From positions 1 to 64,000 of the forward strand of contig JAMOMK010000071.1 in assembly GCA_027067055.1 (NCBI GenBank): 64,000 nt of DNA, read 5' to 3'. This DNA is from Lysobacterales bacterium (GTDB lineage: Bacteria; Pseudomonadota; Gammaproteobacteria; Xanthomonadales; Marinicellaceae). The notes under the pieces were generated by a model, which did not search any database, was not told where the DNA came from, and worked only from the letters and a program-made list of their open reading frames with translations. Both the position numbers and the translations under genes were made by a program. Positions within the stretch are counted from its first letter, which is position 1, and the number at the start of each line of letters is the position of its first letter. Positions 1-64,000 of this stretch are shown one piece after another.

Positions 1-66
1 AAAATGTACAGTATTACCATTAAGCTCTTTGCGAGAAATCAGTTGCAAAGTAAAATTGTTAGCCAT
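1..66 (-). CDS. 5' end of a minus-strand gene (partial)
   Basis: An ATG on the minus strand at 64-66 opens a frame that runs without a stop to the window edge (22 codons, beginning MANNFTLQLISRKELNG). An AGAG stretch lies upstream on that strand. The start of a ferredoxin-reductase-like or other flavoprotein beta-barrel could look like this, but 22 residues are too few to name a family. It would be divergent from the glycosyltransferase gene, so 67-124 would hold both promoters. Confidence 0.4.
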   Translation of the reverse strand, partial: MANNFTLQLISRKELNGNTVHF

Positions 67-124
67 TGTTGTATCTCTAAAAAAATAATTGCTTCATTTT
101 AATTCAGCGTGATAAAATAGTAAA

Positions 125-1141
125 ATGAATAAAGCAAGCATCCTATTTTTAGACAATACTTACCCTAAAGATTACCAAGTATCTACACTGGAAAAACAAG
201 CCATAGGTGGGACAGAATCTAGTGTGGTGAAAACTGCATTGATTCTGTGCAAAGCTTATAATGTATTTGTAGCACAAAAATTTCGCAAAGATGAACACCG
301 TGAAAATAAAAGTTTGAGCTTTATTCCCAAAGCTCACATGCACAAACTTGACCCTGATTTTATTGTTGTACTGCGCAAATACCCCTTGTTAAAAGGATTG
401 AAAAAACAATTCCCAAAGGCAAAATTATTCCTGTGGTTGCACACCTATAAAAACACCGAATACGTATTTAAAAGAGCGGGTTTATCCAAAACAGATACAA
501 CTATTATTTGCAACTCCAAAACACATGTAAAACATACCGCACAAATTTTGAACAAATCATTTCTCGGTTCTCTGTTTTCACTGATTTCAAAAAAGACCAC
601 AGTGACATATTGTTACAACCCAATTACAAAGCCTGAAAAACCCACCATTAAACGAGACTCCAATAAATTATTGTTCTTTTCATCGCCAAACAAGGGATTG
701 AAGCAAGTAGTAGCTAGCTTTAATGCCATTAATAAAAAACTCCCCGATTTACGACTTTATATCGCAAATCCTGGTTACAAAGACGATAAAAGCATTGAAT
801 TGAATAAAGATATAATCGTTTTAGGCAGTTTGCCACAACAACAAATGATGCAACATGTTGCCGAATCCTTGTGTGTTTTTTACCCACAAGATTCCTTTGC
901 CGAAACTTTTGGCTTAATCTATGCTGAAGCCAACGCGCTAGGCACGCCAGTATTGGCACATGATATAGGCGCAGCACGAGAAATTTTACATCCAAACAAT
1001 CCACTGATTGATGCCAATGATTATCAGCAAATAGAAAAGATGATTATTGCTTGGCAAAAAAACTTCCCACAAGTGGCTTACAAACAAGATTTTGGTGATG
1101 ATAGTGTTTTCAAACAGTGGCAAAAGTGTTTTAAAACTTAA
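125..1141 (+). CDS. Glycosyltransferase, GT4/GT1-like fold
   Basis: A 338-residue cytoplasmic protein. The C-terminal half carries the GT-B nucleotide-sugar-binding signature: a PQDSFAETFGLIYAEANALG segment (about residues 255-275) followed by GTPVLAHDIGAAREIL, with the usual E-x(7)-E arrangement that contacts the donor sugar. The N-terminal domain has an IGGTES motif near residue 28, typical of the acceptor-side glycine loop in GT4 enzymes. It probably adds a sugar to a surface polysaccharide or glycolipid; donor and acceptor cannot be read from the sequence. It stands alone, with no other polysaccharide genes nearby. No strong Shine-Dalgarno precedes the ATG, but no other start fits the N-terminal strand. 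Confidence 0.8.
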   Translation: MNKASILFLDNTYPKDYQVSTLEKQAIGGTESSVVKTALILCKAYNVFVAQKFRKDEHRENKSLSFIPKAHMHKLDPDFIVVLRKYPLLKGLKKQFPKAKLFLWLHTYKNTEYVFKRAGLSKTDTTIICNSKTHVKHTAQILNKSFLGSLFSLISKKTTVTYCYNPITKPEKPTIKRDSNKLLFFSSPNKGLKQVVASFNAINKKLPDLRLYIANPGYKDDKSIELNKDIIVLGSLPQQQMMQHVAESLCVFYPQDSFAETFGLIYAEANALGTPVLAHDIGAAREILHPNNPLIDANDYQQIEKMIIAWQKNFPQVAYKQDFGDDSVFKQWQKCFKT

Positions 1142-1221
1142 ACTTGGCAGATAATTCCTCAATCAAAACACTAGGAGCTAGGCAATAACTAAAAATTATT
1201 GATTGTAGCAGGCTTTGAGAA

Positions 1222-1318
1222 AAATCCCCCTCAATCCCCCTTTGCAAAGGGGGAGCAAAGAGTTATATTTGAAACTCGATCAACTCCCTCCTTTGCAAAG
1301 GAGGGCTGGGGTGGATTT
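1222..1318. repeat. Paired-palindrome repeat element (MITE/REP-like)
   Basis: Two perfect 20-bp palindromes with the same core lie about 30 bp apart: TCCCCCTTTGCAAAGGGGGA at 1235-1254 and CCCTCCTTTGCAAAGGAGGG at 1286-1305. The outer ends are imperfect inverted repeats (AAATCCCCC on the left, GGGGTGGATTT on the right). This C-run/TTTGCAAA/G-run design is typical of small non-autonomous interspersed repeats. No transposase is present. It lies in the gap between two convergent genes, where such elements are tolerated and may also fold as a terminator. Confidence 0.65.
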
Positions 1319-1393
1319 CCTAAACAACAGCTAATGAATCTTAATAATTAGACCATTACGAGTTCAGTTTTAGAGAACAGATACCTTCTCACC

Positions 1394-2167
1394 CTACAAC
1401 AACCCAACTTCTTTAATCTTATTTACGTAAGTTCTTGAAACAGGTACTTCTTTGCCGTTTTCTAAAACTAAGATGACATTGCGCCCATTCTTTTTTACTC
1501 GTTCTACTGCATCTCGTGCGATCCACCATGAGCGGTGGACTTGTAAGCCATCATAATCAGATAACTCGACTAAGGCATCTTTCATGCGCATAAGCAACAT
1601 GTGTTCGCCTTTTGCGGTGGTGACATTAAGGTAATGATCTTCCATAACAAAACAGTGTAGTTCATCGCCCAACTGATGAGGCAAACGATCAAGAAAGTTT
1701 TTCCCCGCTTTTATTTTAGGTTCAGGACTTGTTTTTTTGGTATTTTCTGATTCAATGTTTTTGTGAAATTGAGAAGAGATGAAAGTGACAATTAAACCCA
1801 CTAAAAAAACTTGTGGGAAAAAAGCTAAGAATTGATTGATAGTACTTCCCTGCGTATTGAAAAATAGTGAAATAAAAACCTGTAAGCAAAAAGTTAATAA
1901 CAAAGCCGCCACCAATGAGGGCACGATAAACTTAACCAGCTTATGGACTTTCTTTTCTGTAAAAAACCATTGAGTTAATTTGATTGAATGGTAGTAAATA
2001 AAATAACCTAAAAACAAAGAAATCATCCAATAGGAAATTCGATTCACAAGTGGCAGTGCAAAACTACCAAAAGGACCAAGGTAACCAATTACCAAACCCA
2101 AGGAAGCAATAAAAGCCAAGGTCAAAAGGCTGGGGAGTTTGATTTGGTAACGTTTTTTTAGGTTCAT
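1394..2167 (-). CDS. Membrane-anchored LytTR-domain transcriptional regulator
   Basis: A 257-residue protein. The first about 135 residues hold four hydrophobic segments (near 13-33, 43-60, 80-103 and 110-130), followed by a polar linker and a C-terminal LytTR DNA-binding domain (about 158-257). Characteristic features are FVMEDHYLNV, an R-x-M-K-DAL segment, HRSWWIA and PVSRTYV. There is no receiver domain, so it belongs to the membrane-LytTR class rather than to classical response regulators. It is divergent from the DUF2141-carotenoid oxygenase pair across a 156-bp gap and is the obvious candidate to control it; LytTR proteins usually bind paired direct repeats. The membrane part may sense a lipid or small molecule, which is inference. 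Confidence 0.85.
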   Translation of the reverse strand: MNLKKRYQIKLPSLLTLAFIASLGLVIGYLGPFGSFALPLVNRISYWMISLFLGYFIYYHSIKLTQWFFTEKKVHKLVKFIVPSLVAALLLTFCLQVFISLFFNTQGSTINQFLAFFPQVFLVGLIVTFISSQFHKNIESENTKKTSPEPKIKAGKNFLDRLPHQLGDELHCFVMEDHYLNVTTAKGEHMLLMRMKDALVELSDYDGLQVHRSWWIARDAVERVKKNGRNVILVLENGKEVPVSRTYVNKIKEVGLL

Positions 2168-2323
2168 TTCACGACTCGTGTGTTGTACCGCCTAATAAAA
2201 CCGTGGGTGTTGGCGAAGTAATCACAACAGTCCACGAAATCAGGCTCGTATTAAAAATTAAAGTTTATACAATTTGTCCTGTGAAATCAATTAAGCAATT
2301 CAAATAACACTTAGGAAAAAATT

Positions 2324-2755
2324 ATGAATATTAAAAATTTAATTAATACAACTATAGCATTAGGTCTAATCAGCCTAAATACTTACGCAGCTAATCTTAA
2401 TGTCACGATAGATAACGTCAACTCTAATGATGGGAAAATTTTAGCACAAGTATTTAAAGGCGAAGATAAATATAAAACTGGCAAGCCTGAATCAAGTATA
2501 ATAGTGCCCGCGAAAAAAGGTGAAAATAATTTCTTATTTCAAAATTTGTCAGCAGGTGAATATGCCGTTCGTTTGTTTCATGATATTAATGACAATAATG
2601 ACTTAGACACCAATGTTTTTGGAATGCCCACAGAAGGATATGGCTTTTCAAACCAAGCGGTTGGTAACTTTGGACCGCCAAAATACAAAGACATGGTTGT
2701 TGTTATAAGTAAGGGTGCAGAATCTGCCGATACTAAAGTTAAAATGATTTATTAA
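2324..2755 (+). CDS. DUF2141 family exported protein
   Basis: A 143-residue protein with a signal peptide (cleavage probably after NTYA, residue 22). The mature part matches the DUF2141 beta-sandwich pattern: an N-terminal strand NLNVTIDNV, then GKILAQVFKG, a GEYAVRLFHDINDNNDLDTN loop, and GMPTEGYGFSNQAVGNFGPP, the most diagnostic stretch. AGGAAAAA lies just before the ATG. It is followed after 11 bp by the carotenoid oxygenase gene and is probably co-transcribed with it. DUF2141 proteins are often found beside carotenoid-related genes, but the biochemical role is unknown. Confidence 0.85.
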   Translation: MNIKNLINTTIALGLISLNTYAANLNVTIDNVNSNDGKILAQVFKGEDKYKTGKPESSIIVPAKKGENNFLFQNLSAGEYAVRLFHDINDNNDLDTNVFGMPTEGYGFSNQAVGNFGPPKYKDMVVVISKGAESADTKVKMIY

Positions 2756-2766
2756 GGGGGATTACA

Positions 2767-4251
2767 ATGAACCGAAGAGAATTTATCCAGTCTTTAGCAG
2801 TTTTGGGAATCACTGCTTCTCACTTGCCAACTGCATTGTTGGCAAATAATAATAAAACATGGAAACAAAAGTACGATGCTGCAATAAAGAGTGACCCAAG
2901 ACTTATTGGGCATCAGAATTATACACAAGAAAGGCAAGCCGAATCACTTGTTATCGAAGGTGAATTTCCAAAAGACTTTAGCGGCACATTTTATCGCAAC
3001 GGTCCTGCTTTACTCGAAAGAGATGGCGTTAGACAAAAGCATTTGTTTGATGGTGATGGCATGATTCATGCTTTTAAATTTGAAAACGGAAAAGTCTCAT
3101 TTATAAATAAGTTTGTGCAAACTCATAAATACAAAAAAGAACAAAAAGCAGAGCGATTTTTGTATGACTTTTCTGGTTTGGGTCTAAAAAACACAGAGTC
3201 AGTGAGTTCAGCAGATAGCATCAATATGGCTAATACAAATGTTTTGCCTGTTGGCAATGAAATTTGGGCGTTATGGGAAGCCGGATCTGCCTATGGAATG
3301 CATCCTGAAACTTTAGAGACAAAAGGAACAATCACCCTAAATGCACAACTCAAAGGCGCGCCTTTTTCAGCACATCCGAAAATAGATGCTGATGGCACTA
3401 TTTGGAACTTTGGTTTAGATTATGCCTCGGGTCAAGTCATTATCTATAAATTAAATTCTAAAGGTGGAATGCAAAAATTTGGTATCGTTAAAACTGATTA
3501 CCATGCCATGTTACATGATTTTCTTATCACCGATAAACACATATTGCTTGTTCTGCCCTCATTAAAGGTCAACCCCAAAGGGAAAGGCTTTGCTGCACAA
3601 CAACAGTTTGATGAAAATCGTTCTATGCGTGTTTTGGTCGTTGATAAAAGTGACTTTAGTTTAAAAGCCACTCACGAATTCCCTGCTTGTTTCTTGTTTC
3701 ACTTTGGCAATGCATGGGAAGAAAAAGATGGCACTATTCGATTTGATGGCTGCCGTTATCCCAACTTAGAAGTCTTACACCGCATGGAAAATATTATGCA
3801 AGGTGATACTTATTTGATGAAAGATACCATCAGCCAGACGGTAATATTTACTATTTACCCTGATGGCAAAACCAAACAAGAGGCCTTTGCAGGTTCTGCC
3901 GAATTTCCACGCATATACCCTTCATTGACAGGCAAAAGAAATGAAAAAGTCTTTACCATAGGCGATACAAAAGATGCACAATGGGCAGATTCTATACGTT
4001 CAATGAGTATCGAATCTGGCAAAATTGACCAATACGTTTACGGCGAGGATTATCTCGTTGAAGAGCATGTTCTAGTCGAAAAACCCGAACAAAAAAGCGG
4101 TTATTTAATCGGCACTGCCCTCAATTGGAAAAAACAACAAACTTGCGTGTCTCTATTTGATGCCGAAAATATCAAATCTGGGCCCTTAGCTCGTGCATGG
4201 CTTCCCTTTCATATTCCACTTGGTTTTCATGGGAATTTTAAAGTAGTTTAA
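2767..4251 (+). CDS. Carotenoid cleavage oxygenase (RPE65/lignostilbene dioxygenase family)
   Basis: A 494-residue non-haem iron dioxygenase-like protein. The N-terminus has a twin-arginine signal (NRREFIQSLAVLGI), so it is probably exported folded to the periplasm. The four iron-binding histidines of the seven-bladed propeller are visible in their usual contexts: FSAHPK, AMLHDF, FLFHFGN and, at the C-terminus, GFHGNF. FYRNGPALLERDG and HLFDGDGM near the N-terminus are family signatures. The expected reaction is oxidative cleavage of a carotenoid or stilbene double bond; the substrate is not predictable. It follows the DUF2141 gene by 11 bp with a GGGGG-type ribosome site. No carotenoid synthesis genes lie in the window. 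Confidence 0.88.
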   Translation: MNRREFIQSLAVLGITASHLPTALLANNNKTWKQKYDAAIKSDPRLIGHQNYTQERQAESLVIEGEFPKDFSGTFYRNGPALLERDGVRQKHLFDGDGMIHAFKFENGKVSFINKFVQTHKYKKEQKAERFLYDFSGLGLKNTESVSSADSINMANTNVLPVGNEIWALWEAGSAYGMHPETLETKGTITLNAQLKGAPFSAHPKIDADGTIWNFGLDYASGQVIIYKLNSKGGMQKFGIVKTDYHAMLHDFLITDKHILLVLPSLKVNPKGKGFAAQQQFDENRSMRVLVVDKSDFSLKATHEFPACFLFHFGNAWEEKDGTIRFDGCRYPNLEVLHRMENIMQGDTYLMKDTISQTVIFTIYPDGKTKQEAFAGSAEFPRIYPSLTGKRNEKVFTIGDTKDAQWADSIRSMSIESGKIDQYVYGEDYLVEEHVLVEKPEQKSGYLIGTALNWKKQQTCVSLFDAENIKSGPLARAWLPFHIPLGFHGNFKVV

Positions 4252-4261
4252 TGAGTTTTAA

Positions 4262-4368
4262 AACGTAAAGAAAATCCCAAGCATCAATCCAGTTGATTTG
4301 GGGCTTGTTAGTTTGAACTCTTTGGTTAAAACCTTGTTCATCTCAGGTATATGGGCAGCTCCATAATT
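4262..4368 (-). pseudogene. 3' remnant of a TraB-family paralogue
   Basis: The minus strand reads YGAAHIPEMNKVLTKEFKL, matching YGAAHMPEMEKVLMKEFKL near the C-terminus of the intact TraB-like gene at 15309-16181. After this the match continues only in another frame (QINWIDAWDF against QVNWVDAWDLR), so a frameshift has occurred. The nucleotide sequence also resembles 15309-15415. No upstream part of the gene remains. This is a decayed fragment left by duplication or deletion, lying just downstream of the carotenoid oxygenase gene. Confidence 0.75.
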
Positions 4369-4427
4369 GACGTAATGGAATTGGTAATGGTAGCGAGAGT
4401 AGAATTATAGTTCTTACTCAATAACTG

Positions 4428-6689
4428 CTATTGTATGGAATATTGGATAGTATCAAGTAAGGCTTGGTTTTGTGCTGTCCAACTTTCGTTATAGACTAGT
4501 TTTGCTTGGTTTAGGACATTTAAGGCTTCTATGTGTTTGCCTAGTTTATTTAATACTCTGGCCTTAATTTCTAAGTAGGGGTTGGCTTGAGGGCTGTATT
4601 GTTCTAGGTTGTTCAATACTTCGAGGGCTTTTTGCGCATCAGTTTTTAAGTATATTTCTGCTAATTGATTTTGTGCATCTGTCAGTGCACTAATATCACC
4701 AATAGAGCGTGCTTTATTCGATGTTTGTTCAATTAACACAATAGCATCTTTATTTCGATTCACTAAATTGTAATAACGAATCAAATAGATGTCCATATAA
4801 ATTTGGTAACGATTAAAACCATATTCTTTGATTAATTTTGCTCGCTCATTCCAGGTGGCTTCAAAGTTTTTAGTGTCTTTTAAAAGCAACAACAATTCCA
4901 TTTCTAAGAAGGCATTGTCTAGTTGCATGGGAATATTTTTTGTGTTTTTAGCAATTTGCAGTTGTAAGTCAATTTTTTGACGTGCAAGCTTCCAATCAAA
5001 GAAATTCATTGCCAATACGGCATCATAATGCAAATAATGCAATCTTAAGTCATCAGAGTCGAGCTCCTCAGCAATATTTTTAATGCGCATATTGACTTGT
5101 TTGGCTTCACTAAAGTTACCACGAATATTTAAAATTGCCACCAATGACCCCAATCCATTAGCAATTTCTTCTTTATCGTTGTCTAACTCCATAATTTGTA
5201 AAGCTTGTTTTTTTAGGCTAATTGCCTTATCCCAGTCATAACTTGATAATGCCATATTCGACAATTCGTTTAGTGCCAGTACTTGTTGATGTATATCACC
5301 TGCAGATTGAGCAAATTGCAAGGACTGCTCAAATAGTTCCAAAACATTTTGGTTATTAGATTGGGCCTGTAAGGCTTTTGCTTGCCCGTAATAACTTTCT
5401 GCGTAGGTACTAGGATTAGTCAGTTTATCAATACCTATTAAAGCTTGTTGATAAAACTTTAGTGCATTCTTAATATCGCCAAGTTTATGATAGGCTTTGG
5501 CAATATACAGCTGTATTTCTGATTTTTTAACGGCATCAATGGATAGCTGGCTAGCAGAAAATTTTTTTAAAGTGTTTATTAGAAAAGAGTATTCCTTATT
5601 GGCATAGTTTATTTTTGCTAAATCTATTTCAATTTCTGTAGCCATAGATGGGTAAGCAGATGTTGCTTTGAGTGTGTTTAATTGGGACTCTGCTTGGTCA
5701 TATTCTTTTTTATCTATTAATGTTTCAGCTAATGATAGTCTTGCTTGGTGGTGATTTTCTTGTCGGCTTAATATTTCAATTAATAATGCTTTTGCAGTAT
5801 CTAAGTCTCCTGATTGCTTATTGCCAATTGCTTCAATGTATTTTTTAGTTAGTGAGTAGTTGTTGCCTTTAGCATTATCAATGCTTGTAGAAGCTTGGTT
5901 ATAAGATGAGATATAGGAAATTTGCTTCTGAAGTAAGTGGCTTATTGAGTCCGCTTTTAGTATGGTCTTTTGCAGTGGTTTTGCGCCTTTGGTTAAGTTA
6001 ATAACCGCCTCATAGATTTCTCCATTTCTAATGACATTAGTACTGATGACAGTTAGTTCTTTGTTTTGTTGCCAATGCTTTTCTATGGCTTGTTGAGCAT
6101 TTTCACTGATTTCGTCAAATACAATTTTATCATGAGAGTCACTATTATTGATACTTGATTTAAGCACTTCATTCATGCCAATTTGTTGCACTTGGTTTAT
6201 AGATAAATCTTTGAATTTTGTGGGTAGAATTAAAAACAATTGGTTTAATTTGGCACTGTTATCTATAGGGCTTTCTTTTATTGGTTTAACCGGTTTACTA
6301 AAAAAATGGTTACTCAAAAAGAGTATTAATATCAATGAAAAACCGAATGCTCCGTATTTGATAAAAGGGTTTGTTTTTTTATCAGTAATATGAATTGTTG
6401 ACTCAAAACTTACACCTTTACCAAAGTGTGTAATTATAATTTCTGGCTTTGTGGGCTTTTGCTCTAGAATATTACGCAGTGCCAGAATAATTTGATCAAC
6501 GGAATTATCAGAGACAACTCTTCCCCATACATCATCCATTAATGTTTGTTTTGAAAGGACTGTGTTGGGATTTTGAATTAAATAATTAAGGAGTTTGTTT
6601 TGAATATTAGACAACTCTATTTCTACGGCTTTTTTAAAAACAACTCCATTGGTGCTGTCATAAGAAAAATTATCTAATTGATATAACAT
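4428..6689 (-). CDS. CadC-like membrane transcriptional regulator with TPR sensor
   Basis: A one-component regulator of 753 residues from the chosen start. Residues about 1-98 form an OmpR/PhoB-type winged helix (VEIELSNIQNKLLNYLIQNP, VLSKQTLMDDVWG, SDNSVDQIILALRNIL, ITHFGKGVSF). A single membrane helix follows at about 112-130, then a periplasmic region whose C-terminal two thirds are helical tetratricopeptide repeats. An in-frame ATG at 6743 adds 18 hydrophobic residues before the DNA-binding domain; I prefer the ATG at 6689 because it starts exactly at the domain. Neither start has a clear Shine-Dalgarno. It is divergent from the secreted-protein cluster, and 11-bp-phased TAAGAA repeats lie in the shared gap, so it probably controls that cluster and itself. 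Confidence 0.85.
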   Translation of the reverse strand: MLYQLDNFSYDSTNGVVFKKAVEIELSNIQNKLLNYLIQNPNTVLSKQTLMDDVWGRVVSDNSVDQIILALRNILEQKPTKPEIIITHFGKGVSFESTIHITDKKTNPFIKYGAFGFSLILILFLSNHFFSKPVKPIKESPIDNSAKLNQLFLILPTKFKDLSINQVQQIGMNEVLKSSINNSDSHDKIVFDEISENAQQAIEKHWQQNKELTVISTNVIRNGEIYEAVINLTKGAKPLQKTILKADSISHLLQKQISYISSYNQASTSIDNAKGNNYSLTKKYIEAIGNKQSGDLDTAKALLIEILSRQENHHQARLSLAETLIDKKEYDQAESQLNTLKATSAYPSMATEIEIDLAKINYANKEYSFLINTLKKFSASQLSIDAVKKSEIQLYIAKAYHKLGDIKNALKFYQQALIGIDKLTNPSTYAESYYGQAKALQAQSNNQNVLELFEQSLQFAQSAGDIHQQVLALNELSNMALSSYDWDKAISLKKQALQIMELDNDKEEIANGLGSLVAILNIRGNFSEAKQVNMRIKNIAEELDSDDLRLHYLHYDAVLAMNFFDWKLARQKIDLQLQIAKNTKNIPMQLDNAFLEMELLLLLKDTKNFEATWNERAKLIKEYGFNRYQIYMDIYLIRYYNLVNRNKDAIVLIEQTSNKARSIGDISALTDAQNQLAEIYLKTDAQKALEVLNNLEQYSPQANPYLEIKARVLNKLGKHIEALNVLNQAKLVYNESWTAQNQALLDTIQYSIQ

Positions 6690-6824
6690 AGTGCAAATAG
6701 CCAAACTTCTAAAAATGATTGCAAATAATACCGTAAAAAGCATTAAGATAAAATCAATTATTGAAAACTCTTTTAAATTTCAATCAAGCTGTATTTTCTA
6801 TATTACTACCCTTTAAGTCCACCA

Positions 6825-6852
6825 TAAGAACTTTTTAAGAACTTTCTAATAA
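6825..6852. promoter_or_regulatory. 11-bp-phased TAAGAA direct repeats (candidate operator, site 1)
   Basis: TAAGAA occurs at 6825 and 6836, and a TAATAA variant at 6847, each exactly 11 bp apart. The site is between the CadC-like regulator gene and the first secreted-protein gene. OmpR/PhoB-type winged helices bind head-to-tail on direct repeats one helical turn apart, so this is a natural target for the adjacent regulator. The same array recurs at 8558-8585. Confidence 0.6.
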
Positions 6853-6938
6853 AATAATAATAATTTATTCAGGGTTTAGAATTTTATTTTTCATATACTT
6901 AAATTTCCAAATCACGATATGAATCAGGAGAAAATTAG

Positions 6939-7229
6939 ATGATATATCAATTTAAAAAAAGCAATATTTATAACTTTATATTGCTGGTAATTACTGTGAT
7001 GACAGTGACTGCTACTTATGGTCAGTTTGAAATAAAGAAACACACTGTAAATAGCGGTGGAACGACAATGATGGCTGGTTCTATTGTCATGCATTCAAGT
7101 ATCGGTCAAGTCGATGCTAGCAATCAGTTAACTAGTGACTCTTTTGTAATAAAAGGAGGGTTCTGGCAAACCAACAGCACAACTAGTTCAACCGATATAA
7201 TTTTTACAAACAGTTTCGAAAATTTATAA
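6939..7229 (+). CDS. Small exported protein with C-terminal IFxxxFE tail
   Basis: A 96-residue protein with a signal peptide (hydrophobic 11-26, cleavage probably after YG, about residue 28) and a good ribosome site (AGGAG 12 bp upstream). The mature part has the pattern found in exported Lysobacterales proteins: GGTTMMAGSIVMHSSIGQVDAS then SFVIKGGFWQTN. After a serine/threonine linker it ends TDIIFTNSFENL, the same tail seen on several other secreted proteins in this window. Function unknown. It is first in the cluster downstream of the TAAGAA site, 30 bp before the next gene, so probably in one operon with it. Confidence 0.75.
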   Translation: MIYQFKKSNIYNFILLVITVMTVTATYGQFEIKKHTVNSGGTTMMAGSIVMHSSIGQVDASNQLTSDSFVIKGGFWQTNSTTSSTDIIFTNSFENL

Positions 7230-7259
7230 CTCAATATCAAAAAACAAAGGGGATAAACC

Positions 7260-8297
7260 ATGAAAAAAAATATAATATTAGTAATTTTAATGACAGTTAT
7301 TTTATCAATAAATAATGCGTGTGCTGCGCCAGTAGGTAGCAGTTTTTCCTATCAGGGTCAATTATTAGACAACAATAATCTTGCCAATGGCAACTATGAT
7401 ATCATTATCGAAGCCTATAGTACAAAAGTTGGCAATGGTAACTTAGGGGTGTCTCAAACTTTTAATGCAGTAACAGTTTCTGAAGGCATATTTAACATTC
7501 CACAAGTTGACTTTGGAGATGCCATTTATACAGGTGATGAAATATGGCTAAATATTCAGGTTAGGAAAACAGGTAATCCAACCTATATCACCTTGTCACC
7601 CAGGCAACGTTTAAATGCCGTACCCTATGCAGTACAGACTGAATTTTTGGCGCCCAATGGTGCCAACACCAATGATTTTTTACAGTTTGATGGCAGTAAT
7701 TGGGTGGGGGGAGCTTTAAATATTCCAATGCCATGGGATGTTAATGGATCAGATATTTCGTATTCTGCTGGTAAGGTAGGTATTGGTACTGGAGCATCAG
7801 CTATAACAAGCACTCTAGAAATTAAAGGTGAATCAGGAGTTGATCCCTTTCGTATTCAAAACAGCACGACCGGGATAGGTTTAGATTTTAGAGTGGCTCA
7901 AAATGGAGGAGTTGCAATTGGTCCCTTTACGCCTAACCCTCCGCTTTCAGGGTTGCAAGTCCAAGGAAATGTCAGGCAAGGACTTAATACCAATGGGATA
8001 ATAAAATATATGGTTGATGCATTTTGTGATCCTACTCCAACTATTCATAAGTTCTACAATGGTGTCGATAATGGCATTGGAGCTGTAACAATTGATTATA
8101 TTAGTACAGGGAGATGTAAACTAGTTTTTCCCTTTAGTCTAAATGATAGATATTATCAAGTATCTTCCTCAGGTTCGGGCCCAGGAGTAGACAGTCGAGG
8201 GGTTTCTTGTACTAATGTTTTTGATGCTTTATATTGTAAAAGATACAATGGTGTTGGGACAGCAGTAAACGGCAGAATGATGATTCTTATCTATTAA
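7260..8297 (+). CDS. Exported protein with tail-fibre-like domains
   Basis: A 345-residue protein with a signal peptide (cleavage after CAA, about residue 22). Residues about 28-125 match a common extracellular module: FSYQGQLLD, GNYDIIIEAY, then LSPRQRLNAVPYA. The centre (WDVNGSDISYSAGKVGIGTG) resembles phage tail-fibre and trimeric adhesin stalk repeats. The C-terminal about 100 residues contain four cysteines, probably disulfide-linked, and form a separate domain. It does not end in the FE tail of its neighbours. AAAGGGG lies upstream of the ATG. It is likely a surface-exposed binding protein; phage origin is unlikely because no phage genes are near. Confidence 0.7.
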   Translation: MKKNIILVILMTVILSINNACAAPVGSSFSYQGQLLDNNNLANGNYDIIIEAYSTKVGNGNLGVSQTFNAVTVSEGIFNIPQVDFGDAIYTGDEIWLNIQVRKTGNPTYITLSPRQRLNAVPYAVQTEFLAPNGANTNDFLQFDGSNWVGGALNIPMPWDVNGSDISYSAGKVGIGTGASAITSTLEIKGESGVDPFRIQNSTTGIGLDFRVAQNGGVAIGPFTPNPPLSGLQVQGNVRQGLNTNGIIKYMVDAFCDPTPTIHKFYNGVDNGIGAVTIDYISTGRCKLVFPFSLNDRYYQVSSSGSGPGVDSRGVSCTNVFDALYCKRYNGVGTAVNGRMMILIY

Positions 8298-8321
8298 CTA
8301 CAATTGAATAGAAATAGATTG

Positions 8322-8361
8322 CTGGATGGACTTAAGTTAGGCTTGATTGTAGACCATCCAG
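8322..8361. terminator. Hairpin downstream of the two-gene exported unit
   Basis: CTGGATGG at 8322-8329 pairs with CCATCCAG at 8354-8361 around a 24-base loop. There is no U-run, so it is a weak terminator at best. It lies 25 bp after the stop codon of the preceding gene. The rest of the 353-bp gap to the next start (8298-8650) is AT-rich and otherwise holds only the TAAGAA array. Confidence 0.35.
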
Positions 8362-8557
8362 TTGTATGGTTGTGAAACTTAGAATTCTTTGTGGTGTATA
8401 TATTATTAACTTTAAAATACTCCAACTCTTCTCAAGAGGAAAGCTTTAAGTTTTTGTTCTTAAAAGTTTTCTCACTTTTGGCGGTCTTAGTTAAACAGTT
8501 TTAAGTTATTTCACCTATATAAATATCTCAGTACTTTTTTTGTTAACACTACCCAAA

Positions 8558-8585
8558 TAAGAACTTTATAAGAAACAAATAAGAA
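8558..8585. promoter_or_regulatory. 11-bp-phased TAAGAA direct repeats (candidate operator, site 2)
   Basis: TAAGAA occurs three times at exactly 11-bp spacing (8558, 8569, 8580), in front of the first FG-GAP gene. The first two units share the longer form TAAGAACTTT with site 1 at 6825. This is the pattern expected for tandem binding of an OmpR/PhoB-type domain such as that of the CadC-like regulator. A weaker minus-strand match lies near 8457-8473. Confidence 0.6.
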
Positions 8586-8650
8586 ATATTTCAGATTTGA
8601 AAAATCAGTTTTCTTTACAATTAATCAAAATTAATTACGAGTCCGAACAT

Positions 8651-10213
8651 ATGAAAAATATCAGGAAAAAATTTGTGGTTTATATTGCTTTACTGTCAAT
8701 ACCATTTGTTAATCAATCGATACAAGCCAAACAACCGAATTCTGTTGCTGAATTTATTAATCAAATTTCATCAATAACTGCTAAAGCAATAATACAAGAA
8801 GCCTATATTAAGGCTTCAAATACTGGTGGCGGTGATCGGTTTGGATTTTCGGTCGCATTGTCTGGAAATACTTTGATAGTTGGAGCCTCTAGCGAAGACA
8901 GTAATTCAACGGGGATAAATAATGATGGCGATAATAATCTTGCCTTTGGTTCGGGAGCTGTTTATGTGTTTGTTCGGGAAAATGGTCTCTGGTCGCAACA
9001 AGCCTATATAAAGGCATCCAATGCACAATTCGGGGATCAGTTTGGTGTGTCTGTAGATATTTCTGGTGATACGATTGTGGTTGGAGCTAGGTTTGAAGAC
9101 AGTGCAGGTGTTGGTGTTAATGCTGATGAAAGTAATAATTCTGCTGCTAATTCAGGAGCTGCTTATGTGTTTCATCGTGTTGGTACTATCTGGAGTCAAC
9201 AAGCGTATCTAAAAGCCTCCAATACCGACTTGGGTGATGAGTTTGGTGAGTCTGTAGCTATTAGTAATAATACCATTGTTGTGGGTTCACCAAAAGAATC
9301 AAGCAATGCGACAGAAATTAATGGTGATGACTCTGATAATTCGTCAGTTAGGTCGGGAGCTAGTTATATTTTTACCAGATCAGGTTCTGTCTGGAGTCAA
9401 CAAGCGTATTTAAAAGCATCCAACGCCCAAGCCAGTGACTCGTTTGGTACAGCTGTGAGCATTTCAAACGATACAGTGGCAGTAGGAGCTATTGATGAAG
9501 ACAGCAGTGCAATAAATATTAATGGTGATGAAACTGATAACACTGCAAGTAAATCTGGAGCTACTTATGTATTTGTTCGTGATGCTTTTGATGAGTGGTC
9601 TCAGCAAGCATATATCAAAGCTCATAATACGGATAGTGATGATCAATTTGGATTTTCGCTAGCCATAGACGATGATATTTTAGTGGTTGGAGCTAACTTT
9701 GAGAGCAGTAATGAAACAGGAGTAAATGCACCGGGTAACGATAATTCTGCGTTAAATGCAGGCAGTGCTTATGTGTATTCACGCATAGGTGTTACTTGGG
9801 GTTTTGATGCATATTTAAAAGCATCGAATACCGATGCCGGTGATGAATTTGGTTTAAGTGTCGATATTTCGGGTAATCAAATTGTAGTAGGAGCTTATGT
9901 TGAAAGTAGCGCTTCTAATGGTGTGGATGGAGATCAATCGAATAATAACGCATTGCTTTCAGGTGCAGGTTATTTATTTAAATTTGATGGAACTCAATGG
10001 CAGCAAGAATCCTATCTCAAAGCATTCAATACAGATAGCGGTGATCTTTTTGGTTATGATGTTGCCATCTCAGGGGACTCAATTATCATAGGTGCACAAG
10101 GTGAATCTGGTAGTGCAACAGGCATCAATCCAATCGATGATAATTTAGCAGGTGGTTCGGGCGCCGTGTATGTGTATATAGATGATTCAATATTTGCTGA
10201 TGATTTTGAATAG
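8651..10213 (+). CDS. Secreted FG-GAP seven-repeat (propeller) protein, first copy
   Basis: Starting at the ATG at 8651 gives 520 residues and a standard signal peptide (MKNIRKKF then a hydrophobic core, cleavage after IQA). A TTG at 8597 in the same frame would put 18 polar residues before it and is unlikely. The mature protein is seven repeats of about 67 residues with the pattern QAYIKASN-x(4)-D-x-FG-x-SVAISG-x-TIVVGA, then SGAAYVF-x-R-x(4)-W. Seven FG-GAP blades predict one complete seven-bladed beta-propeller, the integrin-alpha-like fold, with Asp-rich loops (for example NGDDSDN) likely to bind calcium. It ends DDSIFADDFE, the shared tail. Expected role: cell-surface or secreted binding protein. 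Confidence 0.85.
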   Translation: MKNIRKKFVVYIALLSIPFVNQSIQAKQPNSVAEFINQISSITAKAIIQEAYIKASNTGGGDRFGFSVALSGNTLIVGASSEDSNSTGINNDGDNNLAFGSGAVYVFVRENGLWSQQAYIKASNAQFGDQFGVSVDISGDTIVVGARFEDSAGVGVNADESNNSAANSGAAYVFHRVGTIWSQQAYLKASNTDLGDEFGESVAISNNTIVVGSPKESSNATEINGDDSDNSSVRSGASYIFTRSGSVWSQQAYLKASNAQASDSFGTAVSISNDTVAVGAIDEDSSAININGDETDNTASKSGATYVFVRDAFDEWSQQAYIKAHNTDSDDQFGFSLAIDDDILVVGANFESSNETGVNAPGNDNSALNAGSAYVYSRIGVTWGFDAYLKASNTDAGDEFGLSVDISGNQIVVGAYVESSASNGVDGDQSNNNALLSGAGYLFKFDGTQWQQESYLKAFNTDSGDLFGYDVAISGDSIIIGAQGESGSATGINPIDDNLAGGSGAVYVYIDDSIFADDFE

Positions 10214-10233
10214 AAAATTAATGATAGGAGAAT

Positions 10234-13200
10234 ATGATGTTAGCTAAAAAGTACAAAAGTATATCAAGCGTTTATTTACTGATGCTCATGATTAGTTTTT
10301 CTGTTTTTGCAGGGAATCTACAGTTGCACAATGGTGGATTGCCTCAAGGAGTATTACAGGCAGAATGGCAAGCCATTCAAACGCAAATTAAACAATATCA
10401 ACAAAATCAAAAATCAGTAACAAATGTTACCCAACAGACCTATGTGAAAGCCTCAAACACAGGCGGTGACACTTTTGGTTTCTCTGTTGCTCTATATGGC
10501 GACACGCTAGTCGTAGGTGCACCTGATGAGTCTAGTAGTGCTACAGGAGTTAATGGAAATCAAATCGATAATTCCGCTATGCGTTCAGGTGCGGTCTATG
10601 TCTTTACTCGGGATTCTGGAGTCTGGAATCAGCAGGCTTATCTTAAAGCTTCAAATACTGGAGCCAATGACTTTTTTGGGCATACAGTGGCTATCTCTGG
10701 TGATACTATTGTCGTTGGAGCCATTGGTGAGTCTAGTAATGCAACAGGCGTTAATGGTGATGAATTTGATAATTCAGCAGATTCAGCTGGCTCTGCTTAT
10801 GTTTTTGTTCGCAATGCAGGAGTGTGGAGTCAACAAGCGTACTTAAAGGCATCAAATACCAATGCAAATGATAGGTTTGGCAGTGCTGTGGCTATATCAG
10901 TTGATACAATAGTCATTGGTGCTAGCAATGAAAGTAATACGGAATTTGGATCAGGTGCAACCTATATTTTTAGTCGATCTGTTAATACATGGTCACAACA
11001 AGCTTATCTCAAATCAACAGATAATATTGGATTTACAAATTTGGATCATTTTGGGGACAAGGTTGCTATTTTTGGTGATACGGTAGTGATTGGAGCACCA
11101 TTTGATAGTAGCAATGCAACAGGCGTTAATGGAGATCAGAATAATAATTTAGCGGTCAATTCTGGTTCTGCCTATATTTTTGTAAATACCGCAGGGTCTT
11201 GGAATCAACAAGCCTATCTTAAATCCTCAAATAGTGAAGCAGACGATCAGTTTGGTTCATCTGTATCAATTGATGGCGATACAATAGTCATTGGCGCAAT
11301 AAGAGAAGACAGTGTTGCCACAGGTGTCAATGGAGATCAAAGTAACAACTCTGCCAATGCATCAGGAGCAGTATATGTGTTTGTACGAAATACAGGTATC
11401 TGGAGTCAACAAGCCTATCTTAAAGCATCCAATCCAGATACCAATAATTTATTTGGTGACCAGTTTGGAACTTCTGTGTCAATTGATGGCGATAGTATTG
11501 TGGTTGGAGCACGATGGGAAGAAAGTAATGCAATAGGAATTGATGGAGATGGCTCAGACAATTCTATCAGGGCCTCAGGTGCTGCCTATTCATTTGTTCG
11601 CCAAGGCAATAATTGGGTGCCTGAAGCTTATATTAAAGCCTCAAATACGCAACAAACTGGCGATGGAGATTGGTTCGGTACTTCTGTAGCCATGTCAGGT
11701 CAAACCCTTGTAATTGGTGCGCCGTGGGAAGACAGTAATGCAACTGGAATTAATGGTGATGAAAGTAACGAAGACATCATTCAAGCAGGTGCAGTTTATG
11801 TCTATACACAATCTAGTGGACTTAACTTTAGTGTGGGTGGTAGTGTTTCGGGTTTAGCATCCGGAAACAGTGTGACTTTACAAAACAATTTTGGTGATGA
11901 TTTAATCATTTCAGCAGATGGAAACTTTACTTTTGGTCTATTATTGGCAGATGCATCAGACTATTTAATAACCGTCTCACAACAACCAACAACTCCCAAT
12001 CAGGTCTGCGCTCTTAGCAATGAATCGGGCACTATTGCCGGTGCTAATATCATTAATGTAATGGTTGTGTGCACGACAAATACCTATACAATTGGTGGAA
12101 CCATTGTTGGGTTGGCTTCTGGCAACGATGTCATTTTACAAAATAATGGAAGTGATGATTTACTTGTTAGTAGCAATGGAGATTTTATATTTTCTACAGC
12201 AATTGATGATGGAAGCAACTATAATGTGACCGCATTAACTCAACCAACAACTCCCAATCAGGTCTGTACCCTTAGCAATGAATCTGGTACTATTGCCGGT
12301 GCTAACATCATTAATGTAATGGTTGTGTGCACGACAAACTCCTATACAATTGGTGGAACCATTGTTGGGTTGGCTCCTGACAACGATGTCATTTTACAAA
12401 ATAATGGAAGTGATGATTTACTTGTTAGTAGCAATGGAGATTTTATATTTTCTACAGCAATTGATGATGGAAGCAACTATAATGTGACTGCATTAACTCA
12501 ACCAACCACACCTAGTCAAACATGCCAAATTAATAATGGACAAGGAATGTTATTAGGGGCAGATATTATTTCAATTATTATTGTTTGTACTAATGACCCT
12601 CTTTATAGTATTGGCGGAAGTTTATCAGGGCTTATCTCTGGAGATAGTTTGCTACTGCAAAATAATGGAAGTGATGATTTACTTGTTGTTAACAATGGTA
12701 TCTTTACCTTTGATACTGAATTGTTAGATGGTTCAGCATATGAGGTTACCATTGAAGCACAACCAACTTCGCCTGAATTGATATGCAGTATAAGCAATGG
12801 CAATGGCAATATTTCTATGGCCAATATTACCGATGTAGAAATTACTTGCCTTACTGTGCAATTAACCCTTAGTCCTGATACCGTTGATTTTGGGGTAGTT
12901 GACTTTAGAACAAACCAAACCCAAACACTTAACATAACAAATACAGGAACAGGAACAGTGACATTGCCATCTTTTGTTGACCCTGCACCACCTTTTTATG
13001 TTGTCGGTGGAACATGTAACAATAATCCATTAGTCCTGATTCCATCTGAAACATGCAGTCTAAACATTGAATTTAGAGGTGATGAAATAGGCAGTTTTAC
13101 TGCTCAGATGCAAGTGATTAGTAATGCCAGTTCAAGCCCCGATAATGTTAATCTAAGTGCTACTGTCTTGGTGCCTGTGATACCAGTGATGAATGTATTT

Positions 13201-13257
13201 GGTTTATTGTTGTTGGCTATATTAGTGCAGTTGTTGGGTTGGAGGTATAAAGCATGA
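10234..13257 (+). CDS. Large secreted FG-GAP propeller protein with Cys repeats, choice-of-anchor-D-like domain and IPTL-like anchor
   Basis: A 1007-residue protein; an ATG at 10237 (six bases after AGGAG) may be the true start. After a signal peptide (ends VFAG) come seven FG-GAP blades (about residues 68-528), the third lacking its Asn-rich loop. Four repeats of about 86 residues follow (about 530-873), each with YTIGG-x-x-x-GLASG, LQNNGSDDL and two cysteines; repeats 2 and 3 are nearly identical. Next is a choice-of-anchor-D/ASPM-like immunoglobulin domain (about 875-980: DFGVVDF, LNITNTGTG, C-SLNIEF). The C-terminus is IPVMNVFG, a hydrophobic helix and a basic end, like IPTL-type sorting signals, so it is probably membrane- or surface-anchored. 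It lies 20 bp after copy one and overlaps copy three by four bases: one operon. Confidence 0.85.
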   Translation: MMLAKKYKSISSVYLLMLMISFSVFAGNLQLHNGGLPQGVLQAEWQAIQTQIKQYQQNQKSVTNVTQQTYVKASNTGGDTFGFSVALYGDTLVVGAPDESSSATGVNGNQIDNSAMRSGAVYVFTRDSGVWNQQAYLKASNTGANDFFGHTVAISGDTIVVGAIGESSNATGVNGDEFDNSADSAGSAYVFVRNAGVWSQQAYLKASNTNANDRFGSAVAISVDTIVIGASNESNTEFGSGATYIFSRSVNTWSQQAYLKSTDNIGFTNLDHFGDKVAIFGDTVVIGAPFDSSNATGVNGDQNNNLAVNSGSAYIFVNTAGSWNQQAYLKSSNSEADDQFGSSVSIDGDTIVIGAIREDSVATGVNGDQSNNSANASGAVYVFVRNTGIWSQQAYLKASNPDTNNLFGDQFGTSVSIDGDSIVVGARWEESNAIGIDGDGSDNSIRASGAAYSFVRQGNNWVPEAYIKASNTQQTGDGDWFGTSVAMSGQTLVIGAPWEDSNATGINGDESNEDIIQAGAVYVYTQSSGLNFSVGGSVSGLASGNSVTLQNNFGDDLIISADGNFTFGLLLADASDYLITVSQQPTTPNQVCALSNESGTIAGANIINVMVVCTTNTYTIGGTIVGLASGNDVILQNNGSDDLLVSSNGDFIFSTAIDDGSNYNVTALTQPTTPNQVCTLSNESGTIAGANIINVMVVCTTNSYTIGGTIVGLAPDNDVILQNNGSDDLLVSSNGDFIFSTAIDDGSNYNVTALTQPTTPSQTCQINNGQGMLLGADIISIIIVCTNDPLYSIGGSLSGLISGDSLLLQNNGSDDLLVVNNGIFTFDTELLDGSAYEVTIEAQPTSPELICSISNGNGNISMANITDVEITCLTVQLTLSPDTVDFGVVDFRTNQTQTLNITNTGTGTVTLPSFVDPAPPFYVVGGTCNNNPLVLIPSETCSLNIEFRGDEIGSFTAQMQVISNASSSPDNVNLSATVLVPVIPVMNVFGLLLLAILVQLLGWRYKA
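11983..12498 (+). repeat. Recent 258-bp tandem duplication inside the FG-GAP/Cys-repeat gene
   Basis: Bases 11983-12240 and 12241-12498 are two in-frame copies of a 258-bp unit (86 codons). By eye I count about 11 differences, roughly 96% identity. The repeats on either side are much more diverged. This indicates a recent unequal exchange or slippage that lengthened the stalk-like part of the protein by one module without breaking the frame. Confidence 0.85.
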
Positions 13258-14885
13258 AACTTAAAAATATTCTATTTCTGGGCAGTAGATTAGTAAAACT
13301 TGTTGTTATTGTATTGATTTGTTGTCAGGCTTCATTGGCAAAAAATTTGCATGCACAAACAAGTAAAGTTAACATCCCAAACTCAGGTGGTGAATTGCCT
13401 CAAGGTGTTTCGCAGATAGAATGGCAAGCCATTCTATCTCAAATAAAAGTATCGCAACAAGTACAAACCTCAACAGTAAATCTATCTCAACAAGCCTATG
13501 TTAAGTCATCAAATACCCAAGCTGGATTTAGGTTTGGATATTCGGTTGCAATATCAGGACATACCATGGTAGTGGGTGCTCGTTTTGAAGATGAGCCACT
13601 TGCTGCCAGGGCAGGAGCGGTCTATGTTTTTGTTCGAAGGCAAGGAGTTTGGAGTCAACAAGCCCGATTGGTGGCCTCTAATGTTGATGAAAATGACTGG
13701 TTTGGTCTCTCTGTGGCCATATATGGAAACACCCTTGTGATTGGAGCCCCATTCGAGGACAGTAATGCCAGAGAAGTTAATGGAGATCAAAGTGATAATT
13801 CTAAACATAACTCAGGAGCGGCTTATGTTTTTGTTAGGAGCAATAGTATTTGGCAGCAACAAGCCTATATCAAATCAACCAATACAGATGCGGATGACAA
13901 CTTTGGAATATCTGTTGCAATTAATGAAGATACAATTATTATTGGTGCGCCATTAGAAGACAGTAATGCAACTGGTAGTAATGGCAACCAAGCTGATAAT
14001 TCAGCTATGAACTCAGGAGCTGCCTATATTTATCAGAGGTTTAACCCTGATCTGTGGGTTAATAAAGGCTATATCAAAGCTTCAAATTCAGAAGCATTAG
14101 ATAGGTTTGGTAGAGCGGTTGATATTACTGAAGACCTTTTTGTTGTGGGTGCTGAACATGAGTCTAGTAATGCAACAGGAGTGAATGGGGATCAAAATAA
14201 TAATCTAAAACCTGGGTCAGGGGCGGCCTATGTATTTAGCAATGCCTCTGGTAGCTGGTTACAGCAAGCTTATCTCAAGGCTTCAAATTCTAATAATAAT
14301 GACAGGTTTGGTTTGTCTGTAGCCATTTCAAATTTGACCACAGTTGTTGGCGCATCAGGTGAAGATAATAGTGCTACAGGAATTAATGGTAATGAGACAC
14401 TCTGCTGTGATTATGGATCTGGAGCTGCTTATGTTTTCACCAAAGATATTGTGAATAATTTATGGAGCCAAGAAGCCTATATGAAAGCATCCAACACTGG
14501 AGGAGGGGATTTTTTTGGTGAGACAGTTGCCATTGATCGCAATACAATTGTTGTTGGTGCAGTGGGAGAAAAAAGTAATGCAACGGGTGTCAACGGCAAC
14601 CAATTTGATGACTCCAGTCCCAATTCAGGTGCAGTTTACACATTTACCCGAGCTTCTTCAGTTTGGAGTCAGCAGGCGTATATCAAAGCTTCAAATTCAG
14701 AAACATTAGATGTTTTTGGTTCTTCAATTGCAATTTCTAACGATACAATTTTGGTTGGGGTTTCTCAAGAAGACAGTAATGCAACAGGAATTAACGGCAA
14801 CGAAAATAATAATTCTGCCGATGAAGCCGGGGCGGCTTATGTATTTAACACAGACCTGCTTTTTGGAGATGGTTTTGAAGAATAG
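13254..14885 (+). CDS. Secreted FG-GAP seven-repeat (propeller) protein, third copy
   Basis: A 543-residue protein whose ATG overlaps the stop of the previous gene (ATGA), so it is probably translationally coupled. It has a signal peptide (hydrophobic about 17-30), a spacer SGGELPQGVSQIEWQAI that copy two also has, and seven FG-GAP blades of about 67 residues from about residue 80. The first blade lacks most of its Asn/Asp loop. Blade five has an unusual LCCDYG in place of the usual Asp/Asn loop. It ends NTDLLFGDGFEE, the shared tail. Copies one and three carry the FE tail while copy two carries a membrane-anchor tail. Function unknown; extracellular binding or adhesion is the best guess. Confidence 0.85.
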   Translation: MKLKNILFLGSRLVKLVVIVLICCQASLAKNLHAQTSKVNIPNSGGELPQGVSQIEWQAILSQIKVSQQVQTSTVNLSQQAYVKSSNTQAGFRFGYSVAISGHTMVVGARFEDEPLAARAGAVYVFVRRQGVWSQQARLVASNVDENDWFGLSVAIYGNTLVIGAPFEDSNAREVNGDQSDNSKHNSGAAYVFVRSNSIWQQQAYIKSTNTDADDNFGISVAINEDTIIIGAPLEDSNATGSNGNQADNSAMNSGAAYIYQRFNPDLWVNKGYIKASNSEALDRFGRAVDITEDLFVVGAEHESSNATGVNGDQNNNLKPGSGAAYVFSNASGSWLQQAYLKASNSNNNDRFGLSVAISNLTTVVGASGEDNSATGINGNETLCCDYGSGAAYVFTKDIVNNLWSQEAYMKASNTGGGDFFGETVAIDRNTIVVGAVGEKSNATGVNGNQFDDSSPNSGAVYTFTRASSVWSQQAYIKASNSETLDVFGSSIAISNDTILVGVSQEDSNATGINGNENNNSADEAGAAYVFNTDLLFGDGFEE

Positions 14886-14907
14886 TATGAATTTTTAGGA
14901 GCATAAA

Positions 14908-15208
14908 ATGTTAGCGAAAAATTACAAAAACATATTAAACGAGACCTTTGCATAACTCGTGGAACATGTTAAAAAGTTGCAAAAACCACCACTCTGCGTT
15001 AAAAAATTCGCAAATATAAGCATTTATTTATTGATGTTGGTTTTAGTCTTTCTAGTTTTTCGGGCAATCAAGAACTGCGAAATGGAGGATTACTCCAAGG
15101 TGTTTCTTTGAGCGATTGGTAGTCTATTTATTCACAAAGAAAACATCAAACTTTGGATACAACACCTGATTTGATGTATGATGAATTCAGTCAAAAACTG
15201 GCTGCTTA
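14908..15208 (+). pseudogene. Decayed fourth FG-GAP paralogue (5' fragment only)
   Basis: The ATG at 14908, with AGGAG upstream, starts MLAKNYKNILN, matching the start of the gene at 10234 (MLAKKYKSI). The match then breaks at a foreign insert (14941-15013) and resumes: the stretch about 15015-15120 resembles the signal peptide and the NGGLPQGV segment of copies two and three, with a stop TAG at 15119-15121. No propeller repeats follow. This is the broken start of a fourth family member, in line with the operon. Confidence 0.75.
14941..15013. mobile_element. Solo insertion-sequence end (IS5-type-like) inside the pseudogene
   Basis: The insert begins GAGACCTTTGCATAACTCG, which resembles terminal inverted repeats of IS5-group elements (GAGACCTTTGCA start). 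It contains CTCTGCGTTAAAAAATTCGC near its right side. No matching right-hand terminal repeat and no transposase are visible, so only one end or a small internally deleted derivative remains. It interrupts the paralogue after its eleventh codon. The family assignment is from the end motif only. Confidence 0.5.
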
Positions 15209-15308
15209 AACAAGATGAAGATTCTATTAAGCACCTGTCTGAATAGTGGGGTACAGCTCTTAGAACCATGCTAATAAATTGCTATAAAGCTTAAGCTTAA
15301 CATAACAC

Positions 15309-16181
15309 TTAACGCAAATCCCAGGCATCAACCCAGTTGACTTGGGATTTTTTGAGTTTAAATTCTTTCATCAAGACCTTTTCCATCTCAGGCATGTGGG
15401 CAGCACCATAAAAGATAGCGAAGGTTTTATTGCCTTTTTCGATTTCACGGCGCAAAACCTTAAGAGCTTTTAAATTGCGAGCAGTCACAATAGTAGAACC
15501 TTTATCGCCTTCCATCGCATCCATTACCACATCCATTGACATAAACTGTTGGGCAGCCACTATTTTCATCTGTTTTTCGCGATCATCAGAAAAGTAGGCA
15601 AACAGTAAGTCCATGTCATTCATAGCATCGGGATTGGTGGCTTGTTGTTGCATTCCCACCAACCACATGCGTAAAAACATAGAAAAGAATGACTCACCTT
15701 TTTCATCCATGCTTTTACTGAAATCTTCGGCAGATATATCAGCATGGACAAAGTTTTTGGGGGAATAATCGACTTCGTCCAATTGGAAGGTCAAACCCAA
15801 CACCTCTTTCATGCCTGTTTGAATCATAGATAACAAACCTTTGCCTTCACTGGCAGCTTTATCGCCCACTCGCGTACCTTCAGGTGCGACCAATTCGTAC
15901 AACACCACATCATAAGTTTTGAATAGTTTGTTTAAATTCTCATAATAAGATTTATCCGCCACATGTACCGCACTGATTAAATCAACATGTAAATCCGATG
16001 GAATACCGTTTTCAGGCACATAACGCACATTGGCTAATTGCAAAGCAATAGGCGTGTTGTCCTCTTTCTTTATACGCAAAAAAGTGGTTTTGCTTTTTTC
16101 AGTTATTGGCGTTTTTGTTGGTTCTTTGGCAACAGAAAATGAAAAGGCGACTAATAATATAAGGAGAACGGATGATTTCAT
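15309..16181 (-). CDS. TraB/PrgY-related exported protein
   Basis: The ATG at 16181 gives 290 residues with a signal peptide (MKSSVLLILLVAFSFSVAKE); an in-frame TTG at 16199 adds six residues and is less likely. Two TraB-family features are seen: LISAVHVADKSYYENLNKLF with DVVLYELVAPEG (about 80-115), and FAIFYGAAHMPEMEKVL near the C-terminus (about 255-270), whose YGAAHMPG-like motif is the family hallmark. TraB-related proteins include pheromone-shutdown and GumN-like proteins thought to be metal-dependent hydrolases; the substrate is unknown. A decayed 3' copy lies at 4262-4368. Confidence 0.7.
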   Translation of the reverse strand: MKSSVLLILLVAFSFSVAKEPTKTPITEKSKTTFLRIKKEDNTPIALQLANVRYVPENGIPSDLHVDLISAVHVADKSYYENLNKLFKTYDVVLYELVAPEGTRVGDKAASEGKGLLSMIQTGMKEVLGLTFQLDEVDYSPKNFVHADISAEDFSKSMDEKGESFFSMFLRMWLVGMQQQATNPDAMNDMDLLFAYFSDDREKQMKIVAAQQFMSMDVVMDAMEGDKGSTIVTARNLKALKVLRREIEKGNKTFAIFYGAAHMPEMEKVLMKEFKLKKSQVNWVDAWDLR

Positions 16182-16280
16182 GCAGTTGGTGTTTTTCAAA
16201 TAGGTTTATTATCTAGGGTCAAAAAGTATTTTATCAAGTTTTATGACCGCTATTTTCCCAGTTATTAGATACTCTATAAA

Positions 16281-16336
16281 ATGGGAGCGCGGACGGCTCG
16301 TCTGCAAAAAATAGCGCACAGCGATACGAGGGCGCA
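16281..16336. repeat. GC-rich interspersed-repeat-like islet
   Basis: Within an AT-rich gap, 16281-16336 is distinctly GC-rich. It contains a hairpin, GCGGACG (16289-16295) with CGTCTGC (16299-16305), followed by a run of A and then TAGCGCACAGCGATACGAGG. It resembles small interspersed repeats in other bacterial genomes, but only one copy is in this window. No credible coding function; the short frame through it lacks a plausible start context. Confidence 0.3.
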
Positions 16337-16412
16337 ACGAAAACCAAAAGTATTTTTAAAGTTGACCTTTGGACTGAGTAGATTCCAATAACTCTGGTAT
16401 TGAGGACAGCCT

Positions 16413-16709
16413 TCAAGCCGCGATTTCATCGTCATCTCTTTCCACGTCTATCGAGATGTTAAGCCCTAATTTGAAAGCAATTGCCATTAAATTGTCAACG
16501 CTAAACTTATGAATTTTACCTTTCATAATTGCAGAGACTCTGGGTTGAGTAATGTTAAGTTGTTTGGCTATTACGCTTTGAGTTTCTCCAAGTGCCTCAA
16601 TAGCTTCACTTATAACGTCCAGAAGTTTTGAACGCACCATTAAATTATTACGAATAATCGGGTCTTCTTCTAAAGCATCCCACACACTTTTATATGTTTT
16701 ATTTAACAT
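16413..16709 (-). CDS. XRE-family antitoxin (HigA-like)
   Basis: A 98-residue protein with a Cro/C1-type helix-turn-helix: ETQSVIAKQLNITQPRVSAIMKGK (about 42-65), ending in NLMAIAFKLGLNISIDV and an acidic tail. It overlaps the upstream toxin gene by 11 bp on the same strand. Toxin-first order with an XRE partner is the HigBA arrangement. It should neutralise the toxin and repress the pair's promoter. Confidence 0.8.
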   Translation of the reverse strand: MLNKTYKSVWDALEEDPIIRNNLMVRSKLLDVISEAIEALGETQSVIAKQLNITQPRVSAIMKGKIHKFSVDNLMAIAFKLGLNISIDVERDDDEIAA

Positions 16710-17034
16710 TTTTTCTTTCCAATATTAATTCATTGAGTCTAGCTCTAGCTAAATCTATATCTTTCTTCCTAGTTTTTTGTTCCTTCTTTTGGAAACAATG
16801 AAGTACATAAATGGCTTCCTTAAATGAGGCTACATAAATTGCCCTGTAAATACCGTCTTTATCCTTTACGCGAATTTCTCTAACGCCGATTCCAACTGTT
16901 TTCATTAACTTATAATTTAATGGTTTTTTGCCTATCTGAATACGGTGTAAGTTGTAGCCTATTTGTTGCTTTACATCATCATTAAAGCTTTTTAAATCGT
17001 TTAATGAATCTCCTCTAAAACTTATTGCTTTCAT
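16699..17034 (-). CDS. RelE/HigB-like toxin (phage-derived Gp49 family)
   Basis: From the ATG at 17034 the protein has 111 residues; upstream in-frame ATGs at 17046 and 17067 are possible but add residues outside the domain. Family features: FNDDVKQQIGYNLHRIQIGKKP, VGIGVREIRVKDKDGIYRAIYVA and AIYVLHCFQKKEQKTRKKDIDLARARL, the core of Gp49-like RelE-superfamily toxins. These are ribosome-dependent mRNA interferases. The pair lies alone between a TraB-like gene and a metabolic gene, as an addiction module would. Confidence 0.8.
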   Translation of the reverse strand: MKAISFRGDSLNDLKSFNDDVKQQIGYNLHRIQIGKKPLNYKLMKTVGIGVREIRVKDKDGIYRAIYVASFKEAIYVLHCFQKKEQKTRKKDIDLARARLNELILERKNVK

Positions 17035-17178
17035 TGTTAATCCCATATCAATGATTGAATTATACACTATTTTATATATTTATTCTATATTTGTACCACT
17101 TACTTTTTTATCCTAATAGTTGTTTTTTTTCTACCAAATGGATACTATTCTTCCATTACTCATACCTTAATTATTTTT

Positions 17179-18135
17179 ATGAACAAAACACCAACCCTAC
17201 CAAGTATTATCAAAGCTTCTCGCACTATTTATCAGCACATGCAAGCATCGCCTTTGCGGGATTATAAAATCTTGAGTGATTTGGTGGGGGCTGATGTATG
17301 GTTGAAGCACGAAAATCATAATCCGACTTGTGCCTTTAAGGTACGTGGTGGGATTAATTGCTTATCGAAGATGACCGATGAACAGAAAAAAGCTGGAGCT
17401 TATACCGCCTCAACTGGCAATCACGGGCAATCCATTGCTTTTGCCGCACGGGCATTTGGGGTTGATGCCACAATTTTTGTACCAAATGGCGCAAATCCAG
17501 GCAAAGTTGATGCGATGCGTTCTCTTGGTGCTGAAGTGATTTATTTCGGTGATGATTTTGATGTGGCTCGCGATGGAGCTTTGCAAGCTAGTATCGACAA
17601 AGGCGGTGTTTTTGTTGGCCCTACTGATGAGGTATTAATCGAGGGTGTCGCATCTTATGGTTTAGAAATTATGAATGATTTACCTGATGTCGATGTGATT
17701 ATTGTGCCTGTTGGTGCGGGTAGTGGTATTTGTGGGACGTCCATTGTTGCTAAAACAATCAATCCAAAGATTAAAATCATAGGCGTTCAATCGGCTCAAG
17801 CACCTTCTCAACAGTTGAGTTGGAAGAAGCAAGAAATGATTGAAGCACAAATGCAGACCATTGCCGAGGGCATGGCAACGCGTGTACCTTTTAGCAATAC
17901 CCAGAAAATTATGCACGATTGTGTTGATGATTTTTTATTGGTTGATGATGCAGAAATTATCAAAGCCACCAAGACCTTAATCGAAACCACACACAATCTA
18001 ATAGAAGAAGCCTCTGCATCAACCCTGGCTGCTGCCTTGCAAATAAAAGAGCAACTCAAAGGCAAGAAAGTTGTGTTGGTGATGAGTGGTGGCAATATTT
18101 CGATGCAGAATTTAGCGGCTATGTTTCAAGATTAG
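17179..18135 (+). CDS. Threonine/serine dehydratase, PLP-dependent
   Basis: A 318-residue cytoplasmic fold-type II PLP enzyme. The PLP lysine is in CAFKVRGG (about residue 54), with TGNHGQS and GAGSGICG phosphate/PLP loops and a C-terminal SGGN. The length equals catabolic-type enzymes without the ACT-like regulatory domain of biosynthetic IlvA. The reaction is deamination of threonine to 2-oxobutanoate (or serine to pyruvate). It stands alone. Serine racemase belongs to the same fold and cannot be fully excluded. Confidence 0.85.
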   Translation: MNKTPTLPSIIKASRTIYQHMQASPLRDYKILSDLVGADVWLKHENHNPTCAFKVRGGINCLSKMTDEQKKAGAYTASTGNHGQSIAFAARAFGVDATIFVPNGANPGKVDAMRSLGAEVIYFGDDFDVARDGALQASIDKGGVFVGPTDEVLIEGVASYGLEIMNDLPDVDVIIVPVGAGSGICGTSIVAKTINPKIKIIGVQSAQAPSQQLSWKKQEMIEAQMQTIAEGMATRVPFSNTQKIMHDCVDDFLLVDDAEIIKATKTLIETTHNLIEEASASTLAAALQIKEQLKGKKVVLVMSGGNISMQNLAAMFQD

Positions 18136-18204
18136 CCCTAATATTTCTTCAAATCCACTCATTACTAAATGCAACCATAACGGTACAGATTTAAATAATT
18201 GTTT

Positions 18205-18786
18205 TTAAAGATAATTACCCTGTTTTTGGCTTATCCCATGAAATGTTAGGGTTAGTGCATTAAGTACATGGTCTTGCCAACGACCGTTAATTTTTAAGTA
18301 GTCTTTGGCATAACCTTCTTTTTCAAACCCGAGCCTTTGGAGTAATTTGGCACTGCGGTGATTGTTTGGCAAGTGGTTTGCCATAATTCGATGCAAGTTA
18401 AATTCGTTTTGCATGTATTGAATGCCCGCTTGCAAAACTTCAACCATAATGCCTTTGCCTTCATAGTTCTTGTCAATCGAATAACCAAGGTGACAAGCTT
18501 GAAAACATCCGAATACAATATTTGAAAAATTACAGGTAGCAATAACTTGGGTTTGCTCTTTATCGAGCACCACTAATCGAACCGCTTGCTTTTTGTCAAA
18601 CATGTTGATTGAAACTTCTACCTGATTTTGCCAAAACTCAGGCGTATAAAACTCATCAGTTCGATGCGGTTCCCATGCGTGAAGATGGGTTTTATTGCGT
18701 TGATAATAGTCACAGAGCAAATGCGATTGTTCAAAAGTGAGTAGTTGGATGTGCGTGTTTGCGGTTTCTATTTGTGGTAATTTCAT
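18205..18786 (-). CDS. GNAT N-acetyltransferase, RimJ/RimL-like
   Basis: A 193-residue GNAT-fold protein. HAWEPHRTDEFYTPEFW near the N-terminus and the acetyl-CoA segment YSIDKNYEGKGIMVEVL (about 106-122), then NLHRIMANHLPNNHRSAKLLQRLGFEKEGYAKDYLKINGRWQDH, are the standard RimJ pattern. RimJ/RimL acetylate N-termini of ribosomal proteins; related family members modify other amines, so the substrate is not certain. It is divergent from the LOG-protein gene 64 bp away. Confidence 0.8.
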   Translation of the reverse strand: MKLPQIETANTHIQLLTFEQSHLLCDYYQRNKTHLHAWEPHRTDEFYTPEFWQNQVEVSINMFDKKQAVRLVVLDKEQTQVIATCNFSNIVFGCFQACHLGYSIDKNYEGKGIMVEVLQAGIQYMQNEFNLHRIMANHLPNNHRSAKLLQRLGFEKEGYAKDYLKINGRWQDHVLNALTLTFHGISQKQGNYL

Positions 18787-18850
18787 ACAGATTTATTACA
18801 AGAGTTTGGGCTTTGTTTATAATAGCTTTTTTATTTTCCAAAGGCAAATT

Positions 18851-19423
18851 ATGAAATCATTAGCTGTTTATTGTTCTTCCAGTGATATTATTCATCAAGA
18901 TTATTTTAAAAGTGCACAAGAACTAGGCCAATTGATGGCAGAAAATGCTGTGCAACTGGTTTATGGTGGCGGTATTGTTGGACTTATGGGAGAAGTGGCA
19001 AAGCATGTCAAAAAACATGGTGGCACAACATTAGGAGTAATCCCCAAAGCCTTAAATATTGATAATGTCGTTAATGATATCGATGATGAATTGATTATTA
19101 CCGATGGTATGCGTGAACGAAAAGCAATAATGGATGAACGTGCCGATGCTTTTATTGGTTTGGCTGGTGGTTTTGGCACTTTTGAGGAAATGTTTGAGGT
19201 GTTAACCTTAAAACAATTAGGCTACCATGATAAACCCATTATCTTTTTAAATGTCCGTGGTTATTACAATAAATTGCTTGAGATGTTTGAGCACATTTAT
19301 AGTGAGGGGTTTGCTAAAGAAGAATACCGTCAAATTTACCATGTCTGTGATACGCCGCAAGAGGCAATGGATTATTTAAAGTCTTATCAACCACCTAATT
19401 TGCCTGCTAAATGGTTTGTTTAA
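18851..19423 (+). CDS. LOG-family nucleoside 5'-monophosphate phosphoribohydrolase
   Basis: The ATG at 18851 gives 190 residues (the frame is open upstream but no ribosome site or homology supports it). Family motifs: AVYCSSSD, VYGGGIVGLMGEVA (about 38-52), and AGGFGTFEEMFEVLTLKQLGYHDKP where most LOG proteins have PGGFGT; the proline is replaced by alanine here. The expected reaction is release of ribose 5-phosphate from a nucleoside monophosphate such as a cytokinin or AMP-like compound. It is followed by a hairpin that may be its terminator. Confidence 0.85.
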   Translation: MKSLAVYCSSSDIIHQDYFKSAQELGQLMAENAVQLVYGGGIVGLMGEVAKHVKKHGGTTLGVIPKALNIDNVVNDIDDELIITDGMRERKAIMDERADAFIGLAGGFGTFEEMFEVLTLKQLGYHDKPIIFLNVRGYYNKLLEMFEHIYSEGFAKEEYRQIYHVCDTPQEAMDYLKSYQPPNLPAKWFV

Positions 19424-19424
19424 T

Positions 19425-19488
19425 ATGACAGTTATATGACAAAAGTTTCATTTTTGTCACATAACTGCTTTTTTAAGTAAGTTATTAT
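19425..19488 (+). promoter_or_regulatory. Pho-box-like inverted repeat and -10 element upstream of the DUF47-pit operon
   Basis: Bases 19425-19442 (ATGACAGTTATATGACAA) match the reverse complement of the Pho box CTGTCATAAAACTGTCAT at 16 of 18 positions. The other arm (TTGTCACATAACTGC from 19454) is a weaker forward match. A -10-like TATTAT is at 19483-19488, 11 bp after the forward arm, the spacing of PhoB-activated promoters. The phosphate genes downstream make PhoB control plausible. The same bases form a hairpin and may also terminate the LOG gene. Confidence 0.5.
19429..19474 (+). terminator. Rho-independent terminator-like hairpin after the LOG gene
   Basis: CAGTTATATGACAAAA (19429-19444) pairs with TTTTGTCACATAACTG (19452-19467) with one mismatch and a short loop; a T-run at 19469-19474 follows. 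It starts six bases after the LOG stop. It overlaps the Pho-box-like site, so it may have a double role. Confidence 0.55.
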
Positions 19489-19552
19489 CGGTATCAAATG
19501 CCAAATACCCTACTTTAGTTAAAATGTAATTTTTATAACTAAAAGAGTTGTT

Positions 19553-20227
19553 ATGGTAAATATAATTTCAGAGATGCTGGGGAAATCTCCAGTTCATCCA
19601 ATTCAAGACCACATCAGTGTGGCTTATGAGTGTGCCGAATTGCTTCCTTCTATCTTTGAAGCAGCTAACTTAAATGATTGGGATAAGGTGACGAAAGTTA
19701 ATGAGCGCATCAGAAATTTAGAGCATGATGCGGATAAAATCAAGGTGCAAATTCGTTCAAACCTACCTAAGAGTTTGTTTATGCCCGTGCCTAGACAGGA
19801 TTTGTTAGAGTTAGTTCTTGTGCAAGACAAAATCGCCAATATTACCAAAAGCATCTCGGGTATGATTGCGCAAAGAAAATTACAGATACCTCAAAGTATG
19901 TACGATGAGTTTTTTGTGTTCGTTAAACTCTGTGTAGATGCAGCAAAATTTGCCAAAAAATCAGTTAATGAACTTGATGAATTATACGAAACTGGCTTTC
20001 GTGGCGCTGAGGTTAAATTAGTTCAAGAGTTGATTGATAACTTAGATAAAATTGAAACTGAAACGGATTTAAAGCAACATGCTATGCAAAGTAAGTTGTT
20101 TAAAATAGAAAAAGAGATGCCTCCTGTTGACGTGATGTTTCTTTATAAACTCATCGATATGGTGGGTGGTATTGCTGACATGGCAGAACGTGTCGGTCGT
20201 CGTCTAGAACTATTGTTGGCTAAATAA
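19553..20227 (+). CDS. DUF47/PhoU-like regulator of phosphate transport
   Basis: A 224-residue, all-helical protein of the DUF47 (TIGR00153) family, related to PhoU. Typical stretches are NERIRNLEHDADKIKVQIRSNLPKS near residue 50-74, VPRQDLLELVLVQDKIANIT, and the C-terminal LYKLIDMVGGIADMAERVGRRLELLL. PhoU-like E/DxxxD metal-binding positions are in the helices. It is nine bases upstream of the Pit gene, the classic pairing; it probably modulates transporter activity. Confidence 0.88.
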   Translation: MVNIISEMLGKSPVHPIQDHISVAYECAELLPSIFEAANLNDWDKVTKVNERIRNLEHDADKIKVQIRSNLPKSLFMPVPRQDLLELVLVQDKIANITKSISGMIAQRKLQIPQSMYDEFFVFVKLCVDAAKFAKKSVNELDELYETGFRGAEVKLVQELIDNLDKIETETDLKQHAMQSKLFKIEKEMPPVDVMFLYKLIDMVGGIADMAERVGRRLELLLAK

Positions 20228-20236
20228 GGAGAATTT

Positions 20237-21493
20237 TTGGTGGAATATCAAACTACATATATTATTTTAGCCGGTGTATTCGGTTTATTTATGGCTTGGG
20301 GAATTGGTGCAAATGACGTAGCAAATGCTATGGCAACATCGGTTGGTTCTAAAGCCATCACCATCAAAACAGCGATTATCATTGCCGCTATATTTGAGTT
20401 CAGTGGCGCTATTTTAGCTGGTGGTGAAGTAACCTCTACGATTCGTAAGGGTATTGTTGACCCTGAAACATTTATAAAGTCTCCTGAATTATTAATTTTT
20501 GGAATGCTTGCATCTTTATTAGCCGCAGGAATCTGGCTGCTTATTGCCTCAAGAAAAGGCTGGCCTGTATCCACCACCCATTCAATTGTTGGTGCTGTTG
20601 TAGGTTTTGCAGCCGTCGGAATTGGGATGGACGCAGTGCATTGGGATAAAGTTGGGTCAATAGTAATGAGCTGGGTTATTTCACCCTTAACATCCGGCGT
20701 TCTTGCTTTCGTAATTTTCCAAAGTGTTCATGTGCTAATTTTACGTACTGATAATCCACTAAAAATGGCTAAGCGCTATGTGCCATTTTACATCTTCTTA
20801 ACTGCATTTTTCATGACGTTAGTGACAATTAAAAAAGGGCTGAAGCACGTTTCTGATATACAAATCTCTTCAAGTGAGTCATATATCTATGCCGCAATAA
20901 TTGGAGTGGTTGTCGCTGTTATTGGCGCAATATTCATTTCAAAGATTCAACCAGACAAAGCCAAAGAAAAAGATTTTACATTTCATACGGTTGAAAAAGT
21001 TTTTGCCGTTTTGATGGTTATTACAGCCAGTGGACTTGCCTTTGCTCATGGTTCAAATGATGTTGCCAATGCTGTTGGTCCTCTTGCTGCGGTTGTTTCT
21101 ACTGCTCAAAGCGGAATCATCGGTAGTAAAGCCGCATTGAATCCATGGATATTACTTGTTGGTGGTATTGGTATTGTAATAGGTCTTGCTACTTACGGGC
21201 GTAAGGTTATCGCTACAGTTGGCACGAAAATCACACACCTTACACCTTCACGTGGCTTTGCTGCAGAGCTTGGCGCTTCAATGACAATTGTTGTGGCATC
21301 ATCAACTGGTATGCCTATATCAACAACTCACACACTGGTTGGCGCTGTTCTTGGTGTCGGTATGGCAAAAGGGATTAGTGCAATTAACTTGAGCGTAGTA
21401 AGAGGCATATTTGCTTCATGGATTATCACAATCCCTGCTGGCGCAATCCTTTCAATAGTCTTCTTCTTTATCTTAAGAGCCATATTTGGTTAA
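20237..21493 (+). CDS. pitA: Low-affinity inorganic phosphate transporter, Pit family
   Basis: A 418-residue inner-membrane protein with about ten membrane helices. The duplicated Pit signature is present in both halves: GANDVANAMATSVGSKA (about 25-41) and GSNDVANAVGPLAAV, with PVSTTHSIVGAVVGF and PISTTHTLVGAVLGVG. It transports phosphate with protons (metal-phosphate complex). TTG at 20237 and GTG at 20240 are both in frame; AGGAG at 20227-20231 is better spaced for the GTG. It forms an operon with the DUF47 gene. Confidence 0.9.
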   Translation: MVEYQTTYIILAGVFGLFMAWGIGANDVANAMATSVGSKAITIKTAIIIAAIFEFSGAILAGGEVTSTIRKGIVDPETFIKSPELLIFGMLASLLAAGIWLLIASRKGWPVSTTHSIVGAVVGFAAVGIGMDAVHWDKVGSIVMSWVISPLTSGVLAFVIFQSVHVLILRTDNPLKMAKRYVPFYIFLTAFFMTLVTIKKGLKHVSDIQISSSESYIYAAIIGVVVAVIGAIFISKIQPDKAKEKDFTFHTVEKVFAVLMVITASGLAFAHGSNDVANAVGPLAAVVSTAQSGIIGSKAALNPWILLVGGIGIVIGLATYGRKVIATVGTKITHLTPSRGFAAELGASMTIVVASSTGMPISTTHTLVGAVLGVGMAKGISAINLSVVRGIFASWIITIPAGAILSIVFFFILRAIFG

Positions 21494-21524
21494 GGAAACT
21501 CTACCTAAATTTTTCTCACTGATA

Positions 21525-21563
21525 GTTTTGGGCTAAATCTTTACAAGCTGTTTAGCCCAAAAC
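21525..21563 (+). terminator. Terminator hairpin after the phosphate operon
   Basis: A perfect 13-bp stem, GTTTTGGGCTAAA (21525-21537) with TTTAGCCCAAAAC (21551-21563), 31 bp after the pit stop codon. The downstream T-run is weak (TTATCTTCT), but position and stem strength fit termination. Confidence 0.6.
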
Positions 21564-21674
21564 TTATCTTCTACTCTAAGTCCTTTTGAAAAATTCTAAA
21601 ATTTTGTTTCTCTTGCATAATTTCCATCGCGAGTTAAAATGGTTATCAATAAATTTTATAATGGCTAGTTAATA

Positions 21675-22625
21675 ATGACGTTTCCACCTGATAATGTTGA
21701 AGAACAAATGGCAAATGTTAATCAGGCATGGAGATTCTTAAATAATAAACTGCCAGAATTTAAAAACCTTTTTCATGCCTGGGCCCTGTGGCATGAGAAC
21801 ATACTCATTAACCCATCCATGCATTCAATTATTTCAGATGCCTTTATTGTTTGTTACGCTCGAATGGCTCTGCGAAATGGATCATTAAGTGAAAATCCTC
21901 GTTTATACCACAGTGAAAAACACATAGAGGATTTGCTTTTTCGCCTGATGGCAATATCAGAATTACCTGAAACAGAAAACATACCCGACTACGGGTGGTC
22001 CGTATTATCTCTTTTTATGTGCAGCCATGATTTACGCCAATCAGAAGACAATAAATTAAATAAAAATATTATAGGAAATAATGAGCAAGCCAGTTATTTA
22101 GAAATTGAACGCTTAATGGCTTTGATTGATAGCAAAGGATTGTTTCAAAACGAGCATAAGGAACTGCTCAAATTAATGATTCATGGCAGCACATTTAGCC
22201 AAGGTGAAGACAACAATGGTAATATTTACAATGGCAACTTAGTGGCTGTTTTACTCAAAACTATTGATTATTTTGAAGAGGCTGATAAGCAGTTGGCTTT
22301 TCTTGCATGTGATATTGATACCGCTAATGTAGCTACAGAATTAACCGATTATGCTGATTCTAGTATTAATGTCTATAATGAAATCCAGACTTTTTCCAAA
22401 ACACCTATCAATGCAAAAATATTTTTTGGTGAACAACAGCAACAATATTTTTTTGTTATGCAGCGCTTTAATTCTCATATTGGTGTCGCGGCCTTTTCAG
22501 AACAAAAAGATAAAAATGCACCTAAGATTAAAACAATTAGCCGTATTATCATTGATTCAGAGGACGAGCTTGCCAATGAAGAAGTGATTGAACTTTATCG
22601 CCAGCAAATACGATTAATGCTATGA
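21675..22625 (+). CDS. HD-domain-like predicted metal-dependent hydrolase
   Basis: A 316-residue soluble protein. RLYHSEKHIEDLLFRL (about 76-91) followed by LFMCSHDLRQ (about 115-124) resembles the H...HD metal site of HD-superfamily phosphohydrolases, as in predicted (p)ppGpp- or nucleotide-hydrolase relatives that begin with YH-x(2)-H. A later DID may complete the site. The family is not otherwise recognised. Its stop codon overlaps the start of the SixA-like phosphatase gene, so the two are likely coupled. Confidence 0.5.
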   Translation: MTFPPDNVEEQMANVNQAWRFLNNKLPEFKNLFHAWALWHENILINPSMHSIISDAFIVCYARMALRNGSLSENPRLYHSEKHIEDLLFRLMAISELPETENIPDYGWSVLSLFMCSHDLRQSEDNKLNKNIIGNNEQASYLEIERLMALIDSKGLFQNEHKELLKLMIHGSTFSQGEDNNGNIYNGNLVAVLLKTIDYFEEADKQLAFLACDIDTANVATELTDYADSSINVYNEIQTFSKTPINAKIFFGEQQQQYFFVMQRFNSHIGVAAFSEQKDKNAPKIKTISRIIIDSEDELANEEVIELYRQQIRLML

Positions 22626-23101
22626 GTCAAACAATTACCATCTTCATTGTTCGACACGGTCATGCTAAGTTTTCTGCTCCTACTGATTTTGATAGAGCGC
22701 TCAAGGATAAGGGCGTTAGAATGGTTGAAGCAACAGCACAATTTATCAACGCTCAGTGCCTTACTCACAAGCTAACACCTCTGTTGTGTATTAGTTCTGC
22801 AGCAAAAAGAACCAAAGAAACCGCGCAAATAATAGCAAAAACTGTTAAAAACATTCGTATCGATGCATACCAAGAACTTTATGCTACTTCAGTTAGTTCG
22901 TGGCTTTCTAAAATAGAACAATCACCTGAAAAGTGTCTCATACTTGTTGGACATAATCCAACATTGAGCCAAATGGTTAATTATTTTTGTGGTCATAATT
23001 TACAAATGAAACCTGCCGAATGTGCTTTGATAAAGCTTGAAATTAAAGCAGATGGCATTATTTACCCTGCAACCTTAATTGATTATCATCACAATGAATA
23101 A
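22622..23101 (+). CDS. sixA: SixA-type phosphohistidine phosphatase
   Basis: A 159-residue member of the histidine phosphatase superfamily. The catalytic RHGHA motif is at about residue 11, and the second histidine is in VGHNPTLSQMV (about 108-118). The short single-domain size and CISSAAKRTKETA segment match SixA, which dephosphorylates phosphohistidine on HPt domains and on phosphotransferase-system proteins. It overlaps both neighbours, so it lies in a three-gene operon. Confidence 0.85.
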   Translation: MSQTITIFIVRHGHAKFSAPTDFDRALKDKGVRMVEATAQFINAQCLTHKLTPLLCISSAAKRTKETAQIIAKTVKNIRIDAYQELYATSVSSWLSKIEQSPEKCLILVGHNPTLSQMVNYFCGHNLQMKPAECALIKLEIKADGIIYPATLIDYHHNE

Positions 23102-23759
23102 AAACCAAATACAAAATAGCATCGAAAAATCTTACAAGCATGTGCGTTATTATTTTATGCGTTTACCAATAATTACGCGTTACCTAGTTATTGCTTTGAT
23201 GGGCTTCTTTTTGCTAGGGCAATTTGTTGACTTATCTTTCTTTGTTTTAAAGAAGTTTGGACTTGGCTTTAACCCCATTCAACTGGTTGCTTATGCTTTT
23301 TTACAGTACGACTTTATGCAGTTGTTGTTTAATGTTTTAGCTATCTGGATGTTTGGCTATCAAATCGAAGAATATTGGGGGACAAGACGCTTTGCTACTT
23401 TTGTCGTTGTCACTATTTTGGCAACAGCACTTGCTCATCTCTTGTTGGGTAGCTTGTTTGCGGTAGGAATGTCCGGCTTGGTTTTTGCTTTGTTATTGGC
23501 TTATGGCATGATGTGGCCAGAGCGTGAAATATATCTTTTGTTGCCACCAATTCCGGTCAAGGCAAAATACTTGGTAATGATATATGCTGGCATAATGTTT
23601 TTAAGTATCTTGTCATCTCGCGGAGGTTTTTTAAGCCACCTTGCCTATCTTGCAGGACCATTAAGTGGTTATTTATTGATACAGTATTGGCGTGGTAAAC
23701 CTCCTTTTAACAGGTCATCAAAGGTAAAGAAAAAAGGGAGGCTTTATCGTTATAAATAA
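23094..23759 (+). CDS. Rhomboid-family intramembrane serine protease
   Basis: The ATG at 23094 (overlapping the sixA stop) gives 221 residues; the frame's first ATG at 23079 is less likely. Six hydrophobic segments are visible. The catalytic pair is in GMSGLVFALLLAYG (serine of GxSG, usually GASG) and in LSHLAYLAGPLSGYLL (histidine with the G-x(3)-G-like helix). QYDFMQLLFNVLAIWMFG is the usual early helix with the conserved Asn. It probably cleaves membrane proteins within the bilayer. Divergence is high but both catalytic residues remain. Confidence 0.75.
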   Translation: MNKNQIQNSIEKSYKHVRYYFMRLPIITRYLVIALMGFFLLGQFVDLSFFVLKKFGLGFNPIQLVAYAFLQYDFMQLLFNVLAIWMFGYQIEEYWGTRRFATFVVVTILATALAHLLLGSLFAVGMSGLVFALLLAYGMMWPEREIYLLLPPIPVKAKYLVMIYAGIMFLSILSSRGGFLSHLAYLAGPLSGYLLIQYWRGKPPFNRSSKVKKKGRLYRYK

Positions 23760-23788
23760 AAAAAGCGAACCATAAAGATTCGCTTTTT
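23760..23788. terminator. Bidirectional terminator between convergent genes
   Basis: AAAAAGCGAA (23760-23769) pairs with TTCGCTTTTT (23779-23788); the T-run on the plus strand and the A-run mirrored on the other suit termination in both directions, for the rhomboid gene and the DUF5666 gene. Confidence 0.75.
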
Positions 23789-23854
23789 ACTTGAGGGTAG
23801 CGATGAAACAGTAAAGAAAGAGAGGTGCTGCCCTTTAGTTTTGCTTAGTTTTTC

Positions 23855-26326
23855 TTACTCAAAGTCCGATTTAAATATCAAGCCCTCCTCAATAAACTCA
23901 GTAATTACCCCTAGACCACTAACATTGGTGTTTGCAGCTTTCTGCATCGTGCTAGTTTTTTGCTGAGTTGGTGGCTGTTGAGTTTGCTCTAAAAGAAACA
24001 AAGAACCAGCATTTAGTGTATTAGTTGCTCTATCATAGGTTTCTGCATCGGCAACAGTAACTGCGCCACCATTGGATAATGCATTTAGAAATTCGGCAGC
24101 AGTAATCAACTCCATGCTTGTATTATAAAATGCGGCATTATTTAAGTTACCAATATTGACTCCCATCACTTCTAATTGGCCACTTGTTACGTTCGTAACA
24201 TTAGCGCTAATATAGAAAGTTGTTCTTCCATTTGGAGTTGTTTGTATTGTAAAAGGATAAACAAGCGATGCCCATATATTACCATCACTGTCTTCGTAAC
24301 CAGAAAACATAACACCGTCATTTCCAGCCAAGCCATTGATAAATAAACCACTTGGGTCTACGGTCAACTCATTTTGATTAACTTCAATTCCCATAACTGT
24401 AACCTTACCGTTAGATGCGTCTGCATCACTTAGTGTAATATCAGTGGCAAGAATTGGTGCTTGAGCAGATACAAGTTTAACGGGTAAAACAACACTTGAT
24501 GCATCGACCTCATTTGTTTGGGGGTTAACAAGACCCTCTACCTGAACTTGAACTCCAATCATTAAACTATCGATAGTTCCACCAACTATTTGAGTATCCC
24601 ATAATAGGTTGACAACTATATCCCCTACAATCATCTGTGTTTTATCTGCTGATATTTCATTAATGAAATCTGAAAAGAAAACATTCAAAGGCGGGCTTAT
24701 TTGCGAAAAGAAAACAGCCATAGCATCAACTTCATTGGCATCATTTATTACGCCATTGATATCAACATAAGTACCTACTATTAAGTCTGCTTGTGTTCCT
24801 TCAAAATAAACCGTTTCGGCAGTAGCATTTACAATTGAACCATCATCTAGTGTTATTTGTGTTTGATCTGCATTTACTTCTGTAATAGTACCAGAAACAT
24901 AGACATGTGGAATAGGATCAACAATGCCGTTTGATAATAAACTTGCCATTAAGGCTTGACTAACTGGGTTTCTATCGCCCTGGACAGTGACTTCTTGCCC
25001 TTCGCTTAATTCATCAAGAGTTGTACCAACAAACATTGTTGTACTTGACAATTCAATTGCTTCGTTGCCAATAGTAAAGTTTAAGTGGTCTATACTTAGG
25101 TTGCTTATTGCACCTGAAACACTAACAACATTTTGATTTGGAGGCAACTCTAGTACAAAGCTTATTTGCATAGCCATTAAAGCATCTGTTGTCTGAGCAC
25201 CGCTTTGTACTATGGCTTCAACCCATGCACCATCTATAAGGTTTGCAACAGTGCCTGCTACAAACAAAGTATCTGCATTATAAGAAACAACCATTCCATC
25301 AAGTTCAAAATCAGTCGCAGTTACATTAGTTACTGCGCCATTAATAATAAAAGGTTGGTGCGGAGGCATTGCTGGCTCATCATTTATATATACGTAGTAA
25401 GCAATTGTTTCATTGGTATCAGGGTCTTCATAGCCATTAACACTAACATTCATTCCTTCTTCTAAAGTAGTGTTGCCTGTATTTGAAAATATTTCCGTAT
25501 CTTCATTTATAGTAACAGAAGTACCGCCTACTACAATATTAGTTTGACCAGCATTAACTGACTCAATTAAGCCATTGATAAATACAGGAGCTGGAGGATC
25601 ACTCGGAAATGTAAAGTCATCATAACAAGTCACGGTTGCTGCATCGACCGCATCTCCTGTAGTATAATCAGCAACTGGCAGTACCTCTGCAATGACTTTT
25701 TCTCCATTTTCAAAAGTGCCAGCATCACAAACGACATTACCTTGGGTGCTGGTGAAATTTAAGTGTTGTGTTCCAATATTAAAACCTAACTCATTAAGGT
25801 TAAGAACGTCTCCTGTGATTAACCAATAAGATGAACCATTATGCAAAACCTCTATACGTGTTGCGCTAATAACTCCTGTGTCGGATTCAACCCCACTTAC
25901 AGCTACAATTGAACCCACTATAATGTCTTCAATATTTGCAGCACCTACAATTATCGTATCAGCATCAACAACCAAGTCAACCAACAAAATCTGAAGAGAG
26001 CCTGTGCTATTTGCCGTAACAGGTCCAATAACAGAGTTAATTAAATTAATCTCACTTAGCTCACCAGCATTTTGGTTTGCCCCAGCAGAATAGTTAACAT
26101 TTGCCTTAAAGCCAGGTAGTGTTTGTGATAAAAAGCCAGTACCGTATTGTTCGGCTCCTTGTATTTTTGGAACCGTATGACCATCTATTTTTAATACTGT
26201 ATTATTTTTAATATTTAAATTGCGTAAATTATCAATTACGATTGTATTTGCCGCATGCGAAGATGCATAAATACTTAACGTAAATAAAACTGTACACAAA
26301 AATTGTATAAATTTATTCTTTTTCAT
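23855..26326 (-). CDS. Secreted DUF5666 repeat protein with C-terminal IFxxxFE tail
   Basis: An 823-residue exported protein (signal peptide with core IQFLCTVLFTLSIYASSHA). The mature part is a string of about 70-residue DUF5666-type beta modules; each has a strand start like VSGAISNL, a middle ELDGMVVSYNADTLF-type segment, an L-x-x-GxxVEV-x-G turn and a final A-x-x-V/I-x-F strand. The extreme C-terminus is EEGLIFKSDFE, the same tail as the FG-GAP and subtilase proteins. Its ATG overlaps the stop of the DUF6502 gene (ATGA), so the two are translationally coupled. Function unknown. Confidence 0.8.
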   Translation of the reverse strand: MKKNKFIQFLCTVLFTLSIYASSHAANTIVIDNLRNLNIKNNTVLKIDGHTVPKIQGAEQYGTGFLSQTLPGFKANVNYSAGANQNAGELSEINLINSVIGPVTANSTGSLQILLVDLVVDADTIIVGAANIEDIIVGSIVAVSGVESDTGVISATRIEVLHNGSSYWLITGDVLNLNELGFNIGTQHLNFTSTQGNVVCDAGTFENGEKVIAEVLPVADYTTGDAVDAATVTCYDDFTFPSDPPAPVFINGLIESVNAGQTNIVVGGTSVTINEDTEIFSNTGNTTLEEGMNVSVNGYEDPDTNETIAYYVYINDEPAMPPHQPFIINGAVTNVTATDFELDGMVVSYNADTLFVAGTVANLIDGAWVEAIVQSGAQTTDALMAMQISFVLELPPNQNVVSVSGAISNLSIDHLNFTIGNEAIELSSTTMFVGTTLDELSEGQEVTVQGDRNPVSQALMASLLSNGIVDPIPHVYVSGTITEVNADQTQITLDDGSIVNATAETVYFEGTQADLIVGTYVDINGVINDANEVDAMAVFFSQISPPLNVFFSDFINEISADKTQMIVGDIVVNLLWDTQIVGGTIDSLMIGVQVQVEGLVNPQTNEVDASSVVLPVKLVSAQAPILATDITLSDADASNGKVTVMGIEVNQNELTVDPSGLFINGLAGNDGVMFSGYEDSDGNIWASLVYPFTIQTTPNGRTTFYISANVTNVTSGQLEVMGVNIGNLNNAAFYNTSMELITAAEFLNALSNGGAVTVADAETYDRATNTLNAGSLFLLEQTQQPPTQQKTSTMQKAANTNVSGLGVITEFIEEGLIFKSDFE

Positions 26327-27189
26327 ATTTTTCTCTCTGAGTATTGTGAGTTAATTCTGTTCTCTGATTCTTTTGATTCTTGAAAATAGTAAAGACCCAA
26401 CCCTAATCTATCTATTTTTTCATCTTTATTGTTTCTATCTTGCTGTGATAAAACTGTAATAAAACTGTCTACCTCATCAACTAGTTTTTGTGAGCGTTCA
26501 CGTATAAAGGTTTTGACTAAAGGTAAGTGCTTTGCTGGCAAATCAATCTGTTGAACGATGCGTTGCATGTACAAATCATCTTCGTTAGCTTGAATATTGT
26601 GGTTTATTGTATTGATAACATCACTGACGCTTTCTGCCATAATGTCAATGGCAAATTTTTCAGATTTGCTACTAGAAGAAATATAATGTGAACGAATAAG
26701 GCTAACATTATCAGTATTCACTTTTTCAATAGCCTTGTGCTCTAATAAATCATCAAGAATGGCACGAATAGTTGCACCTCCTGAATATTTATCTACCAAG
26801 CTTTCAAACGAGACACCTTCACGACTGTTTTTTGCATAAATAGGCAAATTTTTTGGCTTTCCATTTTCTTGATAGTCTTTATCACTAATCCAGCCACTTA
26901 GAACGCGAGAAGCACGATGAAACTCTTCTGGCTTCACATCCATTAAGGCGACATCATTGTCTATTAAGTTTTTTACATCAATCCATGTCAATCCAGTAAT
27001 CACTGCAACTCGTGATTTGTTTGCTTTTTTGTTGTTTATTCCAAACTCTTTGTGTGCCACATCAACATAACACCACTTTAGTACTTCCGCACTCGCTTTA
27101 TATGAAACTCCATGACGCAACAAAATGCGAACTAACGGTTTAAAAATCCGCAATAATAGTTGAGTAAGCTTTTCTTTCATGTCTACCAT
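26323..27189 (-). CDS. DUF6502 family protein, probable DNA-binding regulator
   Basis: A 288-residue soluble protein starting MVDMKEKLTQL; an internal ATG at 27180 is possible. The N-terminal region (FKPLVRILLRHGVSYKASAEVLKWCYVDVAHKEF, then SRVAVITGLTWIDVKNL) is the DUF6502 signature and looks like a helix-turn-helix. Middle and C-terminal parts are helical. The DUF6502-then-DUF5666 gene order recurs in gammaproteobacteria as far as I know. Two copies of an 18-bp palindrome lie upstream and could be its operators. Regulation of its own operon is inference. Confidence 0.65.
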   Translation of the reverse strand: MVDMKEKLTQLLLRIFKPLVRILLRHGVSYKASAEVLKWCYVDVAHKEFGINNKKANKSRVAVITGLTWIDVKNLIDNDVALMDVKPEEFHRASRVLSGWISDKDYQENGKPKNLPIYAKNSREGVSFESLVDKYSGGATIRAILDDLLEHKAIEKVNTDNVSLIRSHYISSSSKSEKFAIDIMAESVSDVINTINHNIQANEDDLYMQRIVQQIDLPAKHLPLVKTFIRERSQKLVDEVDSFITVLSQQDRNNKDEKIDRLGLGLYYFQESKESENRINSQYSERKI

Positions 27190-27209
27190 ATTATTTATAA
27201 TCTCAATTT

Positions 27210-27227
27210 TTCTAAATTATTTTAGAA
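27210..27227. promoter_or_regulatory. 18-bp palindromic operator candidate, copy 1
   Basis: TTCTAAATTATTTTAGAA: seven-base arms around TTAT. It lies 21 bp upstream of the DUF6502 start codon. A second identical copy is at 27292-27309. Autoregulatory binding by the DUF6502 protein is a natural reading. Confidence 0.6.
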
Positions 27228-27291
27228 TATTCGCTAAATATTAATGATTTTGGCGTACTTGTCAACATAAAATGACTGAAAATATTCGTTT

Positions 27292-27309
27292 TTCTAAATT
27301 ATTTTAGAA
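27292..27309. promoter_or_regulatory. 18-bp palindromic operator candidate, copy 2
   Basis: Identical to 27210-27227, 82 bp away. Before the MITE inserted, its centre was about 30 bp upstream of the acs -35 hexamer, a position typical of an activator site near -64. It could therefore have served acs, the DUF6502 operon, or both. Confidence 0.6.
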
Positions 27310-27336
27310 ATTGTTCAATGTTTATATCATTGACAA

Positions 27337-27470
27337 GTAACTACTCACACCCTCCGTCATTGTCGCGAAGGCGGTAATCTCATAAATATTAGTGTAAAGG
27401 GTGGTAATTAATGATACAAATTACCCTATAGATTCCTGCCTTCGCAGGAATGACTGGTATGAGTAGTTAC
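27337..27470. mobile_element. 134-bp MITE with 8-bp target duplication
   Basis: Terminal inverted repeats GTAACTACTCA (27337-27347) and TGAGTAGTTAC (27460-27470) extend with mismatches to about 45 bp, including CGCGAAGGC against GCCTTCGCAGG. Flanking ATTGACAA at 27329-27336 and 27471-27478 is an 8-bp target-site duplication. It has no coding capacity. The right duplication contains the TTGACA -35 box of the acs promoter. Confidence 0.85.
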
Positions 27471-27471
27471 A

Positions 27472-27499
27472 TTGACAATACTAATAAATATTTTATAAT
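27472..27499 (+). promoter_or_regulatory. Sigma-70 promoter of acs at the MITE junction
   Basis: TTGACA at 27472-27477 and TATAAT at 27494-27499, both perfect consensus, with a 16-bp spacer. The -35 lies within the right target duplication of the MITE. The acs start codon is 26 bp after the -10. Confidence 0.75.
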
Positions 27500-27524
27500 A
27501 ACCCAAACCAATGAGAGAAAATTA

Positions 27525-29471
27525 ATGGCACATAAAACTTACTCCGTTACACAAGAGCTTTCACAGTCGTGTAAAATAAACTCAAGCTCTTACAAAAGCA
27601 TGTTCCAAGACTCTATTGAAAACAACGAAGCTTTTTGGCAAAAGCAAGCCAATGAACGACTCGATTGGGTTAAGCCATTCACAAAAGTAAAAGAATCCAA
27701 TTGGAACGACAAAGCGGTCATTATAAAATGGTTTGAAGATGGCATTCTTAATGTTTCATATAATTGTATCGACCGACATTTAAAAGATAAAGCCAAGCAA
27801 ACAGCAATTATTTGGGAAGGCGATGACCCCAATCAATCACAAAACATCACTTACCAACAACTACACGACGAAGTCTGTCAATTTGCCAACACGCTTAAAT
27901 CATTAGGTGTAACAAAAGGTGACAGAGTGTCCTTATATATGCCAATGATTCCAGAGGCAGCTTATGCAATGCTGGCTTGTAGCCGCATTGGAGCAATTCA
28001 TTCGGTAGTTTTTGGTGGATTTTCAGCCGAAGCTTTAGCTGGACGCATGGATGATTGCGATTCGCATTTCATCATCACGGCTGATGAAGGCCTGCGTGGA
28101 GGCAAAAAAATACCACTAAAAGCAACGGTCGATAAAGCAATTGAATTGTGTACTGTTGAAGTTAAAAAATCCATCGTCATTAAATACACTCAAACCGACA
28201 CGCCTTGGAACGATGCCATTGATGTGGACTATTTAACGCTCAAACAAACCATGGCAAAAGACTGTCCTTGTGAACCAATGAATGCCGAAGACCCATTGTT
28301 TATTCTTTATACATCTGGCTCAACAGGCAAACCAAAAGGCGTTTTACACACAAGTGCAGGATATTTGTTGTATGCCGGCATAACACATGAATATGTTTTT
28401 GATTACCGCCAAGGCGATGTTTATTGGTGTACTGCCGATGTTGGTTGGATAACAGGGCATTCTTATGTTGTTTATGGGCCACTTGTCAATGGTGCAACAA
28501 CTCTTATGTTTGAAGGCATTCCTAACTATCCCGACGCCTCTAGAATTTGGCAAGTGTGTGATAAACACCAAGTCAATATTTGTTATACCGCACCAACTGC
28601 CATTCGTGCATTAATGCGTGAAGGCGATGAACCGGTATTAAAAACTTCACGCAAATACTTACGGATTTTAGGTTCAGTAGGCGAACCGATTAATCCTGAA
28701 GCATGGGAATGGTATTACCAAGTTGTTGGTGAATCACGCTGCCCAATTGTTGATACCTGGTGGCAAACCGAAACAGGTGGTATCATGATAACACCTCTTC
28801 CTGGTGTAACAGACTTAAAGCCAGGAGCTGCCAGTTCACCATTTTTTGGCGTACAATTAGCATTACTTGACAATGATGGAAATGAATTACAAGGCAACAA
28901 CCAGTCGGGTTATTTAGTTATAAAGGATTCATGGCCCGGGCAAGCCCGTAGTTTATACGGCAACCATGAACGATTTATCGAGACTTATTATTCGCAATAT
29001 TCAGGCTATTATTTTACTGGTGATGGTGCCATGAGAGACGAGGATGGCTATTATTGGATAACTGGGCGAGTTGATGATGTAATAAATGTCTCAGGTCACC
29101 GCATGGGAACTGCCGAGGTTGAAAGCGCCTTAGTTGAACACGATTTGGTCGCCGAAGCAGCCGTTGTTGGTTTTCCACATGAGATTAAAGGTCAAGGCAT
29201 TTATGCTTATGTCACCTTAATATCAGGCAGCGAACCCAACCAAGAATTACGAGCCGAATTAATTCAAAAAGTGCGCGAAATAATCGGAGCCATTGCCAAA
29301 CCCGATGCCATCCAGTTTACTCAAGTATTACCCAAGACCCGCTCAGGTAAAATCATGCGTCGAATTTTACGTAAGATTGCTACTGGCGATACTGATGAAT
29401 TAGGCGACACATCCACATTGGCAGAACCTGCAGTTGTTGACTCGTTGATTGCTGGACGGATAAAGGTTTAA
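27525..29471 (+). CDS. acs: Acetyl-CoA synthetase
   Basis: The ATG at 27525 gives 648 residues, the normal Acs length; the frame extends upstream into the MITE but that part is not Acs. Family features: the P-loop-like [29 protein letters not shown], the adenylate-binding [13 protein letters not shown], and the C-terminal [11 protein letters not shown], whose lysine is the conserved acetylation site and is essential for the first half-reaction. It makes acetyl-CoA from acetate, ATP and CoA in the cytoplasm. GAGAGAA precedes the start. Confidence 0.95.
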
Positions 29472-29476
29472 AGTTT

Positions 29477-29662
29477 ATGTTTTCAACGGGGTATCTATTA
29501 GGCTTTTTAATTGTTATCCCTTATTGGTATTTTGTACTCTACCGACCAAAGAAAAAACATGTTGAAAGTAGAATTAATAGTAAGCGTTTGCAGATCCTGC
29601 AACATTTGGCACGCAAGATTGAAAAAAAGAGAAAAGAGTTTAAACAACACAAAAAAAAGTAA
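29477..29662 (+). CDS. Small membrane protein, hypothetical
   Basis: A 61-residue frame five bases after acs: one N-terminal hydrophobic helix (about 2-22) followed by a strongly basic, lysine-rich tail (HLARKIEKKRKEFKQHKKK). AGG lies about ten bases upstream of the ATG. It could be a small inner-membrane protein co-transcribed with acs. No family recognised; an overlapping frame from 29511 weakens the case. Confidence 0.4.
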   Translation: MFSTGYLLGFLIVIPYWYFVLYRPKKKHVESRINSKRLQILQHLARKIEKKRKEFKQHKKK

Positions 29663-30079
29663 CGACAGCATTTCTGTAACACCTAAAAAGTATAGAAAAA
29701 TTATTCTTCACTTTATCAATTCAATAGAATCACCTGTTGTAAAATATAATCGTAAAGTGATTACTGATTTCTCCGAACAAGGTTTATTGGCGCAGAAAGG
29801 AATACGAAATTGTAGGGATTTTGAAATTCTCTCCAATAAAGAGGCTGTTCTTGGCTTTCATGATCACCCAAATGAAATATGGATTACTCCTACTCACATT
29901 CCCACTATGTCAGGATAGTTGTCACCCCTGAGTCCCTTATTTTAAACAAAGCCACGATACCCAATGAGATTGCCGAATATAAAATAACTCTCTACCAATG
30001 TAGTGAAGCACCTGCGTGCGGTCTTCGCGTTACGCTTTTAAAAACCTCAATTTCATTTACCTCTTTAAATTCACTGTAA
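29663..30079 (+). other. Unassigned stretch with overlapping frames, possibly a decayed gene
   Basis: This 417-bp stretch between the small acs-linked frame and the GTPase genes has two partly overlapping frames. One runs to 29918 and contains IRNCRDFEILSNKEAVLGFHD; another, 29879-30079, contains RIVVTPESLILNK and four residues CGLR-type cysteines. Each looks protein-like over part of its length, and the switch near 29885-29918 suggests a frameshifted or decayed gene. No start codon with a ribosome site is convincing and no family is recognised. Confidence 0.3.
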
Positions 30080-30113
30080 AAACCCACATAATACTGTTTT
30101 AAACCTATAATCC

Positions 30114-31562
30114 ATGCATTTGAAACTTAATTCAAAATCTATTCTGACTGTTTTTGTGGTCTTTATCATCATTGTCGCTTTGTTTGTGGTGTTGATGTTG
30201 ACGGAAAAGTTGTTGAGTATTTGGTATTATTTGCAGGAGGCACCGCTTTGGGTGTCGGTTGTTTATGGTGTGGTGATTATGTTGGTGGCGGTTTTTGGGG
30301 TTTATTTGTATTTTATTTTAATAAAGCCTAAACCAATTATCAAAAAGCTCGAACCGATTGATGAGTCCTCTTTGCGTGACTCTCTGGTGCAACAGCAACA
30401 GCGTGGTGTGGATGTGCAACAGGCGCAAGCGGAGTTAGTTGAACTGGATAAGCGCCGTGGGCATGGGATTTTTTATATTGCACTTTATGGTACGGTTTCT
30501 TCGGGTAAGAGTAGTTTTATCAAGGCTTTATTGCCTGAACAAAATATCCAAACCGATGTGTTGTCAGGTACAACCAAAACCATTAGCACTTACCAGTATA
30601 AAAACCTAGCAATTATTGATTTGCCAGGTTTAGACGATGCTGATGATTTTGATGAGAAAATCGAAAAACAAGCCATTGATGAAACTTTACGCGCCCATGT
30701 GGTGGTGTTTTTAACCGATTCGGATTTAACTCAAACTGAAATGCGGGTGATTGCAAAATTAAGGAAAACCAAAAAACCGATGGTTATTGCTTTAAACAAA
30801 TCCGACAGATACCGCGAAGATGAACAAGTCTTGATTGTTGAGGCATTGAAGAATAAGACCGAAAAGAAATTTCCTGTGGCGTTGATTTCCACTGGTGGTC
30901 AAGAAACCATTGTCTACCAAGATGCCAAAGGCAAACAACACAAGAAAGTACAGGTGCGTGATGCCAATATTCAACCCTTACTCGATTCGATTGAAAAAGT
31001 GGTAGCCAATAATCCAGAGGTTCTTAATCGTTTTCGCGATGCTTCTATCTTGATGTTAGCACAACAAAAATTGAACAATGCCAAGGCAGAATTTAATCGC
31101 CAATCGGCTGAAACTATTATATCCAGTTACACCAAAAAGGCAGTGTTTGGCGCGATGGCATCTGTGGCTCCAGGATCTGATATTGTTATTCAGGGCACAT
31201 TGGGAACTAAGATGGTGCAGAGCATTTGCACTTTATATGAAATATCGCCCAAGCAGATGGAAATTGATGCCGTGATAAAAATGGCTGGTGGCAAATTAAA
31301 AACATCGGTCTCATTAGTACTTGCCGTTGCAGGTAATGCTCTCAAGGCATTTCCAGGAGTGGGGACAGCCGTTGGTGGTGTCACTCATGCGGTGGCTTAT
31401 GGTATGATTTTTAATGCTTTGGGTCATGCTGTGTTAGAATCAGTAACAACTTTAGGTACGCTTGATGCGCAAGCGACACAACAAAAATTTGAGGAAAACT
31501 TACTTGGACCTGCTACAACCCTTGCAAAAGATTTGGCAAAAATGGCGCTCAAAATCACTTAA
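30114..31562 (+). CDS. Membrane-associated GTPase with DUF697-like C-terminus
   Basis: A 482-residue protein with two N-terminal membrane helices (about 11-33 and 44-66), a coiled region, and a GTPase domain with G1 GTVSSGKSS (about 128), G3 DLPGLDD and G4 NKSD. The C-terminal about 150 residues (from KAVFGAMASVAPGSDIVIQGTLG to SVTTLGTL) are glycine/alanine-rich hydrophobic helices like DUF697. It resembles YcjX/YcjF- and Era-related membrane GTPases. Its end overlaps the next GTPase gene. Role in membrane remodelling or stress response is inference. Confidence 0.7.
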   Translation: MHLKLNSKSILTVFVVFIIIVALFVVLMLTEKLLSIWYYLQEAPLWVSVVYGVVIMLVAVFGVYLYFILIKPKPIIKKLEPIDESSLRDSLVQQQQRGVDVQQAQAELVELDKRRGHGIFYIALYGTVSSGKSSFIKALLPEQNIQTDVLSGTTKTISTYQYKNLAIIDLPGLDDADDFDEKIEKQAIDETLRAHVVVFLTDSDLTQTEMRVIAKLRKTKKPMVIALNKSDRYREDEQVLIVEALKNKTEKKFPVALISTGGQETIVYQDAKGKQHKKVQVRDANIQPLLDSIEKVVANNPEVLNRFRDASILMLAQQKLNNAKAEFNRQSAETIISSYTKKAVFGAMASVAPGSDIVIQGTLGTKMVQSICTLYEISPKQMEIDAVIKMAGGKLKTSVSLVLAVAGNALKAFPGVGTAVGGVTHAVAYGMIFNALGHAVLESVTTLGTLDAQATQQKFEENLLGPATTLAKDLAKMALKIT

Positions 31563-32874
31563 AAATGATAAGTCTGAAAAAGCTAAAAAGTCAAAAAATC
31601 CAGATAGTGCAATCGATAAAACATTGGATTCGCTCAATGATTTACTGCATGATGAACATATTCCGGCTGTCGTGCGCTCGCAATTGCAAGACGAATACCA
31701 ACAAGTCGCTCAACTCATTGAAAAACTTGAAAACCAACAAGTGCATATCGTTGTTTTTGGCAAGGTCTCCTCGGGCAAGTCATCCTTATTAAATGCTTTG
31801 CTTGGCAAACAAGCCTTTAGCACCTCGCCATTGCATGGTGAAACCAAAGGTCAACAAAATTCGGATTGGTCAAAATACCAAGATCAAAACATGGTGGTTA
31901 TTGACACCCCTGGAACAGACGAAGTCTCAGGCGAACACCGCCAACAATTGGCCCATAATGCCGCGGAAATCGCCGATATTATCCTTTTTGTGGTTGATGG
32001 CGATTTAACCGCTTCGCAACTGAAACAACTGCATGCTATCGCTCAACCCAATACGCAAATACTGTTGGTTTTGAATAAAGCCGATTTATACACCGATGAA
32101 GAATTGCTTGATTTAAAAAAATCTTTAACCGAAAAAACTGCCGAAATTATTTATCCTAAAAATATTATTATTGCCAGTGCTGCACCGTTGCCACAAGTGT
32201 TGATAAAGGTGGATGAAAACGACAAAGAAACACGTGAAAGAATTAACGTAAAAATCGATGTATCTCAAGTCAAAGAGCGTATTTGGAAAATACTAGAACA
32301 CGATGGAAAAACCCTAACAGCTCTTAATGCCAGTATATTTGCTGGAGAAATCAGCCAAAAAATTGCCACAAAAATTACCAAGTTGCGCGCCAATGCTGCT
32401 GAAAAAGTAGTCACCATGTACTCTATCGCCAAAGGAGTTGGTGTGGCGTTCAACCCAGTTCCTGTTGCTGATTTACTGATTGCTGCGGGATTGGATGTGG
32501 CTATGATTCGTAAATTATCACAAGTCTATGGCTTGCCGATTGTCGGCAAAGAAGCCAGTAAATTGACCATGACCATCATGGCACAACTGGTTGCCTTGAT
32601 GGGTGCCGTGTGGGGAATCAATTTATTATCATCCGCCCTAAAAACCGTCAGCGCAGGTTTATCAACCACCGTAACTGCGGGTGCACAAGGGGCCTTGGCG
32701 TATTATGCAACTTATCTGGTGGGTAAAATTGCCGAACAGTATTTTATCAAAGGTAAGTCATGGGGTGAAAAAGGTCCCAAACAAGTGGCAAAAGACATTG
32801 TCAAAAACTTAGATAAAGATTCGATTTTGCTGGATGCGCGAACTAAGATTTTAGAACGAATCAAGTCGAAATAA
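31465..32874 (+). CDS. Second GTPase of a tandem pair, DUF697-like C-terminus
   Basis: From the ATG at 31465 the protein has 469 residues and overlaps the upstream GTPase by 98 bp in another frame; TTG starts at 31504 or 31522 would cut the overlap. G1 GKVSSGKSSLLNALL, G3 DTPGTDE, and G4 LNKADL are clear. The C-terminal part (SIAKGVGVAFNPVPVADLLIAAGLDVAMIRKLS) is a DUF697-type hydrophobic helix bundle. It lacks the N-terminal membrane helices of its partner. The two proteins probably act as a heteromer; this is inference from tandem paralogy. Confidence 0.7.
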   Translation: MRKRHNKNLRKTYLDLLQPLQKIWQKWRSKSLKNDKSEKAKKSKNPDSAIDKTLDSLNDLLHDEHIPAVVRSQLQDEYQQVAQLIEKLENQQVHIVVFGKVSSGKSSLLNALLGKQAFSTSPLHGETKGQQNSDWSKYQDQNMVVIDTPGTDEVSGEHRQQLAHNAAEIADIILFVVDGDLTASQLKQLHAIAQPNTQILLVLNKADLYTDEELLDLKKSLTEKTAEIIYPKNIIIASAAPLPQVLIKVDENDKETRERINVKIDVSQVKERIWKILEHDGKTLTALNASIFAGEISQKIATKITKLRANAAEKVVTMYSIAKGVGVAFNPVPVADLLIAAGLDVAMIRKLSQVYGLPIVGKEASKLTMTIMAQLVALMGAVWGINLLSSALKTVSAGLSTTVTAGAQGALAYYATYLVGKIAEQYFIKGKSWGEKGPKQVAKDIVKNLDKDSILLDARTKILERIKSK

Positions 32875-32884
32875 AGTCAATGAA

Positions 32885-32915
32885 AAAAGGGAATCAATGT
32901 TTTTGATTCCCTTTT
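32885..32915. terminator. Bidirectional terminator between GTPase and subtilase genes
   Basis: AAAAGGGAATCAA (32885-32897) pairs perfectly with TTGATTCCCTTTT (32903-32915). A-runs and T-runs on both sides suit both convergent genes. Confidence 0.8.
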
Positions 32916-32943
32916 AAGTCATACAATAAATGAGCTTTAACGA

Positions 32944-35900
32944 TTAATTCTCAAAACTATTAACAAAGATATATTCAGTGCTGTACAAAGAACACGCTTG
33001 TGGTACTTCTATATTATTATAACTGAGTTCATCGACATAAAAACCTTCTTCTTCTGAACCTGGATCGGTTGATAAGCTCCATCTGATTTTAACAGTTTGC
33101 CCTTGATAGGCAGTTAAATCATGAGTAACTAGTTGGAATGCCCCAGCAGTATTACCATTAAATGCACCGTGAGAGGCTGCATAACCACAAATATTGATGG
33201 GTGGAGCGCCTGTCATATTAAAGTCGCCTGGATAACCACCCACAGGTGGTAAATCGGTCCAGCTTGCACCACCATTAGTGGAGATTTCAACGACAACTCC
33301 ATCCCAGTCCGCTTCAATGTTATAACGCGATTGATAGCTAATACTTGGTGGAGAAGCTGGTGTTGCAGGTATAGAAAAGGTTGTTGAATGCATACGTGCA
33401 CAGGTATTAGATGTGTAATTTGTACTGCCTTCTAATGCAGAGCGGTAACTCAATAGACCATTGGATGCTTGATCAGTACTTCGTGACCAAATAGAGTTCA
33501 AATCCATTAGCGTTAAGTTATCGACATCATCAACTATTGTTCCTTCTATTGTTGTGGTACCAAGGGAAGTTGATGCCACTTCTTTTATCTCAACAGATTC
33601 ATTGCCACTGTTTGGCCCTGCTCCTGCTGTTGTTGTGTCCTCAGCTTTAACTATGTAATAGTAGGGTTGACCAGATACTGTTGTCGTGTCACTGAAGTTT
33701 GTCGCGTTAGCTCCTGTTGTTGCCAATAAGTTTCCGGCATTTGGGGTGAAATTATGTGCTGTTGAACGATAAATATTATATTTCACATTAGTTGCGGCAG
33801 GACAACTGCTGGTTGCAGCATCCCAAGTTAGTCCTATTTGACAGAAGTCATTGAGATTATTGGCTACTTTTACTGTGTCATTATTAAATGTCGGTGGTAG
33901 CAAGCACACTTGTTCTGAAACAACGTCAATACAGTTGGTGTAAGCGCTAATCAAGTCATCAGAAAACGCCCTAACCTTATAACTGTATTGGTAACCACCC
34001 ACTGTGGAAGTATCAGTAAAAGCATTGCTATTTGATTGTCCAACAAAGCGCATGGTTGTTTGATCTGATGCTGCACATGTGCCTTGTAAACGGTATATTT
34101 CATAATTATCATAATCAGCAGAAACATCGCTCCAAGCTAAATCAATGCCACTCAAGCCATTACTGGTTGCGGTTAATGCGCTTGGGTCTGTTGGGCTAGG
34201 TGGAACAGCACCACCTGAGGCTAAATTACCGGATACTACAAGAGCAAAGCCTTGTTTATCTGAGTTAAATGTTCCGTTCCCAGGAATGTTGCTGGCATCG
34301 ACCATAATAGTGTAAGTGCCAGCTGTCGGTGTTGCAAACCTTACCTGTTCAACCGTATTGACAACATCCGCTGATCCACCAGTTACCGAATTGTTGGTTG
34401 TGAAGTTATTGGCAAGAAATGTATTTGCACCAATGTTAACAGACAAATCAAGGTTATTTACCAGTGTTACAGCAGATCCTATCGGCCCAGCCAAATCATA
34501 CCATACTAAGGTTGCTCTAAATTCTTCACCTGGTTGAACGCCAATATCAACAGAAAACTGTTGACCTGTTGTTAAACCAAAGTTGTTAGGCACTTCCCAA
34601 AATCGAAATCTTCGTGCTTCACCTGCAAAATATAAAGAATTCTCAAGCCACACACGACCCCAGCCTATATCATTAGTAAAAAAGCCTCCATCTGTTTTTG
34701 TTCCATTGAGCAACAATGCTTTCATTAATGGTCCGCTTGGCGTATGTGAATCTAGTGCTATTTTGGTTCCAGAAGGATAAAATCCATCGGTAAAGTACTG
34801 GCGTAATAATGCCGTAGAACCTGCTGTTATCGGTGTAGCCATTGATGTTCCTGTTTTTGTGGATCTTATTGGTACTTCAATTGTACTGCTGTTATTTGTA
34901 TCTCCGGCAGCTGACTGAATAAAGGTGCCTGTTGCAGAAACATCAGGTTTTAACCTTCCATCATCCGTTGGGCCTCGACTTGAAGACGCTCGCATTGTTG
35001 TACTATTACCATGTTGCAGGTTTCCAATTGATGTCACATTTTTAGCAGTAGCAGGAGAGCCAACGGTGTTTGCCGAAGGTCCAGAATTTCCGGCTGCAAA
35101 TAAAATAATCATATCTTCTAGTTCATGTAGAGATTCATCTGCTCTTAAAGATGAACCACTGTAAGTTCCTCCATCATCAGAACCATAACTATTGGAATGG
35201 ATTTTAGCACCAGCTTCATTGGCTTGTTTCCACATTGGAGAAGATCCTGCGCCAGATAGAGAGACTTGACCACCACTAAGGCCTCCGCCAATGTCTTGGA
35301 AAAGTATCTGTGCATTGGGAGCCATACCGTCATCGTCATCATAACCACTTGATGAAGGATTAGAAACGTTACCACCTGCACCACCACCAATATTTGACTC
35401 TCTATCGCCCACAACAGAGCCCGAAACATGGGTTCCGTGGAAAGAGCCTATGTCGTAATCCAGTGCACCAGGCATAGTCCAATATGCAATCACCTTATTG
35501 TTGGGATGCATAGTTCCCATAATAGGTGGGTTTGTTGCTTCGGCATCTGTTATGGCTGTGACCACACCACTCCCTTTATCTAAGTGCACAAACCAATCTT
35601 CATTTCTATCCAAACCAGAATCAGTTACACCAATAATTTGCCCTGTTCCATAAAGACCCTGATCAAAAATTGGAGTCGTCACAGGGACGCTTGTGGCTTG
35701 AGTTGCCGAAACAGCTTCATTATTAAAAAAGTGTTGAGCTGAATATTGAGTTACCCATTGAACTTCTTCAAACTTTGCAAGCTTATTAATTACAAAGTCA
35801 ACTTCATTGCTATCAACTTCTATAGCATATTGATGATAACCATTTGGAATATTGGTCTTAATCACTTTAACATTTGTAAAATATTTTTTAACTAATGCAT

Positions 35901-36402
35901 TCAACTTGAAACCTTTGACATCCTTAAAAGTACGAAGGGACAAAGAGTAGTTACTTTGAGAAGAGCGATTTGATGTCCATAAACCGGGAGAAACTTTATA
36001 GCCCGATTGAAAAGCGCCAAACCAACGGATGGATGGATTGTCACTTAATTTATTTTTATTTTGGTTTGACCAATTAACAAGAAAGGCATTGTTAGGTAAA
36101 TTTGATATAACGACAAATCCATTTTTATCTAACCATTTAAAGTCTGTTTTCTTGTCATAAAATTGAACAATGCCATACCTGTTAGAACTAGTACTGTTAA
36201 TGTTAGTGCCAGCAAAATCTAACTCTTGAATACTTGGGTCAAATATCCCCGTTGCCAATATCAATTTATTGCTATCAGCAAGGGCTAGTTTTATGGTGGT
36301 AGGTGATTGAGCTTGTGCTTTTATCTTATCAGCGAAAGAAGCAGAAGATGCCAGCAATAAACTTAAGCCTGCACATTTTAAAAAATTGGTGGTATATTTC
36401 AT
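32944..36402 (-). CDS. Secreted subtilisin-like serine protease (S8) with C-terminal IFxxxFE tail
   Basis: A 1152-residue secreted protease. Signal peptide to about residue 24 (SFADK), then a propeptide-like region to about 235. The catalytic triad is Asp261 (VTDSGLD), His322 (FHGTHVSG) and Ser520 (KTGTSMATP), with oxyanion Asn439 (AAGNSG). A jelly-roll-like domain follows, then two fibronectin-III-like modules (around 740-930) and a C-terminal lectin-like domain with cysteine pairs. It ends STEYIFVNSFEN, the same tail as other secreted proteins here. It probably digests extracellular protein or surface partners. It is alone on its strand apart from the exported gene at 36634. Confidence 0.9.
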   Translation of the reverse strand: MKYTTNFLKCAGLSLLLASSASFADKIKAQAQSPTTIKLALADSNKLILATGIFDPSIQELDFAGTNINSTSSNRYGIVQFYDKKTDFKWLDKNGFVVISNLPNNAFLVNWSNQNKNKLSDNPSIRWFGAFQSGYKVSPGLWTSNRSSQSNYSLSLRTFKDVKGFKLNALVKKYFTNVKVIKTNIPNGYHQYAIEVDSNEVDFVINKLAKFEEVQWVTQYSAQHFFNNEAVSATQATSVPVTTPIFDQGLYGTGQIIGVTDSGLDRNEDWFVHLDKGSGVVTAITDAEATNPPIMGTMHPNNKVIAYWTMPGALDYDIGSFHGTHVSGSVVGDRESNIGGGAGGNVSNPSSSGYDDDDGMAPNAQILFQDIGGGLSGGQVSLSGAGSSPMWKQANEAGAKIHSNSYGSDDGGTYSGSSLRADESLHELEDMIILFAAGNSGPSANTVGSPATAKNVTSIGNLQHGNSTTMRASSSRGPTDDGRLKPDVSATGTFIQSAAGDTNNSSTIEVPIRSTKTGTSMATPITAGSTALLRQYFTDGFYPSGTKIALDSHTPSGPLMKALLLNGTKTDGGFFTNDIGWGRVWLENSLYFAGEARRFRFWEVPNNFGLTTGQQFSVDIGVQPGEEFRATLVWYDLAGPIGSAVTLVNNLDLSVNIGANTFLANNFTTNNSVTGGSADVVNTVEQVRFATPTAGTYTIMVDASNIPGNGTFNSDKQGFALVVSGNLASGGAVPPSPTDPSALTATSNGLSGIDLAWSDVSADYDNYEIYRLQGTCAASDQTTMRFVGQSNSNAFTDTSTVGGYQYSYKVRAFSDDLISAYTNCIDVVSEQVCLLPPTFNNDTVKVANNLNDFCQIGLTWDAATSSCPAATNVKYNIYRSTAHNFTPNAGNLLATTGANATNFSDTTTVSGQPYYYIVKAEDTTTAGAGPNSGNESVEIKEVASTSLGTTTIEGTIVDDVDNLTLMDLNSIWSRSTDQASNGLLSYRSALEGSTNYTSNTCARMHSTTFSIPATPASPPSISYQSRYNIEADWDGVVVEISTNGGASWTDLPPVGGYPGDFNMTGAPPINICGYAASHGAFNGNTAGAFQLVTHDLTAYQGQTVKIRWSLSTDPGSEEEGFYVDELSYNNIEVPQACSLYSTEYIFVNSFEN

Positions 36403-36633
36403 TTAACCCTCTTGTTATAAATTTGACAAGATTATAATGGTAATAAACTTAAGAGATGAAATTAAAATGAAGAAAATTAGAAAAAACCAACAAAAGTAGT
36501 CATACAAGCCTCAAAATTGCATTATAAAAGGGTTGGGGAGGAGGTTATGTAAGAATAGTACAGTATTCTTTAACAGTATTTGAAATATTGGTTTTATCAT
36601 CAATACTGTGGCAAACCCTCCAATTAAAGCAAA

Positions 36634-37575
36634 TTATTTAACAGTAAACTGCTGTTTTTTATGCCACTTAAAGGTTAGAGCGATGAACAATAAAAAGAGC
36701 ACCAAATACCCATAGTTGTTAATGTCAGGAACTGCCACAGGAGGAGGGAGTGCAAAGGCAGAATCATCGTCTTCAAAATTAAAAACCAAATCGTCAGTTG
36801 CACCAAAAGCAATTCTGACATTATCAACATACATCAATGAATCAGCGCCCCAACCTGAGCCAACACCTGTGTTGATGCCAACAATATATAGTATACCATT
36901 ACTGAAATCTGGTGGAGTAGGGTCTCCGCCTGCTCCCACTTGCGGCCCTGAGAGCCAATCAGTAAAGGTTAAGTTAAAGTTTTGTACCACGCCACTGGCA
37001 ACTGTGGCACTGGGGTCGCAATCGGAACAAAAAAGCCAAATTTCAGAGGAGAAAACATCTTCACTTATCCAGCTGTCCGTTACAATTGTACCGCCAAAAC
37101 CTGGTTGGTAGACAGCTTCATAAATAAAAAACCCGTAAGTATCATCTGTTGGATCTGCTGGTGTGCCAGAATCATGTAGCCATGCTAATCTTACAGGTGG
37201 ATGTAAAATAGGGGCAACAGCCGAAGAGCTATCGCGGTAATACTCATAAGATAATTGGGTTAAATTATTTAAGGTTCTGTTTGGAAAATTTATGCTAGTT
37301 GGAGATGTTTGCCAAATCAGTTGATAATCTGCTTTATCTTGACCAGCGGTAACAAATTGAGTGTTAAATTCTATAGAGCTATCGCCTAACGAACTTACTT
37401 GACCAGCCCGTGGTTGTGCTGTTGTCACAGCAACTGTGCTATCAGCCCTTACATTGGCAGGCAACCAGCCAGCTGGTGCTGTCGTTGTACTAACGGTTTC
37501 TATTTGAGCCATGAGGCCATTTGAAATGGCGAGCATGATAAAAGTAAAAAACACAATCGAATTATTTTTAGTCAT
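36634..37575 (-). CDS. Exported protein with IPTL-like C-terminal anchor
   Basis: The ATG at 37575, seven bases after AGGAG, gives 313 residues with a signal peptide (ends LMAQIE). The mature part is a beta-rich domain with motifs SWISEDVFSSEIW, DSLMYVDNVRIAFG and a single CxxC pair (FCSDCD). The C-terminus reads VPDINNYGYLVLFLLF then a basic stretch WHKK, which matches the P-x-x-N-x-[FY]-G plus hydrophobic plus basic layout of the anchor on the large FG-GAP protein. It is probably surface- or membrane-anchored. Function unknown. Confidence 0.7.
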   Translation of the reverse strand: MTKNNSIVFFTFIMLAISNGLMAQIETVSTTTAPAGWLPANVRADSTVAVTTAQPRAGQVSSLGDSSIEFNTQFVTAGQDKADYQLIWQTSPTSINFPNRTLNNLTQLSYEYYRDSSSAVAPILHPPVRLAWLHDSGTPADPTDDTYGFFIYEAVYQPGFGGTIVTDSWISEDVFSSEIWLFCSDCDPSATVASGVVQNFNLTFTDWLSGPQVGAGGDPTPPDFSNGILYIVGINTGVGSGWGADSLMYVDNVRIAFGATDDLVFNFEDDDSAFALPPPVAVPDINNYGYLVLFLLFIALTFKWHKKQQFTVK

Positions 37576-37739
37576 AAAGTATCTCCTCGTATAAATGGCA
37601 ATTTTAAACATCGTCATATAGTTTCGCACAACACTTCATGTATTACAATATATAATTTTTGTAACTCGTTAATATAAAATGAATTATCGTTAATGAAACG
37701 AAGGGGTTTATGTGAATTTTAGCGTTTATATGAATGAAA

Positions 37740-37816
37740 TGGCGCGCCTAGCAGGACTCGAACCTGCAACCTCAGCCTTCGGAGGGCTGAATTCTATCCA
37801 GTTGAACTATAGGCGC
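37740..37816 (-). tRNA. tRNA-Arg(CCG)
   Basis: The minus strand folds as a complete cloverleaf. The acceptor stem is GCGCCTA with TAGGCGC, the anticodon stem is CAGCC with GGCTG around the loop CTCCGAA (anticodon CCG, reading CGG), and the T arm is GCAGGTTCGAGTCCTGC. Discriminator G and the encoded CCA end are present. The 77-nt length is normal. Confidence 0.95.
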
Positions 37817-37861
37817 GTTGAATCTAAGTTTTGCTATTATCGCTTTTTTATTTTCAAGACT

Positions 37862-39049
37862 CTATAGTTTTGCTAAAGATTGTTCTAAATCTGCAATAAT
37901 ATCACCCACATCTTCGAGTCCTACGGATAAACGGATTAAAGTTGGGCTAATTAAATGTGCTTCTAGCTCTTCTTCGCTATAGGTCGAATGAGTCATGGAC
38001 GCGGGGTGTTGGATGAGAGTTTCGGTGTCGCCTAAGCTGACGGCACAGAGTATCATTTCGAGTTGGTTGATGAGCTGTGCACCAGTTTGTCTATCGCCCT
38101 TGACTTCAAAGGCAATCATGCCCCCAAATTGGTCCATTTGTGATTTGGCAAGGTCATGGTATTCAAAGTCTGGGAGGCCTGGAAAATACACTGTGCTGAT
38201 TTTTTCATGGTTATGGAGGTATGTTGCAATCTTTTTAGCATTTTCACAGTGCCTGTCCATGCGGACGTGTAGAGTTTTTAATCCACGTAAGATTAGACTA
38301 ATATCCATGGCTGATATCACTGCGCCCGTCATGTCTTTTAAACCGAAATAGCGAACGGTTTCGAGAGTTTCGGCATCGCCTATGACAAATCCGGCAATTA
38401 AATCTCCGTGTCCACCTAGGTATTTAGTGGCCGAATGAACAACTAAATCAGCACCATGCTCTAAAGGTCTTTGTAAATAAGGTGTGCAATAAGTGTTGTC
38501 GATGACAAGTTTAGCTTCGGTGTTTTTAGTGATTTCTGCTAGAGCCTTAATGTTGATTAAGCGCATATTAGGATTGGCAGGTGTTTCTGCAAAAACTACT
38601 TTGGTCTTGTCTGAAATCGCCTTAGATAAATTTTCTGCCTTGGTTAAATCACAATAAGTTATCTGAACACCAAATTTTTTCAATCCGTGTTCTAAAAAAC
38701 TAAAGGTGCAACCATAAAGAGTAATATCGGCAATGACTTCATCACCAGGTTGCACAAGTGACCATAAGGTTGAAGTGATTGCGCCCATTCCTGATGCGGT
38801 TGCTAATGCTGCTTCTCCACCTTCTAGGCTTGCCATTCTTTGTTCGAGCAGGGCCTGTGATGGTGTGCCAAGTCGGGAATAGATGTAATGAGAGTTTTCA
38901 CCCTCAAAAGCATCTGAGCCTTGTTGTACGTTATCAAAGGCAAATGTTGATGTCATGTACAAAGGAGGGTTAAGTGAGCCGTGAAACTCTTTGGCATCGT
39001 AGCCAAAGTGTATGGCGCGTGTTTGGAATTTAGCATTTGGATTTTTCAT
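37862..39049 (-). CDS. Methionine gamma-lyase
   Basis: A 395-residue Cys/Met-metabolism PLP enzyme. The PLP lysine is in SATKYLGGHGD. TLYGCTFSFLEHG (about residues 110-122) carries the active-site cysteine that distinguishes methionine gamma-lyases from cystathionine gamma-synthases and lyases. SRLGTPSQALLEQRMASLEGGEAALATASGM is the standard tetramer/PLP segment. It converts methionine to methanethiol, ammonia and 2-oxobutanoate. It is divergent from tyrR, and two TyrR-like boxes lie between, so TyrR may regulate it. Confidence 0.85.
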   Translation of the reverse strand: MKNPNAKFQTRAIHFGYDAKEFHGSLNPPLYMTSTFAFDNVQQGSDAFEGENSHYIYSRLGTPSQALLEQRMASLEGGEAALATASGMGAITSTLWSLVQPGDEVIADITLYGCTFSFLEHGLKKFGVQITYCDLTKAENLSKAISDKTKVVFAETPANPNMRLINIKALAEITKNTEAKLVIDNTYCTPYLQRPLEHGADLVVHSATKYLGGHGDLIAGFVIGDAETLETVRYFGLKDMTGAVISAMDISLILRGLKTLHVRMDRHCENAKKIATYLHNHEKISTVYFPGLPDFEYHDLAKSQMDQFGGMIAFEVKGDRQTGAQLINQLEMILCAVSLGDTETLIQHPASMTHSTYSEEELEAHLISPTLIRLSVGLEDVGDIIADLEQSLAKL

Positions 39050-39093
39050 GGTGTTTATTGTATAAGTTAGAAAGACAAATGCCAGTGATAAAC

Positions 39094-39111
39094 TGTAATT
39101 TAAATCTTACA
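39094..39111. promoter_or_regulatory. TyrR-box-like site 1
   Basis: TGTAATTTAAATCTTACA matches TGTAAA-N6-TTTACA at 10 of 12 fixed positions. It is 45 bp upstream of the methionine gamma-lyase start and 65 bp from the second box, about six helical turns, which suits cooperative binding by a TyrR dimer or hexamer. Confidence 0.6.
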
Positions 39112-39158
39112 ATAAATGGTGTTATTTTATAAGGCATTAACTTTATTGCTTTTTTTAC

Positions 39159-39176
39159 TGTAACACTTTCGTTACA
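39159..39176. promoter_or_regulatory. TyrR-box-like site 2, at the tyrR start
   Basis: TGTAACACTTTCGTTACA matches TGTAAA-N6-TTTACA at 10 of 12 positions and ends just before the first ATG of the tyrR frame. A bound regulator here would block transcription of its own gene, fitting the autoregulation known for TyrR. Confidence 0.6.
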
Positions 39177-39185
39177 ATGAGAGTT

Positions 39186-40679
39186 ATGAAGATTAAAATA
39201 ACTACAGAAAACATTACAGGTCTATCAAAAGAGATACTGTCTTTATTGGCGACTTATGATATTGATATTCAACGAGTTGAAGTTGAAACAGGGCTTATGC
39301 ACTTGGCAACTCAAGAGTTAGAAAAGACAATTGAGCGAGAAATTGCCACTAAATTAATGCAAATTAAGGGAGTTAAGTGGGTTGAAAGTATTGCTGTAAT
39401 GCCTGTAAATGAACGGAATTTGTTTCTAAACACCATATTAAATGCTGTCTCTGACCCTGTTTTTGGTATCAATAATAAAGGGGAAATTAGTTACCAAAAT
39501 AAACAAGCCCAAGACAGTTTTAAGGCAGATAAAAGGCTTAAATTGATTAAGGAAATTTTTGTTGAACAAAATTGGGCTAATAAAATCGATAGTGCTGCCA
39601 AAAATACGCTACCCATTAACATTAATACTATTGCTGGTGCGATGCTGGTCGAAGTGCGCGGTATTAGTCAAAATAATCAACAGTCTATTGGTGCAGTTTT
39701 AATCTTTCACAAACCTGAATCGATAACCACTCGCTCACATATTATTCAGAGTGTAGACATGAAGGGTTTTGATGCCCTTGTTGCTGTTGATAAGCAGATG
39801 ATAGAGATAATTAATCGTGCCAAACATCTATGCAGCCCACATGTCCCTTTGGTTATTAGTGGAGAGGCTGGAGTCGGCAAAAAAACCATAGCCAAGGCAA
39901 TTCATTTTGCTAGTGAAAGAAAGAATAAGTTGTTTTCTAGTATTAATTGCAGTACCAGCAAACAAGCGCAAATGATGGAAGATTTATTTGGTTTGGCGCA
40001 CCCTCGGCATGGACGGGCTGGTATATTGGAAATTACTGATGGGGGAACGGTTTATATTAATGATGTTCAAGATTTATCCCGGGCTTGTCAAATTAAATTA
40101 TTGCAATTTATTCAATCCAATGACTTCAAACGAATCGGTGGAAAAGAAATGCGCAAGTCTAATGTCAAGTTAATCGTCTCAAGTCCACAAGCATTAAATA
40201 AATATGTAGAGAATAACCAAATTAGCGATGCCTTATTTTATGCTCTAGATGTTACGCAATTATCCATACCCCCTTTGCGAGACAGAAAAGACGATATTGA
40301 ACCCTTGATTACTGGCTTTTTGTTAGAGTTCAAGGAGCAGGGTGGTAAAGTGTTACAAGAATTATCTTTTGCTGCCATTAATAAGTTAAAATCATACTAT
40401 TGGCCAGGAAATATAACCCAACTCAAAGATGTTGTTTATAAGGCCTGCTTGTTATCGGATGGTCAAATTATAGAAGATTACCACATTGAAATTGATGGTC
40501 ATGTTCATATTCAAAGCAGCTTAGAGGATTGCAGCTTGCCACAAGCGGTAGCGGAGTTTGAAAAGCACTTTTTACAGCATTGGTATCAAAAATATCCGTC
40601 AACACGAAAATTAGCCGCACAACTAGGTGTATCGCACACTACAATTGCGCAAAAATTAAATAAATATCACTTAGCATAA
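39186..40679 (+). CDS. tyrR: TyrR-family transcriptional regulator
   Basis: The ATG at 39186 aligns with the start of E. coli TyrR (short N-terminal ACT domain, MKIKITTENITGLSKEILSLL), giving 497 residues; an earlier in-frame ATG is at 39177. A PAS-like domain follows (about 75-190), then a sigma-54-type AAA+ domain with Walker A SGEAGVGKKT, and a C-terminal Fis-like helix-turn-helix (TRKLAAQLGVSHTTIAQKLNKY). The GAFTGA loop is absent (LAHPRHG), as in TyrR proper. It controls aromatic amino acid transport and metabolism; here its boxes also point to methionine gamma-lyase. Four bases separate it from hemH. Confidence 0.88.
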   Translation: MKIKITTENITGLSKEILSLLATYDIDIQRVEVETGLMHLATQELEKTIEREIATKLMQIKGVKWVESIAVMPVNERNLFLNTILNAVSDPVFGINNKGEISYQNKQAQDSFKADKRLKLIKEIFVEQNWANKIDSAAKNTLPININTIAGAMLVEVRGISQNNQQSIGAVLIFHKPESITTRSHIIQSVDMKGFDALVAVDKQMIEIINRAKHLCSPHVPLVISGEAGVGKKTIAKAIHFASERKNKLFSSINCSTSKQAQMMEDLFGLAHPRHGRAGILEITDGGTVYINDVQDLSRACQIKLLQFIQSNDFKRIGGKEMRKSNVKLIVSSPQALNKYVENNQISDALFYALDVTQLSIPPLRDRKDDIEPLITGFLLEFKEQGGKVLQELSFAAINKLKSYYWPGNITQLKDVVYKACLLSDGQIIEDYHIEIDGHVHIQSSLEDCSLPQAVAEFEKHFLQHWYQKYPSTRKLAAQLGVSHTTIAQKLNKYHLA

Positions 40680-40683
40680 AGAA

Positions 40684-41679
40684 ATGTCGACACAAAATAA
40701 AATTGGTGTATTAATCACAAATCTCGGTTCGCCTGATGCGCCAACCAAGCAAGCTCTACGCAAATACCTAAAACAATTTTTGAGTGATAAACGTGTTATT
40801 CAGCCTGTTGTTGGGCGTTTGGCTTGGTGGTTGATTTTAAATGTTATTATCCTCAATACAAGACCGAAAAAATCAGCCAAATTGTACCTGTCTATTTGGA
40901 ATAAATTTGGTAAAGGTGCACCGTTAGTTGACATTAGTTACAAGCAGTTGGTTGCGCTAAGAGAAAAATTTCAGGGTGATTCCTTAGCGTTTGCTCTAGC
41001 TATGCGTTACGGTTCTCCATCAATTGAAAATGGTGTTAAAGAATTAATGCAAAAAGGGGTGGATGAAATTATTGTCTTTCCGCTTTACCCCCAGTACTCA
41101 CGTACAACAACCGAATCAACATTTGATGAAATTCATTCCATAGAAAAGACCGAATTCAATGGACCAAAGGTGAAGTTAGTTAAGAATTACCATGATAATC
41201 CCCTTTATATTCAGGCGTTAAAAACGAGTGTTTTAATACACCAAAAAATTTATGGAAAACCGCAGAAGTTAGTCATTTCTTTTCATGGCATTCCAAAAAT
41301 ATACGTGGAAAATGGTGATGCTTACCCTCAACAATGCCAAAGAACAGCCGATTTATTAATCGAAGCATTGGGGTTAAATCCTGATGAGTGCTTGGTTTGT
41401 TATCAGTCAATATTTGGTAAACTTGAGTGGATAAAACCTTATTTAGATGTAACTTTAAAATCATTGCCGGCACTAGGTATTAAAGACGTACAAGTTATTT
41501 GTCCAGGATTTGCAGCAGATTGTTTGGAAACTTTGGAAGAGATTGAACATGAAAATAAAGAATATTTCCTTACTGCTGGTGGAGAGAAATACAGTTATAT
41601 CCCTGCTTTAAACGATTCCAAGGCTCATATTGAGTGTTTGTCAAATATCATAGAGAATACATTAAAAGATGAATCATAA
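40684..41679 (+). CDS. hemH: Ferrochelatase
   Basis: A 331-residue enzyme inserting iron into protoporphyrin IX, last step of haem synthesis. N-terminal LITNLGSPDAPTKQALRKYLKQFLSD, LAMRYGSPSIENG, FPLYPQYSRTTTEST, and the catalytic histidine in SFHGIPKIYVENGDAYPQQC are all in order. YQSIFGKLEWIKPYLD and VICPGFAADCLETLEEI complete the family pattern. It lies four bases after tyrR and overlaps ribD by 11 bp, so probably co-transcribed. The protein appears membrane-peripheral. Confidence 0.95.
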   Translation: MSTQNKIGVLITNLGSPDAPTKQALRKYLKQFLSDKRVIQPVVGRLAWWLILNVIILNTRPKKSAKLYLSIWNKFGKGAPLVDISYKQLVALREKFQGDSLAFALAMRYGSPSIENGVKELMQKGVDEIIVFPLYPQYSRTTTESTFDEIHSIEKTEFNGPKVKLVKNYHDNPLYIQALKTSVLIHQKIYGKPQKLVISFHGIPKIYVENGDAYPQQCQRTADLLIEALGLNPDECLVCYQSIFGKLEWIKPYLDVTLKSLPALGIKDVQVICPGFAADCLETLEEIEHENKEYFLTAGGEKYSYIPALNDSKAHIECLSNIIENTLKDES

Positions 41680-42796
41680 ATCCAGTTACATGAAAAAAGC
41701 ACTAAGTCTTGCACAAAAAGGTTTATTCACAACAACAGGAAACCCTCGTGTTGGTTGTGTATTAGTTTCTCGTGGTCACATTGTTGGCAAAGGTTACCAC
41801 AAAAGAGTGGGAGAGCCACATGCTGAGGTTTTTGCTATAGAAAATGCGGATGATTTTGCCGAAGGAGCAACGGCATTTGTTACCTTGGAACCGTGCAGTC
41901 ATTTTGGAAAAAATCCTCCTTGTGCTGATGCCTTAATTAAAGCGAAAGTAAAAAAAGTCGTTATATGTAACAAAGACCCCAACTCTTTGGTGGCAGGAAA
42001 GGGCATAGCAAAACTCAAAGCTGCAGGCATTAAGGTGAAAATGTCAAAAGAGAAGGCAAAAGGTGAAGAACTTAATGTTGGATTTTTTCATCGCATGAAA
42101 ACAGGCCTGCCTTTTGTGCGTTTAAAAATGGAACAATCCTTAGATGGGCGATCAGCCATAGCAAGTGGTAAAACTTATCGAACCACGGAAAGTAAAGTCC
42201 GTCAAGATAGTCAGTACTGGAGAGCAAGAAGCCAAGCAATTTTGACGGGAATTGAAACCGTTTTACATGATGATTGTCGTTTAACAGTTCGTGTTGATGA
42301 ACTGCCAAAAAAATACCGTAAGCTTCCCAATGATTTTGATAATTACCAACCCATGCGAATGGTGTTGGATACACATTTACGCATTAATCTGGATGCAAGA
42401 ATTTTACAGGGACTAGGGCGAAAAGTTGTTATGACAGCTAGCCTCAATTTTGAAAAAATTAAACAACTGGAATCACAAGGTGTGGAAGTCGTTCCCATGC
42501 CAACAATAGATGGGGTGATTGATTTAAATGCTGTCTTGGTTTGGTTAGGTACACAGCAGATAAATGAGTTACTGGTTGAGACAGGCGCTAGATTGGCAGG
42601 AAGTTTTATAAATCAAAGCTTAGTTAATCAACTCATTATTTACACAGCTCCTGTGATTATGGGGTCGCTTGCTCGTCCTCTTTTTGAACTTGAAATTGAT
42701 AAAATGCAAAATAGTATTAGGCTTAAGGGTGTTAAGGTGAAAAGACTTGGTAAGGATTTAAGGTGTCTGATTGACTCAGTTAAGACGACAGTCTGA
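41669..42796 (+). CDS. ribD: Bifunctional riboflavin biosynthesis deaminase/reductase
   Basis: A 375-residue two-domain enzyme. The N-terminal deaminase (about 1-145) has the zinc-site signature HAEVFAIENA, TLEPCSHFGKNPPCADALI and the NP...VGCV start. The C-terminal reductase (about 150-375) has FVRLKMEQSLDGRSA and ETGARLAGSFINQSLVNQL. It carries out the second and third steps of riboflavin synthesis. The gene overlaps hemH. FMN is used by many nearby flavoproteins, but no rib operon or FMN riboswitch is present here. Confidence 0.93.
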   Translation: MNHKSSYMKKALSLAQKGLFTTTGNPRVGCVLVSRGHIVGKGYHKRVGEPHAEVFAIENADDFAEGATAFVTLEPCSHFGKNPPCADALIKAKVKKVVICNKDPNSLVAGKGIAKLKAAGIKVKMSKEKAKGEELNVGFFHRMKTGLPFVRLKMEQSLDGRSAIASGKTYRTTESKVRQDSQYWRARSQAILTGIETVLHDDCRLTVRVDELPKKYRKLPNDFDNYQPMRMVLDTHLRINLDARILQGLGRKVVMTASLNFEKIKQLESQGVEVVPMPTIDGVIDLNAVLVWLGTQQINELLVETGARLAGSFINQSLVNQLIIYTAPVIMGSLARPLFELEIDKMQNSIRLKGVKVKRLGKDLRCLIDSVKTTV

Positions 42797-42833
42797 AACT
42801 GTCGCCTTGTTACGTATTGTGAAGAGTACTTAC

Positions 42834-43481
42834 TTACAGTGATTTTTTACAAAAATACCAATCAGTGCATTCATAACCCTCTTGTGCGCGTTTTTTTGCA
42901 TCGGCCATTGTTTTTGGTGGAGGAACGATAACTTTATCGCCTGGCTGCCAATTTTCAGGAGTTGCAACGCCATGTTTATCAGATGTTTGTAGCGCCTTCA
43001 CTAACCTTAGAATCTCATCAATCGAACGCCCATTGCTCATTGGATAATAAACCATTGCACGTAAAACCCCTTTATCATCAATAATGAAAGTGGCTCTAAC
43101 GGCCGAAGTATCGGCAGCCCCAGGGTGAATCATGCCGTAGCTTTTTGCTACCGTCATGCTTAAATCTTCAATAATTGGGAATGGTATATCAACTTCAAAA
43201 TTCTTCTTGATATTATCCACCCATGCCATGTGTGAAAAGACACTGTCAATTGATAAACCCAATAACTGTGTGTTAATATCTGCAAAATCTCCATGGCGTT
43301 TTGCAAAAGCTATAAATTCAGTCGTGCAGACAGGCGTGAAGTCGGCAGGGTGTGAAAAAAGGACTAACCACTGCCCTTTATAATCATCTAAAGACCTTGG
43401 TCCGTGTGTTGTTTCGGCTTTAAAAAAAGGAGCCGGAGCATTTAATTGTGGAAATGTTGCTACTGTATTTTCGTTGTTCAT
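42834..43481 (-). CDS. 1-Cys peroxiredoxin (Prx6 family)
   Basis: A 215-residue peroxiredoxin. The peroxidatic cysteine is in DFTPVCTTEFIAFAKRH (about residue 48), the Prx6/AhpC-like motif. The C-terminal extension (LVKALQTSDKHGVATPENWQPGDKVIVPPP) is characteristic of Prx6-type enzymes. It reduces hydrogen peroxide and organic hydroperoxides with an external thiol. The C-terminal CTDWYFCKKSL adds two cysteines, a variant that may form a resolving disulfide. A strong promoter is visible upstream. Confidence 0.9.
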   Translation of the reverse strand: MNNENTVATFPQLNAPAPFFKAETTHGPRSLDDYKGQWLVLFSHPADFTPVCTTEFIAFAKRHGDFADINTQLLGLSIDSVFSHMAWVDNIKKNFEVDIPFPIIEDLSMTVAKSYGMIHPGAADTSAVRATFIIDDKGVLRAMVYYPMSNGRSIDEILRLVKALQTSDKHGVATPENWQPGDKVIVPPPKTMADAKKRAQEGYECTDWYFCKKSL

Positions 43482-43515
43482 AATAATAACCTCTAGTTAG
43501 TGTAGTTGAGTTCCT

Positions 43516-43543
43516 ATTATAGGGCTAAAAGATAATTTGTAAA
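43516..43543 (-). promoter_or_regulatory. Promoter of the peroxiredoxin gene
   Basis: On the minus strand, TTTACA (-35, 43538-43543) and TATAAT (-10, 43516-43521) are separated by 16 bp, 34 bp upstream of the start codon. AGAGG precedes the ATG. Confidence 0.65.
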
Positions 43544-43606
43544 ATAGAACGTTTGAATCATATCATTCTAAAATATCTATCAAAGTATAATAACAATTGT
43601 TTCCTT

Positions 43607-44896
43607 CTACAATAGCAACCCTAGAATCAATGTAATTGCGGATAAAACTAACAAAGAGATAATGGCTGGTTTTGTATTTTTTCGTCCACTAAAAAAGTAT
43701 GCATAAGTGGCTTTAAGCAAATTATCACTTGCTGCAGCGATGAGAATGGCTGAGGATATTTGATTGGCGGTGATGTCTTTAAAGTGACCAGTTAAAACGG
43801 ACAAAACAAATGGATCGATGTCAGTAAAGCCAACAATAAATGATAGAAAATTCAAGCCCACATGACCATAGTGACTAACCACGTACTGGGTGATGACAGT
43901 CATGACCACAAATAATGTGGCAAAAATCAATGCTACTTGTATTTCTAAAGGATTACTCTTGTCTGTTTCAATGGCTCGTGGAATAGTGGTTTTCTTGGCA
44001 TGGCGTTTAACCCAAAAGGCTGCAGCAAACGTTAGAACAGCCATAAGTGACAAAGGCAAACCGATGTGCTTAATAATGCTTGGATTAAAAATAGTGGTCA
44101 AAACGAATAAGCGAATATACAGCATGCCAGTTGCTGAAACAATGCCAGCATTCAAGTTGTGGTCGTAGGATTTGAGGCTTTTGGCTTTTTTCGCCAAAAC
44201 AATTGTGGTGGCAGTACTGGAATAAACGCCACCGATTATGCCCATTAAAAAGTAGCCTTGTTTGGTAAAAATATAGCGTTTCAGCAAATAGCCTAAATAA
44301 GAAATTGCTGAGATAATAACCACGGTTAACCAAATTTTATAGGGTGAAGTAGGAATGGTTTCAGATATTTGATCATGAGGCATAAGTGGTAAGATAACAC
44401 CCATTAGTAATAGGAATTTGGCTAAGGTAAATATTTCATTGGGTTCAATAAGTTTGGCAAGCTTGGTTTCTAGCGGTTTAGCGTTGAGGGTAAATATGAC
44501 AATGACAAAAACCAATACTAGCATCCATAACGGTAATGAAACCACAATTGCGCCATAAGTATAAACCAACAAAGTCATCAAAGGTTGCATGGTATGAGAA
44601 TGGTTGGTCTCTAATTTTTTATAATAAAATAAGGCAAGGAATAAGCCAATAAGGATTAAACCGCTTAAATAAAGTGTTTTTGATTCATCCAAGATGTAAA
44701 GAAGGTAGCCAATAATGGCAACAAAAGTGTAAGTGCGACTGGTACCAAAGGTGAGTTTCTTATCATTATCAATTTTTAATTCAAGTGCACGTTGCTGCAA
44801 ATATTCGCGTAATTCCAACCCAGTGATAAAACCAAACACAGCAACAAGGATTAGTCCAAACCAGTGTTGCTGTGCAATGGTGTCGAAATTTGGCAT
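43607..44896 (-). CDS. MgtC/DUF4010 family integral membrane protein
   Basis: A 429-residue inner-membrane protein with about twelve hydrophobic segments. The N-terminal part (LILVAVFGFITGLELREYLQQR, TFGTSRTYTFVAIIGYLLY) matches MgtC/SapB proteins, and the C-terminal part (VALIFATLFVVMTVITQYV, GFTDIDPFVLSVLTG) matches DUF4010. MgtC relatives affect magnesium homeostasis; no transport substrate is established. It is next to a STAS-domain gene, four bases away, and could act with it. Confidence 0.8.
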   Translation of the reverse strand: MPNFDTIAQQHWFGLILVAVFGFITGLELREYLQQRALELKIDNDKKLTFGTSRTYTFVAIIGYLLYILDESKTLYLSGLILIGLFLALFYYKKLETNHSHTMQPLMTLLVYTYGAIVVSLPLWMLVLVFVIVIFTLNAKPLETKLAKLIEPNEIFTLAKFLLLMGVILPLMPHDQISETIPTSPYKIWLTVVIISAISYLGYLLKRYIFTKQGYFLMGIIGGVYSSTATTIVLAKKAKSLKSYDHNLNAGIVSATGMLYIRLFVLTTIFNPSIIKHIGLPLSLMAVLTFAAAFWVKRHAKKTTIPRAIETDKSNPLEIQVALIFATLFVVMTVITQYVVSHYGHVGLNFLSFIVGFTDIDPFVLSVLTGHFKDITANQISSAILIAAASDNLLKATYAYFFSGRKNTKPAIISLLVLSAITLILGLLL

Positions 44897-44899
44897 GAG

Positions 44900-45280
44900 T
44901 TATTTTTTGTTTAACCAAACAATGGCATCGGTAAGTTCATCAAAATGTTTGGCTTCTCCTGCAATAAACCATGACCCTAATTTAGTAGCAAAAGGCATCC
45001 ATTTTTTATTGCCAACTATAGCCAGTTTTTGAAACTCTCTGCCATGTTTTAGGCCTAATTTAAAATCATCCCATAGCGCTCTTAATTCCCACCCCTCAAA
45101 TTGGGTGGCATCAATTAACATATTGATTTTGGGTTGTTCAATGCCAGCAATGGCAGATTCCAACATCGGTGTTAGCGTTTGGTAGTCCTCGTGCGATAAC
45201 CTACCAATAGCTTTTAATTCGACAAATATGTAATTATCTACCCGAGTAATACCAAGATTTAAACCATGTTTCTTAATCAT
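44900..45280 (-). CDS. STAS/SpoIIAA-like domain protein
   Basis: A 126-residue single-domain soluble protein. The alternating strand-helix pattern with KINMLIDATQFEGWELRALWDDFKLGLKHG and KLAIVGNKKWMPFATKLGSWFIAGEAKHFDELTDAIVWL is that of the SpoIIAA-like (DUF3478) STAS family. The role is unknown. It lies four bases upstream of the DUF4010 gene on the same strand, indicating one operon. Confidence 0.75.
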   Translation of the reverse strand: MIKKHGLNLGITRVDNYIFVELKAIGRLSHEDYQTLTPMLESAIAGIEQPKINMLIDATQFEGWELRALWDDFKLGLKHGREFQKLAIVGNKKWMPFATKLGSWFIAGEAKHFDELTDAIVWLNKK

Positions 45281-45385
45281 AATTTTTCTCCTGTTAAATT
45301 AATCAATAACATGATGTTTTTAATTGATTTTTCAAGTCTTCTAAGATACTGATATAATAGAAACTTGATTAATCTCAATAATTCC

Positions 45386-45910
45386 ATGATTAAAAATAAG
45401 ACCATAGAGACCAGTCGTTTATTGTTAAAACCAACCAATCTGGAAGATGTTGGTTTTATTTTCAAGCTTGTTAATACCCCAAAGTGGATAAAGTATATTG
45501 GTGATAGGCATGTTTATTCATCAGAAGATGCTAATAACTATATTCAAGATAAAATAAGACCTCAAATAGAGAAACTAGGTTATGGAAACTACACGGTTAT
45601 TCTAAAATCAGATGGTAGCAAAGTAGGAGCTTGTGGTTTATACGATAGAGCCGGGCTTGAAGGTGTTGATATTGGTTTTGCCTTTTTACCCAAATTCAAA
45701 GGACAGGGCTATGCTTTTGAAAGCAGTCAAAAACTGCTGGAAGTTGGCTTTTCTCAGTTCAACATTACTACCATCAATGCTATCACTTTACCAACAAATA
45801 AAGCTTCACAGAGGTTGTTGGAAAAGCTGGGTTTAGTTTATAAAAAAAAGGTCAGGTTGCCTCATGATGAAAATGAGTTAATGCTTTATCAAATAATAAA
45901 AAAGAAGTAG
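45386..45910 (+). CDS. GNAT family acetyltransferase
   Basis: The ATG at 45386 gives 174 residues (a TTG at 45365 is in frame but less likely). TSRLLLKPTNLEDVGFIFKLVNTPKWIKYIG starts the RimJ-like GNAT fold; DIGFAFLPKFKGQGYAFESSQKLL is the acetyl-CoA segment and NKASQRLLEKLGLVYKKK ends it. The substrate is unknown. It is divergent from the STAS gene. Confidence 0.8.
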   Translation: MIKNKTIETSRLLLKPTNLEDVGFIFKLVNTPKWIKYIGDRHVYSSEDANNYIQDKIRPQIEKLGYGNYTVILKSDGSKVGACGLYDRAGLEGVDIGFAFLPKFKGQGYAFESSQKLLEVGFSQFNITTINAITLPTNKASQRLLEKLGLVYKKKVRLPHDENELMLYQIIKKK

Positions 45911-45924
45911 TTTCTAGAAGTTTT

Positions 45925-45946
45925 TATACAAAATAGCTTGTATAAT
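45925..45946 (+). promoter_or_regulatory. Palindrome overlapping a -10 box upstream of rubrerythrin
   Basis: TATACAA (45925-45931) and TTGTATA (45938-45944) form an inverted repeat around AATAGC. A TATAAT -10 element at 45941-45946 overlaps the right arm. A repressor bound here would block the promoter. Confidence 0.4.
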
Positions 45947-45980
45947 AAACTTACCACCATAAATAAATTAGGAAAGTAAA

Positions 45981-46559
45981 ATGAATAAAAGTATAAAAGG
46001 TTCACAAACTGAAAAAAATCTAATGAAATCATTTGCCGGTGAATCACAAGCTAGAATGCGCTATACCTACTTTGCAAGTGCGGCCAAAAAAGAAGGCTTG
46101 GTGCAGATTTCTCAAATTTTTGAAGAAACTGCCAACCAAGAAAAAGAACATGCAAAACGTTTTTTTAAATTTTTAGAAGGCGGAGAAGTCGAGATTACCG
46201 AAAGCTTTCCAGCTGGTACAATTAGTGATACGTTAACAAATTTGAAAGCCGCCGCTACAGGTGAAAGTTATGAATGGTCGGATATGTATCCTAGTTTTGC
46301 CAAAACAGCACGAGAAGAAGGTTTTGATCAAATTGCAGCAGCATTTGAAGCCATATCAGTCGCTGAAAAACAGCACGAAAAACGCTTTAATGATTTAGCA
46401 AAAAACTTAGAAGATGGTAAGGTTTTTAAGCGCAATGGCAAGGTGGTTTGGCGTTGCTTGAATTGTGGTTATTTACATGAAGCAGAAGATGCACCAAAAC
46501 TCTGTCCTGCCTGCTTACACCCACAAGCCTATTTTGAAATTTTGGGAGAGAATTGGTAG
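45981..46559 (+). CDS. Rubrerythrin
   Basis: A 192-residue non-haem iron peroxidase. The ferritin-like domain has SQARMRYTYFASAAKKEG and the EETANQEKEHAKRFFKFL ExxH pair, then AISVAEKQHEKRFNDLA as the second ExxH. The C-terminal rubredoxin-like domain has WRCLNCGY and CPACLHPQA. It reduces hydrogen peroxide using electrons from rubredoxin or reductases. AGGAAAG lies upstream of the ATG. Together with peroxiredoxin and Msr enzymes it indicates a cluster of oxidative-stress genes. Confidence 0.93.
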   Translation: MNKSIKGSQTEKNLMKSFAGESQARMRYTYFASAAKKEGLVQISQIFEETANQEKEHAKRFFKFLEGGEVEITESFPAGTISDTLTNLKAAATGESYEWSDMYPSFAKTAREEGFDQIAAAFEAISVAEKQHEKRFNDLAKNLEDGKVFKRNGKVVWRCLNCGYLHEAEDAPKLCPACLHPQAYFEILGENW

Positions 46560-46708
46560 CTGTTTATATTCAAATAGCGCTTGGGGAAATTAAATAGTTA
46601 TGCATATACCTCTAATGTGTATGAAATATACAAAAGAGGTTTCTAAACTATTGTTTTGCGTTGTTTTTTGATTATCTTGCGGGTTGGCACAAGGAACAGC
46701 CCGTACGG

Positions 46709-49006
46709 TTATTTCTTTTTTGCTTTCTTAAACGCATCCGCTAACGAACCAAAAGGGTTGTTTGGTTGATTGTTATTGCTTCTTGGTTTGTTGTAACTTT
46801 TTTTCGAATAACTCTTCTTAGCTTGAGGTCTATTGTCATCAACTTTACTTTTACGCTCTGGTCTTGCTCCCGTTTTAGCCGATAAAGCGATACGCTTACG
46901 AGCAACATCCACTTCCATAACGGTTACATTGATAATCTGCCCTGCTTTGACCACGTCACTTGGGTCTTTAACATACACATCAGCCAGTTGTGAAATATGC
47001 ACTAAGCCATCTTGGTGCACGCCTATGTCAACAAATGCACCAAACGCTGTTACATTTGTTACGACGCCTTCGAGTTTCATGCCTTCTTTAAGGTCTGATA
47101 TTTTATGTACCGAATCATCAAAAGTGGCTGTTTTAAATTCACCACGTGGGTCACGACCTGGTTTTTTTAGCTCGGCGATAACATCTTTGACAGTTTCTAT
47201 TCCGTATTGTTCGTTGGCAAAATCTCTTGCATTGATGCCCGAAAGCTTATCAGATTTACCAATCACATCTTGGATTTTGCAATCCAATGATTTGACGATT
47301 TGTTCAACCAAGGGGTAAGCCTCAGGATGTACGGCTGAGGCATCAAGTGGTTGTTTGCCGTTACGAATACGTAAAAAACCTGCGCATTGAGTAAACATTT
47401 TATCTCCCAAGCGTTTTACTTTGAGTAATTGTTTGCGGTTGTCAAAACGACCATTTTCATCGCGGTAATTAATAATTTCTTGCGCCACTGATTCGGAAAT
47501 CCCTGCCACATATTTCAGCAATGCAGGAGATGCCATATTGACATCCACACCTACTGAGTTTACGCAATCCTCTACGGTATCGCCCAATGCCTTGTTTAAT
47601 TGCACTTGATTTACATCGTGTTGGTATTGCCCAACACCAATGGCTTTAGGTTCAATTTTAACCAACTCTGCCAATGGATCTTGCAAGCGTCTAGCGATAG
47701 AAACAGAACCACGATAAGTGACATCTAAATCAGGGAATTCCTTGGCTGCTTCCTCAGAGGCTGAATAAATCGAAGCTCCCGCTTCGGAGACCATAATTTT
47801 TTGCGCTTTGATGTCTTTAAAATCAGACAACAATTCAGCAGCTAATTGATCGGTTTCACGCGATGCTGTGCCATTGCCGATACTGATAAGTTCAATAGCG
47901 TGTTTCATGCATAAAGCTGCCAACACGTGCTTGGATTTATCCCATTGTTTTTGTGGTGCATGTGGGTAGATAACCGCTGTATCTGTTAATTTACCTGTTT
48001 TATCAACGACAACCACTTTAACCCCTGTGCGAAAGCCAGGATCAAGCCCCAATGTCGCTTTACCGCCAGCAGGAGCTGCCAACAGGATATCTTTCATGTT
48101 GCGGGTAAAAACTTTTATCGCTTCACCATCAGCTCCTTCGCGTGCTTGATTGGTTAATTGCAAAGATAAGCGCACATGTAATTTGGCAATCCAAGCCAGT
48201 TGTACGGTGCGCAATAACCAAGCAGAATTATCCACATCCCAACCAAAGCGATTTATGATTCGTCCAATGGCAGGGTGTTGTTGTCCATCTTCGAGGTTTA
48301 CATCAATTTTTAAACTCAAAAACCCTTCATTGCGACCGCGTAAGATTGCCAACATGCGGTGTGATGGGATTTTGTTGATTTTCTCAGCAAAATCAAAATA
48401 ATCTTTAAATTTAGCCGCTTCTGATTCTTTTGACTTAACTAAGCTTGAAGAAATTAAGGCGTTATCCCACAACCAATCACGCAGTTGTTGGATTAAATCA
48501 GCATCTTCGGCAATATCTTCTAGAGCAATTTGTCTGGCGCCATCTAACGCATCATCGGTTGTTTTGACCTCGTCCGTAATAAACTTTTGTGCTAGTTCGT
48601 TAATATTTGCACTTGGGTTTTTGATTAACTCCTCAAGCAATGGCTCTAAGCCATTTTTACGGGCAATTTGCGCTTTGGTTTGGCGTTTTTTCTTAAACGG
48701 TAAATACAAATCTTCTAAACGGGTTTTCGTTTCAGCACCCATAATAGCTGATTTCAATTCATCAGTAAGCTTACCCTGCTCCTTAATAGCATCAATCACG
48801 GTTAAACGTCGGTCATCCAACTCACGTAAGTAAGTCAATTTTTCATCTAACAAACGCAATTGCGTGTCGTCTAATCCACCCGTGACTTCTTTGCGGTAAC
48901 GCGAGATAAAAGGTACCGTATCACCGTCATCCAATAATCCAATAGCGGCGGTGACTTGTTGTGGTTGGGCATTAATGGCTTGCGCGATGATTTGAGCGTG
49001 ATTCAT
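46709..49006 (-). CDS. tex: Tex family RNA-binding transcription accessory protein
   Basis: From the ATG at 49006 the protein has 765 residues; a second ATG nine bases upstream (49015) is possible. Domain order fits Tex: N-terminal helical region with DDGDTVPFISRYRKEVTGGLDDTQL, a YqgF-like domain (TLGLDPGFRTGVKVVVVD), helix-hairpin-helix motifs (VDVNMASPALLKYVAGIS), and a C-terminal S1 domain (GMKLEGVVTNVTAFGAFVDIGVHQDGLVHISQL). A lysine-rich tail ends it. It acts in transcription and stress survival by binding nucleic acid. Confidence 0.93.
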   Translation of the reverse strand: MNHAQIIAQAINAQPQQVTAAIGLLDDGDTVPFISRYRKEVTGGLDDTQLRLLDEKLTYLRELDDRRLTVIDAIKEQGKLTDELKSAIMGAETKTRLEDLYLPFKKKRQTKAQIARKNGLEPLLEELIKNPSANINELAQKFITDEVKTTDDALDGARQIALEDIAEDADLIQQLRDWLWDNALISSSLVKSKESEAAKFKDYFDFAEKINKIPSHRMLAILRGRNEGFLSLKIDVNLEDGQQHPAIGRIINRFGWDVDNSAWLLRTVQLAWIAKLHVRLSLQLTNQAREGADGEAIKVFTRNMKDILLAAPAGGKATLGLDPGFRTGVKVVVVDKTGKLTDTAVIYPHAPQKQWDKSKHVLAALCMKHAIELISIGNGTASRETDQLAAELLSDFKDIKAQKIMVSEAGASIYSASEEAAKEFPDLDVTYRGSVSIARRLQDPLAELVKIEPKAIGVGQYQHDVNQVQLNKALGDTVEDCVNSVGVDVNMASPALLKYVAGISESVAQEIINYRDENGRFDNRKQLLKVKRLGDKMFTQCAGFLRIRNGKQPLDASAVHPEAYPLVEQIVKSLDCKIQDVIGKSDKLSGINARDFANEQYGIETVKDVIAELKKPGRDPRGEFKTATFDDSVHKISDLKEGMKLEGVVTNVTAFGAFVDIGVHQDGLVHISQLADVYVKDPSDVVKAGQIINVTVMEVDVARKRIALSAKTGARPERKSKVDDNRPQAKKSYSKKSYNKPRSNNNQPNNPFGSLADAFKKAKKK

Positions 49007-49180
49007 AGTTTCCATTTATAATTCAAAGGGGATGAATTATAAATAAGTTACACTTGGATTGGTAGAATAAGTTTTAAAGTGATGGGTTTTTATTTTCGCA
49101 CCAACAAAGAAAACAGATGTTTAATTACTTTGTGGTAAATGTTAGAATTAAATGCCTTACTAATATTAAACCTTTGAATT

Positions 49181-49510
49181 ATGAATATGTACTGGAAATT
49201 ATTTATTGATGCAAAGTCTTTAAAAAATACTGAGGTAGTTTTCAATAGAGTTATAAATATACTTTCTGTAAAATTCACTAATTTGACTATTGAGCCATAT
49301 CATAAGGGTGGTTTTACATGTTCGTTTTTAACTTCAAATAATTCAGACCAATGGTCAGAGACAGTAATTAATTCTTTATCGCTCGCACAAAAAATTGGTA
49401 GGGACTGGATACTGTTAGAAAACATCCGAATAGAATTAAATGCTTGGTCAAATAAACCTTCAATACCTGGTGTACAGAATATACAATTAATTGTAGAGTC
49501 AAATACATAA
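49181..49510 (+). CDS. Small protein of unknown function, immunity-like
   Basis: A 109-residue acidic soluble protein (WKLFIDAKSLKNTEVVFNRVINIL, then HKGGFTCSFLTSNNSDQWSETVIN, then SKPSIPGVQNIQLIVES). The size and composition resemble small contact-system immunity proteins, but no family is recognised with confidence. It is two bases upstream of the next gene, a probable DUF6984-type protein, and may be co-transcribed with it. No toxin gene is beside it. Confidence 0.5.
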   Translation: MNMYWKLFIDAKSLKNTEVVFNRVINILSVKFTNLTIEPYHKGGFTCSFLTSNNSDQWSETVINSLSLAQKIGRDWILLENIRIELNAWSNKPSIPGVQNIQLIVESNT

Positions 49511-49512
49511 CC

Positions 49513-49830
49513 ATGAATTCAACAATACCTCTAATGCGAAAATTAAATTCAGTTGAAATAGAAATAATAACTAAGCTTCTTGATACAGCCAATTTGCAAA
49601 TAGATGTTACCCAACTACTAGTTAATCCAATGAATGATGGGGGAATGGGGAGCTTAGCTATTGGTAAAGACTATGATAGTAGAGAGTTTGGTGAAGAAAT
49701 TGCAGAATATATGTTTAACGACAATGATGGCACGCCTGTTTCAACAACATTAAACGTGGATAAACAAGGTAATCTTTATGAACTGGACATTTGGAAAGTA
49801 GATTTTTCTCCAACCCAAATTTTGAAGTAA
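49513..49830 (+). CDS. DUF6984-like small protein
   Basis: A 105-residue soluble protein. MRKLNSVEIEIITKLLDTAN, then NPMNDGGMGSLAIGKD, EIAEYMFNDNDGTPVSTTLNVDKQGNLYELDIWKVDFSP matches the DUF6984 layout (DGGMGSL...DxDGxxV...L-ELDxWKVDFSP) as I recall it. The family occurs near polymorphic toxin and immunity genes. Function unknown. Confidence 0.55.
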   Translation: MNSTIPLMRKLNSVEIEIITKLLDTANLQIDVTQLLVNPMNDGGMGSLAIGKDYDSREFGEEIAEYMFNDNDGTPVSTTLNVDKQGNLYELDIWKVDFSPTQILK

Positions 49831-49890
49831 TTACGCATAACATGTATAAATCCATATTTATCTATGGACATAAAAATCTAAAACCATTTT

Positions 49891-50388
49891 TTAAGACTTT
49901 GGCAACACCCAATCAGGGCGTGGAAAGTGGCAGGTATAACCATTGGGGATGCGTTCCAGATAATCTTGGTGTTCAATTTCTGCTTGCCAAAAATCACTGG
50001 CTTGTGTTACCTTGGTCACCGCAGGAGCTGGCCACAATCCTGAATTATTAACATCAGCAATGGTTTTGAGTGCCATGTCTTTTTGCTCGTGTGAGGTGTA
50101 AAATATTTCAGAGCGATACGAGGCTCCGACATCATTGCCCTGTCGATTATCGGTTGATGGGTCATGGATTTGAAAAAAGTAGGCTAAAATATCTCGAAAA
50201 CTAATAACCTCATTATCAAACACAATTTCTAAGGCTTCAGCATGTGTGCCGTGATTTTGGTAAGTGGCATTAGGAACATCACCACCAGTGTAACCCACAC
50301 GCGTAGATTGAACGCCGTCAAGTTGTCGAATCAAACCTTGCATGCCCCAAAAACAACCGCCAGCTAGTAGTGCTTTTTCTTGTGCCAT
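49891..50388 (-). CDS. msrA: Peptide methionine (S)-S-oxide reductase
   Basis: A 165-residue MsrA with the catalytic [11 protein letters not shown] (about residue 11), [24 protein letters not shown] and YRSEIFYTS. The start overlaps the stop of msrB by one base. It reduces the S-epimer of methionine sulfoxide; MsrB handles the R-epimer. Both act in the cytoplasm, no signal peptide is present. Confidence 0.95.
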
Positions 50389-50831
50389 TATTCATTCTCC
50401 TCTACTTGATTAATGTAGTCACCGTAACCTTCATCTGCCATATTTTCAAGTGCTATAAAACGCAAAGAAGCCGAATTAATACAATATCGCAAACCCCCTG
50501 ATTCTTTAGGGCCATCTTCAAACACATGTCCAAGATGGCTGTCGCCATTACTTGAACGCACTTCGGTACGAATCATACCAAGTGATGAATCTTTAATTTC
50601 ATTGACAAAATCTGTGACAATTGACTTGCTAAAACTTGGCCAACCGCAGCCTGAATCAAACTTACTACTGGATGCAAATAACGGTTCACCCGAAACAATA
50701 TCCACGTAAATTCCAACTGCGTCGTTGTGTAAATATTCACCCGTTCCAGGACGTTCAGTACCGTTTTCTTGAGTCACACGGTATTGCTCTGGGTTAAGTT
50801 TCGAAACTTTATTACTATCTTTTTTATACAT
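50388..50831 (-). CDS. msrB: Peptide methionine (R)-S-oxide reductase
   Basis: A 147-residue Msr[43 protein letters not shown] contain the catalytic cysteine (RYCIN) and His/Asp groups. The zinc-binding CxxC pairs of some MsrBs are absent, as in the zinc-free subfamily. It is upstream of msrA with a one-base overlap, so one operon. Confidence 0.95.
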
Positions 50832-50863
50832 TGTTAAAATCAGTTATAAGCCTGTAATCTTTC

Positions 50864-51124
50864 ATGATAAACTATTCATCTTCATTACCTCAACTAATCA
50901 GCCCATTGGAAAATAAAAAACAAATAAATATTCAGTTTTTAAGAGCCTTTGCCGCTTTATTGGTTGTTTTCTATCACACGGCAGATCACTTTTTTGTTAC
51001 AGGAGGCAGCCAATCAGGCAATATTTTTACTCACCTAAGCGGTGAAGAGCCAAACAATATCAATGTGTTATGTGTTTTCGGTCAAGCACTACTTAAGCTA
51101 AAACATGCTGGCATATATGGTGTT
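50864..51124 (+). pseudogene. Truncated acyltransferase-3 family gene (5' fragment)
   Basis: The frame starts at an ATG and has NIQFLRAFAALLVVFYHTADHFF, the signature first helix and RAxAxLxVxxYH motif of acyltransferase-3 (OafA/YrhL) membrane proteins. It keeps about 90 residues up to KLKHAGIYGV, where these proteins should continue into a second helix. There it meets the end of the convergent apbE gene and stops at 51163 in antisense sequence. About 250 residues are missing, so it is a remnant of a once complete gene cut by a deletion. Confidence 0.7.
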
Positions 51125-52156
51125 TTATTTCAAAACCTCACAAACCATTTCAATTTTCTCTAGTCTCGGCATTATCTTTTCACTGGCAAAACAGTTACCA
51201 TCAGCATCTATCAACAGCACTTGGTCAAGTTGCATGGTTTTGGCTATTTTGTGCCAGTTGGATTTACCTGCCACAATCATGGCGGTGGCTGCGGCATCGG
51301 CTTTGGTGCCATTTTTGGCTACGATGGTGGCGGAGACAATTTGGTCAACGCCTTTGCCTGTTTTGGGGTCAATGATGTGGGCGTATCTTTTGCCGTTGAA
51401 CTCTTTGTAGCGCTCGTAATTGCCTGAGGTGAATACCGATTCGTCACCTTGGACGGTGATAACGGCGAGTATGTCTTCAGAATTAGGTTTGCGGATGGCG
51501 ACATGCCAGTTTTTATCGCCTTTGCTACCGATACTTCGCAGGTCGCCACCAGCATTAACAATGGCGTTTTCGATGCCGTGTTTTTTGAGGATATTAATGG
51601 CTTTATCGATGGCGTAACCCTTAGCGACACCTCCGTAATCCAACCAGATACGCTGATTGTTTGAACTGATTTGATTTTTTGAGATAGTGATGTCTTGCAT
51701 GGTTGGTAGGTGAGCTAAAAAGTCATTAATTTCTGCGCCTCTTGGTGGTGGCGTGGCGATAGGGTAGTTGTCGGTGTGAAAACCCCATAAGTGAATAAGC
51801 TCACCGATAGCGGGATTAAAATTGCCTTGTGATTGTTTAGATAGTTGTTTTGTGGTGTTAATAAACTTTGCTTCTTCGTCAGTGATGGCAAAAGATTTTC
51901 CCGCGCGCATGGCTTTGTTTATTTCATTTAGTCGTCCTGCTTTCCATGCGTGCCATTGGCTGTGCATTCCATTCAGGGCTTTTTCTACTTCGCTAAAAGC
52001 TTGGTTAACTAAAGTTTCATCATGATGCCAAACCAATACCTCGATGATTGTGCCAAAGATAAAATATTGTTTTTGAATAAGTTTATCTTCAACTTTTTCT
52101 TGTTGTTGGCATGCCGATAGGAAACACACCAAAAGCACTAACAAAGACTTAAACAT
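51125..52156 (-). CDS. apbE: FAD:protein FMN transferase
   Basis: A 343-residue lipoprotein (lipobox LSAC, cysteine about residue 16) exported to the periplasm. Family features: LIHLWGFH, WLDYGGVAKGYAIDKAINIL, NAGGDLRSIGSKGDKNW, and the metal-binding ADAAATAMIVAG segment. It attaches FMN covalently to Thr of flavinylation motifs, such as the DSISGATLSV in the FMN-binding protein at 59105. It overlaps regA by eight bases and lies last in a regB-regA-apbE operon, an unusual linkage. Confidence 0.93.
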   Translation of the reverse strand: MFKSLLVLLVCFLSACQQQEKVEDKLIQKQYFIFGTIIEVLVWHHDETLVNQAFSEVEKALNGMHSQWHAWKAGRLNEINKAMRAGKSFAITDEEAKFINTTKQLSKQSQGNFNPAIGELIHLWGFHTDNYPIATPPPRGAEINDFLAHLPTMQDITISKNQISSNNQRIWLDYGGVAKGYAIDKAINILKKHGIENAIVNAGGDLRSIGSKGDKNWHVAIRKPNSEDILAVITVQGDESVFTSGNYERYKEFNGKRYAHIIDPKTGKGVDQIVSATIVAKNGTKADAAATAMIVAGKSNWHKIAKTMQLDQVLLIDADGNCFASEKIMPRLEKIEMVCEVLK

Positions 52157-52688
52157 CGTTTTCTCGCACGGGTTTTTTTTGTAACTTACGTTGTAGGGTT
52201 CGGCGGTGCATGCCGAGTTGTTCAGCGGCTTTTGTGATATTGCCGTTATTTTCAGCTAAGACTTTTTGCAGGTGTTCCCATTCTAGCCGCTTTACAGGCA
52301 AGGGTTTACTTGGGATTTCAACTTCTATATCGGCATAATCTTGCACCAAGGCTTTTAAAATAGTGTCAACATCAGTGGGTTTGGTCAGGTACTGGATAAC
52401 GCCCAGTTTGATTGCCTCTACTGCGGTGGCAATGCTGGCAAAACCAGTCAAAATTACAATATGAATATTTGCTTGTTCTTTTAGCAGCATTTGACACACT
52501 TTTAAACCCGAGTCATTGCCGATACGCAAATCCACTACAGCATATTCAGCCTGCCATTGCTGAATAATGTTTTGGCTTTGTTTAAAGTCGTAGGCTTGTT
52601 TGGTTTTAAAACCTCGATTTTCGAGAGCCGAGGATAAAACTTGGCAAAATATTTCGTCATCATCGACTATTAGGATCTTTTTATTCAT
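52149..52688 (-). CDS. regA: RegA/PrrA-type response regulator
   Basis: A 179-residue regulator. Receiver domain with phospho-Asp53 (VVDLRIGNDSGLKV), T-loop and K (LTKPTD), then a C-terminal Fis-type helix-turn-helix (NITKAAEQLGMHRRTLQRKLQKK). Fis-only output without AAA+ is the RegA/PrrA/ActR/RoxR architecture, a global redox regulator. It overlaps regB by four bases and apbE by eight. Its likely binding site is the palindrome at 53965-53981. Confidence 0.9.
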   Translation of the reverse strand: MNKKILIVDDDEIFCQVLSSALENRGFKTKQAYDFKQSQNIIQQWQAEYAVVDLRIGNDSGLKVCQMLLKEQANIHIVILTGFASIATAVEAIKLGVIQYLTKPTDVDTILKALVQDYADIEVEIPSKPLPVKRLEWEHLQKVLAENNGNITKAAEQLGMHRRTLQRKLQKKPVRENDV

Positions 52689-53923
52689 GTTCTGCCTACT
52701 TGAGTCAAAGGTAATTGTATTTGCAATTGGGTGCCTTTTTTATCGGTTTTGAGTATTTCTATAGTTCCTAAAAATCGTTCGATGGTAGTCTTGGCCAAGA
52801 ATAAACCTAAGCCCATGCCAAACTCTTTTTCTGAGGTGGCTTTGCTGCCAAATCCGCGACTTAAACCTTCGCCATTATCGGTAATTAACAGTGTTACTTT
52901 TTGCTCTTTAACTTCTGTACTTATAATCACTTCACTCGCTTGTGACTCCAGTGCATTGTTGATGATATTAACCAACGCTTGCACCAATGTTTTATCAATA
53001 TGTAAGCTGTCATCGTTTTTATGGTTGGTGTTTAGTTGTATTTTTTGTGAGTCGGGATCAATTAAGCGTGATTGTACTCGCCCCAAAAACTCATTAACAG
53101 TCACCACCAAACCGTTAACTGCCTGGGTTGTACCAGTAGAGGCCGTGATTTGTGTCAGAGATTCTTTACACCTGTAAATTTGTGATTCCATAATGTTGAG
53201 CATTTTATGGTGCTTCTCTATGGAGTCATCTCCCAATAGCTCTTTGATGATTATGTTGATGGTGGCAAGTGGCGTACCTAGCTCATGAGCCGACCCTGTT
53301 GCAAGCGTTGCCAGTGCTAAAATCTTTTCATTTTCAGCTTGTTTGGCACTGGCTTGCAGTAACAAGTTTTCTTTGCGTCGAATATTCTTCATTAAACCAC
53401 TAATAACCCATGAAATCAAAACTGACAAGACGATAAAACCAAGCCACATACCAACCAAGTGCTGTCCAAAACTAGTGGAATGATCCATGTTGTGGTTCAT
53501 GCCTGCCATATCTTCCATTGACATAGCAACAGGTTTGAAAAATTTAATTAATAGGGTGTAAGAGAGAATGGAATAACCGGTAATTATCCAAGTGTATTTT
53601 TGTGCCAAAACAGTGGCGGAGAATATTATGGGGACAATGAGAAACCACGTAAATGGATTGCTTGCACCGCCCGTTAAATAGAAAAAGAAAGACAGTTCGG
53701 TCACATCAATAAGTAAGTTAATAAAAATCTGTCTATCGGTAAAATCAGATCGAAACATCCATGAAAACACGTTCATGGCGAAATAAAACCCTGTTAAAAC
53801 CAAAACTTTTGATGGGTAATCAATATTCCAAATTGTACTAGCCATCACCCACAAAAGGACTTGTCCGAGAATCAAAAAATTTCTAAGCCAGAAGAAGGTG
53901 TTTTGTTGTGAATTTTTTTGCAT
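52685..53923 (-). CDS. regB: RegB/PrrB-type redox sensor histidine kinase
   Basis: A 412-residue kinase with six membrane helices. The quinone-binding GGASNPF (85-91) and the H-box SAHELGTPLATI (His213) are those of RegB. Cys252 (IYRCKESL) is at the place of the redox-sensing cysteine. The ATP domain has NIINNALES and GMGLGLFLAKTTIE. A methionine/histidine-rich segment lies in an outer loop between helices five and six (134-155, AMSMEDMAGMNHNMDH), a possible copper ligand set. It is the first gene of the regB-regA-apbE operon. Confidence 0.92.
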   Translation of the reverse strand: MQKNSQQNTFFWLRNFLILGQVLLWVMASTIWNIDYPSKVLVLTGFYFAMNVFSWMFRSDFTDRQIFINLLIDVTELSFFFYLTGGASNPFTWFLIVPIIFSATVLAQKYTWIITGYSILSYTLLIKFFKPVAMSMEDMAGMNHNMDHSTSFGQHLVGMWLGFIVLSVLISWVISGLMKNIRRKENLLLQASAKQAENEKILALATLATGSAHELGTPLATINIIIKELLGDDSIEKHHKMLNIMESQIYRCKESLTQITASTGTTQAVNGLVVTVNEFLGRVQSRLIDPDSQKIQLNTNHKNDDSLHIDKTLVQALVNIINNALESQASEVIISTEVKEQKVTLLITDNGEGLSRGFGSKATSEKEFGMGLGLFLAKTTIERFLGTIEILKTDKKGTQLQIQLPLTQVGRT

Positions 53924-53964
53924 GATGCCTATTTTAAACCATTTAGCATCCGTGGTGTTATTAG

Positions 53965-53981
53965 TGCGACAATTTGTCGCA
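53965..53981. promoter_or_regulatory. 17-bp palindrome, RegA/RegR-box-like
   Basis: TGCGACAATTTGTCGCA is a perfect palindrome with a single central base. The inner 15 bases match the RegR box consensus that I recall (GNGRCRTTNNGNCGC) at all but one position. It lies 42 bp upstream of regB and 83 bp upstream of the TonB receptor gene. It could mediate autoregulation and control of the receptor. Confidence 0.6.
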
Positions 53982-54063
53982 TTTACTTAACTCATGTAAG
54001 ACATTATAGTGTTCGCAAATTAATAACATAAAAGAGTTTTACAATACTCTATACAAAAACAAT

Positions 54064-56127
54064 ATGAAAAAAAACAAACTAGCTTTAAGTATCTTGTCCG
54101 CTTTAACTATAAATCAAGCTGTTTTAGCTGATGATAGAGATGTTGAAAAACTCGATAATGTTGAGGTTGTAGAACAACAACAAAGTCGTGAAATGACTGT
54201 ACAACTTTTACCAGAAAAAGCACAAAGTATTATTGATACTCCTGATGTTTTGAAAAAAATGGCAGGTGCAAATGTTAATCGTAATGGTCCATTAACAGGC
54301 TTGGCACAATATAGAGGTCTCTCTGGTGCTCGCGTTAATGTGCAAATCAATGGTTCAAATATGCAAGAGTCTTGTTCTAACTCGATGGATGCTGCCATGA
54401 GTCATGTGCCAGCAAGCATGGTGGATGCTGTTATTCTAAAGCGTGGTATTGCTCCTGTGAGTACAGGTATCGAAACTATCGGTGGCAGTATTTTTGTTAT
54501 TCCAAAAAATATCAAAGGCACTTCCGAGGAGTTTGAGTTTGGTGGCGAGGCATCTTTAGGCTTTACATCCGTAAACTCAGGCAAAAAAGCGTCTGTTTTG
54601 TTGTCTGCACAATCAGCAGTTCATAGCTTTTACTTTGGTGCAGAATCTGAAAATGGCGATAGTTTTGACTTTAAAAATGGTACAAATTTCAACACTGAGT
54701 ATGATAGAGATTTTTATCTTTTAGGTTATAATTACGTAGGCGAAAAACAAACCTTTGCATTTAAGTATAACTATAATGATACTGGCAAGACAGGCACGCC
54801 ATCATTGCCTATGGATATTGTTTATGCCGAAGGTGGCATGGCAAATATTGAACACACCTACCGTTTTGCAGATGATTGGAAATTAACATCTGAATTTTCT
54901 CACCAAAATACTGACCATTTAATGAGTAATTACTTATTTAGAAACGCACAAGGCCGCAGAGACTCACTAACACAAGTCAACAGCAATTCATTTGCCTTTG
55001 TTTTAGATACAATGATTTCTATGGGTCAGCTTTCTTTTGGACTAGAAGGTGATGCCACTAGCCACCAAGCAGACATCACTAGCCCTGATAATGCTATGCT
55101 TCATATTTCTAATTTTGACACCCGAAAAGACCGCAATAGCTTTTTTGCCGAGCTACAATCAAACTTAAGTGATAATTTGAATTTATCCAGCGGTATTCGT
55201 TATACCCAAGTTGATATGGATGCAGCAGATGTTTCCACAACAATGGCAATGATGGATACGCCAATGGGTCAAATGCACCGCATGTCGCGCAATAGCTTTA
55301 ATGCATCAAATAGAAACATTACTGACAACAATGTTGATTTGTCTTTTAACTTAACCCAAAAACTAAACGACAGCTTATCATTTGAGTACGGCTTAGGTTA
55401 TAAAACACGCTCACCAAGCTATCAAGAGCGTTACTTATGGTTGCCACTTGAGGCAACTGCAGGCATGGCAGATGGTTTTAAGTATTTAGGTAATTTAGAC
55501 TTAAAACCAGAAAAAGCAACTCAATTTGAATTTGGCATGGTTTATGAAAGTGAAGGGTTGCGTTTTGCCCCGCATGTTTTTTATCATCAAGTCGACGACT
55601 ATATCCAAGGTACGCCAACACCAAACCCAAAAGTGCTAAAATTCAATAATGTTGATGCCAAGTTATATGGTGCGGATTTAGAGTTTAGTTATCAAATAAC
55701 CGACAACATGGCTATCAACAATGTTACTAGCTATGTTAAAGGTGAGCGTCGCGATATTGACGACAGCCTTTACCGCATAGCTCCACTCAACACACGTTTT
55801 GAATTGACTTATGGCATGAGTAACTGGAACTTCAGTGGTGAGCTAGTTGCTTATCAAGCGCAAGATGATGTCTCTGTAACCAACCAGGAGCAAGCCACTC
55901 CTGGTTATGGTATCACCAACTTAGCAGGAACCTATAGCTTTAATGACAAAGCCAATATAGCCTTTGGCGTTAATAATATTTTTGACAAGAAATACTACAA
56001 CCACCTTAATGGTTATAATCGTAATAACCTCAATGCTGATGTCGGGTTTGATCCAACAAACCCACGCGCATACCGCCTCCCAGGCGAAGGCGTAAACCTT
56101 TACGCAACATTATACTTACACTGGTAA
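54064..56127 (+). CDS. TonB-dependent outer-membrane receptor, methionine-rich
   Basis: A 687-residue receptor. Signal peptide to about residue 22 (AVLADD), a TonB-box-like DNVEVVEQ, a plug domain (ILKRGIAPVSTGIETIGGSIFV) and a C-terminal 22-strand barrel ending in LYLHW, with aromatic terminus. Methionine-rich stretches (MAMMDTPMGQMHRMSRN about 400-416) resemble copper-transport receptors of the OprC/NosA type. It is divergent from the regBA-apbE operon. Copper as ligand is inference; iron-siderophore or other cargo is possible. Confidence 0.85.
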   Translation: MKKNKLALSILSALTINQAVLADDRDVEKLDNVEVVEQQQSREMTVQLLPEKAQSIIDTPDVLKKMAGANVNRNGPLTGLAQYRGLSGARVNVQINGSNMQESCSNSMDAAMSHVPASMVDAVILKRGIAPVSTGIETIGGSIFVIPKNIKGTSEEFEFGGEASLGFTSVNSGKKASVLLSAQSAVHSFYFGAESENGDSFDFKNGTNFNTEYDRDFYLLGYNYVGEKQTFAFKYNYNDTGKTGTPSLPMDIVYAEGGMANIEHTYRFADDWKLTSEFSHQNTDHLMSNYLFRNAQGRRDSLTQVNSNSFAFVLDTMISMGQLSFGLEGDATSHQADITSPDNAMLHISNFDTRKDRNSFFAELQSNLSDNLNLSSGIRYTQVDMDAADVSTTMAMMDTPMGQMHRMSRNSFNASNRNITDNNVDLSFNLTQKLNDSLSFEYGLGYKTRSPSYQERYLWLPLEATAGMADGFKYLGNLDLKPEKATQFEFGMVYESEGLRFAPHVFYHQVDDYIQGTPTPNPKVLKFNNVDAKLYGADLEFSYQITDNMAINNVTSYVKGERRDIDDSLYRIAPLNTRFELTYGMSNWNFSGELVAYQAQDDVSVTNQEQATPGYGITNLAGTYSFNDKANIAFGVNNIFDKKYYNHLNGYNRNNLNADVGFDPTNPRAYRLPGEGVNLYATLYLHW

Positions 56128-56189
56128 ACCCTCACCTGAGATATGTGCATGACTAAAGACGAATGGGATGGAGATGAACATTGAGCTAG

Positions 56190-56248
56190 TTTTTTCTCTA
56201 AAAATTGAATCTATAGTCATTCTATATTTTGATTTTTAGAGGAAAAAA
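56190..56248 (+). terminator. Hairpin downstream of the TonB receptor gene
   Basis: TTTTTTCTCTAAAAAT (from 56190) can pair with ATTTTTAGAGGAAAAAA (ending near 56248) with one bulge around a 27-base loop. It lies 60 bp after the stop codon. The rest of 56128-56428 is AT-rich and holds nothing else apart from the next hairpin. Confidence 0.35.
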
Positions 56249-56348
56249 TAGCCGATAAAGCTTTATTTTAACTATTATTAATATATAAAATATAGCTAAA
56301 AGGCTACATTCCCATCGTTATTAGTTATGTATATACCTCACCAGTGTA

Positions 56349-56371
56349 AGTGTTTTTATTTTTAAAACACT
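56349..56371. terminator. Hairpin between convergent genes
   Basis: AGTGTTTT (56349-56356) pairs with AAAACACT (56364-56371) around a T-rich loop. It lies between the TonB receptor gene and the unknown minus-strand gene, so it may end transcription from either side. Confidence 0.4.
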
Positions 56372-56428
56372 AACTCAAATACTCCGAAGTCCCTCAAGGA
56401 AGAGGGCAAATTTGAGGCTTAACAATCA

Positions 56429-57355
56429 CTACAATCCAAACTCTAATAAAGACATCATTTCATAAGCAAGCTCGAAGTCGTCTTCGTCCACAACCTCTGC
56501 AAAGAACTCTTCGAAACTCTCTTCTCTGTCTTCTGTGTGTAAATCACTAATCGTATAGAAAACCAATAAAGTTTTTTTGTACTCTTGAAAAATTGAACCC
56601 AAGTAGTGACTTTGTGCTATTTCTCGCAAATTCTCAAACATCTTATTTTTGAAAAGTATTATCGCTGGGTGGTTGCTTTTTTGAACATCCAACTCTACTA
56701 CTCCTTGAATATATTCTAAGTATTCTTGTTTATCATCTTCTACCAGTATGTCCGTAAGTAAGTCGTGTGTTTTAGCTAAAAAAACAATAGGGACAAATAA
56801 ATCAACATAAATTCGTGCTAATTCGGCAAATCCATGCTTTTTTAATGCCGTTTTTGCTAAGCAATGTATGGTTTTTAATGCTTCTGCATCTAATATCGGC
56901 TCTTCTATCCATAAGTTAATTTCCTCTTCTTCCTCTTCGAAGGTTTTAACTGGTGTTTCTTTGCCATCTTCATAAACCTTTCCATTAGAGTAGGTGACTA
57001 TTACTGGTATATGTCCATAGTCCTCATCATGTGTAACCTCTGCAGAAACTTTATCACAGTAGTTTCCAAGAAAACCTACCAACGCAACAGTAAACTCTGG
57101 TCCAAGTCCACCTGTTGTAATTTCTAGGGTCATTTCTTTTCCCTTTATAATTGGACAGTCTTTTATGTATTCAATGTAGTTTCCATAATATTGGTTAGAA
57201 AAAATTTGTTGATACTTTTCTTGCGCTTTATCCAACCCTTTTAATACCTTAGTAACAGAGCTTAGCTCTCCTTTTATTAAACACTCTATAAAGTCATTAA
57301 TTGTTTTTTTATTTTTACTTTGTGCCTTTATTTTTAAATTTATACCATATTCCAC
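56429..57355 (-). CDS. Unknown acidic soluble protein
   Basis: A 308-residue protein with no signal peptide and no membrane segment. Middle part: KTFEEEEEEINLWIEEPIL, and long helices (KTIHCLAKTALKKHGFAELARIYVDL). An earlier segment TTGGLGPEFTVALVGFLGNYCDKVSAEVTHDEDYG is beta-like. The composition is strongly acidic near the C-terminus (EDREESFEEFFAEVVDEDDFELAYE). I do not recognise a family. It stands alone on the minus strand, 62 bp upstream of the VOC gene. Confidence 0.6.
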   Translation of the reverse strand: MEYGINLKIKAQSKNKKTINDFIECLIKGELSSVTKVLKGLDKAQEKYQQIFSNQYYGNYIEYIKDCPIIKGKEMTLEITTGGLGPEFTVALVGFLGNYCDKVSAEVTHDEDYGHIPVIVTYSNGKVYEDGKETPVKTFEEEEEEINLWIEEPILDAEALKTIHCLAKTALKKHGFAELARIYVDLFVPIVFLAKTHDLLTDILVEDDKQEYLEYIQGVVELDVQKSNHPAIILFKNKMFENLREIAQSHYLGSIFQEYKKTLLVFYTISDLHTEDREESFEEFFAEVVDEDDFELAYEMMSLLEFGL

Positions 57356-57417
57356 GTCTTGTTTCCTGTTTAGTCAATAAGTGTGAGCTAAAGCACACAC
57401 ACCAGATTATAAGAAAA

Positions 57418-57792
57418 TCATTCTTGCATACTATAAAATGCCATTTTATTACCATCTGGATCGCGGACGTAACCAAAGTAGAACTGTCCATCGCCACGAA
57501 CACCGGGTTCACCTTCGTCAGTTGCACCGAGTGATAAAGCTTTGGCATGAAGTTTTTTGATGGTTGCTAAGCCATCAACGACTATCGCTGGCATGGTGCC
57601 ATTGCCTGCCGTGGCGGTTTCACCATCATGTGGAGTCACCACTGAAAACATGGCATCGCCTGGGGTTTTTCCCCATAAAATTATATGGTCATCTGCCATT
57701 ATGCGTCCTGCGCCAATGATACTAAAGAGTTCATCGTAATATTTTCCTGATTTTTCAATATCATTTGTGCCTATGGTTATGTAGCCTATCAT
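57418..57792 (-). CDS. VOC-superfamily (glyoxalase-like) protein
   Basis: A 124-residue single-domain protein. GYITIGTNDIEKSGKYYDELFSIIGAGRI and GQFYFGYVRDPDGNKMAFYSMQE are the two beta-alpha-beta-beta-beta halves of the vicinal-oxygen-chelate fold, with the conserved DPDGN. The metal-binding His/Glu set is only partly visible. Activity is not predictable; such proteins include glyoxalases, dioxygenases and drug-binding proteins. Confidence 0.8.
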   Translation of the reverse strand: MIGYITIGTNDIEKSGKYYDELFSIIGAGRIMADDHIILWGKTPGDAMFSVVTPHDGETATAGNGTMPAIVVDGLATIKKLHAKALSLGATDEGEPGVRGDGQFYFGYVRDPDGNKMAFYSMQE

Positions 57793-57855
57793 GCTGGTAT
57801 CTCATTTAATAAAACTTAATTATACGATATATTCAAAATAAATTCACGTTAGTTG

Positions 57856-57914
57856 TTGAGAATCATTCTCAAATAGAATAATATGCGACTTTAATCTTAA
57901 CAAGAATCATTCTC
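57856..57914 (+). promoter_or_regulatory. Two Fur-box-like palindromes
   Basis: TTGAGAATCATTCTCAA (57856-57872) is a perfect 17-bp palindrome of the GATAATGATAATCATTATC type. A second, AAGAATCATTCTC (57902-57914), ends at the porin start codon. Fur binding here would repress the porin-FMN-binding-PepSY operon when iron is ample. The neighbouring VOC gene shares the gap and might be affected. Confidence 0.7.
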
Positions 57915-59105
57915 ATGTGCATAAAAAGACTTATTCAATTACTTTTGTTTATAACACCCTTTTCTTTGGCCGCACAAGACACACCAAGTCTTGAACAAAT
58001 GTGGCAATTAATACAGCAACAGCAAGCGACTATTGAAAAACTACAAGCTCAAATACAGGGCAATTCACAAGTCGTTGAACAACAGTCTCAAGCGATTGAA
58101 ATTATCAGTGATAATATAGATGGATCAACTAACCAGTCTCAATCCAAATATAAGTTTGGTGGTTATGGTGAAGTGCATTACGGTAATACAGATAAGGGTA
58201 ACAGTATCGATGCGCACCGTTTTGTTTTATTTAATGGCTATGATTTTACTGATAAAACACGGTTTTATTCAGAACTCGAGGTAGAACATGCCTTAAGTGG
58301 TGACGGTTTACCAGGGGAGGTGGAATTAGAACAGGCTTTTATTGAACACCGAGTCAATGATAAAACCACTGTCACTACAGGGATTTCTTTGCTGCCGATC
58401 GGTATTATTAACCAAACCCACGAACCAACTACATTTTATGGTGTGGAACGAAACAATGTTGAAAAAAACATTATTCCAACTACTTGGTGGGCTGCAGGGC
58501 TGGGTTTATCTCAACGGCTCAATGAAATGTTTGCTTACGATATTTTTATTAGTGAAGGATTAAATGTAGCGCTTGCGGGTTCTGATGTGTTTTTAATTCG
58601 CAAAGGACGACAAGGAACAGCCAAGGCAAAGGCAAATAAAGGGGCAATCACCTCTCGGTTGCGGTTTAGTCCAAATAATCATTTGCAAATTAATGCCTCA
58701 ATGATGTATCAACAAGACATAACTCAAGGAGTTTTAGGCGTTGATGCCACCTTATTTGAAACCAATGTTCATTACAACATCAATAATTTTAGCCTAAAAG
58801 CTTTATACGCTCGATGGGGTTTAAATAAAAAAGTAAGGGCAATTGCTGCTGGCCGTGAGCAACAATCGGGTTTTTATCTTGAGCCTTCTTATCGTTTTGG
58901 CAGTAATAACCAATACGGTGTTTTCAGCCGTTATTCTCAGTGGGATAATAATGCAGGTGATGACAACAATACCGAAATATCCCAATTTGATTTTGGTTAT
59001 AATTATTGGCTCACGCCGCAAGTGGTTTTTAAAGCCGACTACCAAGACCAATCGGGTGCAAAAGACGATGATGGTTTTCATCTCGGTATGGGGTATTCAT
59101 TCTAA
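57915..59105 (+). CDS. Outer-membrane porin-like protein with coiled-coil N-terminus
   Basis: A 396-residue exported protein (signal peptide to about 20, LAAQ). Residues about 24-65 form a heptad-like coiled coil (EQMWQLIQQQQATIEKLQAQIQ), then a 16-strand-like beta-barrel with GGYGEVHYGN, ELEVEHALSGDG and a terminal aromatic F (GMGYSF). This is the layout of phosphate-selective/OprP-like porins and relatives. The Fur boxes suggest an iron-related role. It shares its stop with the start of the FMN-binding protein gene. Confidence 0.75.
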   Translation: MCIKRLIQLLLFITPFSLAAQDTPSLEQMWQLIQQQQATIEKLQAQIQGNSQVVEQQSQAIEIISDNIDGSTNQSQSKYKFGGYGEVHYGNTDKGNSIDAHRFVLFNGYDFTDKTRFYSELEVEHALSGDGLPGEVELEQAFIEHRVNDKTTVTTGISLLPIGIINQTHEPTTFYGVERNNVEKNIIPTTWWAAGLGLSQRLNEMFAYDIFISEGLNVALAGSDVFLIRKGRQGTAKAKANKGAITSRLRFSPNNHLQINASMMYQQDITQGVLGVDATLFETNVHYNINNFSLKALYARWGLNKKVRAIAAGREQQSGFYLEPSYRFGSNNQYGVFSRYSQWDNNAGDDNNTEISQFDFGYNYWLTPQVVFKADYQDQSGAKDDDGFHLGMGYSF

Positions 59106-59599
59106 TGCGCACCTCTTTTTTAGCTTGGACTCTGCCCATCATTTTCTTTTGCCAGCATGCTCACGCAAATGATATTAAGGATTTTTTATCAAAACAGTTT
59201 ACCCAAATACCTAAAGTGCAACGCATTTGGCTCGATAAAGAAAAACAAAATTATATCAAAACAGCTTTCAACCCAAGCCAAATAAAACTCAGTTACCGTT
59301 ATTGGCAGAAAGACAATAAAACCGTATGGGTTTTGGATGAAGTTGGCAAAGAACGAAATATTACAACGGGGATTATTATTACAGACCACACAATTAAATC
59401 TGTTGAAGTCATTGCTTATCGTGAATCGCGAGGAGGACAAGTGCAATCCAGTCGATTTATCAGCCAATATTCAGATAAAACCAGAAACAGTAACCACCTT
59501 GCTAAAGAAATTGACAGCATCAGCGGCGCAACCTTATCGGTTAATGCCCTTAACAAACAAGTCTCTTTAGCTTTGTATTTAAACTCCTTAATTCCATGA
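59105..59599 (+). CDS. Periplasmic FMN-binding domain protein
   Basis: A 164-residue exported protein (signal peptide ends AHAND). The C-terminal FMN-binding domain has VIAYRESRGGQVQSSRFISQYS and DSISGATLSVNALNKQVSLAL. SGAT is the motif whose threonine receives FMN covalently from ApbE. This makes it a likely substrate of the apbE product encoded at 51125. Position between porin and PepSY genes suggests electron transfer across the inner membrane to the periplasm, probably for ferric reduction. Confidence 0.8.
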   Translation: MRTSFLAWTLPIIFFCQHAHANDIKDFLSKQFTQIPKVQRIWLDKEKQNYIKTAFNPSQIKLSYRYWQKDNKTVWVLDEVGKERNITTGIIITDHTIKSVEVIAYRESRGGQVQSSRFISQYSDKTRNSNHLAKEIDSISGATLSVNALNKQVSLALYLNSLIP

Positions 59600-60204
59600 A
59601 AATAAAAAGACTATTACGAAAAGCCCACCGTCACATCGGTTTTTTTGCTGCTTTGTGGTTGTTGCTTTTAGCCAGCACAGGTTTACTGTTGCAGCACCGC
59701 TCTGATTGGCATCTGGATAAATCCTTTATTACAAATCAAACATTATTAAAACTTTATGGCGTTGGGCAACACGTGATTGCTCTTAAAACAGGTAACGGCT
59801 TTTTAATTCAAATCGATAAAGAGTTATTGATAAACCAGCAGAAAACTCTCTTTCCCGAACCCATTCAAAAGGTCGCTTTTAGAGAACACAAATGGATTGT
59901 TGAAACGCGCTTAGGGCAGACATGGTTTAATCAACAAGGAGAAATTATTCAATACTTTGATGAACTTGAGCCTTCACCTTTACAAGCAAAAGAAATAAGA
60001 TGGTTGACTCCCTCTCAAGATAAAAACCTAATAGCCCAAGCCATTAAAGAAGTTAGCACCTCATATTTGTCTGTTTCTCAGGTGGTTTTTGATATTCATG
60101 CAGGAATAACCTCACCATCAATCCTTAATGATTTGGCGGCTGTTGCACTCATCTTTTTGTCTTTGTCTGGGCTGGTTATTTATTTTCGTCGAAAAGGTGG
60201 TTAA
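59596..60204 (+). CDS. PepSY-associated transmembrane protein
   Basis: A 202-residue inner-membrane protein with the N-terminal helix of PepSY-TM proteins (KAHRHIGFFAALWLLLLASTGLLLQHRSDWHLD), a periplasmic middle region and a C-terminal helix followed by basic RRKGG. Conserved His residues in helix one are candidate haem ligands. It overlaps the FMN-binding protein gene by four bases. Fur control and neighbours suggest a small ferric-reductase-like electron-transfer module. Confidence 0.75.
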   Translation: MKIKRLLRKAHRHIGFFAALWLLLLASTGLLLQHRSDWHLDKSFITNQTLLKLYGVGQHVIALKTGNGFLIQIDKELLINQQKTLFPEPIQKVAFREHKWIVETRLGQTWFNQQGEIIQYFDELEPSPLQAKEIRWLTPSQDKNLIAQAIKEVSTSYLSVSQVVFDIHAGITSPSILNDLAAVALIFLSLSGLVIYFRRKGG

Positions 60205-60446
60205 GTTTTTACTTTGTTTTTTCTCTCACAAAGGTGCGGCAATCGCAACGAGTTGATAATATTGCATTAAAACAATTTAAAATTCGTTACTTAAATAGGT
60301 TTTATTCATAATAAATCATGAGTTTGGGCTTAATTTTAATATTAATAGTCTTTATTTTGATACCTTCTTTTTTTTGTTTTATCTAGAATAAGAGATGTTG
60401 ATTATTTTTAATCAATATTACTATAATTTAAACTTCGGAGAATTTT

Positions 60447-60662
60447 ATGAAATTAAAAACATTTATTATTTCAACAGCTTTATTTTTTAGCATTAATGTT
60501 TATGCAAGCTGTGGTAGTGCCCAAAACTCATATTTAAGCGCATTATCAAATTTAACTAGCGTGCTTTCAAACCCAAACAGTACAAGTGCTCAAGTAAACA
60601 TGGCTCAAAGCAATGCTTATGCAGCTCAAGTCAATGTTGAGTTACAATGCCACCAGTTTTAA
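60447..60662 (+). CDS. Small exported protein
   Basis: A 71-residue protein with a signal peptide (cleavage after YAS, about residue 21) and GGAG eight bases before the ATG. The mature 50 residues are Ser/Asn/Ala-rich with two cysteines (CGSAQNSY and QCHQF) that could close a disulfide. No family recognised. The gap 60205-60446 before it is AT-rich and shows nothing else. Confidence 0.6.
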   Translation: MKLKTFIISTALFFSINVYASCGSAQNSYLSALSNLTSVLSNPNSTSAQVNMAQSNAYAAQVNVELQCHQF

Positions 60663-60674
60663 AAACTTGCATAT

Positions 60675-60702
60675 CAATACCTCGTAGTTTACTGCGGGGT
60701 AT
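60675..60702. repeat. REP-like palindrome
   Basis: AATACCTCG (60675-60683) pairs with CGGGGTATT (60694-60702) with one wobble. Its form, ending in GCGGGGTAT, resembles REP palindromes associated with REP-type transposases; only one copy is in the window. It lies between the small exported-protein gene and mnmE and may act as a terminator. Confidence 0.45.
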
Positions 60703-60825
60703 TCCCCCCTACATCTTCCTGTCCACACTCCCCCCACCAAGGTTCTTTCTTTAATTTTGGAATGTAATGGTCTAATAAACTCGGAGACAGTTTTGGCCTT
60801 ATAATAAGCAAAAAGTTTTATAGTA

Positions 60826-62157
60826 TTACTTACCAATACAAAATGAAGAGAAAATTTCTCCAAGCAGGTCATCACTGGTGAAGTCTCCAGTTATTTGACT
60901 AAGGTGTTCTTGAGCTTGGCATAGGTCTTCGGCAACCAGCTCGCCTGCTTGGTTGTTGAGAAAGTTGTGTTCGGCTATAGCTACGTTTTCTAAGGTTTTT
61001 TGCAGTTGAGTTATATGACGAGAGCGAGCTGAAAAACTGCTTTCGATATCGCCTTGTGAGTTAATCATCTGCAGTATTTTGTTTTCTAATTCATCAAACC
61101 CTTGTTCTGTTTTTGCCGATAAAATGATTTCATTATCGTCCAGTTTTTGCTGCTTATTTATCAAGTCTGCTTTATTGTAAACGGTGATTTTACGTTTACT
61201 AAAGGGTAAATCAGCGAGGTTTTGTTTTTGTTTTTCTGTATCTTGTGAACTATCAATTACTTGTAGAATGATATCGGCTTGTTGCAGTATTTGTTTGGCT
61301 CTTTTAATCCCTTCTTGTTCCACCTTGTCTTCGGTGATATGAATGCCTGCTGTATCAATGATTAATACAGGAATACCGTGAATATTGATATTTTCTTTGA
61401 CCACATCGCGAGTGGTGCCAGCAATATCTGACACAATAGCCGTTTCATTACGGGTAAAAAGATTTAACAACGAAGATTTACCTACATTGGGTTGTCCAAC
61501 AATTCCTATCATGACGCCTTTGTTTAGTAACTCTCCTTGTTGTGCTTGAGCCAATAAATCTTTTAAGCTTTGGTGCAAACCTTGCATTTTTTGTTGCTGA
61601 ACTTTGTCTGCTAAAAAGTCTATTTCTTCTTCAGGAAAATCAATCGCGGCCTCTATCCATACCCGCAAACTGATAAGTTGTTTGAGTATTTGTGCCACCT
61701 TGTTTGAAAAATCGCCTTGCAACGAACGTTGTGCAGCTTTTGCGGCTTGTTCGGTACTGGATGAAATTAAGTCTGCAATGGCTTCTGCCTGAACTAAATC
61801 AATTTTATCATTAAGAAAGGCGCGTTGCGAAAACTCTCCAGCTTGTGCTTGTCTAGCTCCGCACGCTATAACTGCCTGCAATAACACATTCATCACTACA
61901 GGTCCACCATGTCCTTGTAGTTCGATAACATCTTCACCCGTAAAAGAGTGTGGATTTGGAAAGTAGAGGATTATGCCTTCGTCAATCAATTGCTTTTGAT
62001 GAATAAATCGTGCGTAGTGTGCCTGACGAGGTTTTGGAGTTTTGTTGCTAATTATTGTACAAATCTCAAGTGCTTTATCCCCTGAGATTCGAATAATACC
62101 GACGCCGCCCACACCCGGAGCGGTTGCTATGGCGGCGATGGTATCGTGTTGTTTCAT
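60826..62157 (-). CDS. mnmE: tRNA modification GTPase MnmE
   Basis: A 443-residue protein. N-terminal folate-binding domain (DTIAAIATAPGVGGVGIIRISG), helical domain with AQAGEFSQRAFLNDKIDLVQAEA, inserted G-domain (GQPNVGKSSLLN, DIAGTTRD, DTAGIH, NKAD), and C-terminal FSSFCIGK with the catalytic cysteine. With MnmG it makes the 5-aminomethyl-type modification of U34 in tRNAs. It lies six bases after yidC and is probably in the same operon. Confidence 0.97.
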   Translation of the reverse strand: MKQHDTIAAIATAPGVGGVGIIRISGDKALEICTIISNKTPKPRQAHYARFIHQKQLIDEGIILYFPNPHSFTGEDVIELQGHGGPVVMNVLLQAVIACGARQAQAGEFSQRAFLNDKIDLVQAEAIADLISSSTEQAAKAAQRSLQGDFSNKVAQILKQLISLRVWIEAAIDFPEEEIDFLADKVQQQKMQGLHQSLKDLLAQAQQGELLNKGVMIGIVGQPNVGKSSLLNLFTRNETAIVSDIAGTTRDVVKENINIHGIPVLIIDTAGIHITEDKVEQEGIKRAKQILQQADIILQVIDSSQDTEKQKQNLADLPFSKRKITVYNKADLINKQQKLDDNEIILSAKTEQGFDELENKILQMINSQGDIESSFSARSRHITQLQKTLENVAIAEHNFLNNQAGELVAEDLCQAQEHLSQITGDFTSDDLLGEIFSSFCIGK

Positions 62158-62163
62158 TTTTAT

Positions 62164-63849
62164 TTAGCCTGCCGCGTCAATTCTCTTAGTAATTATCCAT
62201 TGCTGTAACAAGGATAATGAACTGTTTACTGCCCAATAAAGAACCAATCCTGATGGGAAGAAAGCAAACATAATTGAAAAGCCTAATGGCATAAACTTCA
62301 TTATCTTCGCCTGCATTGGATCCATGCCTGGCGTTGGTGATAGTTTTTGCGTGAAGTACATGGCCGCAGCATTTATTGCTGGCAGAATATAAAATGGATC
62401 TGGTGAACTCAAATCTTGTAGCCACAACATAAATGGTGCTTGGCGTAACTCTACTGATTCTTGTAGTACCCAATACAATGAAATAAACACAGGAATCTGA
62501 ATCAACATAGGTAAACAACCTCCCATTGGGTTCACTTTTTCCTTTTTGTATAAACCCATCATTTCTTCGTTGAATTTCTGCTTGTTGTCTTTATGTCTTT
62601 CTTTTAATGTTTTGATACGTGGCTGTAATTTACGCATACGTGCCATCGAGTTATATTGTTTTTCAGTAAGTTTAAAGAACAACAACTTAATCAAAACGGT
62701 TAAAAGAATAATTGAAAAACCCCAGTTTTGAACGATGTTATGTATGTGGTTTAACACCCAAAACAAAGGCTTGGATATTGCTGTAAACATGCCGTAATCT
62801 ACTGTTAAATCTAAACCTTTTGCGATTTTAGGTAGTTTTTCCTGTATTTTAGGACCAATATATAGTTGTGTTTTTATATCTGATGTAGCACCCGATGCTA
62901 CTGTTGTAAAACCCGATGTTGCTCTTATTAAATAAGGCGTTTCTGAGTTTGGTAAATATTTACTAATAATATCAGACTTTTCATCTAGCAAAATAAAGCT
63001 TGAGAAGAAATAATGCTGTACCATTGATATCCATGCTTTAGTATTTACAGTAACATTTATTTTATCTTCTTCAAAATCAGCAAACTTTAGTTGGGTTAAG
63101 CCTTCTTCAGGTTCAAAGTAAGCCGCTCCTTTAAATGAGATTCTACTAGGGTCATTAAAAGAAGGTTCTTTATTTAGCCATGGGTTGGTTCTTTGTAATT
63201 GCTTGTACTGCTGCCCTTGCCAATTTATCGCACTTTGGTTGTTGATGGTATCGGTTAAGGTAATTAAATAGTCATCTGCTGATACATGGTATGTTTTCGT
63301 GACTCTCACACCATTTTTTTCAATGGTTAGTGGAATATCTACTTCACCAGAAGTGACTTCATAGTTGATTTTTTCAGCATTATAAATGTCGGTATGAACA
63401 AAACTTTGTTGTGCGCTCAACAGTCCTGATTGCGCATAGTAGTTTGTGCCGGTCTTTCTGTTTAGTAGAATAATATTATCTTTTGAATGTTTTTTTACTG
63501 GGTACTTTAATAGTTCAGCATAAACAACAGAACCTCCCAAGGTGTCTATTTCTAATTTTAGTACATTGGTTGTTACTGTTATAATTTGACCCGACTGCCT
63601 TTGTTTAACACTTTGTTGTGACAGCGTTTTCGCAGGCTCTTGTGGGCTAGAGGCTACTTGAGGAATATCTCCAGAGGTCTCTGTGTTTGAACGGTTGTCA
63701 TTGGATTCATCTAATTTTGTTGCCAATGAGTTTTGTTCTGGTGTTTGTTCTGCCTCAGTTTTTGGACCGTAATCCAATTGCCATTGCGAATATAAAAGAA
63801 AGCCTAAAAAGAATAGTGCGATAAGCAGCAAGTTTTTTGGGTTGTTCAT
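62164..63849 (-). CDS. yidC: Membrane protein insertase YidC
   Basis: A 561-residue inner-membrane protein with the first helix at about 6-22 (LLLIALFFLGFLLYSQW), a large periplasmic beta-domain (to about 340), and five C-terminal helices (WGFSIILLTVLIKLLFFKLTEKQYNSMARMRKLQP, NPMGGCLPMLIQIPVFISLYWVLQ, FMPLGFSIMFAFFPSGLVLYW). The conserved positive residue in the hydrophilic groove is in ILLTVLIKLLF (normally an arginine). It inserts proteins with or without SecYEG. Its ATG overlaps the rnpA stop. Confidence 0.97.
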   Translation of the reverse strand: MNNPKNLLLIALFFLGFLLYSQWQLDYGPKTEAEQTPEQNSLATKLDESNDNRSNTETSGDIPQVASSPQEPAKTLSQQSVKQRQSGQIITVTTNVLKLEIDTLGGSVVYAELLKYPVKKHSKDNIILLNRKTGTNYYAQSGLLSAQQSFVHTDIYNAEKINYEVTSGEVDIPLTIEKNGVRVTKTYHVSADDYLITLTDTINNQSAINWQGQQYKQLQRTNPWLNKEPSFNDPSRISFKGAAYFEPEEGLTQLKFADFEEDKINVTVNTKAWISMVQHYFFSSFILLDEKSDIISKYLPNSETPYLIRATSGFTTVASGATSDIKTQLYIGPKIQEKLPKIAKGLDLTVDYGMFTAISKPLFWVLNHIHNIVQNWGFSIILLTVLIKLLFFKLTEKQYNSMARMRKLQPRIKTLKERHKDNKQKFNEEMMGLYKKEKVNPMGGCLPMLIQIPVFISLYWVLQESVELRQAPFMLWLQDLSSPDPFYILPAINAAAMYFTQKLSPTPGMDPMQAKIMKFMPLGFSIMFAFFPSGLVLYWAVNSSLSLLQQWIITKRIDAAG

Positions 63850-64000
63850 TTACTTTTCCTAATTTTGTTAATTCTGGATTCCGCTTGATTCCATAAATTA
63901 TTAATTGAACTAAAGAGGTCTTTATTGGATTTTTTCGAAGCCACAGGTCGCGCCAAGAGAACAAAGTCACAATCAACTGAAAATTCATGGTTTCTAAACG
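63846..64000 (-). CDS. rnpA: Ribonuclease P protein component (3' end, partial)
   Basis: The minus-strand frame entering the window reads FRNHEFSVDCDFVLLARPVASKKS then DLFSSINNLWNQ and stops at 63846-63848. The DFVLLARP-like strand followed by L-x(2)-LW helix is the C-terminal end of RnpA. It overlaps the yidC start (ATGA). No yidD gene lies between them, which differs from many gammaproteobacteria, where a small yidD follows rnpA. Confidence 0.85.
   Translation of the reverse strand, partial: FRNHEFSVDCDFVLLARPVASKKSNKDLFSSINNLWNQAESRINKIRKSK

Follow-up and report, generated by a model that had tools for sequence, protein, structure and literature searches.

We identified two arrays of 11-bp direct repeats in a 64,000-nucleotide stretch of DNA from a Lysobacterales bacterium of the Marinicellaceae (contig JAMOMK010000071.1; hereafter the window). 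Judging from sequence comparisons, these arrays are most probably the operators of activator-dependent promoters that are controlled by a divergently encoded transmembrane winged-helix regulator and drive two units of secreted-protein genes. One array lies beside the divergent regulator gene and before a pair of exported genes, and the other lies before an operon of FG-GAP genes, which is the placement given in the original prediction. The TAAGAA repeats described there could all be confirmed on the forward strand in 11-bp steps, at 6825 and 6836 (with TAATAA at 6847) and at 8558, 8569 and 8580, as could a sequence common to both arrays, TAAGAACTTT.

When the repeats are read in register, both arrays become longer. 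Array 1 (6814..6879, + strand) comprises six in-phase 11-bp TMA units, namely TAAGTCCACCA at 6814, TAAGAACTTTT at 6825, TAAGAACTTTC at 6836, TAATAAAATAA at 6847, TAATAATTTAT at 6858 and TCAGGGTTTAG at 6869. Array 2 (8558..8601, + strand) comprises four units, TAAGAACTTTA at 8558, TAAGAAACAAA at 8569, TAAGAAATATT at 8580 and TCAGATTTGAA at 8591. The final unit, at 6869 and 8591, respectively, switches from TAA to TCAG in both arrays. Dinucleotide shuffles, which were made separately for each intergenic region, gave a run of six TMA units at 11 bp once in 20000 for region 1. At least three TMA units ending in G, with TANNNT at +25, arose in 9 of 20000 shuffles for region 1 and 6 of 20000 for region 2. 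For periods of 9, 10, 12 and 13 bp, runs in this test did not exceed three units.

Putative -10 hexamers were placed by anchored alignment at TATACT (6894..6899, + strand) and TACAAT (8616..8621, + strand), in arrays 1 and 2, respectively; counted from the T of the final unit, each begins exactly 25 bp downstream. In 18 aligned array promoters, for which the alignment anchors were chosen after the arrays had been inspected, the best -10 position was +25 in 15 cases and 24 or 26 in three. The last 11-bp unit stops 14 bp before the -10 element in 15/18 of these promoters. TAGAAT at 6877 was dropped as a candidate -10 element of array 1, since the array runs on to TCAG at 6869 and TATACT then stands at +25. 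The spacing of the -10 element varies by no more than 1 bp, which suggests that RNA polymerase is contacted. Visual inspection of the 18 promoters revealed no evident TTGACA-like -35 hexamer, so that they look activator-dependent. We infer activation because the spacing is fixed and no -35 hexamer is evident, and we infer physical binding of the regulator to the arrays from the comparisons of sequence described below.

The pattern (TCA-N8)2-TCAG-N21-TANNNT was found 65 times in 33 genomes of the family, versus two matches for the reversed control; outside the family, 118 genomes of the order yielded 15 matches versus none. In a control set of 33 genomes (21 from this family), in which the unshifted pattern had approximately 45 matches, moving the -10 element by -4 or +4 bp left 5 and 2 matches, respectively, and a period-10 version had zero. 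A period of 12 was rejected as a control because 12 is a multiple of 3; the sequences of the 19 matches listed look like coding repeats. Within the window's own genome, a TMA version of the pattern had 13 matches versus 2 in the control. These include array 1 (C71:6814 and C71:6847) and array 2 (C71:8569), and, beyond the window, three promoters behind the regulator at C102 and two at C10. The three C102 promoters (L209, G000:C102:9900-20089) are near-identical arrays of TAATAACTTCT TAATAACTTCC TAAGAWTTCAA directly downstream of the regulator paralogue, and each precedes a gene for a large secreted protein, the first of which contains DUF285 repeats. We also observed promoter-like TCATAAAAAAATCAT-N7-TCAGGA sequences in the same register in other families of the order (L168, L169, L173 and L174), and three array-like elements within approximately 1.1 kb in another genome of the family (L097).

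The regulator gene (4428..6689, - strand) encodes a protein of 753 aa. All close homologues start with MxYQ..NFSYD, and its start was therefore corrected from 6743 to 6689 (MLYQLDNFSYD). The longer reading matches Trans_reg_C (PF00486) at residues 41-110 with 58.2 bits against a cut-off of 26.2, TPR families were also matched in Pfam, and PDB profile matches of the N-terminus include PhoB, OmpR, KdpE, WalR, CadC and ToxR. The AlphaFold2 model (mean pLDDT 85) consists of a winged helix (residues 1-102), a helix (110-130), an alpha/beta domain (150-246) and a TPR superhelix (282-752). By its Trans_reg_C match, its PDB profiles and its predicted fold, the regulator is an OmpR/PhoB-type winged-helix DNA-binding protein. 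Its helix at residues 110-130 is hydrophobic in both the sequence and the model, in which local confidence is low, and would fit a membrane span. Pfam gave no Response_reg match for a receiver domain, and the winged helix begins at residue 1; there was likewise no Pfam match to a BTA domain after the winged helix. A fold search with the full model returned mostly generic TPR proteins. In an alignment-based search, the closest relatives in named records were from metagenome-assembled genomes, mostly of Lysobacterales and one labelled uncultured Marinicella, and a single-protein search of genome contigs with the regulator returned no match. The window also encodes a membrane regulator with a LytTR domain (1394-2167), and a few genes separate it from the array regulator.

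Regulator paralogues with 41-43% identity occur in the same genome at C55 (two), C102 and C10, others being more distant, and sister genomes contain both orthologues and paralogues. An 11-bp array adjoins most of the close homologues. Upstream of the regulator at 18 close-family loci, period 11 had a mean z of 2.48, and periods 7-10 and 12-22 were not enriched (z -0.26 to 0.55). The unit varies with regulator clade (TCACTAAAAAT, GTCAGCAAATG, CTCATAACTTT, TCATAACTTCA, TAATAACTTCY, TCAGAACTTTT and TAAGAACTTTT). Distances between units were correlated with distances between recognition helices (Mantel r 0.63, p 2e-4), also when TPR-domain distance was controlled (partial Mantel r 0.56, p 2e-4), these statistics being not fully free of shared ancestry, which inflates them. 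Pairs with near-identical recognition helices had a unit distance of 0.11, versus 0.36. The regulator orthologue at L055, which is 48% identical, is accompanied by two copies of TCAGAACTTTT before a homologous gene pair, and this unit differs from TAAGAACTTTT by one base per unit. For the homologues at L054, L055, L063, L072a and L073, the gene's own 5' intergenic region contains no array; at L054, L055 and L063, the array instead precedes a neighbouring gene.

Both paralogues and orthologues of the regulator adjoin signal-peptide genes preceded by 11-bp arrays. A comparison of orthologous loci had been put forward with the original prediction, and in this comparison arrays and secreted targets recur beside regulator relatives, which supports the proposed control of surface proteins by a membrane TPR regulator. 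The idea that an OmpR/PhoB-type domain binds head-to-tail on repeats one turn apart is similarly favoured by the period-11 arrays and by the way in which the unit tracks the recognition helix.

Array 1 is followed by genes for a small secreted protein of 96 aa ending in IIFTNSFENL (6939..7229, + strand) and a secreted protein of 345 aa of the FSYQGQL type (7260..8297, + strand). Homologues of the 96-aa protein stand behind arrays in L132, L055, L198 and L199; the FSYQGQL protein has a paralogue behind an array (L132:7681-8730) and a homologue in L055. The gene pair also follows arrays at C10:21327 of the window's own genome and at L055. The first gene behind array 2 encodes a secreted FG-GAP_2 protein of 520 aa with seven repeats (8651..10213, + strand; Pfam PF14312, E 1e-78). 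It is followed by genes for a secreted FG-GAP_2/choice-of-anchor-D protein of 1007 aa (10234..13257, + strand; Pfam, and NCBIfam NF012200) and a secreted FG-GAP_2 protein of 543 aa ending in LLFGDGFEE (13254..14885, + strand; PF14312, E 1e-81). FG-GAP proteins are found elsewhere behind an array of the TCAGAACTTTT type (L196), and TAAGAACAATA units precede the gene for a protein of 1481 aa that contains 14 FG-GAP repeats (L054). The recurrence of like targets behind window-type units favours a conserved two-unit regulon, in keeping with the original prediction.

A signal-peptide-like ORF lies behind 44/55 distinct TCA-array promoters, compared with 14/48 ORFs of the window under the same rule; this stricter rule was adopted after a first hydropathy rule failed to discriminate (24/48 window ORFs). 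The target ATG is mostly 58-70 bp after the anchor T, and target domains include FG-GAP_2, DUF285, cadherin-like and Big_9 repeats. We also observed a C-terminal motif of approximately [ILV]F-x-x-x-FE that is common to the secreted proteins encoded at 6939-7229, 8651-10213, 13254-14885, 23855-26326 and 32944-36402. The tails seen in the window are IFADDFE, LFGDGFEE, LIFKSDFE, YIFVNSFEN and IIFTNSFENL, and many array targets in other genomes have like tails (..FNNGFE, ..FKDGFE). No NCBIfam model matched this tail, which could serve as a so far undescribed tag for sorting or anchoring.

Two further array promoters with TAAGAACTTTA/TCAGAAAGTTA units occur approximately 2 kb apart at C10:19341 and C10:21327 (L132:5374 and L132:7349), with no adjoining regulator, so that the rule of adjacency is not absolute. 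The same double arrangement was found in L198 and L199, which points to control in trans. These arrays may belong to the window regulator, since that at C10:19341 begins with TAAGAACTTTA, or to one of its paralogues.

Tandem repeats could arise by chance in AT-rich intergenic DNA and have no function, and some counts agree with this explanation. The loose pattern TAAGAA-N5-TAAGAA, with two mismatches allowed, does not exceed chance expectation in the window (17 observed vs. 15.7 expected), and the exact form has 4 matches in the 3.42-Mb genome vs. 4 for the reversed control. The loose pattern being at chance in the window, the signal is carried by the exact form and the promoter register. Moreover, the genome scan did not reveal TAAGAA arrays scattered at random and unlinked to secreted genes: three of the four exact matches are the window arrays themselves, and the fourth (C88:58129) is a chance match on the antisense strand of a LysM/M23 (NlpD-like) coding sequence. 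The promoter register, the recurrence in sister genomes, the specificity of the period and the shuffle tests make a chance origin extremely improbable.

Which protein binds the arrays, and to what effect, are separate matters. The arrays could be operators of another member of the OmpR/PhoB family, either a phospho-dependent response regulator or another winged-helix/TPR paralogue, with the neighbouring gene linked to them by position only. There are 19 Trans_reg_C matches in the genome, several of them response-regulator-like in size (230-254 aa), the GTCAG-type units of some clades resemble the PhoB half-site TGTCA, and the arrays at C10:19341 and C10:21327 have no neighbouring regulator. 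We nevertheless regard this explanation as unlikely, because the arrays recur beside members of this single regulator family, and their type follows regulator clade and tracks the recognition helix after control for TPR-domain distance. It is also conceivable that the regulator, once bound to the arrays, blocks the -35 region and acts as a repressor until a signal relieves it; the last unit does overlap the -35 position, and some proteins of the ToxR family both repress and activate (PMC11358694). The lack of an evident TTGACA-like hexamer in the 18 promoters and the polymerase contact suggested by the +25 spacing argue against repression, which we consider quite unlikely.

In the activation model that we favour, the regulator would be a one-component transmembrane activator in which an N-terminal cytoplasmic winged helix is joined through a single membrane helix to a large, presumably periplasmic TPR domain that responds to an envelope signal. 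Each 11-bp unit (TAAGAACTTTN) would receive one winged helix, and the bound copies would line up head-to-tail along a single face of the DNA, such that a multimer occupies three to six units. The last unit (TCAG-N7) would span approximately -37 to -27, in place of a -35 box, from which the bound multimer would pass RNA polymerase on to the -10 element at +25. The regulator would thereby switch on the 96-aa protein and its FSYQGQL partner from array 1 and the three FG-GAP proteins from array 2, and every paralogue in the genome would be matched with a unit variant and adjacent surface-protein genes of its own.

Seven or more different units stand next to regulators of the same fold, several of them inside one genome. 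One possibility, which we put forward tentatively and rate at somewhat below even, is that Marinicellaceae-like bacteria are expanding a set of insulated regulator/operator pairs, in which duplicated activators of winged-helix, membrane-helix and TPR architecture have private 11-bp unit codes, one invariant geometry and one surface-protein cassette each. If this is true, envelope signals would determine which of the surface coats a cell displays. For surface proteins of uncultured marine bacteria, our findings predict a regulator, an operator, a promoter and a regulon, and sensing by TPR-based membrane one-component systems becomes directly testable. The paralogous pairs are also a natural data set in which recognition residues and operator change together while promoter geometry stays fixed.

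Every ingredient of this system has a precedent, and it is therefore not a new kind of system; by analogy, its mechanism would be known in kind, as the tandem winged-helix binding of PhoB, TcpP and SARP-like proteins. HilA of Salmonella has an OmpR-type DNA-binding domain, a TPR region and an 11-bp direct-repeat box like the present system, but is soluble and controls a secretion island. PhoB and the Pho box share the winged-helix fold, the 11-bp head-to-tail direct repeats, an operator that replaces the -35 box and, in most clades of the present system, TCA-containing units. In contrast to PhoB, no receiver domain was found in the regulator described here, which has a putative membrane helix and TPRs instead, and its arrays have three to six units that are altered by clade to TAAGAACTTT, TCACTAAAA, TCATAACTT and others. 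The operators of PhoB and TcpP are TGTCA-N6-TGTCA and TGTAA-N6-TGTAA, respectively (PMC11358694), and that of ToxR is TNAAA-N5-TNAAA (PMC8517210). ToxR, CadC, TcpP and MarT, the last of which controls the adhesin gene misL (PMC11358694), resemble the present regulator in the N-terminal winged helix and the direct-repeat operators and, on its predicted topology, would also resemble it in having a membrane helix followed by a presumed periplasmic sensor. They differ from it in that its presumed sensor is an alpha/beta domain with approximately 470 residues of TPRs, its arrays have multiple units and there are several paralogous regulator/array pairs per genome. SARPs such as AfsR also combine an OmpR-type DNA-binding domain with two 11-bp direct repeats, the upstream one over the -35 region, and some large SARPs contain TPRs; in SARPs, 8 bp separate the 3' repeat from the -10 element (PMC10936776), whereas the last unit here ends 14 bp from it. 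The present regulator, in which no BTA domain was found, further differs from SARPs in its predicted membrane anchor and in belonging to a different phylum. A literature search found no description of this system of membrane TPR regulators and 11-bp arrays, the new features of which are the long arrays, the fixed promoter geometry and the diversified regulator/operator pairs for surface proteins.
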